64,000 nucleotides of DNA from Stichopus chloronotus (taxonomy: Eukaryota; Echinodermata; Holothuroidea; Aspidochirotida; Stichopodidae): positions 12,230,705 to 12,294,704 of the forward strand of contig CM037846.1 of assembly GCA_021234535.1 (NCBI GenBank), read 5' to 3'. Positions 1 to 64,000 of this stretch are shown here, in pieces. The notes under the pieces were generated by a model, which was given only the letters and a program-made list of their open reading frames with translations, searched no databases and was not told the DNA's origin. How positions within the stretch are numbered: the stretch's first letter is position 1; the number at the start of each line of letters is the position of its first letter. The position numbers and the translations under genes are program-made.

Positions 1-299
1 AGGGTGAACTTACAAGTGTCACCCTGCAGTGTGTTAGGCAACGATTTGCAAAACACTCGATGGTCGCCAACTGTCGTTTTGATGACAAACCTAGCGGAAT
101 CTTTTTATGTACTGAAACGTGCAATTACTCTAACTTCTGCCTCCATTCCAATAGCGCTATTGAATCTCCATACCTTCCTTGAAGGAGTACTTCGTGCTTT
201 TCTCACAAATATGTGAAAATGCTAACATTCTAAAGGAAAGGGCTTCTGACGAGCGAAGGGTGATTTAGAGGACAAAACGTGATCAAGGGTTATCACCAG

Positions 300-1262
300 A
301 ACATTCATTTCTTAAGTAATTTATGCAAATTCTTCTCAAAATACCCATTGTTTTAGAGTGTACATGTAAAATTCACATTTCAGCTCAACTAAAAAGGAAC
401 GTCGTATGGAAAAATCATCAACACAAACAATTGTTTGGTATTGCTCAACATAACCTCACTTTGTAGTAGCCATAACTTGTTTCATTACAGTCCCTCTTGT
501 AGTTGAAGGTGAGGGGAACACTTTAACGTCGTTTGACATTTTTCGCATTTGAATAATTCAAAGAGAGAGATGTATCTTCAAACACCTCTTGAAGTATTTA
601 CTACGTGCAAACGATAGATAAAAAGATGAGTTTCTTGACACAATGATTATGACGCTTTTGCGAACAATTTTTTTTCCAGCGATTCCTCAGCATTTACCAT
701 GCCATTATCAAGAAAAAAAAATCAAGAACCCATCAAAAAATCACAATGCTTGTTAAATTCGAATTATTCAAAGAGCACTTGAATGCATTTCCGAGATTTC
801 TTTACATCATCCCCAAATGCCATTTTTTGGTATTTCCTTTTTTGAACAGAAACTTCGTTATGAGGAGAATATTAATCAAGGTACGACCTTTAGGGGACGA
901 GCTGGTGCTGATGAATCAACGCAAACAAAACTATTGCCCAAAATAACGACTTTTATGCGACCTCTGTTGCCCTGAAGTGAATGTCAGATCCAAGTTGTTT
1001 GTTTGGCGGAACGTTAATTATTCTAGCCCTGTCCTCCATTCCAACATGACATTGATTTCTTAATTAATTGATGGAAATTCCTTGACATATTTCCTTAAGA
1101 GGGTACATTTTCAATTCCTATCACAGCTTAACCAAAAAGAAGTGACCTATCGAAGGGATAATTATCAACACAAACGTTATTTGGTACTGCTTGACATAAC
1201 CTCACTTTGTAGTGCATATAAGTTGTTATCATTACAGGACACCTTGTAGTCGAGGGGAAGGT
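300..1262. repeat. Degenerate direct duplication, about 748-bp offset
   Basis: Segment 300-516 reappears at 1048-1262: shared strings include cattgatttcttaa-type starts, tcaacacaaac, ttggtaytgct, cataacctcactttgtag and cattacag. A further shared motif, acttttatg-gacctctgtt, is at about 947 and 1317. Clearly related but well diverged, so an old local duplication or adjacent copies of one repeat. Confidence 0.6.
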
Positions 1263-1368
1263 CCACTCAAGGAGAGTTTACAACTTGTTGTAAGTTGCAT
1301 GTAGCGTCCAAAATTACCACTTTTATGAGACCTCTGTTATCTTCTATTGACTTTTACATATTTTTTTG

Positions 1369-1640
1369 GATCCACGTCGTTCATTTGGGAGTACCAAACT
1401 GGGTGGTACAGTGATATGAGGTTGAGTCCTCCTTTGAAAATTTTTCATTAGTTAAATGCCTTCAGATGTGATTTGGTGCAACGAAAGTGTTCTGTTATGA
1501 GGTTAATTTTCTTGTGAAAAAACTTCGTTTTCCTGGGTATGAAATCATTATGCGATTCCTTGTCCACTTTTGGGTAGGACCATGTCTCACATTCCCAACA
1601 ACCCTTGGCCTCCCCCCGGTGGATCAGATTTACTTGGGTC
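1369..1640. repeat. Dispersed repeat, copy 1 (partner 8628-8890)
   Basis: Begins ggatccacgtc in both copies and shares ttgggag, acagtgat, gatg-gattt-gtgcra and cacttttgggt-gg-cc in the same order over about 260 bp. Confidence 0.6.
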
Positions 1641-4600
1641 TTTGAGACTAGTATGGGTCGTTGGACCGATAAACTGCAATGGTCCCAATTAGTTAACTAT
1701 GAAATATGATGCTCCCTCCAAAATAATACCTTTAAATGCCGTTGCAGACAAACTGCAGTAAAGGGCCGCCTTTCTTCATGAGTCTAAGTAAAAATCATTT
1801 ACCTGAGGTGTTGTGTATTCGTTTATTCCATCGATATAAGGAAACGGATTTGTGAACTAGGTTTAGTTCAGCTGTTCTTGACGGGAAGTGTGGGGAGTGT
1901 GGGTTTTGAAAAGGAACTGAGGCTGGATGGGGACAGTTACAATAGCGTATCCCAGAACTCGTCACGCTGTCGACTAATACTGCAGCAACGTGTCACTATC
2001 ACTGTGGAAAGTCAAGTAAAGCACTGGCCTTCATGGCAGTATCGTCAAATAGTTATAATAATCATTGCACATGCTAGTAACTGAAAGACCTGACAATTGT
2101 TTAAAATTTACTTTTCCCGAATTCATGCACGTTTAGCTATTTGAAAACAAAGTTTGTGACAATTTTAACTACATATGCAATTTCTCTTGTGTTTTTTTTT
2201 TTCAAAACGTCTTGTTTAGCTGTGCATATTGATCCTCTACTATATTTCCGGCATTCTAGGGGTTCACGTTCTTCTATCATTAATGTAGTTATTTATTATT
2301 AATGTAATATTATTAGCATTATCAATCAACTGCTGCAATGTGCATAAGCGAAAGAATGCTATTATGTTCAATCTCTGGATCGTGAATCTTTCGCATATGT
2401 TTATTCGTCTATGTATATTTTTACGTCGAGGTTGCATGTGCGTGGGTGCATAAATGCACATGCGCACGCTTGCTCGTGTGAGGGTATGACGAGAGCAGGT
2501 GGGGGGGGGGGGGGAGGTGGGTGCGTGAGTGAGAATGCCTGTGAAACAAATCTGACAATATTTTTTGTTCTATTTTATGACATCTCTAAAATCTGCTAAA
2601 GGCATTTTGTTAAATGAAAGACCTTCCGTGGGTAAGCACGAAATTCATTGTGGGCGGGCGTGGTGCAGGTAGATAGCACGTGATAATGGACGTGCTTGGC
2701 CAATTGCAGCATATTGAAACAAAGTAGATAATCAACCTTTATCATTTGACTGCTTCCATGTAAGAGAATTGCTTTCACATTTTCATGATCGGTAAAAACA
2801 CGTGATCGACACTGAACGTTTCTGGAAGTACTCCCCATTTTCGACAACTTGTGACGTCATTCTTCACCAATAATGTGAGTTGCTACGTACACATTTGCGG
2901 TAATAAAGCTTGAAGTTGAATTGCTGGGCTGTAGAGTAATTTCTAGATCAGAGAACAGGGCTAGTCGACTGAGACATTGGACATTACTAACGTTACACGT
3001 TAATGGATGAAGAAGGCCTATCCATTGCCCAATGTAAAGTGAATGAGGACCCCGCGATGGGTCGAAGATGGGTGTAAGGTACCTAAGAAAACTAAAGTAA
3101 TGCCTCAATGTACATTGTTGAAGTTAGAAACTAAGAAAGTGCCAGAGAGTTCATATCAGGTTATTGCTGTCGTTTCTTGCCTTTCATAAGCAATCTTTTT
3201 GATCTATCTGATGTCACTAACAACCTTGGGGTAAATTGTTGTGATCTAAGTGTTACAGCCCGTAAATACCGTGGTAGCCACATGCACAATGTGTGACGAA
3301 GTTCAGCTACTTGTAACATGGAATTAGCAATTTCTAGCGATAATATAGTTATAAAAATTCTTTGAAAAGAAAATTTGGAAGACATGACTGAATTGAAGAG
3401 AAATAGGGAGTTATATGGCTCGCTTAAAACCTTTTCCCTAATTTATGAAGTCATTAATTCTAACTGCACAAAGCAAGCTACAATGATCGAGAAATAGAAT
3501 GATGGATTAAGCGAATTCTAGCTTCGAGCTGTTGAGCTTTCATAACTACTTTCTGCCATGAGCACCTTTGGTATTTGAAAGTTAACCATAAATTCTTGTA
3601 CCGGTCTTTTTTTTTTTAGATGTTAAGACTTGATGCGCGCAGATGTTTCGATGTATGAAAAATATGTCATAACATGGGTATAAATTCCACAGCTTAAGAT
3701 ATGACACCTTTATTTTTAGTTGCCTGGTACCGGGAAAAATTCTCGTCGCTTTAATGACATTGATGGCTTCACGGAAAACAAAAGGACACAAAACGTATGC
3801 TTTTTTGAATTAATTACTGTAAATTAAAGGTAGTGACCTGGTAGGTGAGAACCGTTAAGTGTGAGGGGAGGTTACTAACTTTGTCCATTTTGCAGAATAA
3901 AGACAAAATATGATGTAACAATAAATAAAGGAAAGTAACATTTTACCTTTGTCACATTTCGGTGCTTCATGGCGTGTGTGAATATTTTTACTTATAGTCC
4001 TATATAGATATGTATATACTGGGTTGGCATGATTTAATGACATGACGGCCTTCCATTATAAGCCACGGAACGTTTGACTGAAAGATCACATATATTAAGC
4101 AATAAACTGTTACTGCGAAATTTGTTATGTTTATTCATTCATGCACTTATCACCAGCATTCATCTGAGGTAGAAAGCAATTCTCTTTAAAAGAGACCCCG
4201 GAAGGTACATCAATCGAATTTGAAAACACAAAAAGCTGTATTTTACCTGGTTTCATAAAAGTTGCTTTGGCGCTTGATCAGGGGTGATCTGTTAGACAGG
4301 GGAGCGAGTCAACATTGAACAAATTGAAGGATGATGACATGGATTTGTAAGTCTCTTTCACAGTGTTGTATCTTTTCCCTTTTCAAGGTAAGAGTCACTG
4401 TTCACGAGTGACACTGCATGAACAGGTAACAGTCAACGCTGTCGTCAACATGACCTCCTCATTTCAATCCATCCGATACAAATTTTACGAGAGACTCTCA
4501 ACAATGTCTAACAAGGAAACGTTTCAACTGAAACCACAAAAAGGAAAAGACGACTACTAGTGGCTGGATTCTTCCAATTGACCGTCAGAAAAAAAAAAAA

Positions 4601-7333
4601 AAAACCTTCTACATTCTACATTTTGACGTTTTCAGAAAAATGTGAGTAAATTGGACAATTCTCAAAAAAATCGTCTGACACTGTCAAACATATTCTTGTT
4701 CAAAAGGGAGAAGGACAGAAGAAGATGAAGGATACAGGGTATTGGCCGAAACCGGCTCAGAACTTGGGCAGTAAAAGAAGTCATCATTGAGCTGGAAGAC
4801 AAATCCCTGGTTGCATCGTGATATTTGTTTGAGAGCAATAAAGTTTTTTTTTTTTTGTAAGAGCAACTACGTAATTTCAGTTGTTCAAATTAGGGACTAG
4901 CCGATTAGGATCATCCGATAAATGTGGAGAGTAGCACAGGAAGGTTCACTGGGAGTCCTGGGGATAGTGCATAGGAGTAATTTTTACTTGCGGAAAATCA
5001 AACAGTGAAGTAGTTTATGGATATCATTTGACATTGCATATGTAATGATTTTTTTTTTGCTTACGCGACGGCGTTGCATTATGCAGAAGCTGGTAAGGAT
5101 CCATTGGATTAATTCTATTGCAATGCCTTCACATCAATCATCGATCAATGTCACCTTTACTATGTTAGAGTATTTCCATAGAACGACTCCAAGGTATACC
5201 AGATTGAGGCTCTTCATGGAGTAATAGGACCACTTCTCCGCTAAGCATGCATACATAAGTAAATGAATGAGTAGAGAGAACATAATTATTTGAAATAAGG
5301 AAAGTAATATGGACCTTGCTGGGATGAGTCACCTAATACGTAACAGTAACCCACAGACATGTCTATATGGTAACTGGAATAGCATGGATCAAAGTGTGCA
5401 GCTGCATTGGACTGCCCATGATACATTCCCACATTTTGCAAATTTTGCAAGTACGGGCTACCTTGCTGTATGGTTTCAATTTTAGTCCCCAACTTGGCTC
5501 ATCACATCGAAGGGCCTCTATAGCATGTAAAAGTAAGACCTCATCGGTAATCGGTGATGGTTATCATGATATAGCTGACGGCCTGGTCTATTGTGGCTTT
5601 TCAAAAATTTACATATCATGGCCTTGGAGTTAAAAAGTACGGGACGTTTTGCAGTAGTAAGCAGACCCATTCGATATGGTTCTCCGAGCTAAAACTTGGT
5701 CATCTCTTCTCGAATTTTCAATGTACACTGCGTGATGTCCTTCGAAATTTCTGTTGATCAGTTTGTTTGGCTGCTGTATGTCAGTGATTTCGTACTTTTA
5801 TAGATCACTTTGTGAGGAAAACGATTACGATAGCTGTAAAACTCAGCAGTTTGTCTTTCTACCCCGGCAGGAGACTGTCATCTCTCGTATTTCATGAATA
5901 TTATACAAACCAAAATATTGCTTGCTTTTTATGATATAATACAGTATGATTAAAGCAAATCACAACTCTATTTGCAGAGCTATTTCCCGGACAATTGTTG
6001 CCTCCACTATGAATTAGTGACAAACATATTGGTTTGATTCACTGAAAGGATTAGGTAATATTACATAATTATGCTTCTCACTGACAAGCTCGCGTCAAAA
6101 CGTTCATACACAGATCATTTCGACCGTGGTTGTTTCCTCTTTAAATAAGGAGATGTGAAGGTAATTATTTTGATAACAAAATTATTTAATAAATTTATGA
6201 TATTTAGTTAGTTTCTTTATCTCTGTGAGAAAGACAGCCCTGGTCTTCAATATTCAGTGAGCAGAAAGCTTTCCTAATCAGTTGCGTTACGCTTTTGGTG
6301 AATATTTCACTTTGCGTTCTTTCAATGACCCAAACTTCTCATTAGAAGCACTTGTCGCTCTTTATATATATTATCGTATAAAATAATTCACATTTATAAT
6401 AATACATATAGATAATTCGTATTCACATACAATAGTAAGGCTACTTCTGACCACCGATGGAAAACTGCAGACACGTTATCTAATTTGGCAATATGGTATG
6501 GCGTTACCTATGAATGGATTTTGTGAGTTAAGCAGAGAAATAATCTGTCGCGTGTCTACAGAAAATACTAAATATCTATATCGTTTGCTTCAAAATCTGA
6601 AAACGAGCGAGTCAAGGTAGAGAACGGGGGGGGGGGGGGGTCGATTGTAGAAGCAGACAGTCCAATCTTCTTTTAGACTGAGGAAGGCGAAACTTTGTCG
6701 ATCTGGTCTGTACGTACATTTCTCACCCTATAAGCAGTCTACGTTGGATTTACTTCTGCTTGTTTATCGCGTTGACATTTACAAAACGGAGTAGTTTTGC
6801 GAGTTTGGCACGTTCATGTTCAGAGTGTCTGCAGGATCCTAAGGATCAAAAGAGAAATAACTCTGTGTTCGTGACCTTTGCTAATTCTCTTAATTCGAAC
6901 GACAGGTTCCAGGTAGGTTTTTGTAATCCATGTAAGTACCGTATTCGTTCTCAGTAAATTATTATATCGCTTGTCTCTTATACGTCAGCTGGAAAAGTTC
7001 GCCACTGTCAGAGGAAACATTTCGCCGATGTTTTAAAGGTGATTGGTCGTCTTACTTAATCTTATGTGACGTCAGCCTCTTCTTCATAACTCCCTATAAG
7101 TGCTATGGTACTAGATTACGGCTTCTTTACATGTATTCATGTACATTGAGTAGTAACATTATGATAGCAAAGATGTATAAATTTGGACACGCTACCGATT
7201 TTCATTACTTGCAAAATGATCGAAAACTACTGACGTGAGTGGCCTGACATGACATTATATATTAATAGAACGACCCTTCACCTTTAAAATACATACACAG
7301 GCGTCCTTTATTATACCTTCCTTCTTTAGAAAA

Positions 7334-7336
<3 letters not shown>
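1641..7336. other. Gene-free stretch
   Basis: No supported exon. Contains poly-G tracts at 2501-2514 and 6626-6640 and a poly-A run at 4590-4604. The frame at 6760-6957 ends at a weak donor-like gtaggt but has no convincing acceptor. Confidence 0.5.

Positions 7337-7430
<94 letters not shown>
7337..7430. repeat. (TA)n microsatellite, 94 bp
   Basis: Uninterrupted alternation of T and A. Confidence 0.98.
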
Positions 7431-7432
<2 letters not shown>

Positions 7433-8541
7433 ACTATGTGCCAGAATATATACATCCGACTATGTGCAGGACCAGTATGTCGGGGATGTAGTTAATTTGA
7501 CATGAGGGACAACGGAAATAAATTCTATTCATCCCCAGATATACAAAACATAAAAATAATAAAGAAATCAATCAAAAGTGATTTACTACAGATCTGGGAG
7601 AAATGTCATAAATTATTTACGATTTACGTCGTTAGAGTTTTTTTTTTTTAGAGTATGGTAATATCACTTCCGTCTTCCGGACAGTTACAGGGAAGTAAAT
7701 TACGAATGATGTAAATTAGTTCAAGTTTTCGGGTTCAATAAACTCTGTAGAGCAACATTAAACTTGGGATAAGGAAATATTTGATATATTTTTGTTTCTT
7801 TTACTTCTTTTTCTTTGTTTTTGTCCAAAGTAACATATAAGTAGCTTATTCATCATTTACACGAATACCCCAAGACAGCAATATGTCATTTGACGACGAG
7901 GGGATAATTTTTTAAGCCGCAAACCTTCGTCAATATTTCTGAATCTTGACAACCACTAGTAGATGAAACATTATAAAATCTCCGAGGGGCACCCTGTCCT
8001 AAGTTGATGGATGAAAGTTGCATTTTATTTTGTTTCTTTGTACATATTTAATTTCCACACTTTAAAAGTAACTGTATTGATTATTATGTTTTTATGAAAC
8101 TGATAAAAGAATATTCGGACTTCCACGCCGAGGGGTGGAAATCCTGCGTAATGACTTCAAAAGAAGATTGCGTGGGAGGGGTGAGGGGCCGCTTGCATCG
8201 TAACTTATTAAGTGAAAATTAATCTGATATGCACATTAGTTCTGTATACCCAGTTAATGTGCACGTCGGGTTATTTTTCACTAAAATGGTGTGATCCTTG
8301 GAAAAGCAACAACAAAAGCAAGAAAGAAAGAAAGAAAAAAAAACGTACGTGCTCATCCTTGCAAGGATAATAATCCCACATTGCAATTTAAAATTCCGTT
8401 TTAGCCCACGCAGCGGGAAATTTGGCTTCTCATAATATGAGGAAATTGACCGTGTAAGGCCTCTTAAATAAAATGAGTTAGCTCTTGGTACTAATTCATG
8501 AGATATGACTTTCTGTGCGAGGAATCTTCTTTCGACTTATA

Positions 8542-8895
8542 CTAAATAATCATAATCCTGGGGAGATTACAATCATAACCTGACTTGGCTGGATATACAT
8601 AGTCAGATAATTTGTCTGGATTCAACAGGATCCACGTCCTTTGTTGGGAGACCACCCACTGTAGGTTCAGTGATACACGGAGCGGTCCACGGGTTAATAA
8701 ATGTTTTCCGTGACTTAGTGCTCTCGGATGCAATTTTGTGCGACAGACTGTCAAATTGTGTGGTTTAGTTTCTTTTAAAATATTTATTTTTAAAATTTCC
8801 CCGATGCTAACCTCATAAACAATTTTTTGCTCACTTTTGGGTGAGTCCATGGCCCCCTTTGCTCCACTCCGTCCACTGGATCCTCCAGTGGACAA
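8542..8895 (-). pseudogene. ORF inside a dispersed repeat, unknown
   Basis: 117-codon frame starting TGG-SSGRSGAKGAM. The DNA aligns by eye with 1369-1640, where the same frame is recognisable but diverged (TGG-RPRV). Two diverged copies suggest a repeated element that may once have coded for protein. Family not recognised. Confidence 0.25.
8628..8890. repeat. Dispersed repeat, copy 2 (partner 1369-1640)
   Basis: Same orientation as copy 1. Carries the 117-codon minus-strand frame described at 8542-8895. Confidence 0.6.
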
Positions 8896-10553
8896 ATACC
8901 CTCAAGTGGGTCAGGGATTAGTTTTGAACCTCTTATCTTCATTTACAGTAGGACATGCACATGACGAAAAGTTGGAATGAAACTCGTATTAACTGACAAC
9001 TGACAGATAATAGAGGCAGGAAACTGTAGAGCCAGGAAGTTGCCACTCTAACGAGGTTTGAAATCACTAGTCGAAGGAGTGATCATTTCATTCACTCTTT
9101 TAGAGTGAATCCTCATTTTTTTTTAATACTTTCTGAATAGCACGTGGTCACCACGATGCGAAATGTCTAAACACCAAAAGAAAAAAGAAAAAAAAAGAGA
9201 GAAACATCTTACTTACATGCATAGCATTGCTAAAAGCACATTGGTAACCTCTGATTTCATTCACGTAGGGGCAACGTGTAGTTAGGAAGTTACAATAATC
9301 GAGTCATGTAATTTGTTTTAATAGGTCGGGTTCAGCCAAACCCAAACATGTGTTGAACTTTCGGTGACATACATACGTTTCGTACTTGTTTTGAACTTCG
9401 AAGGACCCCCCTGGATGACAAGTCGTTGATACCTACCCACAGTATTAGATTCAGATCAGATAATGTCATTTAGCAGATTGCTATCTTCGTCTTAGAAAAG
9501 TTGATCGGAGAAGTCTTACTGTTCTTGAAATGTACCGCATGATCTTTCAGACTTGGGGGGGGGGGGGGGGAAGCATGTGGAGAGGCGGGATCAAAGAGAC
9601 AAAAACTAGACAGTTGGATGCATCGCTGTGAACTATTAAAGCTGAACCGGACAGGTGGCCATGACGAGCTTTAAATTAGGTGAAAACTTCAAGATTCCGA
9701 AATCTTAAAATACAATATAAAAAATATATGTCTGCGAGGTTTCATATGCAATCGTATCTTACCATATCTTATTACTCAGGAATTTTCCAAACTTTAAAAC
9801 TTTAATTGGAGTTTTAGAGGATTACCTTATTAATGCATCGATTGTTTTAATATGCTTAACTTTGCTCAGAAGTGTTTGGAGGGATTACCAACATTTCCTG
9901 TGTGGGCACGCGCCGTGAGTGAGCAGTGTTCTGCCTTGATGGTTTGGTAGCTGGGAGAAAAAAAAAAGGGACAGAAATGTAATCCCAGTTTCGATGTGCC
10001 GTAAATTGCGCTCTTACGTTTGAATGAGCCACGTAAAATATTCAGAAACTGAAAGAAAGAAGCGATACATCACTGGAAAGATGAAATTGTGGGTAATTGG
10101 CGATGGTGTCCCCTTTCCCTCGTTCTTGCTAGGGTCCTGGAAATAATACTGTATTAAGATTATTTACAAATTGACTGGCCATAGATTTTATGATATCGGG
10201 GATGTAGGATACAAAAATGTCAGATTTCTATCATTGACGTGAACTTCCGAACTCAGCTCAATGTCCATATGCAATATCGACCCAGCTCCTAAGATACCGA
10301 CGGCTATGGACACAAAAACTAAAATGTCTTCCTCTAATTCTTTGTAGATATTTCCTCACAGATGGTGGTCTTTCTAAATGCAATGTAGGTCAATGTTGCC
10401 CTGCAATTTACGGGGTAACAACTTATTTGACCAGTTGTTGAATTTCCTCCGTTAAGTATATACTTCTGTTGGATTCCGCTTACGGTAAGTTGTTAAAACG
10501 AAAAGAAGCAACAGGTTCTATACGTAGAGAAAGGTTCACATTTTATTGAAAGG

Positions 10554-10790
10554 CAGTAACTCATCACCCTAAGCTATATTTTTTGCAAAATTCTCAATCG
10601 GTTCTAAGTTACAGTACTCTTTGATTGACAGCAAATTCGAAAGATGCTCAGAGTAGCTCATATTACACAGCGTACACAGGGATTCATTGTTTTGATTACA
10701 CCTGTGGAGGAATTTGAGACAGGCTGAGGGAGGGACTAGACGAAAGTGGTGGGGAAAATTGAAAATGTCTGGGGTGCTGAGTTGTTGTTT
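10554..10790 (+). repeat. Three-copy dispersed repeat, copy 1
   Basis: Shares ggcagtaactcatc, aagctatat, caaattcgaaag, gtgtggaggaatt-type and gacaggct blocks, in order, with 30147-30385 (same strand) and 61910-62130 (opposite strand). Confidence 0.7.
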
Positions 10791-11170
10791 TTTTTTTGTC
10801 TTTAATGTTTTCTCAGTTGAGCTCCTAACTTACGTTTAGGTCACGACTGATGTAATATCTTCATACTATAAGGTATCGCTTCTTCAGCCATTTTGACCAT
10901 CAAATTTGCACATATTTCAGAAGAACGTACGATAGTCACGAGAATCTACTTTGGATGAAACTTATCAGTGCATATCGAACCTATTGCTAATACTGACTAC
11001 AATTATCAAAGGACCATTTTTCGTGACATATTTCATTAAATCTGCTTCTGCATGCCATACTAATTTGAACGATCAACTGGTCTTATCATCCAACTTCAGT
11101 CTGATGTTTATCTCAGAATTTCATCTCTGATATATTGGATTTTAGTGCATTTTATTCTTGACATATACAT

Positions 11171-11850
11171 TTGGTTGAATGCGGTTCTATTATGCTAACT
11201 AATGTAATCAATAGTTTGGTTTATTGACTTCTTCAGTGCAATTTATTAATGACGTGTATTATTAAATCTGATTTGAAAATGAAACATTTATTTTTTCAGT
11301 TAATTAGTTTGCTCCTTTCTTCGATGGTTTTCTTTAATTTGTTGGTACAATTGGTTGAATCTGGTTCTATTATGTTAACTTAAACGGTAAGTCAATTAGT
11401 CAATATTTTCATTTTTTTCTTCTTCGATTTCATTCTTTCATAAACTGGATTGAATCCAGTAACGGTCGCAATTCCAAAATATGGACCAGGGTGAGGTTTT
11501 TATAGTCTGTCAAGAATACAGTTATTGTTCGTCCTGAACTCGTACACCGACTGTTTGCTTTTCAAGTTAACGCAACACTGTATGCCCGGATGCCAAAGAA
11601 CTGCTCTCAGGTCAGAAGAAGTAACCCTCTTAGTTTTTAGGCCACGCCTAGTAAAGTGAAACTCTGGATTCAGGTTTTGACAACGTCAGGTAGCCGGCAG
11701 GTGAGAACCAATGAATGATCTGGTTCTAGCATGCTAACTAACGTATCCAAAAGGTTTAATTCAATTTTCCATGAATTTCGATTTAAATTGATACATACTT
11801 GATGGAATCTGTCTTTACTATTGCTAACTAAATTTTACCTAAGCAATAGT
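11171..11850 (+). repeat. Four scattered copies of a 25-bp motif
   Basis: Variants of GATCTGGTTCTATTATGCTA followed by ACTAA, at about 11176, 11356, 11717 and 11801, within AT-rich sequence. Likely the remains of a local amplification. Confidence 0.5.
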
Positions 11851-11859
11851 TTTCTCCCC

Positions 11860-14800
11860 TTAATTCTATGTAACTTAAATGCACATTATGACGTGCACAA
11901 AACACTTATGAAACACTACAGGCTTTTAATATCCAATTAATCATATGCCGAAGAAGGAAAAACAAGTCACAGACCTCTTAATGATGATAAAGCTATTAAA
12001 AACAAATAACATTTACAATTTACTCTAGACGAACGTGAAGATACCAAGGACTTTCACTGTTTTTTTTAATTCTTTACAGACCAATTACAAAGAGTTATTA
12101 AAATACATTACCCAAATTAGAAGAAGAATTGATTTTTTTCTAGTTTAATGTATCGCAAGAAATGGCTATATATTGGTTTAATGCACATCCGCATTTATAT
12201 ATACATAGCAAAGGCGTTAAGTTCGATACTAGGCCGACGGCATCGTCTCAAATATTAATGAGAATGCCAAGCGATTAATGAATATTAAATTAGCTATATT
12301 TCAATTTCACACTACTTTCGTAGTTTAACCTGACAATTTATGGGATAGCGAAGTTTGTCTTTGTAATTAGGTCATCGAGTTTCAACAGTCTAATTTAAGG
12401 CTGCGACGTAAACCAGTATTTTTTCTAGCATATCATGGACAGAAAACATACACTGAGTTTCGTTAAAAGCCACATTTTCGTGAGAGTCTTTGAAAATCTT
12501 CCGAATTCCTGTATATCAATTGGATTGATTTATTAGTACACAAAACTACAAACAAAGATGGGTTTAAGTACTGAGCGGAGGCGTATTACTAGTAGCCTGA
12601 TTAAACCGTTTAAATTTTCTAACAGCATTTTTCCCCTTTTAACCGCTACATTCGATATTCTTTCAGCTTATGCCACAACTGATAAATTAAGCAGTTTCTC
12701 TCGGTGGCAATCAGTGCCCAGAGGCGGTGAAGCCTTAGATGTTAATGACACTTGACCCGTTTAAATAAATACAATCTATTTTGGGAGTCATGTGTCGAGT
12801 GCTATGCTAAATGTTGCTATTTTTCTTCTAAACAGTTCCGGAAAAAAATAACCGAGTTAAGAGAAAAGAGAGTTCACGAGAAATTGCTTTCTAAATGTTC
12901 AGTTGAGGACTGTACTAGTTAAAAATACAACCGTCTCGTTTTTGCACCTCCCATCCAGTATAGGAGCTTGGAAGTTACATCCTGTGTATAAATGATACAT
13001 TTATTCAAAAGAAATTTCTTTTCTCGCAAATGTTGAAAGGAATAATTTTCTGATCACATTTGAGTTCAATCGGCACTACAACATTTATAGAAGGTGAAAA
13101 CAATGTTTAGGTTATGTTAGATTAATTACATCTTGGGAGGGGGAGGGGGTTGTTACCACTTTTTTCGTCTGATTCATACGACATTGCCTGGGGCTGGAAT
13201 GATCTACGAACTGCACAATATCTCTTAAACATATTATTGCCATTAATATTAATTACGATTATTTTTTCTAAACCTAGGAAAAGGGGTAATACATCCGTTA
13301 AGTTTATTCCCAAAACTCATGATATTTTGTCACACCCTGTAGAGTATTACTTGTACGTTGATGGGGGGGGGGGGGGGAATGGGTCAAACTAAGAGATTAC
13401 TAACATCTGACACACAACTGGAGCAACAATGATTACGATGAATTAACGATCACGTGACTACAAATCTGCAACAAAACACTTTTTTTTACCATAAGGCATT
13501 AGCCGTTGACAACCATGTTTATAAAATCATCTTAGTACAGTTTTTGCTTTCAAATTTAACTGTGGAAATAGAAAACATGGCTAACGAGAGCAAATCGCAG
13601 TACGTGCCATGCAATGTCTCCCTTCAAACACATTACACAGTAAACACCGTGAACTCAATGATCCGTTTTAAAGGTGATATTTTATCAATTCGTATGATTC
13701 CAGTGCAAGTTATCTGCTCGTAGCGTTCAATGTGAGCCAAAAAGGGATGATGAAGAATTGTCACTCAATTGAGACTACTCTGTGCATCTATACATATCAA
13801 GTTCGGATGGAGTTCTTGAACGCTGGTGAGGGTTTGAAGGGGGGGGGGGGTGTTGGGGGTGGATGGGTTGTGGCGAGAAGGGTGCTTCTTGTTGTGTTTT
13901 AACAGTGCATCCTTACCATACCAATGGAATATGCTATAGTCTTGACCTTTTTGGGGGGAATGTGGTGTTTGAATCTTCCCTGCTCCCACCCTGATGTGGT
14001 TTAAAGTCCTGACCATGCAGTTGCAACAGGCATGTGAAAAGAATCTCAAGTAACTGTAACAGTGTACCGTCGTACACAAAATGACTTTCAGTTGTCAAAA
14101 TTCAAAATAACCTCATCGAGCTCTTCTTTTCGATTGTATCAATTTGGAAAACGATCATTTTCGACATTTGTAGAAGTAAATAGGCCACGAGAATCTAATT
14201 AGTGTCTGTGCATATGCGATTTACATTTGTTATTTTAAAGGGAAGTGATAATTCAGATTGGAGCAGCAACAGGATCACCAACGACTTAACTTCGGTTTTA
14301 ATATTTATGAGTTAGAGCTGTGGAAGTGGATGAACAAATCCTCCGAACGTTGCCTGCATGTTTCATTAATAATGGAATGCGGTACCTAAGGGGGAAAATA
14401 GAAAACGTTTGAAGCAAGACGAAACCCTCCAATGTCATTTGAGACTTTCCACTTTCAAAGAATTTCCCCAATAATTCAATTTACTCAATGACAGTGTATC
14501 TTATCTACGGTACCGATGGAAACAATTTTCCACAGTTTTTCTGAGATGTTTTTTAAGTTGAACTAAGTAAATGCCATCCTCTTCTTTTTACATCCGACTA
14601 GACTTCTTCTCATCAAATTCTGAGACATTGAAAAAAAAAGTCTTCATTTAAAACAAATTTGAGCTTATCCTTGGGAGCTCAACTTCAGAGGGGGGTTTGC
14701 TTCTCATGAATAATTTGACAGCAGGAAGGAAAACAGAAAAAAAAAACAAAGGAGAAAGGAAAACAAAAAATCAATCAATGATTTGAATAATAAAACCGAG

Positions 14801-17800
14801 AGAATTAGAATGCAGTTTCTAATATATACATCTCGAGCGAGTTTTATTGCAAACATACGAATAACCTAAATAACAGAGAATGACATGAGAGAGAGAGAGG
14901 TGGAGAGAGGGAAAGATAGGAGGAAAGTGAGAACGCCATCGACGTGTTAGATGCTCTCAAATAATGATAAGTTTATTGACCGATCGTTTCGTCTACACTA
15001 TGACAGTGATAGCTGACCACCATATGGAGTCGAGGGTGAGCGGGGGTTTGCTTATTCTGAGAATTTTGTGTATGCAACGACTGTATATATTTTGTTTTAG
15101 ACGCACGTATATCAGTGACTCGTAAACGCTTTGATGTTTTGCACAGCATAACTCATAATAATTTCGCATTAGAACAGCAAGTACACGTAAGTAGGATCAG
15201 AGCATGAATATTCATGTGTCGAAAAGTTGACAAATGGTATGTTTCAATGACACGTCAAAAGAATCGAGTTGTCGATTCAGGGGTTTTTGAGGACGCCTTT
15301 TGGACTTGTTTTTTTCGGCAAATTGTTGCTCGGAAAAATAAAATTAAGCTGTGGCTGACAGTGGAGAAGTACCGTTAAAAATAGTTAGGTGGCGAGCTTC
15401 AAATTGGGAGAGTCTTTTCATTTGAAGACCTTGAGGCATTCATGTGATGTGTTGTATGTGGTTGTATGTTATACATAAACACTAATTGATTTACCCTGAG
15501 GGTAATACCCAATCAGTCGATGTAAAAGGTCTCACACACTGTAAAAAAATAGAAAAAAACAAATTGTGTGTTACCGGAAGGGCTTTGCATTGAATAATCA
15601 TACGGTCAATTTATCTCCTTCTAGTTCAAGGATTTCGATGCTGTTATATTATTTCTACAAATAGGTAACTTACGTGACCTCACTCAAAAGTTCCAAAACA
15701 GTGGAAAAAAAGTGCAGACACTGAGTTTTTGCAATTTCCTACAATTTGCTTCTACAACGATGTTCATCTTGCTTCTTAATTTGGCTCGTTTGTCGATGCA
15801 GTTAGATAGCTAGATAGATAGACATACAAACAGATAGACAGACAGATAAGTAGCTTCTCTTTTAGATATTGTTCACCAAAATGGTGACCACGCCTTTTCC
15901 TGTTCTTACCCGAATGTGAGGGCTAACTCATTATCGATCGGGATGACCTCATATACGAAAAAGAGAAAGAGATGGAAGAAACATCTTTTCGTTTTCATTT
16001 GCTCCATTTTGTTTTTCACCGTTTAATTCATCTCAAGTAGATCACCTCCCAAGGGGAAACTAACAGGGACGTATCATCTTAAGCAACTGTGGGATGTCAC
16101 TCCAGCCAATTAAGCTTTTCATGTTTCAACATCGATTTTTGATACCGTTTCTGAGGATGTTGACCGCATTGTCCATTTTTTGTTTTTCATTTTAAGTTAC
16201 GGGAAAAAAAGGTACAGTTTACTCTCGTCGTTTGAAACGAGCCGAAAAGTGTAATACCCGTTACATGCAACCACAGCTCGCAAATTGTTGCTAAGGGAGA
16301 CACGTCTCTGTAGAGACCGCATGTACATGATATCACAATGATGGGGGAAAATGAAAACTATATAAGAGAGACGAGTCTCAGTGTTTAAGAGCTCTTATTT
16401 GGTCTCAATGATCGCTCCATCGGTGGAGATATGGATGTTATTAGGTGTTGCTGTACCTTGATCGAGACATCTGAGATAACGAAAAGTAGGGAATCCTTTG
16501 TGTAACAGGCGAATCCGAGAAGGCTTTCATCCAAATATATTCATTTTTTGTCTGACAAGCACGTCTTTGCGCTGACTTCAGTCTTCTCAGTCCATTCTTG
16601 CCTTTGTAACGATCCAAGGTAAATACTAGTATAATAGCTAACTAATAGAATAATTTCTTTTTTATTCATCACGCTTTATTTGGTGAATAATTCTAATCAA
16701 GTCACCGTAGTAACGGCAAATTTGAAGAAAGATAGTAAATGCTTCAGATAAGGAGATGCGAAATCGTTCTAAAATTAATGCAAATGGCAACTATTGGTCG
16801 ACAAACTTTCTTAAATTATATTGGTATCACTGTTAGAGAGATGATGACAAGAAAGATTTTACACACTTCATGCTGCGCTGTGGTTGTCAACAGATTTTTT
16901 TTACTTGAAAGTGGCACTTTATGCAAAACATTCTCTTGAGTAATTGCAGCCGCTCATCCACTAGAGATGAATCTACCGACAAAGACGGCAATTCAAAAAG
17001 TGACTCGTTAATCGTTGAAGAACAGTTGCTAGGAAACGTAAATAAACTGAAAATAGCAACGTTTATTTAAAATTATAAATACAAGCCAACATAGGCATTA
17101 ATAAATTGCAACGACATCTTCGGATTAATTTTTGCATAAATATGTGTTCCACATATGGAAATTCAATTTTTAGTTGCTAAAGAACAATTTGCTCACCCAC
17201 ACTTTCAAAACTTTAAATTATGCCATTTTCAAAACTCAATCCTATTTATTACGTTTTTCGAAGGTTGACGTCATTGCTAATGTTTATCGGAGCATGAGAC
17301 TAATGGTTTAACAATGATTAAAGCTATTTATTTGCACCAAATCTTGTAGTTTGTACTTACCAGCAAATTATGTATGAGAATGAAATAATACATTCAGGCA
17401 GGTGTTGAAAACCTAAATCTGTGTCGTATCTAGTCTTCTTGTGACCCTAAGCTCTCCTTACTTGCATAACAGTGAATGATATACCTTACTTTGGTGTCAT
17501 TTAGGCTCTAAGTTTGATAACTGGGGAAAAATTCACTTCAACATGACTTCTGACAAGCAAAAGGAACCATGAAAAAAAATGACAACCTCCAGCTCAAGGA
17601 AAAAAAAAAAACGTTACTGTGACAAATTCAATATGGAAGCAGTCAGCCTTTATTGGCTATTTAAGTAATAGACTTATTCAACCTATTTCTTAAATATCAG
17701 AAAATGTTATTAAAGCTGTGATCCTTTAATGTTCCTGGTAACTAACGGAGAAAAAAAGGGAACAAAAATACAAAAGTACCATAGGGGACACTACATGTTT

Positions 17801-20770
17801 ACGAAATCAGAGAAGTGGGCTGTAGACAGCCTGAAGCGGTACGAAGGATGGCATTAACCATTTCGAGTGAATTTTTCGAAGACAGACTTCAAAATCCAAG
17901 GGAAAAATTAATGTAGAGACGTGCAATCACCCCGGGGTTACATGTATTGTAGCCGGACGGCAATGTAGAGGAGTCTTCAATCTTCAGTCGCTTGGAATAT
18001 TAAAAACTAACAGATTAAAGCAAAAATGGACGTCTAATAGGAATGCGAGTACCACTATCGAAGAGAGAGAGAGAGAGAGAGAAAGAGAAAATGACACAAT
18101 CACTGACACCCAAACTCCCCCTCTCACGTTCAAATGTCATAAGTAGACTGGAAAAGATTAAATAGTAGCGTTCAATGTGTGCGTTATGTTTGAGGCATTA
18201 TTTTATAGAACCAGCAGAAATTTAACGTTAACCTTGCGCATAATCTAGACATGTCTACATTACTACATAGTCAGTCAAGATTATCACATTTTATCGCAAG
18301 TGCACATAGTCTATAGTGATATGCACCCTTTTCCTTTTTGCATGTAGATTGCAATATTGAGAGTCTTTGATTTAGAGGGTTCACGGGGGACTTATCCAGT
18401 ATTATATCGATGAATCCCTGGGTTTGCATCATAGATGGACTGGACCTCATGTCTCATAAGTAGCAAGGACAACATAGACATCTCCAACTTTGTTTTCTTT
18501 TCTTTTTACTTCCCCTTTTCCTTCCACAACCTCGAATATTTCACCTTGGCATATCCACGAAAATCCAGACAAACTCTTTGATTAACAGTAGTAACTGTTT
18601 CCGCGAAGCCTGCTCCGAAGAGCAACCGACCCTTAAAGCACCCTCCTCAAGACCCCAGCAATTATGATGCAAAGGAAAATGATTATGAAAGGGGCCGAAG
18701 ATCTAGAGGATTTTGAATGACACCAGGCTTTCATTGAATAACACAGTTCGCGTCCGGTCTCCCGCTTCACCTGACAGAAACTGGCCCTCAGGCATTGTTA
18801 CACGTTGCTAAGCGACCGCACGCATGGCGACAGCAAAGTAGCCGAGACAGCGACATGTTTTGCGGAGAACCTTTTTGAGAACGCAACGATAACTTACATC
18901 AAATTATGGTTTATGCATTTTCAGTATAGGATGCTAAAAAAAAAGTTAGAGGCAGAGAAAAGATAAAGAAGTTTAAGGTCCAGAAGGACTGGTGCTGATA
19001 TTTTTTACAATACAATTACTTAGTCCCACCTATATCACTTACAGCCTAAATGAGAAAAAACTTGAACAAAGCTTGAGTGATGAAGAAAAAATTCCCAAAA
19101 GGTACAATAGACACGGAGGGGCCACTGCATGCTTTTAAAAATGCAGTCTGTACCTTTCGAGCAGGAAACCTTAATTCAATATATATATACATATATATAT
19201 ATACATATATATATATACATATATATATACATATATATATACATATACCATATACATATACCATATACATATACGTATACCATATACATATACCATATAC
19301 ATATACTTATGCACATACATATACATATACCTACGTGTGAGCGTGTCTGTTAGTTAAGTCTACATTTTATACAAAAAAAAAAAATCATCTTCTCAAACTT
19401 TAACGCATTGTCAACCACCTGAACTGAAACCACTGGAATCTGATACAAATGTAACCGAAGAATCACACAAATAAAATGAAATGACAAGAACAGAGCCGTC
19501 CTCCCTGAACACCAAGGGAAAGATAGAGCATATCTGCCTGAAGAGAGACCAACAGCGGAAGAAACCGAAACAAATATCTACTTTTGAAATTGATTAAGCT
19601 CGTAGTATTAAATGAATCCCCTTTTGTGCACCTTTATATTCCACTTGTTTGTCACTTTATATTAAAGTGCTCGATGACGTTTGGTAAAACAGTCTTGCAG
19701 TTGATCGTGACTGTTCTGATAACGGGTGTTCGGACTGTCTTATTTTTTACCGATAGGTCATGCAACTGAGAAAAACATTGAATCAATATATCCTCCCTGT
19801 TTATTCACATTTTGTTTTTCTCATTGCCTAAAATTTTGATTCGTCGTAAGTCAGAAGTAAAGGAATACACTTACACCTACATCTCAATAAGTCTCCCGCC
19901 GCCTACTCATATGCCATTACAGGTATTGGCCAAAACCAGGAAAATTGTGAAAGTTGTTGTTCACGAGATTGAAGTGCGCTTGGGACTCGTAGTTTTAGCT
20001 AGAATTCAACCGCCCACGCCCTACTTTCACAATGAATAAAGCGGTAGGGTGTGTTACTGAATGGTGATCGGTTTATGCTGCTCGATGTCCCAGAATCACA
20101 TCAGCCTAAGCAGTGTAGGTATATCTGTGTAACATATCAGGATTACATTTTGTCCTGGATCGTCTGCCAAGAGATCTCAAGGACTATTGGATAAAATAGG
20201 CATTGTGGAGTTGGCGATGATGTGTTTACAACGTTCTGAACTTGTGCGTTTTGGTCTCCATGCATGTGCTCACTTTACTTGAGTATCTCATGCTGTTCCT
20301 TTGGAACAGTTTTGGTTCAGTGTCGACTTACTCAATGTTGTCTATAATGGCGGGATGCTAATATCAATGTTGATTCTCTTGGCTATGCTATTTGGTTTGT
20401 CTTTGCTCCAAACGTTGACACAAAAAGTGACCAAAATCTTTCTAGAGAAATGATACTTCAGTTAGGTACCTCAAACTTTCTCTTTCCAACAGCATGATAG
20501 CTATAATAGACAGTCATGATACTTAATACAGTAATTATTAATTCAAGACTTTTGGTCTGTCGCGATGATTTTACACATAATGTTACAGTGAAATGACCAA
20601 ATGGCAAAGGACGTCATCAACTTTGCGTCCGTAGTGACAGGATTCATTCACAAAAAACAAGAAATGAAGTCACCGATGAACAACGGTCGGTTTATCTCCA
20701 AATCTTAGAGGATTTCTGTGTGTCATTTTAAATGACACTCAAATGACTGTTAACTTAACTTAGGCTACCC
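11860..20770. other. Gene-free stretch rich in simple repeats
   Basis: Holds poly-G at 13363-13377 and 13839-13850, a purine-rich tract at 14886-14940, a GATA/GACA tract at 15806-15850, (GA)n near 18063-18082, and the composite AT repeat listed separately. A TATATAAG at 16359 has no transcript evidence. No exon supported. Confidence 0.5.
19179..19332. repeat. Composite (TA)n / ATACAT microsatellite
   Basis: TATATACA units giving way to CATATACCATATA units; frames here translate to alternating Ile-Tyr and are artefacts. Confidence 0.95.
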
Positions 20771-20910
20771 GTCAGAACACTTTGCATCTGGAGTCAAATG
20801 ATACATTCTGATACAAAGACACTCTGAATGATTTATATGAAACCGTATCCTGTCACACTTTGCGTCTGCAGTGGATGGATACGTATACAAAGCAGTCAAG
20901 TGACTGGTGT
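20771..20910 (+). repeat. Short tandem duplication, about 78-bp period
   Basis: cactttgcatctg followed by gatac and tacaaag recurs as cactttgcgtctg, ggatac, tacaaag about 78 bp later. Confidence 0.45.
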
Positions 20911-23579
20911 GAAAAGTGCCAATATCAAACACTATAGATTTTGCGGATGTCATGACAATATTTATTCCATATTAGACACTTGACACAGTAACGCACATAG
21001 ACCCATCATCCAACTGCTAAGAATTGTCGCCTCTCTTGATGAGGTTCACCCTCACTCTAGATAATTTTTTTTAAGACGAGCAACGGTGTAAATGGTATAT
21101 TCTGTCGTCTTTGTAATATTTATTCAGATATCAGTCAATCGAATGGCTATAGACGTTCAAAGGGCCCTCGTCGCACAAGTAGAACCGCGTCTGTTGGTGA
21201 TAACACTACTATTGATTACTTTGAGAGTTACTGGGACAGTAACTAAAGTCCATGGCGGTATCATTAAACACTTACGGTTGGGTCTTATCGTGGGTGGGAT
21301 TCTTTGTTTTTGTACTGGACAGTCACATGACTGCCGAGAGACTCAAAAAATAACTTAATCTCATCGTTAGAAGATTCTTCGAGTCCAGAGACGCCACAAA
21401 GTAAGTCCTAACGATCAATCTAGCTCGACCTGCCGCTATAACAGTCATTCTGTCGACTAATGCAACGACGGCAGCTGTGATAGCAATGATGGCAAAAATG
21501 GCAATGAAGGACAATGACTTTCTTTGAAATGGCTATTATCAAACACTAAAGACTGCCTGAATCTTTATTAATACCAAATCCTGATAAGTTCTTCATGTGA
21601 TGAAAACAAAAAGGACTGCATAGATGGGCCCTAAGTAGGCTGATGTGATTTCGGCATCGATTCTAGTTTCATTATTCTGTTTCACAGTTAATCAAATTTT
21701 GTCTCTGCTGTTTCGGAGAACTTAAATCCGATTAATAATATTTCAATTATGATACCTGCTCTGAGCTAATTGACAGTTGAACGAGTTCCACATGTACACG
21801 ATACAGTTGGATAAATAGGTTAATTTAATGTTCTGGCCTAATGAGACTACATGCTTCCACCCCCCCCATACATCCCTCGGGATAGGAGGTGTTGATACCA
21901 TTTCAGAAGACACTCAAATGTTCACCTCCCCTCGTTCTGGTGACCCACAGTATTGTATTGTAAGTCTGGGGTCTGTTTTGTGCGTTTATGTCCCATTAAA
22001 TAATCGTGGTGAAAGTAGTTTGTGTTGCAAAAGTAGATTCAATTGTGGATTTCATATCACCCTTTGTAAATTTGAAGTAATTATGTATGCAAGTATATGT
22101 TCCATCTGTGGAATGTTTGTTGTTCGTATTGCCCGAAACTGGTGCTACATACTGATAAGCGATTGTGAGTATCATGCACTGACCATAGTCTTAACTAACT
22201 TAAATGCTATCTTTTCGTGGTTTTAATTTCCTATATTTTTTTGTGAGACAAGTAAATTGTACTGTCATGACTCCTCCTCCCAAAGTTTGAACAAATTCTG
22301 AGTCAGTGACCTCTGACGGTATGTATCAAAGATACCATAATTCGATACATTATGCTAGTAGCAACGATAACACATAACGTTAAAATCATTTACATTGATG
22401 TATGGAAAGACAAAGGGTCACTTATAAAATTTATTTTCTTCCATTTTTCTCCGGAAGGAAGTTTACAGAATCCACAGGACGTTAAAATGAAGTCAAACGT
22501 CTTAATACTTACGAAAAATAAATTGAAAAAAGAAACGACATTATACAAGAGAAGCATAACAATCATAGCTTAGTCATTATTAACGTTCTTGTTCTTCAGC
22601 CATCTAAAGATGTAACTGTGTGTTAGCCTACATATGCGCCATTATCTGGAGGACGTACGCTGTCATCGTCCTTTTAATGAAATACTTTTGAATGTAACCA
22701 TATTAATGACCAGTGGAGTGGGTAAAAAAAAAATCTAGTTTGCTGCTAGAGGCACAGTGTTTGGGCAAAGGTTACTGACATTTTGGTCTTTACATTAGTT
22801 CTCTCCCAGTAGACAGAATTAGCCACTCCCGTCTCCCTCATCTTACTTTCTCTCTCTCTTTTTGATTCTTTCGTTCAATCACTGAGAACGAATGAGAGGC
22901 GAGCTGAATGCTTGATTAACAAAATTATAACAGAAGCGAGAGAGGAGCTGCTGTCTATAGGGATGATGGTGCTTTATAGCGGAGAGGACGGGGATAGACT
23001 GGTGGGACAGGTCGCTTTAGGGAAAGCCCCAAAACAGAAGATTCGATTTAAATTCTGATAATTTGGAAATGTATCCACTTAAAGACATTTCTACCGATCT
23101 AACGGAAAATTCTCCCAACCAATACGCAAAGTCGTTATCGCTTATTTGTATTTCAGATTTGTTGATTCAGCATCCCGATTTACAGGAACGTTAACCAAGT
23201 AAAGACTTTGGAATGTATATTTCAAGTTTGTTTATTTGCAGCTGTGTGTAAATTGTAAACAGATTTATGAACATAATGTCTGGAAGGTTCTCAAGTGATG
23301 GTGGAGGGAAAAAAGAAATTGTGGAAGAAATTTGAGGGTTCAATGATTTTTGTGGCTGTTGACGTAAATAGAAATAAGACGATGTTAGGACTACAACTGG
23401 CTATAAACAAAGTGGTAATACATTCACATTCATAAATGAATTTCGGAGTTGAACCTGAAAGTAAATAAACAAACACAAACAAGCAAGCAAACAAAGAAAC
23501 AAACAAACTACTTGTAAAGGCAAGTGCGCGTATCATCACAAGCTTTCAGTGTATTGCTTAAGTAAACGTGCTAATTCAA

Positions 23580-23616
<37 letters not shown>

Positions 23617-25203
23617 TTTCTACTTGATGCTGAGTATTTGAATACCAATGCAATGCTTGGACACCTAAGTAAAGTAGAGATATGGACGGATTCTCCATAA
23701 TAGACTGCACTATGTTCAAACAGAACGTCGGGATTTCAAGTAGGAAGAGTCGATCTCTTCAATACATATTTCTGTTGTGGTACGTAGTTGTACTTTGGAT
23801 AGGTGGGTGGTTCGGTGGATGAGTCGGAGGGAAGGCAGTAAAATGTATTGTCAAATAATGAAAGATAGAAAATGGGAAGTAATAAATCATTTACAACACA
23901 TTTAGTTTTTGATGATACTCAAGTTTATGACCTCTCGGAACGAAAGTATTTTTTTTTTCAGTTTTTCTTTGTCGTTTATGGTATTTATTACATTCGAGCA
24001 TTTCGGTGCTGGTATACAGAGACATCTTAAGTGCTGGTAGATAGTCTCAGAGTGCTTGATATTCGCACTCCCATAGCTCGTAAAAGGCCTCTTCGCTGGT
24101 AGATAATCTATATCCACACTTTCTCAATGTTGCTACTTCAATTCCAGATTTTTGTTGTTTCATCTCGAACGCTTTAGCAATCTAGCAATCAATGAAAATT
24201 TTGATTTCCCAAACTTGGATTTGGAAAGCAAATTTTCAAGGGGTTTTGGACTGAATTTGAAAGCTTTGAAAAAAAAATGGTTACACCCCAGGAGGGATGA
24301 AGAAACCTCCATAGACGTATTTTGTGCATTGCTTACGACAGGGCCGTACAGCTGCAGTCGTTTATACAGATTTCTTCAATAAAGACCGATCTTGATATAC
24401 TCTGTTGGATAGCAATTAGGGGTCGCGCACTGACGGTGCTTCTTTAAAAGGTGCTCTCAACAAGACAAAGTTTGATAACCTCTCGTAGAAAAAAAAAACA
24501 ATGAGAGTAATTGCTCTGTATCAAAGCAGTCGCTGGGTATGCGAATCACAGCATATGGGAGACACTGAGACGTAACTCAGCAAAGTTGCTATATTATGGA
24601 ACAATCTTTCTGGAAGAATCCGGGAATGCAATAATCTGACATTTTTGAAGTCATGGCATTTAAAATTATATCAGGTATAAATTATATAAGGCCTACGGTT
24701 GATCATGACCTATTTGACTTGTACACTACACTTTCATTTTTTTCAGTCTAATATGTTCACCACTGCATTTTGTATATATATTTCATATTTTAAACTGTTT
24801 TCTGTAGTAGTAGTAGTAGTGGTGGTAGTGGTAGTGGTAGTAATAGTAGTAGTTGTGGTAGTAGAAGTAGTGGTGGTATTACATTTGTAGTAGTAGTAGC
24901 GTACATTTCCGCTTTTCCAACCTTCATATAGGCTGCTTTAACTTGTAAGTTGTATGGTGCACCTAAGGCAGTAAAGTATCTTATTTTTTATTTGATTTCC
25001 TTTTAGTAACAGTTACCTCTGTGAACGGTCGTTGGTCAACTTCGAGTTTGATATGTGTGCTTCATAAAACAATGCATGTTAGTATTACTAGGCCTATACA
25101 TAATCAGTATGGCTTGTAGCGCATGCCCAGAAGGAATACATCCGATAGGGAAGGAACCAATGTGAGGGTGTTTTATTTAAAAGAATGGCACAGACGAAAA
25201 TAC
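20911..25203. other. Gene-free stretch
   Basis: AT-rich. Contains (TA)n at 23582-23613 and a GTA/GTG repeat at 24804-24900. The 132-codon frame at 21828-22226 lacks recognisable features and is left uncalled. Confidence 0.45.
24804..24900 (+). repeat. (GTA/GTG)n trinucleotide repeat
   Basis: Imperfect GTAGTAGTGGTA units; explains a poly-Val frame. Confidence 0.95.
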
Positions 25204-25619
25204 AGCTTTGACATGTTGAAAAGTATAGGTAAAGCTGACCATTACAGTGAAACTTCCCTTCAATTGTGATGTGTCATTCCCGAGATATGAGCAGTTGAAA
25301 TTGCCACATTTGTAAATGAAAGTTGACTTGAAGCAAGTAGGAGTGACGTCATCTCCCCACATTGATAAAGAATTTTATGTTTTTTTTTTAAATTTACACC
25401 AACTTTAATACCTCAGTTTTCAATAATTTACATAAGAAAACAACGACTCTTCAGCAACGTAAGGAGATGATGTCACTCCTGCTTGCTTCAAGTTCACAGT
25501 TGATAGCAGGGGGGGGGGGGGTAACCTCAATTGATAATATCTCGAGAACCACACATTGGAAATGAATCGACGTTTCACTAGAATGGTTGGATAAACTTAC
25601 TCTTAAGCATGTCAAAGCT
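25204..25619. repeat. Fold-back (large inverted repeat)
   Basis: Left arm 25204-25356 begins agctttgacatg and ends gaagcaagtaggagtgac-tcatctcc. Right arm 25463-25619 is its diverged reverse complement, with a 106-bp spacer. The right arm is interrupted by a 13-base poly-G. Probably a fold-back or MITE-like element. Confidence 0.75.
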
Positions 25620-28600
25620 AAATTTGTGACTGGACCATCCTTTGAAACAGCGAAATACTAAACATATTTGTTTCAGTCGTGAGGAAAATGTCAAAAAGCA
25701 AATTTTAACTTGAAAATGTACACAATGCTTCAACCAATAACTATGTAAGCAAAAATGGAATTTGAGACTTTACCAGTTGGCGACAGACACAGAAAACAAA
25801 ATATAGCCCACATGCACATTAATTATTGCGCTCAGAGCTCACTTTATGAGAGCATGTTTCTGTATCTAATGATTTTTCTTACACTTTGTGAGTTTTCTTT
25901 TTGTTGCTTTATTGTAATTGTACCATTTAATTATTATGAATTGTGTGCAAATTCTGCTCACTTCTTTGTATTTCATCATGTGGGATGAATGAGATGCTTA
26001 CCATGTACTTTTCAAATTGCTTGCTATTAGAATATACTTACATCTCATTCATCAACTGCTGAGTTGTGCAGTTTGGGCAAAGGTGGTATTTTTTTTATTT
26101 AAGATGTTTACTGGGCTGGCTGAAAGGTGTTTTAAGGTGAAGCATCAAAGTGTGACACTGCTGCATGTCACTGGCATTTTAGTTGTCATTTACTTCAACA
26201 GCTGTATTCTGTTCCCAAAAATGACAGTATTTATTAAGAGATCCTTGACGTTTATTTAAGACATTAGAAAAGGATAAAAGGGAAGCAATGGTATGCCTGG
26301 ATGAAGTTTTGGTTGTTGGAGTTGAAAGCTGGGAGATGAAGGGAATGCAGAATACGATTGATAATTTGCCTTTTTTTTACACGGACCGACGTGTTCTGTT
26401 CGTTCATGACCAATATCAAAAAAAAAATTCTGATGAAAGTCATTCGATCCTTAAGATCGATTTGTTTCCCCGCCCTGAAGAGAACGCATATTGAAATTCG
26501 CTATAGGCAGATACGATTGATAATGTAATGTTATCTTAATTCTACGTGAATACTAAAAAGAATGGAATACTTGTAGTAAAATGGTACAGCATTTTATCCC
26601 CGAGAGCAAACCACTCAGCGAATAATCTTTTATTTCCTTGATCTGTTCTCGTTTTGTGCTGCTGTTTTCAGAATCTTAGTACATCTTATTATTCATGTTC
26701 TGCGTGCGTGCTCCCATCAAAAAGTAAGAAACGTTTAGCCAAGATGGAAAGCTTCTTAACATTTCTCAACAATTGTATCGTAAGTATAATGAACCCTTTC
26801 GAACGGTATCGGTATTTTAATACCAGTGTCGCTATACCTGTAGCATATTTTTACATTATATTGGAATATTGATTCCCCCACGTCCATACATTAATCACAA
26901 TGTCGATCTGTTCACGTGCATTTGATACATTTTTCTGTAATATGAGATAAAAATAGTCTCTTAATTTTATATATCACGGAGGAGAATCCATATAAATTGA
27001 ATTGAAACAGGCATCTATGTTTTCGAAGAGAATAACCATATCACGTCTACTCAACCTTGCAAGATATGCATTTTTCTAAATTTCAGGATTCCACTAAAAA
27101 TAGAAAAAAGACGCTTTGCTATTTGACATGGTAGAGAGATGCAAGAACGTGACTGTGGGGAGATGGGGAGTTGGAGGGGGGGGGGGGGTAAGTTGTGAGA
27201 AATTGTGTTACTTGATGGGAAAGATGTTTAGTACGGTACCTTACCGTCTAAAATTTGGAAAGTAGTATAGTAACACTGCAGGATAATGAAACCGAATGAA
27301 ATGCGGGGGGGGGGGGGGACATATTTGTAGTATTTCCCTTACAGGTCGCCATGACAAAGTATTTTCCCTCTTTGATGAGGCAGGCCTACATGTTTGCCTT
27401 AAAACTCCTGAGATGTGCCATTTGCAGGGTTCTTGGAGGTATTTGGGGCAAAACATTAAGTTGTTCGTTGGTAACGCTATGAGTAGTCTTCTAAAGACCT
27501 CGCCCCTCCCTTCCCAAACCCACCTTCCAAGCTCCATGCCCCTCACAGACTTCTGGCTGTGCCGCTGTTGCAGGACGTGTAAGTTAGAATGACCACTGGT
27601 CGCTGAAGAATTATAAGTTGGATATGAAGACCAGATAGACAGCGTGCTGATAATAACGGTGGAGTGTTAGTTAATGGGGTGCTGCGGGGGTGGGTAGGGG
27701 ACAGAGTGAAGTTAGGTAACAGGTAGGCAGTGTGTGTACGGCAATGGATGCATGAAAGCACATCGATCGGTAAAGTCGTCCAATCCTCTTTAAATCTTAC
27801 TCTTCTCTCGATGTAGTCGCATTCATTAGGTTGAAATCTGCAGCCGAATAGGTATTCCTGACTCATTCATAGCCATAAAATCTACAGTAAGTTTTCTAAG
27901 GTTTTTTTTTTTCCACCAATAAAACTAAGAAATTATTATTATCATTCAATCACAGATGCACTTTGTCGTCCAAAGCTTGATACAATACACAGGAATTTCT
28001 TCATAATTTTTAATATGAGATAACCATGATGGGATGTTTGTTGTCATCTACGTCATCTATGTTTACGAAACAACAAGAGTCACCAAAGTGTGCCCGTCGA
28101 GTCCAAAAAGACTTTATCGCCGAATTACGTCAAAATACCCACAGACGTTACATTAGATGTGCATTTGCACGTGCTACAAAAATATATAATTTCTCCCCCC
28201 CCCCAAAAAAAAAAAAAGGAAATGAGGAATAAATATACTTTGGCAATTTACAAAAAAAAAAAAAAAGGTTGTAAGGGGTTAATGTTGTGAAAGTAGAGGG
28301 AAGATTAAAAGTCACATACAGTTGCCAGTTCTGTGCTACAACGTCATGCATTATTCGGTGTACTTCTCATTTGTGTGGCAGTTTATCATTGCTCCTGTAA
28401 ATTTCCCCAGTGTATATACTGGGTTGTGAAATGGTGCCGTTTACTGGTGTTATGTGGCATTTTATGGTGAGGTGTGTGGGTTAGTATTACTGGACGTTGA
28501 GGGGTTGTGTAAATTTCTTTGCCAGGTTAATTCACTGTATAACAAAATGTAAAATAAAATGTGTAGATAATAATGAACTCTGGCTTCCTATGTATGCAAT

Positions 28601-30146
28601 GAAAAGTTACCGATACGATTGCCAAACCACCAAACGATAAATGCCAAACTGTAGGGACTTTTCAGCAAATTATTTCAGTAAGAGCAAGCTAAAAAGGTAA
28701 ACTACACGATAAAAAAAATTGTCTTTAGTCATCTTACCTTGTCCAAAGAGATTCCAAACTCGTGAAGACGAAAATACTGATTTCGCTTTTGATCGTTCGA
28801 TTGCTACTTTAAAACGTATATTCAACTTGCAGTCATGCTATGGAAGCTTAATCCTCCTTGTAGAAATGAAGATTCATCCACCTGAGATGGTTTTCCAATG
28901 CGAAATTCTTGGTCACTTATTCCTTCTATTAGATCTCGATAAGGTTTTACCTATCTCTTTATCAAGCGCAAGAAGGCAAGTCTCGATGCGCCAACTTCAA
29001 AATAATTATAACAAGTCACTCGATAAGCTATCGCTAAACTGTTCTAGTACGTTGCAAACTTTTTTGCCTTCTTTCCGACGTGCACGGTGCACGAATCATT
29101 CTCAGCGAGAGGTTCAGCAGCGATTAACAAACTGCGAACCTGCGAGTGGTGTTCATATTTCACTTTTACGGACATCGGCGCTGTCAAGCATCCGCCACAC
29201 GTCACGAACCCGCTGTAAGACATCCATCGCAATTACATGCAAAGTGATGTTAAAACGAAATCTTCCGAGCAGGGACATGGAGGCATTAAAAGAGTTTTTC
29301 CTTGTCACTCGGACATGCATACAATGGGCCACAATATCGCATCGGCAGGAGCTGAGAGATGCATCTACCACATGGTTCTTTTTTATGGCCCAATTATAAC
29401 TTATGGGTGTTTGTACAGTCCAGCTAGGGATGATCGCAGACTGCAACTGAATCAATAAATTTATCATCTGTTGGATGGCGTACTGCTAACTTCAAAATGT
29501 TTCTGTCGTCAATGCGTACGTCATGGGTGTTTTAAATTCCTTTTTTTTTTAGGCATAAAAATGATATGAGAAGAGGAGAAAAGGGATACGTTTTTGAGGC
29601 ATGCAGTTTAAGATGGGGGTATAATGGGTGTGAAGGATGGCCGTAAGTCCTATAGTATAAGCTACTCCGTTTCAGCTGAAGAAATTGAAGAACTAATTGT
29701 TCGGGGTTCTCGTTTAGCGATGTTACGTTTACAATGGCAGGATCTGTGCTTCATCTTTGCCTAAGACTTTGCTGTTATAGGTCACGAAATGTATCGTTCA
29801 TCAAATTGAAGAATAATTGTATTGAAATGAAATCGAAATGATATTTAAGTGACGGGGATCTTTGTGAAATGTTGCCGGCATAAGTCTGCAGGTTTAGTTG
29901 ATGAAAATGAGAGATGAGAATAACTGTATCTTTAAAAAAATAATATTGAAATCATCGGATGGTTACAAAGAAGAAACGGTATCGGATTTACAACCATTTT
30001 TCCTTTTCTCATTGGAAGATATTCTCTAAATTTTAGATTTAGAATTCACCTTTAGGAAATGCAAAGAGTAGTATCCACTCTTTTCGAGTGTGATAATAAT
30101 TGTTCAGCCATCGTCTTTGAAGGGAACGCTTGCCTATGAGTTTAGG
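25620..30146. other. No confident gene
   Basis: Contains poly-G at 27176-27188 and 27305-27318, poly-C/poly-A at 28195-28220, and the unproven 226-codon frame. A short open segment at about 26671-26776 has plausible splice sites but no supporting partner exon. Confidence 0.4.
28719..29399 (+). CDS. Longest uninterrupted ORF of the window, unknown
   Basis: 226 codons from ATT/ATG-like context, in a stretch richer in GC than its surroundings. The product is rich in Ser, Arg, Thr and Leu, with no domain, signal peptide or repeat I recognise. The opposite strand is also fairly open here (104 codons at 29153-29467), so the openness may reflect base composition or a decayed transposon. No neighbouring exon was found. 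Treat as an unproven ORF. Confidence 0.15.
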   Translation: MSLVILPCPKRFQTREDENTDFAFDRSIATLKRIFNLQSCYGSLILLVEMKIHPPEMVFQCEILGHLFLLLDLDKVLPISLSSARRQVSMRQLQNNYNKSLDKLSLNCSSTLQTFLPSFRRARCTNHSQREVQQRLTNCEPASGVHISLLRTSALSSIRHTSRTRCKTSIAITCKVMLKRNLPSRDMEALKEFFLVTRTCIQWATISHRQELRDASTTWFFFMAQL

Positions 30147-30385
30147 GCAGTAACTCATCGCCCCAAGCTATATATATTTGTAGCTTCCGGGTACTAGAAT
30201 TCTCAACTGGTTCCTCTTTTTTATTGAAAACAAATTCGAAAGCTGCATAGTAGTTTATATCACACCGCGTACAAGGGGATCCAATGTTTTGAGTACACTT
30301 GTGGAGGAATTTTAGACAGGCTTTCGGATGGACTAGGCGTAAGTGATTGGGAGAATTGAAACTGTCTGGGTTGATGATTTTTGTC
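30147..30385 (+). repeat. Three-copy dispersed repeat, copy 2
   Basis: Same strand and block order as 10554-10790. Contains aagctatatatat and gtggaggaatttt-agacaggct. Confidence 0.7.
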
Positions 30386-32515
30386 CTTAAAATTTCTTAA
30401 ACAGTGATAACACTCACCTCAACTCGGACTAAGTGGTTATTACGTCACCGTGACCCCTTTATTAAAGGTAGTGTGCATGAAGAACAGATTAAACTTCTTC
30501 AAAAAATTAGATCAAAATTTGAATGAAGAAATATCTAATAAATCCATAGTCTACGGGAAACAAAGATAAATTCTTGACAAGAATTGAAAAAAATATAGAT
30601 TGATATTGTGGTGTTTCGAAACGAAACGTGGGATCGAACTGTTCTCAAAGGTTGCCTTAACAGAATCGCCAGCCATGAAGAGAGCGTGACTTCTGCCAAA
30701 GAAGAATTCTTGATTTGTGATGTACCTGTCATGATCGTAGCAAAAAAAAAAAAAAAAAATCACTCCACACTCAGTTTCAAATTAGCTCTCACTCGTAACC
30801 GCCGCAATGCCTCTCCTTTGCTTGAGTATGTGTTCCATTCACATTTCTGATAGAGCATTACGTAAAGAATGACTCTAGATTCTGCAGCTGCAGCAAAAAG
30901 TAAGCCTTGTTTTCATTACAAACATGTTAGTCACTGAAGAGGAAAAGAAGGGTCAAATTTAGCTTTTAGATATAAGTTTGTGGGGATAAACAAGGAGCCA
31001 TTACAGAGATGGAATAACAGAGGTTACTACTGCATTTTTTTTTAGTATTAATAGATTCAACCAATTGTTCATATCTTATCTTGCCACTCCCGTGGCACTG
31101 ATTGGACACAGTATACTGGTCGAACGTTATTCCCTCATCAAAATGTGAGAAAACAATGAAATACTTCTTTCGTATTATTCTTATAAAGATAGTGACAAGA
31201 ATCACCGAGCGTGATATTTCGTAAACAGAACACAGTTCGGGGCTGCCAAGTCGGGATGAGGGGTCGAGGACGAAGACGTTGGTTGTGGATCAAAAGAAAA
31301 AAAAAAGTCATACACTGAGCTGTCGTCTTCAGCCATCCACGCTCCCTTACCTGAGGAGTTATACGAATGTAAACAGATTGATCAAGCTATCCACGTCGGT
31401 AGACAGGAAAAGCCAGTGCGTTAAAAGAATGAGCCCCCACATAGACATTTTATCGCATGCAGGGATTATTAGATTGTCCTGTTGTTACAAAACCACTCTG
31501 TAAAGTCGACACATTCAGGAGTTGCTCACGCTACGGCAAGCAACTGTTGCAACGTGCGGTTTAGTGCTCAAACAATTTTCCATCACATTTCTGTGGTGCA
31601 GTTTATATTACATTCAGCTGAATATACTGGGCGTTGTGCGTTCTCTATGGGTAATAAATTTCAAACAAAAGTTAAAAAAAAATGTTTTTGGCAATTCATA
31701 AGATAACTTTGGGAACAAGTGTTTAGGCAACTCACCCAATATTAGTTACATAACTGTATCGGAAACTCTCTGAAAACTAAAAAATATATATATTATACTA
31801 TATATATATATATTCAACTGATCTCTCATTATCTAATTAGTTTACTTTCAATCACTTCGGTAACAATGCAAACACATATAATCCCAACGATAACCCAACG
31901 CACCTCCCTAATTACATGCCTTGTCATAATCCCTAATCCAGGTCAAATTTGTTCGGTGCTCAGAAGAGAAAGGTAACCAATTTACGATTTCATTCTGTCA
32001 TGCGTCAAGCCGGGTAGCGTATCATGCAGGTTAATAGACAACCCAGTTTGCAAGAGGCCAAAAACCAATTTGACAGTATTAATGGATCCTGTTACTCGTA
32101 TAGAGTAGCAAATTAAGTCAATATAACATACCGCAGAGAGCTTAAACTGTGGTGTAGGTAGCAGTGAGTGATAAGATAAAGGTTAAAAGTAAATCATTTT
32201 ATTCTGTCGTTATTTGCTTTTGGCTTGTCTGTTCATTTTATCAGTTTATCTTAATGCAGTCGACAGTGCTCTCATTGTTGCACTATTGTATTTGTTATCA
32301 TGACCCTACACAGTAATTTACAAACATGGAAGAGGATATTCTTTTCCTTGTTTCAAACGGCCCTGTTCAATTTTTTAAGACCTTGATTATTCGTAAGATA
32401 TTGTCACTTTATACTCTATACTATATTGTAACAAGTCTAATTGAAGTAACACAAATAAAAAAGAGAATTTAAATTAAAAAACCGAAACAAAGTGGTTGTT
32501 GCGAATCCATTACAC
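30386..32515. other. Gene-free stretch
   Basis: AT-rich with several poly-A runs and an imperfect AT palindrome at about 31780-31813. No supported exon. Confidence 0.45.
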
Positions 32516-32848
32516 AAGGAGTGGTCAACCTTTTATAATCAGTGGACCACATTGCCACCTTTGAACTTCGTAGCTGGCCGCTCATGTTGCAACCCCCACC
32601 CCTTTTTTTTAATCATCTTTCTCTATTCTATTGGCATAAATAGAAGGAAACATTTTAAAACATGCTTGTTCTTAAAAGCTTAAATTTATAGGGATGCACT
32701 TGTTGCCCCATTCATTCGTATAGCTGCTTATCCTCTCAGTTTTCTTTTTATTCCTGTTCAAAAGAGGTTCGGGAGCACACGATTACTCTCCGGGATTACT
32801 CTTTCGTGACCCGTGATTTGGCTCACTGGTCACAGGTTGCCCACCCTG
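32516..32848. mobile_element. Non-autonomous hAT-like transposon with 8-bp TSD
   Basis: Left end reads AAGGAGTGGTCAACC; the reverse complement of the right end reads CAGGGTGGGCAACC, a typical hAT-type terminal inverted repeat. The element is flanked by a perfect 8-bp duplication CATTACAC (32508-32515 and 32849-32856), the target-site length made by hAT transposases. At 333 bp it has no room for a transposase. The subterminal regions are also partly complementary (gtggaccac versus ctcactggtc). Confidence 0.85.
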
Positions 32849-33190
32849 CATTACACAGCCTTTCCGGTGCACCAGGACGTCCCGAACTTAATCAGGCTAT
32901 TATACATGGAAAAGGTGCATGACAAAGAGTGAATTACTTTTAGTAGAGCAGGTGCATTTAAATATTCAAAGTAAAATCAAAAGTTAAACTCAGGTTGAAT
33001 AATTAAGGAAATTTTTTGACTATTAAAATATGATAGGTCTATCTGCACAAAGCACTATGAAGTTTCATGAAACTGAGGTATTCATGCTCTGATACTTCTC
33101 AAGCCTAACGGTTAGAGGTCCGTGCTTGCTGTGACCTAGGTGTATAGTGCTATAGTTTAAGCGTTCGCGTTAAATCGAGCGAATTAAAAA

Positions 33191-33442
33191 CGTAGTTACG
33201 TGAAGAAGAATACTTTTACATACTCTTCTATGACTATTGCGAAACTAACTGCAAATCTGAAATACATTAAGTTTTGCATGTTTTACCAAATGCCCAGTTT
33301 AACTTATGGAATCGTACGTAGTTATGAAAAGTACTTTTACATACTCTTCTGTACCATTTTCTGAAAAGTAGTATACACCTGAAGGAACAGAAGTGCATTT
33401 AGTTTTGCATGCCTTACTGAGCAAATATCGAGTTTAATTTCA
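33191..33442 (+). repeat. Tandem duplication of a roughly 120-bp unit
   Basis: Unit 1 at 33191-33304 and unit 2 at 33317-33442 share gtagtta, tacttttacatactcttct, acattaagttttgcatg versus gcatttagttttgcatg, and agtttaa, in order. Confidence 0.65.
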
Positions 33443-36400
33443 TGACAGAAATTTGTTGAGATCCACAGATGTACTGGAAATCGTAACTGCGATATCTGTC
33501 CGTCAACTGTTTTGTCAAATTGTCAACTTAGCCGTCATATCTACACTCCTTCGCAAAATGGCTGTATCTGGGATGTGTATCTGTATTTATCTGTAATTAA
33601 CAAAGAAATGGCAAACAAAATTGCTCCCACACGTTTACAAGATCCTCTAGTGGCGCTATTCATATTTTAATAACTAACTTGTAACCTGTATTTATATGCT
33701 TCCGCAAAATGTGTCGACCCGTAAGATCATTTTCTGTTAGTGTACTGACTTTTGTGGGCTCACTGAATACATGTTCCTATTCGATTTAAAGTAAAACATA
33801 AATACACAGATGGAATTTTTGAGAACGTAGAAAGGAAAATCCGATACATATTTACGCGAGGTTACAAATACCAACCGAACCAGAGCAATCCAGTAACTTT
33901 TTCTACTAAATCTTAAGTGCATCTGCTCACCCGGTGCTTTTTACGACACACATACCTGTTTGCTTACGTTCTCACGGGAGATGAAGGTGCGTTTTACGGT
34001 CTGGTTCCGTATATACCAGCCTCTTCGGGTCCCCAAGAACCTTGAAGTAGATTTCGGTCGAAAAGCCATTCAAGAATGACTTAAAACAAGCCATAAAAGC
34101 CGCGTTAATAACAAATCCAAATGAGAATGAAATAAGACGTGGATTACTTGCTATCGCGATGGTTTTGAGTTTCCTTTCTCCTCATTTGGTAATTTAGAAG
34201 CAAGTGAAGTAAATCTTGATTAAAATTCAACTATAGGAGCAAACAAACTCGACTTGTAGTTTTTGTTTGTCTTTAACGCTTATTTTTAACTTCCCGGATA
34301 GAGGATAGGAGAGTGGGAAGAGGAGGGGGATGAGTCCCATTTCCACCTGGTGAACTCTCGTAAAACTCTTGAAGAAAGGTCTCCATCAAAAAAGACTACT
34401 TGACCTTACCAATAAATCACATACAAATTTCAACCTTAGTGCATGAAATGAGGGAGTATCAGATCCCTATAGATGGCTCTCGTCATACATCAGTGAAGCA
34501 TTATGAAACGAGGGGGCTATATCAGTTTATGATCGTTGAATCAAAAGGTCACATACCCGCATTGGATACTAACACTTCAAATTCGCGTAGAGTGAGTAAT
34601 TCTCTGGAAAATTGTATTTTGAAGCCACGAGACTTCCTCGACATGTTTTCAGTTTTCAGGATTATTTTTTAGAACATTGCAACTGGCGGGGGGGGGGGGG
34701 GTACTTTCCAAACCCCGTTTTCTGGCCCAAATCTGAATGGTCGAGGTAAGGAAACGTTTAAATGCCATGATAGTCCCGGTCTTTATCACGTGATAGGTAT
34801 AGGTAAACTCTGATACTTGTATACTTTGCATGCACAGGGGGCCCTGGAAGGTCGCTATTTTAGAGTGTAAGTCAACAGAAGAGACAAATATGTGCTATGG
34901 TACAATTATGACACAGATAAGACATATGCCAATTTTGTACTCGGATAGTTTCGTATTTATTATTTGATCTGATCTATTCTACATGGGGGGGGGGGGATGC
35001 ATTTTGAGAATAAAATTCCAGGAGTGATATAATTTCATCAGAAAGTGCACAAGTGATAAACAATGTAGGGCTCGTCTGCAATGCTCGTTTTAATTTATAC
35101 GGTGCACGGAGGACGGATACCGCCTTGACGGTGTTACGGTCCCTGGGAAAGATGCCCAATTGTTTGGTCTCTCCATCCACTCCTGTTCCGACGAGGTCAC
35201 ACCGTTATCGCCACCGACTATCATGGAGAATGTACTGTATGTACTGATGCCTCCTCCATGTATCATAAGTACAGAGAACGTTAATCTATGTCGAAGACGC
35301 TTCCGTTACCGGGGGAGGGGGTGAAGATATCTCTGTCCTCCTTAACCTACCCCCACCCATGCATTTTTTTCTAAAAAAAAAGAACTGTCAAGTAACCATT
35401 CAACTGAATGGGTGTGACGAAAAGCAAAGCTGGAGTCACTGACCTACAGGTGACTCTGAATGCCCTTATATGTCTACTAATTGTTTTCATCGTTTGTGTC
35501 ATTTTCTTGTTGATTCCTGTTAATACGGTACACATACTAGCCCAGTGCACTTGAATGTTTTACGCGGGAAATTGAATTCCAAGCAAGACTACTTCAGAAA
35601 ATTCGATAAGCCATTCCCCTGAAGTGACAACCTCTCGAACGATTTCGATTTCGCAGAATTCCTCGAAAGTGAAATAGCAGATTTAGTTAAGAAACTGCCC
35701 ACCCTCCGGAAGTGGGAGTGCGATTTATGGTGTCACTGAAACAATTTGCGTCTTAAAAGAAAAATGGACAGATGTAATCGAAGTTGGTGACAAAATTTTT
35801 TTGAACATGAATTTGGATCTTCGTATTGACGTAGCTGTGCCCTTAAAATGTTATTACACGCGAAGAATTGCCATTTCATGGTTTTCTTTTTTTTTTTTTT
35901 GTTAGTGCTTTGCGGTGTTTTCAGTGTGTCAGAAAAAAAAAATATTTAGGCAAAAAGATGACGCACTGAGAAAAAAAAAGCAACTCATATAAATGCTTTC
36001 GTTGTCTTCGGATTACTTTCTCCAATACCACAGGGTGCCGTCGTCAAAAATGATTTCTTTTTTCTTCTATTTAACGAATACTTTTACTAGTATTTCATGA
36101 CCATTTACAATTTTTTTTTATTATTTCTGATATTTTACGATAAGTTTCGATATTCTCGATTGTATCCGAGTTTTGAGATATTACCACTTGTTTGGTCCAT
36201 TGCTGATTTTTTTTTCCCAACAGAAATCGAAACTGTTACTATTACCGGGTTCCGTAATGTGGCCGTTTTACCGTGAAAGCTTAATCTGATTTGCCATGTA
36301 TATCCTTATTTGGTTTAAACATAATCACACGTTCTTTTTAAAGTTGGGTTACGTTCGATGTTGCATTTCGTTTTATTTATTTATTTCTTTTTGGGGGGAG

Positions 36401-38361
36401 GGAACTTGAAAGAATTGGCCCCTTTTATTCTTCTTTTACGCTTGAAAGCATGAGATGGTTCGTGATTGACACGTCACTCTACTGACAAATCAATTCTTTT
36501 GAGTACAGCTTTTAGACTATAGGCTACGCCATAAATATGATATAATTTAAACCTTGGCTTTTGTCGAAAAAAAAAAAGACCAGGCAATCATCGGACCCAA
36601 ATTTACCCCTCTCTCTCCTTCGAACATATCCGTTTTCCAAGCTTATTGTATCTTTTATAAATCGGTAGAACTTAAAGGTAATAGGTATAGTTCTGAGAGT
36701 GACGTCAGATGTTGTCTGTGCCGTGGTAGTCTCTGATCTCTCAGATTTTAATTTTAAATATCTTTCAGTTTCAAGTGTACCGATAAGATATGTTTGAAAG
36801 AAGCAAACTAAAACTACACTTTATATATTGACACTCTAAATTGAGCCTCCATTTTCACATTTTGGTAGTGCTATAGCTTTACGTAAATCTTTCAAAAGTC
36901 ATCACCGACTTTCGCAATGATATTCAAAATTCGTATATGTTAAGCTACACAAGACATTTTTTTAACAATTAGCAAGATGTTGAAGAACGTGCTCTTTGTT
37001 TGATAATCAAAGAACAAAAGCAATAACATGTGAACATATGTAAATGGCAGCTCAATTGAATTACTGAGAAGCTTTCCCTGTCAACTTTTGGAAGAGTTGT
37101 ACAGTTGTGAAAACAAATAAATGAGTAAATACAAACTTCTTCAAAATTCTACGTATACACTGCATATTTTGTATGATTAAAACTTTTGTATATATTGCCT
37201 GAAGAGAAATTATTAGTACTAATAATTAGTACTAACTTTCAACCTTATTTATCATATTTGCTATTTTCCTCATTTCGTTATCAAACAACGAGGATATGTC
37301 TTCAAAGCCTTGCAAAATATCAAAGTAGCATGTCTTGTATAGTTCTGCTTGCATAGTTCTGAGTGTATCTACTGCCGCCACTGCTCACTCGTGGGAGTCA
37401 AACCCGACAGAGCCTTCACGAATGTCATGGAAGGGAAACATTTAGAGGGCAGTTAAGCTAATGAAAGCAGTTTTATTTATTATGAAAGAAGTTTCATTTA
37501 TAATGTTTATTGTGTATATTATTTTATCACTACTATTTGACAAGGAGAAGTAAACTATCATGTTAATATGGCAGTCGATCAGAGAATTTGTTGATCTGAA
37601 CGGAGTGAAAATCTCGATGGAAACCAGGGACTCTGTCAAATAGCAACTCCCTTGAAAAACTATGTCATTATCAACTATTGATTTACACGTTAATCCTCAT
37701 AAATCTACCAAACGCTCGATGGGTAACTATATGTCCGGTCACGTGACTTTTAAAGTTGCACTTGTCGACATACAGATTCTGAGATAGAAATGGCCGAATT
37801 TCAATGCCGTGAGCCCCTTCTACTCACAGGTCTCTATAAATTTCCTTCAGTCATCTTGAATTCCTCGTCAGCTGTATTTAAGCTGCACTTCTCATCATCG
37901 ATGATTACGCCCGAAAACATAGTCAGGGGGATATCCGACAGTCCTCTGTGTGTAACCTTGTAGCTCCATCTTGGAAGGAATAGATCCTATGGCACTACCT
38001 GTAGCCCTCGCCTTCCCCCTTACATCTTACATCTTACCATCATAGTTTGTGACTGACTGCAGTGGGGCGCCTGTGGATATCTAAGGATTCTAAGGAAAGG
38101 CGTGGTGTTACCCTTCGTTTTGAGAAAATTTACATAACAATGTGTGACGTGATACATGAGAAGTCAGTGACTGCCTGCTTGATCTCGCACAACATACTCA
38201 TGTCTTCATTCCATGTTTTCCTTTCTTGCGCTCTTCTATTTCTCAATGTACAAGTTTTGCCCGCCATTTGCGCTACCTTAGGATCTCGCCACTGCTATAC
38301 AGCCATCATGATACTACAGCAATACTTGAAGGAGTGAGGTTGGTGCCTGCCTTCACTGATA
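33443..38361. other. Gene-free stretch
   Basis: Poly-G at 34688-34701 and 34985-34996, poly-T at 35886-35901. No supported exon, RNA gene or long repeat seen. Confidence 0.45.
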
Positions 38362-38523
38362 CACTGTTAAATGTAAATTGTAAAATGTAAATTTACAGAA
38401 AATAAAATAAAGAAATGCAAAAGGAATACAGAAATGTTCTGGTAATTAGTTTCCAGACAATTTCTGTAATTCTAATTATTTCTTTGTTTTATTTTCTGAA
38501 AATGTACAAACATTTTTACAGTG
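38362..38523. mobile_element. MITE-like palindromic element, 162 bp
   Basis: Begins CACTGTTAAATGTA and ends with the complement of CACTGTAAAAATGT. The inner arms pair almost throughout (cagaaaataaaataaagaaa against cagaaaataaaacaaagaaa). No coding capacity. The target-site duplication is unclear. Confidence 0.7.
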
Positions 38524-39285
38524 AACCTCTCTATTGTCGATTTCATCTGCTCTTTGAGAGACCTTGAGAGCACAGAAACTTAAACTGTACACTGCAACAT
38601 ATGATAAAGCAACACAGCCAGATGATTCAGTATGTGGATGGGTTGCGCGATATGCACGCCACTTTATTACTCATAATTTTGCCATTTTTAACTTTACAGT
38701 ATAAGACTATTACCAGTGCTGGACTGGAAACACCATATGTATTGTTATTTATTACTTATGTTCTCTTTTGTTAGTGAGTTGAATATTTGCAATTATTTAC
38801 ATCAATGGCGAGATTATATACAGTTTTATACATGGAAATATAGTGCAGTAACTCATAGTAGGGTTACCAGAAGAGAACAGACGGCCAGTCTCTTTGCAAA
38901 AATTTTGAGTAAAAGGATGAAAAAATTATGTCGGTTGGTACAAAGACAGAAAAAAAAAACCAATAAACAATACAACAAGTCGTCCTTAGGAAAGTCTACT
39001 GGTGGGAAAAATATAAATAATGGAAGAAAATGGGAGAAATATGACGACGACGACGAAAAGAAGTTTGCAAAGCTAGTAAAAAAATCATTACTTTGATTTG
39101 GTTTGAGAATGAAACAAAAAAAACCAACACGACCCATCGAGATACTTCTATCATTGCACACTGTTAGTAAAAAGTTATTCGGTAATTTGTTCTCTTTACA
39201 AGACACTGCAAAATCTTGAGCATGAAAAAAAAAAAAAAATTTGACCATAGAATGGGTGTACACCTTTTCATTCTGTTTATACTTA

Positions 39286-39640
39286 CACTCACAAAACGTA
39301 ACAGTAAAATAAGAAATCCATAACTTTAAGGTAAAATTTTACGCACAGTTAATGTACGTCTTACATTGTGTATGTAACAATTTTACTAAAATGTAGTAAA
39401 ATTTACCAAAATTATGTAGAATTTACATAAACTGTTTACATTTGTTATATGTAAAATTTATGGAGTTCATATTTTACATAAGTTAGGTAGACAGTATATG
39501 TAAATTCTACATAATTTTGGTAAATTTTACTACATTTTAGTAAAATTGTTATATACACAATGTAAGACTTAAATTAACTGTGTGTAAAATTTTACCTAAA
39601 AGTTATGGAGTTCCTATTTTACCGTTACATTTTGTGAGTG
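39286..39640. mobile_element. Palindromic MITE-like element, 355 bp
   Basis: Termini CACTCACAAAACGTAAC and the complement of CACTCACAAAATGTAAC. The two halves are near-perfect inverted copies, with arms of roughly 150-170 bp built from repeated gtaaaatttac-type blocks. The whole element would fold into one long hairpin. No ORF. High arm identity suggests recent insertion or arm homogenisation. Confidence 0.82.
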
Positions 39641-40784
39641 AACCGACGAAAAAGAACCGATGATTGGAAACCAAACATGCACTATCTTGTCATAATGTTC
39701 CCATGAAGTAAACTCATTGTTGCTGCATGAGGTTTTATTAAGGACTATCACCTTGGTTAACAGAAAATATTAAACTGCTCTCACAATTAAAAATGTTGAC
39801 AAATAAGTCACTTCGTCTATTCGTTGATCGGCTTGATAAACGCATTCATGAAGTATCATTTGAATATTCATACCTTTTTAAGGTGAAGAGTGAATTCGAA
39901 ACGAAAGTTGCTAAATTTCACAGGTCGTTCAAATACAGGTGTGTAATCTATACATACCGGATTGGCGAACTATGAAAAATGCACTGCGGGTGTCTTTTTG
40001 TAAATACGTTTTACATCTCAAACATAGACATATATTTAAGTCTCCTGTCAGTGGTCGAATTACCTTTGACGTAGTTACAGTGTACCTCCAGGTGGCAGCC
40101 ACACATTTAGCCTCTAAAAACAGATCGGCAGCAAGGTCAGATTCATGGGGGGGGGGGGGGATCAAAATAGAAAAAGGAAGTGAGACCACAGGGCACATGG
40201 GACATAATGTTGATAATAATTTCACCCAAAAAGCCCTAGGGAGGGGGTAAAATTTCTTTAAGTGGTATTGCTCTCAGTCCCATCTCACACCAATGCAGTT
40301 CGATTATTTTTTTATAATGTTCTCTCGTCAGTATAAAGTTTCATATTCTAGCATAAGCATAATATTTGGTTCTGCGATTGTTGTTGATTATAAAACTCGA
40401 CAGTGAAACTGTGAAATACAAAAATAGAAAAAAATCGACAGCAGGTGACCCATGTGCAGTGATGTTTAAACGTTCTTCAAATATGTAAAAAATTTTGTTC
40501 AAAATTTTAAACGTCAAAGTAACTTTCAAACTTATTTATGTTACGGATATTATGGTGACGTAATATGCACTTTTAACTTTTTACAAGAGCGGTAGCCCAC
40601 TGCAATAGGCCTATGTAACGATTGGACGAAGTTATTTTTTTCCAACATCATTTGGGTGCGCCTCTGCAGGTATTTCGTATTCGCATTTAGATAAAGGGCA
40701 AAAATAAATGATTGTTTGATGTATAAATATAAGTAGTATGCAACTGAATGAAAGTGATATTGCCTGTAACTTGCTGTTCATATA
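39641..40784. other. Gene-free stretch between the MITE and the receptor 3' end
   Basis: AT-rich with a 14-base poly-G at 40147-40160. No supported exon. Confidence 0.45.
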
Positions 40785-41389
40785 TTTATTATAATTATGT
40801 AAGACATGTTTCAAACGAATGCTACACACTATGACATAACAATGATGGGGACTAAATGGGTACGTACATATATTACTGGCGCCATCACATATGAGTCACT
40901 GATGCATGAGGTCATCTATAAGTATCATATAAAAGAAAACAGAAAAAATACACCAATTTTATGTTCACATTGTGAGCAAAGCAACTTCACATTGCACAGA
41001 TTTGAATCGTGGCAGATTTCATATTTTGTTCTGTTACCGGTCACATGCAACTTACGTATAATTTTCTCAACTATGGGCATAATTGTCCTTGCATGTCTTG
41101 GAATAGCCTTTCCATCCCACGTGTGAGCCGGAAGAAAGGTTTTCATATTTACATTTACGCATTCCATTTTGGTAATCCTGTTACGTTACTAAGGAAAAAG
41201 TGACCAAGTCAACATATATGGCTCAAACCCACAAATTTTCTTGTCTCTTTTCCAGTTCGATGTCAAAACGAAAGGATCGTTCAGTTTCACGAAGTCATGG
41301 GGGCGTCCTCTCGCTGCTTTTCATGTGTCAACCCCGGTAAGTTGACGGATTAACCTATAGCAGTTACTCGATACTCCCTCTCTCTCCGT
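40785..41389 (-). other. Probable 3' UTR of the receptor
   Basis: Sequence downstream of the stop codon. The minus-strand hexamer AATAAA at 40785-40790 (plus TTTATT) is a candidate polyadenylation signal giving a 3' UTR of roughly 600 bases. Position inferred only; other A-rich hexamers lie further on. A plus-strand candidate exon (41256-41336) overlaps it antisense. Confidence 0.3.
41256..41336 (+). CDS. Candidate first coding exon of a convergent gene
   Basis: An 81-bp segment bounded by a strong plus-strand acceptor (gtctcttttccag) and a consensus donor (gtaagt), unusually GC-rich for the area. All three frames are open. In one frame an ATG at 41297-41299 in good Kozak context (G at -3 and +4) starts MGASSRCFSCVNP, ending in phase 1. 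A glycine at position 2 with nearby Ser and Cys resembles N-myristoylated and palmitoylated proteins. No matching downstream exon was found, so it may be a chance splice pair or an untranslated exon. It lies 54 bp beyond the receptor stop, antisense to its presumed 3' UTR. Confidence 0.3.
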
Positions 41390-41821
41390 CTATACGTCGG
41401 TACCCTTCTTACTGTGTTCCATCGCGGTGTCTTCGTGGTCGTGGACCACCGTCCTCCCATTTTCGTTGATGATCACATTTCCGGCCAAGAGCGGTGAGGA
41501 TTCCTCCCTCGCGACGCCGTTCAGCGGGGACGTGGATGTGTCCCCTGAGGTGACCGACATTTCGTAACTGTTCTCCAAGTTCGAATTTGCGGTCAGTTTC
41601 CCGTTACCTAGGGTCTGGGATCCGGTGCTGTGCCTCTGGTTGTTGTTGAGGTTCGGACTCCTGTTGATGACGCTACCGGGAGACTGGAGGGTCGTGATAT
41701 TGGTGGTATCGTCCATCCTAGAGATGGTGGTATTCGCCGCGTAGTAGTCGTTCCTCCTCCTCCGAGGGCAAGGATTAAAGCCAAATAGTCGCTCCCATTT
41801 TCTGAGAAGAACTGCTTTAAC
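41390..41821 (-). CDS. Receptor exon 11: cytoplasmic tail and stop
   Basis: Phase 0 start at an acceptor reading gatgcaacag; stop TAG at 41390-41392. Residues 344-486. Starts [17 protein letters not shown], the helix-8 region that follows FLNSE in CRH-type receptors, then CPRRRR and a Ser/Thr/Asn-rich tail ending KKGTDV. It is longer than the roughly 50-residue CRH-receptor tail and offers many possible phosphorylation sites. It is separated from exon 10 by an 8.2-kb intron. The frame stays open a further 147 bp into the intron, which is not coding in this model. Confidence 0.88.
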   Translation of the reverse strand, partial: VKAVLLRKWERLFGFNPCPRRRRNDYYAANTTISRMDDTTNITTLQSPGSVINRSPNLNNNQRHSTGSQTLGNGKLTANSNLENSYEMSVTSGDTSTSPLNGVAREESSPLLAGNVIINENGRTVVHDHEDTAMEHSKKGTDV

Positions 41822-44800
41822 CTGTTGCATCGAATGAGAAGAAGTACCAAAGTGGTGAGGAAAAAAAAAACTTTTCGAATTTTTCTGCACCAGAAACATG
41901 TGAAAACTTGAATTAAGGTGTTTCCCTTTGACCGGACGTCCATGGAAAACGGTGTTGGATAAACACACGAATTCATTATCACGGTATTAATTAAAATGCA
42001 TATACTGGTATATAGTGAAGAAACAAACGGTGATAATTACGATCAAAACAACCTGTCCGAGAGGCTGAATATATATATACTGATAAAAATATACCGGTAT
42101 GAGTTCCGATATATACAGGCATATTCAAATTTATGCACATTTGAATTAATATCGGGATACTGACTAACGGTGTGTTTGTCCAACACTACTTCCCTCAGAT
42201 GTCTCTCTTTCAATATTTGAATTTAGTTAGAAATCCCCCCCTCCCCTTTTGACAAGACTGCCCAGTAAATGTCACTATTACTGTTCGGTTACCTTTCAAC
42301 GACATTGCATAACAACTCTAGCTTGTGTCTTACAAAACTAACATGACCTAAGAGAGTAAGGATTTCGACGAGTTTAGGTGACTCGTGGGTGAAAGTCGAA
42401 TATCTGCGATGGAAATGAAACCTTAATAAATTGACAGCAGGTAAGGCAAACACGCGCACACACACACGCACACGCACAACTTTATTTTCCATTTATTCCG
42501 AGGACCTCAATGTGCTTTCTTTTGTTTTTTCTTCCTCAACCCTAACCTTAACAATAGACTCTCTATTGTTAATCTTGATAGGACCGGAGACATCTATTGA
42601 AGTTTCTACACAGGACCTAAAATCTATTGTTTCGGTCCTCCATCCCACCCGAAAACAAGGACACACGCACACACACACACACATCCCCACAGATTGCAGT
42701 GTCACTAAAAGGTGGATTTTTTAATTCCGAGCGTCTTTCTAAAACACCATAATGTATCCTGTTAATGGTGACATCCTCGAAAAAAAATCTTCTTGTGATG
42801 ACTTAGAAGTTTATTGCCTGAACTCCACTGACCTTCAACAAACGATTTATGGAGGACGGTATGCGTCAAGAGAACGTAACAAATCTTTGCTGGTTTAATA
42901 TAATAAACTACAGTTTCGGAGTGAGGTGGGCCTATCTAATGTGCTTTGATAACCTGTGCGACACCTCACGAATTTAAAGTGAGATTACTCGAGGGTCAGA
43001 AGCGAAGAGGGGTGAGCAAATTATGTACGTTGGAATAAGTAAGTGTTTAATTATGCTATTCTTTTTTTTTAAGATAGATTATCATTAAGTTGCAAGACAC
43101 AATTACAAAACGTCAAGTCCTTTCTACTTTATAGTAACGTGACCACACTTATTATCCCTTCTAGCAATAATTGAAGGAGCGGAAGATACCCTGTGCCCGA
43201 AAAGGCACGACTATAGGTCTTCGGCAATCGTTCATGAAAGTCCTTAAAAGTACGGTAATTATTTAATTACCAAATGTAGACAGTTAAAACCATTTTGCAC
43301 GTAAACTCTGTCAAGGTCTCTCTCACGTTCCCCAACCCCTCACCGATATTGACTGTCAATCAGTTCCCACCATTATCGAAAGAGCTCAGGAAATGTTCGA
43401 CATCTCCACAAAGCGCATGATGGCAAAGCAAAGTTAGCAAACGAAAAAAATTTAGCACAAGACAAGCTCGAGACAATGCCAATAACAACTGAAGAAGAGA
43501 TATGTAGGAAGAGGAGAACAATAGGTGCAAAGAACAATACATGACGATTGCGTCATACCTTTACGAGTACAATATTACATCCAACAAAAAGGAACAAGCC
43601 GTATTTGTGTTTAAATAAATAAAAATAAAGAAACAATTCATTGTGCTGCGACGACTCGTGTGTCCATATCTTAAGTAAAAGTTAAATCTACTTAACACTT
43701 AAAGACGTGATTCATGCTCGAGCAAAAACTAAATGAGGGTTCAGAAATGTATTGTTATGAACGAGCTGTAGGAGACAGGATTAAATGGTGGCGACATGTT
43801 ACCCATCTTCACTTACCACAACTTACAATTGTCAATTCTTGATTACAGTGCCAACAAGTATAAAAATGACATTATTCTGGTCGAGTTTTATCTGTCTGAG
43901 ATTTGTTTCTCCTTGCTTTCTGTTTTTTTTTAAGTTTCCATGAACCCTTCATTGCGATAACGCTAATTAACGTATGCATAAAGAGGCAATTCACTTTAAA
44001 TGAGGGCACTAGTCGTTTTCTAAATTCGTTGTATTGCACCACTCCTCGTGCCTTTTGCTGCATTTAATCCTTTTTGTATTTTATTTATTTCCTAATTGTA
44101 CCAGAGTCTTCTTCTTTTGCTGTTCCAGAGATAATGAAACCATGGGAAGATATCAACAACTACTGCATGTGTAACGTCCTTACCAATGATTGGACTAAGG
44201 GCCCCAAGTCCCGGTGATGCATACGCCGGGAACTGTCGAGGTCGCCCGCAGTGAAGAGTCCGAAACTGGAGCATGCGCAGCAATAAATGAAAAAAATATT
44301 TATGACACCTTGTTTCCTGTGTTATACAGCAGCAATCAATTCTTGGCGCAGAGGACGAAAGGTAATTTGATGCAATAGGTAATTGGGGTACTTTAGTCTG
44401 CTTAGAGCAAAATGATAAGTGAGAATACATTGACTTAACAAATAAACAAATAAAGAATGGCGGGAAGAAAGAAAAAGATAAATGTGTGTTTAAGCATGAG
44501 CCAAAATATACATGAAATGTAAAGTAGGTGGGCACCCAACGGCCCGCCAAGGACTATTTTTTTTTTTGCGACAAGTGAGATGTCTCAAGAAAAAGAAAAC
44601 GTCAGTGCATGCCTGACGTTTCATTGGGTGCTGTCAGGTAGGTCTGTATGTCCGCATTACCTATCAACAATACTACAATGAAATTACATTTTGTGAATTA
44701 AGGTTTCTATTGCTTGAAAGTCCTCAGAATTAAAACTTTCAAATCAGTAAGCATGTCGTTGATCAAGTGCGGAAAGGACAATTTTTCATCCCTCATATCT

Positions 44801-47800
44801 GGCCCTTTCAGTCAAAAAGGTTTGTCTACCCCTGAAATATAAAGACTCTTTTGTATTGGTTCATCCTATCCAGGGAGAAAAACGGTGATTTTGAAACGAG
44901 TTTTGTCATTGTCTTAACTACGAAAGACTAATGTGGCCATGAAGAGAAAAATGCATACCAGAGAAATGCACTCAAGATCAAAAAAAAGGGAAAAAATGGT
45001 TTTGGATATAAAAAAAAGACAAAAGTTTTAAAAACAAAACATTGTTGTTTTGCTTCAGAGCTGAGGGTGGAGGTTAACTTTGCGATCAGTTTTTCCCCAT
45101 GTGTCTGAAGAAGGTGCAAAGGGAAACTCTCTCCAGTGGTCACGAACGTAGTCTATTTTTCAAACCAAAAACAAAACATTTTTTGGTTTTTCTCTTGTTT
45201 CTAAATTTGCAAGGCATAGAACAAATTCTTGCTTTTTGAGTGTAAAATCTTTGTTTTTTAGTACTGTAGAACAAAAACAATATCTTTTTAAAGTTTTGTA
45301 ACACTGTTAAAACATTACTTATTTTTGTTTTTGCTTTTTAATTTTCCGCAAATTTATTTCGTGCAAAAAACAAAGTTTGTTTTTCGTTTTCATTTTTTAT
45401 TATTAAATGTTTTGAAACAAATTTCTGTTATTAGCTTTTTCAAATTTTTCTGTCGAGTGCATTTCTAGGGTTTTTATTCTGTACCTGCATGGCCGCATTA
45501 GACTTCCTACATAACACAACATGCGTGCAAAAAACAAAAGAGTAAATAATAAAAAAAAATGTAATAATGTCACCACTAAAATATTTCTAATCACAAAAGG
45601 ATTTCTATCGTTTTCACCACAGAACGTTAGAGTTTCGTACGTGTCGTCACTTTGATGGTACAGGACCACCGTCACTCTAAGAAAAGTGTCCAACATATCC
45701 GAATAAATACCCATCGTTCTTAACTCATTGTCTCTTGCACATCCATGTAAGAGTCGCAACTTTAAGTTTGGTCTGATCACACGTCTTTTAAATTCAGTTC
45801 CGGATGAACCAATAATCCAATGAAAGAACCGAAACTAGAAGCGAACACTGAAATTGTTTACTAGGTGGAACGTTGCGAATTAGGAATTGCCTTTGACGTC
45901 ACCGATGTATACTTGTCCAGATACCCCGGAACAGTCCCCATGCAACTTCAGATAGTCAACGATTCAAAGTTAAAATGCTTCCCGAGGCATTTTCTTTAAT
46001 CAAAAACAGAAGCATAATTTTAAAAAAATAAAAGGAATTCTTTTGTCAACCTTTCAGACTGACCTTTTATAAAATTGATATTTTCGCTTTAAGTATCTTC
46101 CATCAGAAAAGTTTCCATGGGATATGATCTGAACATCTTCATTAGTGTTAGCCCCTTTCACATTTAGCTTTTTTCTTTATTGTTTTATTAACAAATAGAG
46201 ACAAAACCTTGCAAAATACATTATTTGCGAGTTATGATTTCCTCTCGAGAACCCTGATTTAAGCGCTGAATTTTAATTGCGTTAACTGAATTGTCAACCA
46301 AACTCTTCCTGCAGGGGAAGACATATGATATATATTTCTAAAATAAGTTAGTAGTTACCTTCATGACTTTCCACTCCGTCAAAAAAACATTTTCACGGAC
46401 CTCTTAATGGCAAATAATTTGATAATGTTTTCGTTCAATCTTTCTTGATAGCAAGTCGAAAGGACTTAAGTAAAAAAGTTAATCAAAATAGGACTCAAAA
46501 TAGGAATAAAAACAGAAAGCGAAGTTTCAAGCAGAAAAATGTATATCTTTAGGCGACAATCAGAGATTTATATTGGCCATTTTTCCGATGTGATACTTGA
46601 AAGCAAACCTTCTCCGGATGTTTTTATATCGTCCAAATATACGTGCATTAAAAAGTAATACTCAACTGTGAACAAAGCTTTAACACTGTGTGCCAACAAA
46701 CAAGGGATATATTGATGAAAGGATGTAAAGATATGTAAATATTGTTTTTCACCTTTGCATATTTTCACTGCAGATATTTTCAGAGGAAAAAGAAAAAAAA
46801 ATATAAAAATGACACACACACACACACACACACACACAGCTTTGTTTTCCATTCATTGCGAGGACCTCATTGTGCTTTCTTTCGTTTTTTCTTCCACAAC
46901 CTTAACCTTAACAATGGACTGACTATTGTTAATCTTGATAGGACAGGAGAAATCTATTGAATTTTCTACAGAGGACCTAAAATCTATTGTTTCAGTCCTC
47001 GATCCCGCCTGAAAACAAGGTCACACCCACACAAACACGCACACGCACAAACAAAATAAAAATCACTACTAGCCTGTCTTGTGATAGGCATAATCAAAAT
47101 TTATGTAACCATTTCCTGTTTTGGGATTTAGTCATGTAGAATTATTTTAAACGTTTTTCGGTTTGAATGCAACTGTAACTCCTTTCTCTTTGAACCGATC
47201 CGGCCAATTACACTCTCACCCCAACACTATTGACTACCTGGTACTTCTCCCTAGCACGCGGTTTACGTGATTATCTTTCTAATTGTGTGATTCCCTTGAT
47301 GCACCATTTTTGGAAAACTGTGTCTTTTTTTTCATTGTCTGTCAAAGTTACTGTCAAATAATTGCACTATTGGTGCTGGAATTGTCCCACTATGGTGGTA
47401 ACTGTGTTAAACTAAAATACGCGCATTAACCTCTGCATCTTCTTCTAGGATTAACAACCTACAATACTTCAAATGTCATCCTTTTTGTATGAACTGTAAT
47501 TAGGACTTCCTCCTTTAAGAAACACGATTGCAAAACAAAAACGAACAAAAAAAAAAAAAAGAGTGTAAAGTAAAGGTGTCTAATTGCCAACACCGAGCAG
47601 CTTAATTCATTTCTTTTAATTCAGTTCATTTTTTTTAATTGCAGTCTTATTGTTGAAATTAACTATCCTTTTCTCCACCTCCTTATATTGTACCTTCTCT
47701 GCCCACGATTTTAATGTACAAATGATTTGTATTGCTAAATTAATGGCATTTATAGCTCTTCGAGTACCATCGAGATGGGGGAGAGAATACGTTGTTTTTG

Positions 47801-48345
47801 CATTGAAGAAAGGTGAGGTAGCATCGGACACTTAATTTTGTGTTACTATAAATTAGCTACTGGAGAAGATTGATAATTTTGTGAGAATCAGGATTTTATT
47901 TCCTTTTCCTCTTTATCGGTGAAAAGCATATTTCAATAACATGCATGATTCCCTATGAAAGGTATGGATTTAACCCCCCCCCCCCGAAAAAAAAAATATT
48001 CTTTTCACAGTTACTGTGGTACATTGTAGCATGAGAAATCTGTGATAAGAAAAACCACTCTGTGGGCTTTGTATTTCTGTATAATCTTAACTGTGTGAAA
48101 AAAAAACATAACGATGTTCAAAAGATATTACTTTAATTTCTGCAACGTTCTGCAGTTCTTTAACGTAATCTGACTTTTCCCTCCCTTGTGTCAAATTTGT
48201 AAGGTTGAGTTAGCACTTTGGCTTTCAAAGAACACGTAGGACATGCAGCAACAAAATATTACATGACATTTTGTTACCTTGGGACATCTACGACTTTTTC
48301 TTGACTAGAGTCCTCTTTCTTCACAGCAACAACAAAAAAAAAAAA

Positions 48346-48392
<47 letters not shown>

Positions 48393-51300
48393 CAAACATC
48401 TTAAGTGATGCACAAAATATTGACGTGGGATTTGGAGATGACAACAAGACTATTTGGATTAATCTCCCGGAGTGTCTTGTACATACTTATCTCTTCCTTC
48501 CATACTTTACGGTCTTTGTTACGGACAAGGTTAGAGTAGACGAATTTTCAACTTTATGCCATCGAAATTTTGCATTGTAAAGTCAAGATCAAAATTTAGA
48601 ATGAAGTCCAAATTTCCGGCGACTTTTTCTAGAAGATAGACGAAGTAATCATGAATAAGTTATTTTTTTTTTCATGTTTTAAACGCGAACAATGTTCTAG
48701 TGAAACACGAACATTTAAATGTGACATATAGTGGGATGGGTTGTTCACGTGTCCTTAGTTACGAGGTTGAGGACACTGGAGCGATATTCACTGTTAACAA
48801 TTTTTCGTGCCCTGCCTCCTTTCCTGGCCAAACGAACAACTCAGTATTATCTTTGTATTGTATGTCGATAAGTCGACATCGACCTATTCAATGTCCCTCA
48901 AGGGCGTCCGTAGGAACTTTGATTAAAGTTCTATTTTGAACCACTTGACGTCTAAAATAGCCACCTTTTCAACGGGTAACTACGACACCCTCCCAAAATA
49001 GTTTTCTGTATCAGAAGGGTCCAAAAGTAGACTTTTTGCGACTAAATTCTGATTTGAATAGTAGTAATATTAAGTTTAAAAAGTAAAAAATTCAGTAAGT
49101 CGAAAGGTTTGAAAAAGTCGAAATTTTGACCGTAATATTGTGCATATTGTACAACGTAGACGAACGAGCGCAGACAATCGGAAAGTTAATGGACGTACCA
49201 CTCGAGGCGTGCCATGTGATATGTTTCCAGGGTGCTGCTGGAATTTTATTCAGGGGGACCTTAACCCAACTGTTATAGAAATGTATATTTATTAGTGCGT
49301 TAGAGTATGACTTACGTTGTGGACTTATTATATAGGACTTTGCTTGCCATTTAACAGAAAACCATGGATTTATTGCAAAGATGTTTACTATTCTTAATTT
49401 CATACATGCTGAATTTTTGCACAGTTAAAATGAACGTTTGCACACTTTGAGTAAAGATTTCGCAACCGGGTGTTCTACCCGATGCAAAACATGTTATACT
49501 TTCGGGTATCCGGATAACCGACCTACTACTAACGGCGGGTTCATGGGTAGGGATTTTGGACCCGATACAAGCACTTACATCTGTTACGTAAGTTTCAGTT
49601 ATAGTTTCAGAAATGAAAAAAGAAAATCTAAAAAAATTGAAGAGGAACGAATGTCAGAATCTCCCACCCCACAGTCAACTCACCAATTTAAAAGGGGGAA
49701 ATGGAAGAGAAAAACTTTGAAACTCAGCTGTCATGAAAAAGTAAGTCATACTGTTGGAGGACATTTTATGCAACATGTTCTCATAAATCAGCGGTCGTAG
49801 CAGTCCCAGAAAGATAGAGCATAAGCAACCGCAGGTCCTCCCTTAGTATTCAGGTCTCAGGAAAAGTATACACACATACGTTCGGTTCTTAGGTTCACTA
49901 GGTTTGTGTTCTGTGTAATGTCAGAGCATGCCCGGTAGTTGAAAATAACTCAAGTTCAGTCTCGAAGACAAGGAATAGCTTTTTTTTGACTACATGCAGT
50001 GACACCTTTTTTTTCGTATAGCAGAGAAGAAGACTAACAATGATGTAATGACCGAAACTCTTACCTCCGAATTCAAAAATACGTAGATTAGTGACACCAG
50101 GAATCCCTGAAGACCACCTAATATGGTATTTGAAATCAAAATGACGATGACCACCATACTAGGTAATAGTTCGTTGATGAGGTTAAAAACAAATATTGGG
50201 AAGACGTAAGAAATTCCGAGTAGTATCACTAACACCAACGTGGCACGAGCCGTTCGCCTGCAAAGTAAACGAAAGCATCGTAATCGATCACATGAATAAA
50301 AAAAGGATTTTCATGGTAAAAGATTTTGTGAATAAATTCAAGCCCATCATTGAATCATGAAAGAAACAAAAGTCTCCCTTCCAACCCTTTACAATTACCA
50401 TCACCTTATCAAACACCAGCAGTGATCATAATACTTCACACTGTTATAATAATTCACACATTAACTAATTGTATAATTTGTATGTTTGATCGTACAAGTT
50501 ATTAGTGTGATACACGTGAAGAAAAATAGATACCCGTACCCACACTGGTACCCCTACTACAGTCCCTTTTTCTGTACTCGTACCCGTACCCGCTTATACG
50601 GTCCTTTTTTTTTTTGGACCTGTACCGGTACTTATGTCTTGGTACCAATGTCAATAACCGTACCATGCTCATGATTTGGTACAGCACCCGTACCTATACC
50701 CAACGTCTACACTTGGTCACACAACGCTGACTTATATAGCTTCTGCTTATAGCATGCAAAGTAGCACAGATGATTACCCGGTGACCAGCGTGCCTGCACT
50801 TTATTTTATTTCAGTGATTGTGATAACAAGACTTCCACCCAGCCTCTGGATCGACAATTCTCCGTGTATTTTCTTTCATAATAGTTTGAAGAAAGTAATT
50901 CCCATTCATGTCATACTCCACGCATTTAGCAACTTTTCAAGATAAGTGACTATCATTTCACTAGGATAGCAAGGGGATGAAGTTCAACAAACATCACCTG
51001 TAACAGGTATTGTTATAGCTCAAACAATCGGTACTGATTTGCCTAACTACTGAGGAAGCTCTGTACAATTGTCGAGAGCAACCACTCTTTTTCACTGAAC
51101 AGTATAGCTAGTACAGTAAGATCACAGTTGAGTGAAAGTATGTTATGGTAACATAATGATGTCGACATCTACAAACAGTTGTTCTCAAAAGACTGCAAGA
51201 TCAAAACTAAGTGATCATTTACCCAATATTTAATTCTGTTAACACGACGCAGCTACGTATTTAACTTTTTTTTAATCGGCTAATGGAAAGTAGCAGCAAA

Positions 51301-52615
51301 CTTGATTTATTCAATTCAGTTCAATAAAACGGACATAAAATGCAGTCAGTGAGGAACGCTCCACCCAAGGTTTATCATAATAAATGTACCACACGTATGT
51401 ATACAAAAACACACTTTTACATTTTTTTTTCTAGCATGTAAATAGTAACAGTGATCACATTTTCTTTTAACTGTTCCTAAAATATACCCATATACACTTC
51501 ATGTTACTGATCACCAAGGATATCTGTAAAATACGCCTTTACCTGAAATCATGTTACAACGTTTGTTTTGACGCACTTTTAAACTTGTGCTCATGACCTT
51601 GTAATCATATAACTTATGATTTAGGTAATGTTTTTAATCGGCAATCATACTCCTACCCTTGATCTGGTTCTCATATCTGGTACTCATACTGATAAACAGG
51701 TACTCATACACGAAATCATACCCCTGACCTAGTACCGGTACCTGTGCTCATACCCATGACTGTTTACCCATAGAAATACCCGTAACCATACCGGCAAGTC
51801 TGAACCTGTACCCGCACTCATGCTCATGATTAAGATTTCTTCGGCCCCGTACCCGTGCAACCGACAGTATCCCTAGCCATACTGTGTTTCATCGTACCTG
51901 CCGTCATACCCGTACTCATGTCATGGTATCCGTACCAGTACCCATGGCATTGCACGCACACTGCAATCACTGCTAAGCCAGGCCCGTAGCCAGCTTTTAC
52001 CCAAGGGGGGTTCGTCGACTATCTAAGCGGAGCGCCACCATCAGTTGGCGTGGAGCGTACACGAAAATTTTCGGCTTTTCAAACTTGCCAGATGGCCGAA
52101 AACGGCACTTCCCGAGTGTTTTATGCAAGAAGAAGTTCAGCCTTCATTTCGAAATTCTCCTTGCTTCTTGGAACACTTGGAAAAATATTGGGGGCTGAAC
52201 ATACTTTCAAGCCCCCCCCCCCCACTTTTCATTTTTCATCGAGGAAAAAACACACGATCAACAATACTTAAAATAGCTCTTTTATCTTGATCCAGTCTCA
52301 TAAAAACTGAAGTGGTTACTGTGATTATATAGATGATTCATTTCATAGAGGCACGTATCATGGCAACTTCAATAGGCTTGAGAGTGTTGCACCACCCTCT
52401 GCCCCTCCCTCCCACAGTAGCCTTTTAGATTTCGTGAAAATTTTGCGAATTTGGCCATTTTACCCTCAAAATGAGGCACTTGGAGTTGCCTCTCTCCTAT
52501 CCAGAAATTGAGTTTGCCCTCCAATACCCCCTCCCTCCCTCCCTCTAGGCTTCATAACATCACATCACATACTGTCTCAGAGTGTACATACATGTATATA
52601 GATATATAGATATAT

Positions 52616-52695
<80 letters not shown>

Positions 52696-55600
52696 ATTGA
52701 ACTCCATGGTTCTGGTGGTACCCACTGTCGTTGAAAAGTGATTTAAATATTCGTGCATTTTGTGCAAATCGACGATGCCCTGGAAAACGCCAATACTCCA
52801 TTGAAAAAATGTTCTGGCCTTGGCTACGGGCCTGTCTAAGCAGCAAAGTTCATACTACTAAACATCAACATTCTATTAAGGTTATATTGAACAGCAATGT
52901 TATGTTAAAAGTCACACTAAACATCAATATTCAGGGTTACATTGAACATCAATTCTCTGTTTGCTGTTGGTCTTTGCTGTAGTGGCCGAGCACACTGACA
53001 TGTGTAAACTGCATGCAGTTTTTAAAATGTAGGCAAACCTGTAATGCTTCAGCTGAGTGTCGCCACTGCTCTCCCGTAACTTGGACATCAAAATTCGGAC
53101 AATGTTGAGGAGGAATATACTGTTTAACTGCAAAGTTAAAAGACAAGGACATAATACATCAACATTTGTTCTTCACATAAGATAAACCTCTCTCGCTGGT
53201 TCTAATCACAACATAGCTGTTGGTAATTACTGTCACTTTATACCGAATGCGAGCACTGAATGTAGCCATGAACTAAGATACTAACACTAACAGTTATTCA
53301 TTGACAAACACGATGTTAGATGAAAGATGTCTTAGAATTTTCAAGAAGTAATACCATTTTGCACTGAAACTTTAAGTCCACAAATCTTTTGTTTAACAAC
53401 CTGGTTACCGTCCTCCGTAAGTAACTTTAATAGTTTTCAATATGCATTACATGTCATCAGCTTTTAAGCAAATAACTTAACTTATTGTAACTTATTGTAA
53501 CTTAACTTATTGTAACTTAACTTATTGTAACTTTAAAAGTATCGTTATATCATGAAGGTTCTTGCAGACACTGCAGTGATAGGAAATCCTTAGCGATAAT
53601 ACGTCGATTAGGAATTTTTGTAAGTACCTTGATAGCAAATGTGGATGTGACTCTTATCCTAACAAGAAGTTCATGTAGCAAAACTTACCACTAGGACTGC
53701 CGTGATGGGCAGGATGACCAGAAGTTGCAATGCGAGCTCTTCTGCACTCCTGATGAAAGAAAGGAGAAGAGTAGAATGGTCACTGGTTATTTGCATTAGT
53801 AATTGAACATTCAAAATTCAAAGTGATAGTCAAAGGATAAAATTCAGTCAGTCAGTGTAAACAAGAGTGGTCGATTACCAAATACCCCAATAGCAGGATC
53901 CCCAATTGTTTTGAGTGGAGGGGACAATAACAGATTTGTCACATATGACGACTGTGACCTGAAACTAAGCAAATAAACTTAAGTTTTAAAACCTGCGTTT
54001 ATAAGATTAAGAACACCAATCTGAAGCTTACAGCGCTACCGCTACATTTTTATCAATACATTTTCTCCGTTTGGTGGGTGTCAACTAATGGTGGCACTCA
54101 GTTTTCAGGGAATTATTGTTGCTTGGCCGGGCCACCTCACGTAAGCCCTTTGTCTTTGCCATGTCAGATGTCCATCTCCTCTCGAAATCAATCAACGCCA
54201 TGGGTGTCAATTACGTCTTAGATCGAATAATTATTGATAAAAATATGAACTACGGATAAAACAAGATAAGTGACTGCTTTAATACATATATTGCATTCTT
54301 TTTACAAAATAGGTTGAACAATAATCTCACATTTTTGTCGCAAAGCAGACAATCATAAATGTTCCAGAGAAGAATAACGGGGCAACTGTGTGTGAAGAAT
54401 AAAAAATACGAGAAGAATCAAACTAATGTAGAGAAATCTTCAATATCAGTAAACGATTATAATCTCAACTGAATGGAGAAAGAAAGATTTGTGAAAACTA
54501 GTAAAGAAAAAAAAAACACTGAATTCATTCGATAAAAGTGTGATTTAGAAGTTAGTGTCCTGTGGAAGGCATCATGCTCGTCAGAATACTGTTGTATTCT
54601 TGCTATTGTTGATTCGTGAATACGAAATATTTACTGGTTGAGAAGCTATGAATATGCAATAACACGATGGCTTTATTGTTCAGTGTGTAATTTGCAAGTG
54701 TTGCAAGTGTTACGCAATAGAGATGTTGCTCGAACAGACGCATTCATCAGCTGTTTCCTATATTCTAAGCTAAATTGGACGTTAATGCATGTAATTTGTT
54801 CCGTTCCTACAATTCATACCTTGCTTAATTTGTCCTTTTGTCTCTCTGGTTTGTCTCTTATGTCTCTGCCCGAGTGTATTAGTTTACGTTTACATTTGCC
54901 ACAAAAATAGACAGATTTTGCGTGCAGCTGGACGTACGTTATTGCATCCACTATTTGTATTGGTACGTTCCAAGTAGTGGGTAGTTATAATGGTGAGTTA
55001 TGAGGGACCCTTACCAAAACGTTATTAATGTAGTTGTATTCGTATTCAGTGCGTATTTGTGATTACAAAATAGCAGTCAAGAGTGTGACCCCTCCGACGA
55101 TTTCCACCCCACTAGGAGCCTTATGAAACTACATAATAGGCAGGTAAACTGGTGTCACAGAGATAAAAAGGTAACATATGAGTTACAAAATTGCAATTCA
55201 CGATATTTGAAACAGAGTCACTTCCAAAAAAAAAAAAGGGGGGGGGGAGGTATTTGTCTTTGGATACTAATAGTAGAAATTTAAACAAAAAACAAGTGAA
55301 AGTAGTGAAAAAATTACGGACGGAGGGCAATTTGAGATTGGTGACGGGAGAAGCGACCTCGACAATATATCACGCATAGAATAATGTGAGGTCAAAAGTG
55401 GTGTTGCTGCAAGCAGTATACTTACCCCATCCGATAGCGCAGTACCAATAAAACTTAATTTGATCGACATCGAAACGAAAAGTGAGGGCGACAACGGTGT
55501 GGAGGTAGAGCCCTTCCACGAACATCCAAGAGAAACTACACATTTCTAGGTATGTGGAGATGAATAATACCACCTTCTGACCAACGATAGATATCTAAAA

Positions 55601-58600
55601 TACAAAAACACAACGGACGAAGTGATACGAAAGATGGAAAGGAAATAATGTATATCCGTGGAGTAAACAAGCCAGGGGTTAGATCAGATACTTAAGGTAA
55701 GGGAAATACGAGGGACATTACTTTGGTAATCATTTTTCATCCTCAAAAATTCTAAAAAGAACCATAACCTATTACGTTAAGTGCACGAATTGTATTTAAT
55801 CACGTTTTAATAAAATGCGTACAACACTGGAAGCAGATTTTCGTAGTTGCCTGTATGTAAATCAATGCAATCGCGAAATAGGTCACTTTCTCTTTTCTTC
55901 AATGCTTTCCTGTTACCTATTTGTGAGATATGAGCACTAAGGTTAAGTTCTTCGAACAACAGAATTTTATTTTAATTTGATGTACACGCATGTATGACAC
56001 AATGTCCTCTTCTTACTGCACTTTAATAAGAGTCGTTGTGGTGGCAATTAAACGTTTTCGTGCTCTCAATTCCAAATAGGAAACCTTTGGTTTGACTCCA
56101 TCGGTGTAATAATAATTTATAGAGTCCAGGTGGATTCCATATTCAGTCTTATACTAACTTATAAAAGAATTTGTTTTGAAGAATTCAGTTCCGATGTAGA
56201 AGAAGAGTGTGCCAACAGAAACCCATTAAACATACCAATGATTGTGAGGGTAATCGCCCTCGGTTACCCTCTCAATCATTGGTATGTTTACGCTTTAACC
56301 AATGTCATTTCTATGAAAGAGATTGAAATAAAGATGGGTGAAACTGAAACTGAACTTAAATCCTTAATTACTCACACATTAATGTCCCATTGTAAATTAA
56401 ACATTGGGATCCTCCTAGGTTGACTGTTTTTTTCATTACTATGTGAAGGACACTTGACAAGTTTAGAAAAAAAAAATAGGGAATTTCACGAAAAAAAAAA
56501 CTCGATGAGCCTCTTTAAAAGTGCCACCGCCTTTAGAGTCAATATTTCGTATATATGTGGTGTAGTGGTTTTGCTCTAGCGCCCTTATATATTTATTGGT
56601 GAATTCCTGCGTTTCCTGGATGACATGATCTGCAATGACTTTGGACATCCAGAGCTGACTTACTAGCCAACTAATTGGGCTATCTCTTGAAAATTGTAAC
56701 AGAGCAGACCGCATGCCACAGCTTTAGAAGCTGTATTGTGTTTCCTCAGAAGAAATTTGTGCATTGAAGGCTAACGCAATTTGTAGTTGGAATTGCGTAC
56801 ATGGCCGGTCGTTTTGAAGAATTCAGTTCCGATGTAGGAGACGATTGTGCCAACAGAAAGCGATGAAACACACTAATGATTGTGAGGGTAACCGAACTCG
56901 GTTACCCTCACAGTCATTGGTTTGTTTAAGCTTTAAACAGTGTGTTTCATGAAAACCTGCTCTAACACCAAACACCTATATAGACTGAAATATCTGACAT
57001 TGTCAACATTTCTAGGAAATAAACACATAAAGTGCAATAGATACTACTACAAATGGTATTTACAATTAAAATCACACAATTATGGCATTAAACGTGTCAT
57101 TCACGTAGACTCTTTCAACAGCTGTGTTATTTCCCTTTTTTGTTGAAAGAAACTCGTGCGTGTTATTTAAGGCTTTTTTTTAATACTGCAGAACATGAAC
57201 TTCATTCATGATCATCCCAATAAAACAGTGATCTGCAAGAGATAGTTCCACAATTTTCAGACAATTTTCATTACAGAGGCCGGAGCTTTAAACCACACAC
57301 CTGCATATAGTTTTCATAACACAAGGTAGTGATTTTGAAAGAAAGACACTGCAACTCCAGCAGTGTCAGTTCGAGAAAGATTTTCAGTTGCATCAAGCTT
57401 ACAAAACTTTTATCTCACACAAGATACCCAAACTGTCGCAGAAAATTTCCTTTTGTTCTTTGCAATTGGAGTAGGTATTTAACGTTGAACTTAATCTGAC
57501 CAGTACAATGAGAAAGTTACATTGAGTGTGAGTATACCAAACGTAATCATACTGAGCTTATACGCAGAATTTCGACTAAACGATTCATGCAGGTACATAA
57601 TGCATATTGATGTGCAGGTTGTTTGGAAAACTTACCGAATGTTTTATAACTAATGCAATAAAAAGGGATGTGCCCAAAACGAAATATTTCAAAGCGAAGG
57701 AAGTGATTAAATGCCAGTGGATGTAATTTCTCGTGCACCATAAGCTCCTGAAAGAAATAACGAGAAAAAAAAATACTCCGAGAAAATAAACGGTTAAAGA
57801 GTATACAAATAAAAGCATACCTATTTCTGTTGTGAATCATCCGGAGTTAGGATGGGAATTGAAGAATTAAGGAGAAAGTAATATGTGAAGCCGATTTATT
57901 AATTAATAAATTAATTAATTACGTTTGCGATCTATTATCATTTCAAAGACACATGTGCTGTAAGTTTGTGGTAGCCATGTAGGCTGAAAAAAATTATGAC
58001 TTACCTTGAAAAGGCTAGTATGATGAAAGCGATGATACACGCAAGTAATGAAAATAATTGACAAGGTAATGTCACGTACAAGTTTAACTGTTGGAGAAGG
58101 TAAACAATAAATCACACAATGAGTGAACACATTTAGTAGGTAAGAATAGAGATGCCAATGAATAAATATATTATTAGAGTTATTGAAGAAATAAAAAACA
58201 ATTGGATTTTGCGAATGCCCATGAAGAAGAGGGAGACCTTTTCACTGACCGTCAACCTCGATTTAACGTTTGGAATGCTTAAACGTCCATAGATTTTTAC
58301 CACCAAAAAATTTGTAAAGCTCTACCATAACATGTGGCCTAGGAACTTTTTCCAAACTGATATGTTTAAGCTATTGACCCATCAGAAACGCCCATTTCGT
58401 AATTTATCATAATTATCTGTGAATTCAGTGATGAGAACTTCTGTCTAAACGTTGCATATTGAACAGACGTGATTTCAGCTTGAAGTCTACTTGATAGTAA
58501 CGCTGGTCCCATTTTATTACAATTCTACAAGGCTTGAATCTTTGGCGCACATAGTAAGTGTGAAGATAAAAAAACTCCCATTAGTTTCTTGAACAATGCG

Positions 58601-60053
58601 ATCTTTGCCCTAAACGGAAAGTAATTGCTGATCATTTAACAACTAAGAGCCAATAACATGCACATGCACTCGCGATATCGGTCGAAGCCACTGCGATGAC
58701 CGTTAGCATTGCGAAGATAAATACATAACGTTAACATCAACCAGAGATCACGTGTCAGATCAACATGCTGAATTACAGTCGAGAAAAATTCCTGTTTTTC
58801 AAACCTCACTTTTCTGTTGTTAAAGTGTGGTATATGTTGTAATCAAACCCCATTGCCTTGGGTCTTTTTTAACATTTTACTCAAGATGAAAACAATAACA
58901 TAATCTAGTAGACGTCATATTTTCCTAATAATGTAATCTACTGCTAATGTCAGACCTGTGCAACCTGCGCATGAACAAACATGCAGAACTGAGACGGGAA
59001 GAAGCTTTGCTGGCTATTTTAATGAAATCAGTTCATAACGAAACTTTATCTGTTAGTCTTTTAACGTGTAACGTTTCAAATAAACGTAATATTCTTTCCA
59101 TGGAAAATAATATCCGGTACTTGTGAGCCTATACGCTAACGTTCTGGAGTGTGATGCCTCCGTGTCTTCATTGATATAGTTCACTGCATGTGCCATCACG
59201 TAACTGTGCACATGCGATATTTTGGTGTTTCGATACAAGTTTTGTTGTTGTCGTAGCTGAACTGAAGAAAAGTCCAAGACTTAAAAGTGACTTACAATCT
59301 CGTATTTTGTACATTCGTACTGATATTCTGCAATCGACATTTCCTCCCAAATTCCATTCTCTTGACATGTACGTGAAACTGGAAAAAAAAAGAACGAAAG
59401 GCAAAACATGATCTCTACTGTCGTTCATTCTGTTAGTATTGCTGATATAAACTTGTTTTTACCAACTTTTTGAGCATAATTATTCCATCCGAAATTAAGT
59501 TACCTTTTTTTGGAGAGCATTAATCAATCCATGTCCATTTAAATCCAGCTGTATTCATTAACATCCATCTGTATTCCCCTAAAGTATTTTAATTTATATC
59601 CGTCTAGGTCCATCTTTGTCCATCCATATCCGTCTATATCCAACTGTATCCATCTAATATCCATTTGTATTAATCTATATTTATCAATATCCATCTGTAC
59701 ACTTCTATATTTTCGGTCCGCAATTTACACCCATCTGCCACAGTATCCACCGTGGGGTCAATCGACATCCATCCACATCCATCTGTGGGAGGTTTGTTAT
59801 ACTTACCACTGTGAAGCTTGTTTTCATCGTTACATTCCATCGTGATTCTTTTACCTGCTTCTGTGGGAGGCCAGCAGAGTCCATTATAATGGACTCCGCA
59901 ATGTACATCTTTAAATGAAAAGAAGAAGAAGAAAGGTCTTATTGCATCATCGCAAAAACAAATGCTCTCACGCAGGGTGGTGGGTATACATAGACCTATA
60001 CCAAGCAGTAGCAGAAGCAACTTCCACCTTTCGGTTAAAACAGTGTCACTCAC
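41390..60053 (-). CDS. Class B1 (secretin-family) GPCR, CRH/DH44-receptor-like; 11-exon gene
   Basis: Spliced model on the minus strand (exons listed separately) summing to 1461 bp, 486 residues plus stop, with every exon-exon phase matching (1,1,0,2,0,1,2,0,2,0). Order: signal peptide (about 1-27), hormone-receptor cysteine domain (31-84), TM1 (about 92-116), TM2, TM3, TM4, TM5, TM6, TM7 (ends about 340), cytoplasmic tail (344-486). It would sit in the plasma membrane, bind a peptide hormone and signal through G proteins, as the family does. Closest by eye to CRH receptors: [13 protein letters not shown] at the end of TM5, [12 protein letters not shown] entering TM6, NYIHWHLI in TM2, LQGF in TM7, FLNSEV before the tail. 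Class B residues kept: His127 (2.50), Glu181 (3.50), Asn251 (5.50), Gln329 (7.49), Tyr337. Odd: no Cys at 3.25 (Gln160), GWV instead of GWG, Ile290 where Pro 6.47 is usual, and no ATG in the first exon. The family is sure; the CRH assignment is likely but calcitonin- or PTH-like receptors are alternatives. Confidence 0.88.
42476..42665 (+). mobile_element. MITE-like element, copy 1, flanked by CA repeats
   Basis: Near-identical in layout to 46838-47030. Inverted GAGGACC (42500-42506) and GGTCCTC (42634-42640) mark its ends, with a weaker outer inverted match around ttattttcc and its partner ccgaaaacaagg. A perfect 25-bp palindrome TTAACAATAGA-CTC-TCTATTGTTAA is at 42548-42572. CA/CG-rich microsatellites abut both sides. 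Confidence 0.7.
46838..47030 (+). mobile_element. MITE-like element, copy 2, flanked by CA repeats
   Basis: Starts ctttgttttcc and ends with the inverse of ccttgttttc, with inner inverted GAGGAC/GTCCTC. The internal palindrome is imperfect here (aacaatggactgactattgtt). A (CA)n run of about 25 bp abuts the left and a CA-rich run the right. Confidence 0.7.
48325..48392 (+). repeat. (AAC)n microsatellite with poly-A core
   Basis: Repeated caacaa units. Confidence 0.97.
50065..50257 (-). CDS. Receptor exon 10: TM6, loop 3 and TM7
   Basis: Phase 2 to 0, residues 279-343. Acceptor tttactttgcag, donor gtaaga. Starts [20 protein letters not shown] (TM6) and ends [19 protein letters not shown] (TM7). 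The LQGF glutamine (329) and the Tyr337 before FLN are the conserved class B TM7 residues. The TM6 P-x-x-G motif reads I-L-L-G (Ile290), losing the proline kink. The extracellular part between them (about 302-312) is short. Confidence 0.92.
50526..50700. repeat. Degenerate GTACCC-type satellite, array 1
   Basis: Irregular repetition of gtacccgtaccc and related tacccatac units, with interruptions. Confidence 0.75.
51645..51960. repeat. Degenerate TACCCGTACTCAT-type satellite, array 2
   Basis: Repeats of catacccgtactcat and gtaccggtacctg variants; same motif family as array 1, about 1 kb away. Confidence 0.75.
52594..52697. repeat. (TATAGA)n / (TA)n microsatellite
   Basis: Several tatagata units followed by more than 60 bp of pure TA. 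Confidence 0.97.
53039..53127 (-). CDS. Receptor exon 9: end of TM5 and intracellular loop 3
   Basis: Phase 0 to 2, residues 250-278. Acceptor taactttgcag, donor gtttgc. Reads [20 protein letters not shown] and then SGDTQLKHY. This is the strongest CRH-receptor match in the gene: vertebrate receptors have [20 protein letters not shown] here, and calcitonin receptors a near variant. Asn251 is the conserved 5.50 residue. Confidence 0.93.
53477..53533 (+). repeat. (TAACTTATTG)n minisatellite
   Basis: Repeated acttattgta units in the intron just upstream of exon 9. Confidence 0.85.
53689..53749 (-). CDS. Receptor exon 8: end of loop 2 and first half of TM5
   Basis: Phase 2 to 0, residues 229-249. 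Acceptor tttctttcatcag, donor gtaagt. Reads [20 protein letters not shown], a hydrophobic TM5 start that continues directly into the next exon ([10 protein letters not shown]). Confidence 0.85.
53879..53951 (-). other. Alternative exon candidate between receptor exons 6 and 8
   Basis: A 73-bp segment with a cacag acceptor and gtaatc donor that is phase 1 to 2, exactly like exon 7. It reads [24 protein letters not shown] and would join SAEELALQ. It carries a Cys and Trp near where class B loop 2 has its conserved Cys-Trp, and total loop length would match CRH receptors, but it has no good TM4. Could be a mutually exclusive exon, a relic, or chance. Confidence 0.3.
54331..54385 (-). CDS. Receptor exon 7: TM4 (preferred model)
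   Basis: Phase 1 to 2, residues 211-228. Acceptor ttcttcacacacag, donor gtgaga. Reads [18 protein letters not shown]. It has the proline at the expected distance after GW and a hydrophobic run, and it fits the flanking phases exactly. Phe220 sits where the conserved Trp 4.50 would be. Joining straight to exon 8 leaves a loop 2 about six residues shorter than in CRH receptors and without cysteine. An alternative exon with the same phases is at 53879-53951. Confidence 0.62.
55426..55594 (-). CDS. Receptor exon 6: TM3 and start of TM4
   Basis: Phase 0 to 1, residues 155-210. Acceptor ttgtattttag, donor gtaagt. Contains [20 protein letters not shown], the class B TM3 signature with Glu181 (3.50), then YCAIGW leading into TM4. 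Counting back from Trp177, the position of the conserved TM3 cysteine (3.25) is Gln160 in the string VGQKVV. The codon after GW is completed by the next exon and gives Val instead of the near-invariant Gly. Confidence 0.93.
56171..56330. repeat. Hairpin-bearing repeat, copy 1
   Basis: Shares ttttgaagaattcagttccg and gtgccaacagaa with copy 2 at 56811. Contains a 62-bp inverted repeat at 56228-56289: left arm aaacataccaatgattgtga plus gggtaa, right arm its complement with one mismatch. Confidence 0.8.
56811..56960. repeat. Hairpin-bearing repeat, copy 2
   Basis: 640 bp from copy 1, same orientation, with the hairpin at 56866-56927, again 62 bp. The core arm tgattgtgagggtaaccga pairs with tcggttaccctcacagtca. 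Confidence 0.8.
57636..57747 (-). CDS. Receptor exon 5: TM2
   Basis: Phase 2 to 0, residues 117-154. Acceptor ttatttctttcag, donor gtaagt. Reads [20 protein letters not shown], the signature class B TM2 (compare C-x-R-N-x-I-H-x-N-L in the family), with His127 at position 2.50 and Arg123 at 2.46. The rest of the exon is hydrophobic and ends IKHS before loop 1. Confidence 0.92.
58005..58087 (-). CDS. Receptor exon 4: TM1
   Basis: Phase 0 to 2, residues 90-116. Acceptor ttctccaacag, donor gtaagt. Translates to [27 protein letters not shown], hydrophobic and followed by Arg117 across the splice. The spacing from the last ectodomain cysteine to TM1 is about ten residues shorter than in CRH receptors, so a small phase 0-0 exon between 58088 and 59295 cannot be excluded. 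Confidence 0.82.
58088..59295 (-). other. Receptor intron 3
   Basis: No exon identified. A short phase 0-0 exon restoring the usual linker length between the ectodomain and TM1 would have to lie here. Confidence 0.6.
59296..59378 (-). CDS. Receptor exon 3: second half of the hormone-binding domain
   Basis: Phase 1 to 0, residues 62-89. Strong pyrimidine tract and ccag acceptor, gtaagt donor. Reads [11 protein letters not shown] and then YECTKYEI, fitting the conserved R-x-C-x-x-[NG]-G-x-W ... Y-x-x-C end of the class B ectodomain (Cys66, Trp72, Cys84). Five family cysteines (31, 39, 53, 66, 84) are visible; the sixth, normally in an N-terminal helix, is not obvious, since Cys22 falls in the signal peptide. 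Confidence 0.85.
59517..59795 (+). repeat. TATCCATCTG minisatellite
   Basis: More than fifteen imperfect copies of a 9-12 bp unit (tatccatctg, atccatctgt, tccgtctat) filling receptor intron 2 and ending about 12 bp from the exon 2 donor. Confidence 0.85.
59807..59908 (-). CDS. Receptor exon 2: first half of the hormone-binding domain
   Basis: Phase 1 to 1, residues 28-61. Acceptor is catttaaag, donor gtaagt. Contains [17 protein letters not shown] and a further Cys53, matching the class B ectodomain pattern C-x(n)-CWP-x(3)-AG-x(n)-C of CRH-type receptors. The usual 'CP' after the fourth cysteine is 'CN' here, and the loop to the next cysteine (53 to 66) is shorter than in vertebrate CRH receptors. 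Confidence 0.85.
59972..60053 (-). CDS. Receptor exon 1: signal peptide
   Basis: Reads (V/M)[26 protein letters not shown]: a charged n-region, a leucine-rich core and a polar end, a textbook signal peptide. The exon ends at a gtgaga donor in phase 1, and its last base plus the next exon makes His28. No ATG is in frame: the frame runs upstream only to a TAA at 60069-60071 and the codon at 60051-60053 is GTG. The true start is therefore in an unseen upstream exon, a non-AUG codon, or a sequence variant or error. The exon's right boundary is thus uncertain. Confidence 0.65.
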
Positions 60054-60068
60054 ATTATTCTTATTGCA

Positions 60069-60644
60069 TTATTGGTATTACATTTTTTGTTATTATATCG
60101 TTGTTTTTATACGTTATTGATTTTAATACTTTCGATTAAAAAGAATTGAATCATTTGAATGCTGTTTTTAGAAAGATGATCTCTGTAAAATTTCAAATGG
60201 TTCACTGGTATGGCTCGTGTAAGCATCTGTAATATTCTAAAATACTTAAACATTTAATTTCTGTAACTTTACACAACAGTAAATTGCCTTTAGCGCCAAA
60301 TATGTCACTTGCGCCATCAAACGTTCTGGTTGCCTTTAAAAAATACGAAGAGTTCCAAGCTGTGGTTAGGCCGCAGTGTTCCAGCGTGCCGGGTGTTTTC
60401 TTTTGTCTTCCCTGCAAAGCCTATTTCGTATCATTCCATGAAATTTTAAATCACTGTAGGTTTACTCGGGATTTTTGGATGATGCTTGAACTGGTTGGAT
60501 GATGTCATACATATTATAATATTCCACACAATGAGGGGTGCCGGGTCGCATCACAATCTTAAACTCAATGTTCAAACATAGGAGGTGTTGGGATCTGCGT
60601 GCTCATTATAAATCGTCCCCCCCCCCACCAAAAAAAAAAAATGT
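60069..60644. other. Region 5' of receptor exon 1
   Basis: Should contain the promoter or an upstream leader exon of the receptor; neither could be recognised. Poly-C/poly-A at 60617-60640. Confidence 0.35.
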
Positions 60645-61012
60645 TTAGTAATCTTTTTGCCGATATGCCTGCAGAGAGATTATAAAAGCATTTGAAGGAA
60701 AAATGACAGCTTTTGAAGGCCTGGGCTTGTAGCGTATGCTGCTTTGGTTATCCGGCCCAGTTACCTGACATACCGTATAAATTTTTCGACATCCAGGAGG
60801 AAAGTCTGAACTAAGAGTTCCCTTAGAAAATTGCGTTAAAGGGACTAGAGCCACTGAAAGATGATCTGTCATAAAAGTTGGGAATATTTTTCTCTCATTG
60901 TTGCTAAAGCCATATCTCAACGGCATGTTCGCTTCATAGTTATCAGTTTTTAAAGAAATATTTATCTCAAAGTAGGAAACTTTGTGATCGGAAGATGTCA
61001 CCCAAGCACAAC
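60645..61012 (-). CDS. Possible exon of an unidentified extracellular protein (domain copy B)
   Basis: Open frame containing VSYFEINISLKTDNYEANMP, then TDHLSVALVPLTQFSKGTL and YTVCQVTGPDN. It aligns by eye with copy A over about 100 residues at similar length. A possible acceptor is the tag at about 61013; a possible donor (gtaact) follows YTVCQ, so the coding part may end near 60772. Function unknown. Confidence 0.33.
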
Positions 61013-61176
61013 TACACGAATACAATATGCATTTTCTTATAATCTTGGGGAGGGGGGGGGGACTCAAATTCAAAGAGAAACAAATACCTCTTGCAGCAGT
61101 ATGCCACCGAAGTTACGTGGCATTTTGGTAACCATGAAGCAACTTAAAAATCTTTCTTGACCGGAGAAGTCTTTCT

Positions 61177-61514
61177 TCAAACAGTAATATCCTGAGTTAA
61201 GACAAAAGTATTTCCATGGGGTTTGAAAGGCTTGCAGTGAAAACTATACTCTTTCCTTTGAGAGCCCCTTCTCTTGTCAGTAAAATATGCCTTTAACTTG
61301 GTAGGACGGTTTTGGTTTTCTTCCGTTAATTGTGAAAGGAGTGTAACGCTAGCGTAGTCAGATATAGACCAAGTTGTGAGCTTGACCTTATTGTGCATTT
61401 TGTAGATGTTTCTTTGTTCATTCTGACACTTTGGATATGGCTTTTCATCACAAAATGCCGCGAAAAACTCAACTGCCTTGTTTTCTATTCCACTGGATTC
61501 GAAAAGCACCTTCC
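61177..61514 (-). CDS. Possible exon of an unidentified extracellular protein (domain copy A)
   Basis: Open frame of about 112 codons following a good acceptor (ctcattttcccag), starting in phase 1 with KVLFESSGIENKAVEFF and ending at a TGA. Contains three cysteines and the string SDYASVTLLSQLTEE followed by YSFHCKPF. Composition is balanced, not low-complexity. It resembles the frame at 60645-61012 in the pattern [ST]D-x-x-SV-x-L ... Y-x-x-C-x-x-x-x-P-x-x-N, suggesting two copies of a roughly 110-residue beta-rich (perhaps Ig-like) domain. No family recognised and no clear donor before the stop. If real, it belongs to a gene upstream of the receptor on the same strand. Confidence 0.35.
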
Positions 61515-61909
61515 CTGGGAAAATGAGATATCGTTTACCTAGTCAGTGACGAATTATGTAGCCTGCTCGGTGGACGAACATTATCTGGGTCGTTGACCAA
61601 AAAGTGGCCGTGTCTTTCAGTTGGATTCGATTGGATAATTGGAAAGCCTGACTGTGTTTGAAGGATCACCATTTGAACATTTTTGTGAAGAATTCATGAA
61701 CATAGTTATTTCGAGGTCTTAGTCATTTTTTCGGGAGTGAAGGGAGTAAAAAAAATTTCGAGAGTAAAAAATTAGCTTTTTTAGTAAAACATTTAGCTTT
61801 TTCCCTGCCATCTAGTAACGGGATATATGAAATGTCATGGTTGGTATTCACCTGCACCCTCAAATTTGCCTTTAAAGACAAAAACTCATCACCCCAGAGA
61901 GTTTCAATT

Positions 61910-62130
61910 CCCCCAACCACCTACCTCTAGTCCCTCCTTCAGCCTGTATTAAAATCCTCCACACGTGTTATCAAAACAACGAATCCCTGTGTGCGCTGCG
62001 TAATATGAGCCACTCTGCATCTTTCGAATTCGCTGTCAATCAAAGAGTACTGTAACTTAGAACCAGTTGAGAGTTTTGCTTTCCGGAAAGTAAAAATACA
62101 GCTTAGGGTGATGAGTTACGGCCTTTAATA
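61910..62130 (-). repeat. Three-copy dispersed repeat, copy 3 (inverted)
   Basis: Reverse complement begins gccgtaactcatcaccctaa and continues with caaattcgaaag-type (gaattcgaaag) and gaggattttaatacaggct blocks, matching copies 1 and 2. Confidence 0.7.
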
Positions 62131-62439
62131 TTATATCGCAGACATATCACTTTGCCTTTCCTAGTCAGGGGTTTGGTATAGAAAAACGTACACCATAGAG
62201 GGGGAATCTTCCACGTAAACTCTTCAGATGGAAGATCCTCTCACACGCCTGTGAATCTTGTGTATCCACCAATTGGATCCGCCCCCGGTACTGGGGCTTA
62301 AGTACCAACCAATTGCAGCAATAACTTGTTATATGACACCTCTGTCAATGAAAATCGACATGGTGGTCGGAAAAAAAGGGCCCGTTCTGAAATGAACTCA
62401 GTTGCATCTCTAACGTTTAAAATCGTGGGAATTAAAGAA

Positions 62440-62490
62440 AGGGGGGATTAAAGGAAGGGGATTAAAGGAAGGGGGGATTAAAAAATATAT
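62440..62490 (+). repeat. (GGGATTAAAGGAAGG) short tandem repeat
   Basis: Three to four copies of ggggattaaaggaagg. Confidence 0.9.
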
Positions 62491-62539
62491 GATATACAAT
62501 TTGAACGTCTCATATTTCGATCTAACACATTTTTATTAT

Positions 62540-63390
62540 TTCAAAAGTTGCCAAATATTGCACCAGATTGCTTCTAAGATGAAATAGGAGGTAAAACATT
62601 TCTGAAAAATGGACCTCGAACACCCCTTCTCTTCCAAGCTTTTCCCATACCCAACCATCACTCATCTAATGCTTTCCCTCATTTATCAAAATACTGTTGA
62701 ATGATATTTTTTCTCATCAAGGTGGCTATCACTTGCCAAAGTTTTCGATACAAGAACCAGATACATTTTGCTATGCAATTATCCACGGTTGTGGCAAACT
62801 CAGTAAAAAAACCCCAGTAGTGTTCGGCAGAAAGTAAAAAGTGTTGGAGCTAACTTTCCTGAGACTAGAATTTCTCGGGAAAACAAATGTAACTGCAAAT
62901 AAATGCAAAATATTGCTCCAGATTTTTGTCTAGGATTACCTGATATTTGAAAATGTCTCAAAATAAAACAAAATGCTATCTCCAGAAATTGAATTGTCGA
63001 AGTGAATCTTCTGGAAATTACGAATTCTCGCAAAAAATTTTTAAAGAGACGACAACTATTTCACCAGATTGCGTGTAATGTTACCCAGTATTTTGAAAAG
63101 TTTTCAAAATAGGAGGAGGAAGCCCTTTCCTTGTACCCTTCCCCAGGTCAGCCACGGTGCTCAAATTATGTTTTTATCCACCAGTTAAAATACCATTTTA
63201 TACCAGCATTTTCTTCCATCAACTTGGCTATCATTTACAACGTTATCAGTAACAAGACTTTTTCCATGTCCAATCATCGACAATTGTAGCAAGAAGAAAA
63301 AAAAAACTACAATCACAGGAAAGTAAAAAGTGTTAGAGAAAGTTTTGAAAGCTAAGTTTCTCAGGAAAACAAAGGTGATTCTAATGGGTC
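62540..63390 (+). repeat. Degenerate tandem duplication, about 490-bp period
   Basis: caccagattgc recurs at about 62560 and 63070; aggtggctatcac versus acttggctatcat; gaaagtaaaaagtgttggag (about 62831) versus gaaagtaaaaagtgttagag (about 63320); then tttctc-ggaaaacaaa-gt in both. Confidence 0.65.
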
Positions 63391-64000
63391 TTGTATTATC
63401 TCAACCCATCTGATATGTTTACCATTCGTTTCGCGACTCCCGTTAATGCCTTTTTCTTGAAGACTGCCCCTGGATTATAAAAATAAAATCGGGATCCCTC
63501 AATGATAACCAATAAAATCAAGCCTCAGAAATCAGAAATAAACCCAAGCGTTTTTTTTTTTGGTTATTTTTTTGTTATTACGGTTTTGTTGTTTCTTTCC
63601 TTTTTAAAATCATAGCCACATGTTACAACAAAACTCTTTTCATTTTCAACAATGATGATCCAGACAAATCCCTGACGGCGAACATTTGGTAGCAGAATAC
63701 GGGGAGAGTCTTTTTTTAATATCACCACCATTGATGCATGCTGTATGCTGCTTGTGATGTAAAGGACTTTTGAGTTCAACAAACGTTGCTTCATTGATTG
63801 TATGTTCTTCGGGGAAGAAAGTTCTGAGAAAATGTAAATAGAAAATGAAATGATGCGGGGGATGTATAAAATTTTTGTAAATCAGATTGAACAATTTGAA
63901 AAAGAGAATTAAATAAGAACAATAAAATAATTACGACTATTTGGTGCGGCTGTTTTTTAATTGTTTTTTATTTTGTTGTACGCAGATTTGGCTTAACTTT
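63391..64000. other. Gene-free right edge
   Basis: AT-rich; no exon supported. Confidence 0.4.

Follow-up and report, generated by a model that had tools for sequence, protein, structure and literature searches.

A CRH/DH44-type receptor of the sea cucumber Stichopus chloronotus without the TM3-loop 2 disulphide, a loss common to the echinoderm orthologues sampled

Introduction

Few features of G protein-coupled receptors are as well conserved as the TM3-loop 2 disulphide, whose role in secretin-like receptors is not settled. According to Wygas et al. (PMC10419011), who number its cysteines 3.29 and 45.50, it is found in 92% of rhodopsin-like and 97% of secretin-like receptors, and the mutants described there suggest that in the latter it is dispensable for Gs and needed for arrestin. 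The CRF1R mutants C188A (3.29) and C258A (45.50) are reported to be expressed like the wild type, with an EC50 for Gs shifted 2-fold and 10-fold, respectively, while recruitment of arrestin3 is reduced by 80% or becomes non-saturating. The equivalent GLP1R mutants lose potency 322- and 33-fold and some membrane integration, with an unaffected Emax (PMC10419011).

Among the open-licence PMC papers listed for this subject, no title or abstract opening mentions a loss of this bridge in echinoderm CRH-type receptors; one paper that treats echinoderms and such receptors employs the latter as an outgroup. Passages of PMC7642236, PMC4633518 and PMC12340439 contain nothing on receptors devoid of it.

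The receptor gene and its surroundings

The minus strand of the window (the whole stretch of 64,000 nucleotides of S. chloronotus DNA that was analysed) carries a class B1 receptor gene of the CRH/DH44 type. Its ten exons, with AG acceptors, GT donors and phases that all match, together form a single open frame of 458 aa, closed by a TAG stop. Exons 1 to 9 (59908-50065) encode 315 aa and exon 10 (41821-41390) a further 143 aa, which form helix 8 and the tail. Both domains by which class B1 is recognized are present, namely the transmembrane domain (Pfam 7tm_2, E 5e-39) and the six-cysteine hormone-receptor domain (Pfam HRM, E 8e-8), five of whose six cysteines are encoded in the window. All six of these cysteine columns are occupied by Cys in the six full-length echinoderm orthologues. 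The signal peptide and the first cysteine of the extracellular domain (ECD) must lie in exons past the window edge, tblastn of the Apostichopus japonicus protein having found no further 5' receptor exons in the window.

The hormone-receptor domain is encoded by ECD exon 1 (59807-59908), which includes the CWPP motif and the Pfam HRM match, and by ECD exon 2 (59296-59378), where it ends; both were placed by the splice model and by tblastn to the A. japonicus protein P0001. Except for the last exon, which rests on tblastn, those that follow were also placed by the splice model and tblastn. They are the TM1 exon (58005-58087; Ser1.50, Cys70 at 1.46, Cys78 at 1.54), the TM2 exon (57636-57747; CTRNYIH with His2.50, Lys at 2.60) and the TM3 exon, which extends up to the start of TM4 (55426-55594; Glu3.50 and Trp4.50 retained). 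Next come a TM4 exon of 55 bp (54331-54385; GW-V-APLFFSGTFMIVCFATK, with Phe at 4.60 and Cys196 at 4.64), an exon of 61 bp devoid of Cys that encodes loop 2 and outer TM5 (53689-53749; SAEELALQLLVILPITAVLV), the exon for inner TM5 and intracellular loop 3 (53039-53127; Asn5.50) and the TM6-TM7 exon (50065-50257), in which Ile262 (codon 50226-50224) replaces Pro6.47 and Gln7.49 is retained. The exon for helix 8 and the C-tail (41390-41821) ends with KKGTDV and TAG. The interval 53689 to 55594, singled out in the initial annotation, is exact: on the minus strand it opens with the TM3 exon, whose first base is 55594, and closes at 53689, where the 61-bp exon ends.

This last exon (41390-41821) is 80% identical to A. 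japonicus, and its C-tail is well conserved, with 107 of 131 positions identical. In all three holothurian-type sequences the tail ends with TDV, whereas the starfish and urchin tails end otherwise. We take this TDV end to resemble a class I PDZ ligand.

No other class B1 receptor was detected in the window by tblastn of seven proteins (calcitonin-type, PDF, secretin and CRH-type; E up to 0.1), whose matches are confined to the exons of this gene and to exon edges. The listed neighbours of AjCTR in A. japonicus include a gene named CRF2 (PMC12638048). Rfam and tRNA scans of the window both gave zero hits, and a scan for bacterial promoters and terminators, which has no meaning for an animal gene, gave approximately the shuffled expectation. 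The TM2-TM3 intron harbours two copies (56173-56305 and 56811-56943, 87% identical) of a 133-nt element with 30-nt inverted arms (TAAACATACCAATGATTGTGAGGGTAA...) that looks like a small hairpin or MITE-type repeat. In the TM5-TM6 intron there are a 103-nt TA-type repeat array (52595-52697) and, recognized by eye at 50530-51960, an extended low-complexity region of TACCCGTACC-like sequence. Upstream of the receptor exons found, two adjacent ORFs on the minus strand (60648-61112, 155 codons; 61180-61542, 121 codons) have no Pfam match; they may be remnants of repeats, unrelated exons or products of chance.

Absence of the TM3-loop 2 disulphide

In the class B scheme, with the Glu of TM3 (E153) as 3.50, the TM3 cysteine is 3.29. 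At this position, 21 residues before Glu3.50, the window receptor has Gln132 (codon CAG, 55579-55577), where nearly all its relatives have Cys. The Gln had been correctly recognized at first, under the number 3.25. The stretch from 4.60 to 5.42, FMIVCFATKMSAEELALQLLVILP, contains a single Cys, C196 at 4.64. In the model predicted for the A. japonicus orthologue, the equivalent residue is part of helix TM4, so that loop 2 proper is without Cys. The short, cysteine-free loop 2 of the initial annotation is thus borne out by the alignment and the predicted helix limits. The claim rests on these, as a tally of rows with any Cys from 4.60 to 5.42 among the 187 aligned rows (186 fetched proteins and the window receptor) does not discriminate: 172 of the 173 scorable rows are positive, including the seven echinoderm ones because of a Cys at 4.64 or 5.38, 14 rows being left out as gapped or broken. 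The only Cys-free row in this count, P0171, has a stretch cut to seven residues. An automatic 45.50 column, which misplaces insects with long loops, was left unused.

The TM3-loop 2 disulphide, typical of class B1 without defining it, is therefore absent from the window receptor. The PxxG motif of TM6, likewise typical and non-defining, is incomplete, with Gly6.50 present and Pro6.47 changed to Ile. The HETx switch, as named in PMC7355025, is present (His2.50, Glu3.50, Thr6.42 and Tyr7.57), and the retention of His2.50, Glu3.50 and Gln7.49 asserted at first is borne out in the alignment. Two other details did not survive. Trp4.50 belongs to the GW motif and is retained, the Phe believed to replace it standing at 4.60, where one orthologue has Tyr and the starfish and urchin receptors have Trp. 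Furthermore, the Val of GWV, which had been considered worthy of note, is unremarkable, position 4.51 being occupied in the 187 rows by Gly (102), Cys (69), Val (7) or other residues (6), with 3 gaps; since Gly4.51 is so often replaced elsewhere, GWV carries little weight. At 3.42-3.43 (residues 145-146), Thr-Asn is changed to Cys-Ser in the window receptor alone, Asn3.43 being present in the other six echinoderm CRH-type rows, and this Ser could have a separate effect of its own on activation.

Distribution of the loss

Among the matches listed, P0001 is the "CRF receptor 2-like" protein of A. japonicus (71% identical in the search, 75% over the full model), whose loop 2 is longer by two residues. 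P0002 is a holothurian-type protein of 543 aa (65% identical). Both lack the two bridge cysteines and have GWV, Ile6.47 and Phe or Tyr at 4.60. Further CRH-type orthologues were found in the starfish Acanthaster planci, Patiria miniata and Asterias amurensis and in the urchin Diadema antillarum, and a CRH receptor match was found in the hemichordate Glandiceps talaboti. In an alignment of 13 proteins, both cysteines are absent from the seven echinoderm CRH-type receptors (three holothurian-type, three asteroid and one echinoid), in which residue 3.29 is Q, G, G, R, K, T or S. Both are present in the six others, i.e., the hemichordate, mollusc, spider, brachiopod and fish receptors and the Asterias calcitonin-type receptor.

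Over the 187 rows, Cys3.29 occurs in 179, which is 179 of the 180 outside the echinoderm CRH-type set; these comparison rows are the listed search matches and are uneven, with many vertebrate CRF receptors or isoforms and one starfish calcitonin-type receptor. The first protein search listed the best 120 of 184 matches, and two follow-up searches scored the approximately 8000 candidates with the most shared words. The only exception, the carp protein P0113, also misses Glu3.50 and Trp4.50 and looks like a broken model.

The replacement of Pro6.47 by Ile, reported in the initial annotation, is right and weighty: all seven echinoderm rows have Ile or Val. Among the other 180 rows, Ile6.47 is encountered in that of the slug Arion vulgaris only (P0167), P0186 having a gap there. 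As the slug receptor retains both cysteines, the proline change and the bridge loss are not strictly linked. His2.50, Glu3.50, Tyr3.53, Thr6.42, Gly6.50, Gln7.49 and Tyr7.57 are retained in all seven echinoderm receptors, and Arg2.60 is replaced by Lys or Ser.

Comparing orthologues at 3.29 (numbered 3.25 at first), 6.47 and loop 2, as had been suggested, reveals losses common to all seven echinoderm receptors. The lineage-specific receptor put forward at first stands insofar as the loss is clade-restricted, but was conceived too narrowly, since all seven echinoderm CRH-type sequences found share it. Among the echinoderms sampled, the loss is probably confined to the CRH-type receptor, as suggested by the Asterias calcitonin-type receptor, which retains both cysteines.

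Constraint on the two halves of the receptor and presence of a ligand

The divergence of the extracellular half, also pointed out at first, is confirmed: the outer half is identical to that of A. japonicus at 64 of 102 positions and the inner half at 100 of 107. Judged by these identities, the cytoplasmic half is under strong constraint in sea cucumbers and the outer half is diverging fast. The canonical set used for comparison consists of 231 CRH/DH44 pairs from 22 proteins, which share sequences and are not independent. When inner identity is at least 0.9, outer identity is 0.67-0.91 in canonical pairs (7 pairs) versus 0.45-0.63 in the three holothurian pairs. Mean outer identity is 0.46 in canonical (56 pairs) versus 0.29 in echinoderm pairs (8 pairs) at an inner identity of 0.7-0.8, and 0.33 (49 pairs) versus 0.23 (7 pairs) at 0.6-0.7. 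Asteroid pairs are close to canonical ones in their outer half (mean 0.61 for 3 pairs and 0.59 for 28 pairs). The values of the three urchin-starfish pairs (0.37-0.41) also fall within what canonical pairs display (0.34-0.60). As far as these pairs indicate, the outer-half drift is not general in echinoderms and the excess sits in pairs that include a sea cucumber.

Holothurian outer halves that diverge faster than those of canonical pairs at equal inner identity could reflect relaxed constraint after ligand loss, in which case sea cucumbers would have lost the CRH-type peptide and their receptor would be drifting or would have taken a new ligand. The neuropeptide survey of A. japonicus is in line with this, its only mention of CRH concerning a precursor that was PDF-type (PMC6586643). 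However, the inner half and the C-tail are strongly conserved in holothurians. Furthermore, a CRH-type precursor is known in a starfish (PMC4772807), yet starfish receptors also lack the bridge, which shows that it is absent even where a CRH-type peptide exists, so that ligand loss cannot be the cause of bridge loss. A CRH-type precursor is also known in a brittle star (PMC5627052), and in that article the legend of Figure 6, a figure of four panels with the CRH alignment as panel d, includes A. japonicus in its species; a holothurian CRH-type peptide may thus be known, which again counts against a lost ligand. In a crinoid neuropeptide survey, a main-text term search did not find CRH (PMC9793003). 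Altogether, relaxed constraint after ligand loss appears distinctly unlikely.

Cysteines gained in echinoderm receptors

The extracellular side could also be tied by another disulphide, formed between newly gained cysteines. In starfish and urchin, two additional linker cysteines that precede TM1, together with Cys5.38 (C131, C136 and C301 in P0121), are found in all four rows (P0121, P0146, P0147 and P0148) and may pair with each other; they are absent from the holothurian-type rows, and the counts in other rows are 0/167 and 0/173 for the linker and 1/173 for 5.38. The three holothurian rows have Cys1.46 and Cys4.64 (0/172 and 1/174 in others), and Cys1.54 is present in all seven echinoderm rows and in none of 174 others. 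However, the echinoderm groups have gained different sets of cysteines, position 3.29 is devoid of Cys, and the class B fold holds the tops of TM1 and TM4 well away from each other, all of which makes a replacement bridge very unlikely.

Phylogenetic position and age of the loss

A tree built from 43 chosen proteins unites the seven echinoderm receptors in one clade (support 100/100), which falls within the CRH/DH44 group (support 90/93, not starred). Topology tests, whose groups were named after tree inspection, reject the grouping of this clade with PDF receptors (p-AU 0.007), disfavour calcitonin receptors (p-AU 0.036) and reject neither the hemichordate (p-AU 0.42) nor all deuterostome CRH receptors (p-AU 0.42). 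The window receptor is thus placed in the CRH/DH44 subfamily, not with PDF or calcitonin receptors. The tree leaves the position of echinoderms relative to the hemichordate and vertebrate and to the protostome CRH receptors unsettled, and the echinoderm stem is long (0.88).

This fork and this long stem would be compatible with the echinoderm clade being an old CRH-receptor paralogue, canonical CRH receptors also existing in echinoderms. Nevertheless, grouping with the hemichordate is not rejected, and each named echinoderm species has one CRH-like protein among the matches listed (best 120 of 184; about 8000 candidates), although these are part of all matches or candidates and the absence of a second receptor is therefore weak evidence. 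An ancient paralogue seems to us quite improbable. As all seven receptors form one clade, the simplest history is a single loss, which probably occurred, to judge from this topology, before asteroids, echinoids and holothurians parted or on the echinoderm stem. These three groups split about 480 million years ago or more. The matches listed (best 120 of 184) include one urchin only and no crinoid or brittle-star CRH-type receptor, so that the loss is not datable more exactly.

Integrity of the gene

The gene of S. chloronotus was read from genomic DNA alone, its first coding exons lie outside the window, and the TM3 exon contains, 18 bases from its start, another acceptor that is in frame. Sequence error, mis-splicing or a pseudogene, i.e., wrong exons joined or a dead gene, can nonetheless hardly be credited, as the alignment with A. 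japonicus is gap-free from TM2 through TM3, P0002 is a full protein of 543 aa on contigs of at most 3.5 kb (far shorter than the gene span here, hence presumably a transcript) and six further echinoderm proteins (two holothurian-type, three starfish and one urchin) lack both cysteines, in agreement with the initial view that the double loss is no error.

A missed exon supplying the loop cysteine had been envisaged. From residue 77 onwards, the whole of the A. japonicus protein is accounted for by the exons, apart from small gaps, and a missed exon is very unlikely given that the orthologues P0001 and P0002 share the losses. An enumeration of open exons of 70-170 nt, taken singly, between the TM3 and TM5 exons yielded 14 that are phase-compatible; 10 of them have both Cys and Pro, and none of these 10 is TM4-TM5-like. 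The pseudogene that had also been envisaged does not fit a gene that, from its 458 open codons and its inner half 100/107 identical to that of A. japonicus, does not look dead.

Predicted signalling without the bridge

The history that we favour, with moderate confidence, is that the echinoderm CRH/DH44-type clade lost Cys3.29 and Cys45.50 once, had acquired Ile or Val at 6.47 by the same stage, and has a predicted working receptor with weak arrestin coupling. Such a receptor would still be peptide-gated and G-protein-coupled. Its intact hormone-receptor domain would catch the peptide, which would then enter the pocket, and the outer wall of this pocket would be free to drift because loop 2 need no longer hold a bridge. 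In sea cucumbers, predicted loop 2 would merely be a tight TM4-TM5 turn. The PxxG motif is described as the hinge of TM6, and P6.47A/G6.50A are stabilising changes in a GLP-1R crystal structure (PMC7355025). Loss of Pro6.47 may likewise have offset the stability lost with the bridge.

The altered ligand binding or activation initially proposed for the window receptor is plausible from its sequence. The CRF1R mutant data, by analogy, point to altered arrestin coupling rather than lost G-protein activation (PMC10419011). As these mutants retain Gs and recruit arrestin poorly, a G-protein-biased working receptor is predicted, with near-normal Gs signalling and weak arrestin recruitment unless the conserved tail compensates; the comparison is with single-Cys mutants of CRF1R, not with a receptor that evolved without the bridge, and the potency lost by the equivalent GLP1R mutants counts against it. 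The C-tail, being long and conserved, might also help arrestin to bind, contrary to this prediction. A bolder version, in which the CRH-type signalling of the whole phylum would pass through bridge-less, TM6-rigidified, G-protein-only receptors and loss of the proline would make up for that of the disulphide, is unlikely in our opinion.

Comparison with known systems

From the alignments, the bridge loss is real and receptor-specific in the echinoderms sampled, within an already known type of receptor. Automatic naming as "CRF receptor 1/2-like" conceals a structurally distinct receptor. A clade apparently bridge-less since before starfish and sea cucumbers diverged constitutes a natural test of the purpose of the bridge, and the tie with the loss of the TM6 hinge proline is a pairing open to mutagenesis.

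By sequence, the best solved-structure matches of the window receptor are CRF2R and CRF1R, and it is 33% identical to fish CRHR1. It shares with vertebrate CRF1 and CRF2 receptors the HRM and 7tm_2 layout and (fish row) His2.50, Glu3.50, Thr6.42, Gln7.49 and Tyr7.57. It differs from them by the absence of Cys3.29, Cys45.50 and Pro6.47, by its long conserved C-tail and by two more residues in intracellular loop 2. The arthropod DH44 receptors and the mollusc and brachiopod CRH-like receptors belong to the same CRH/DH44 group of the tree as the echinoderm clade. The rows sampled differ by having Cys3.29 and Pro6.47. They also have a Cys within 4.60-5.42, and for the mollusc, spider and brachiopod the alignment directly shows it in the loop. 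Bridge-less rhodopsin-like receptors resemble the echinoderm clade in that the absence is natural, but they belong to another receptor class. The CRF1R mutants C188A and C258A (PMC10419011) are, like the echinoderm receptors, CRH-type receptors without the TM3-loop 2 bridge; whereas these are laboratory-made, single and leave one free Cys, in echinoderms both partners are gone and the loss is natural and clade-wide.
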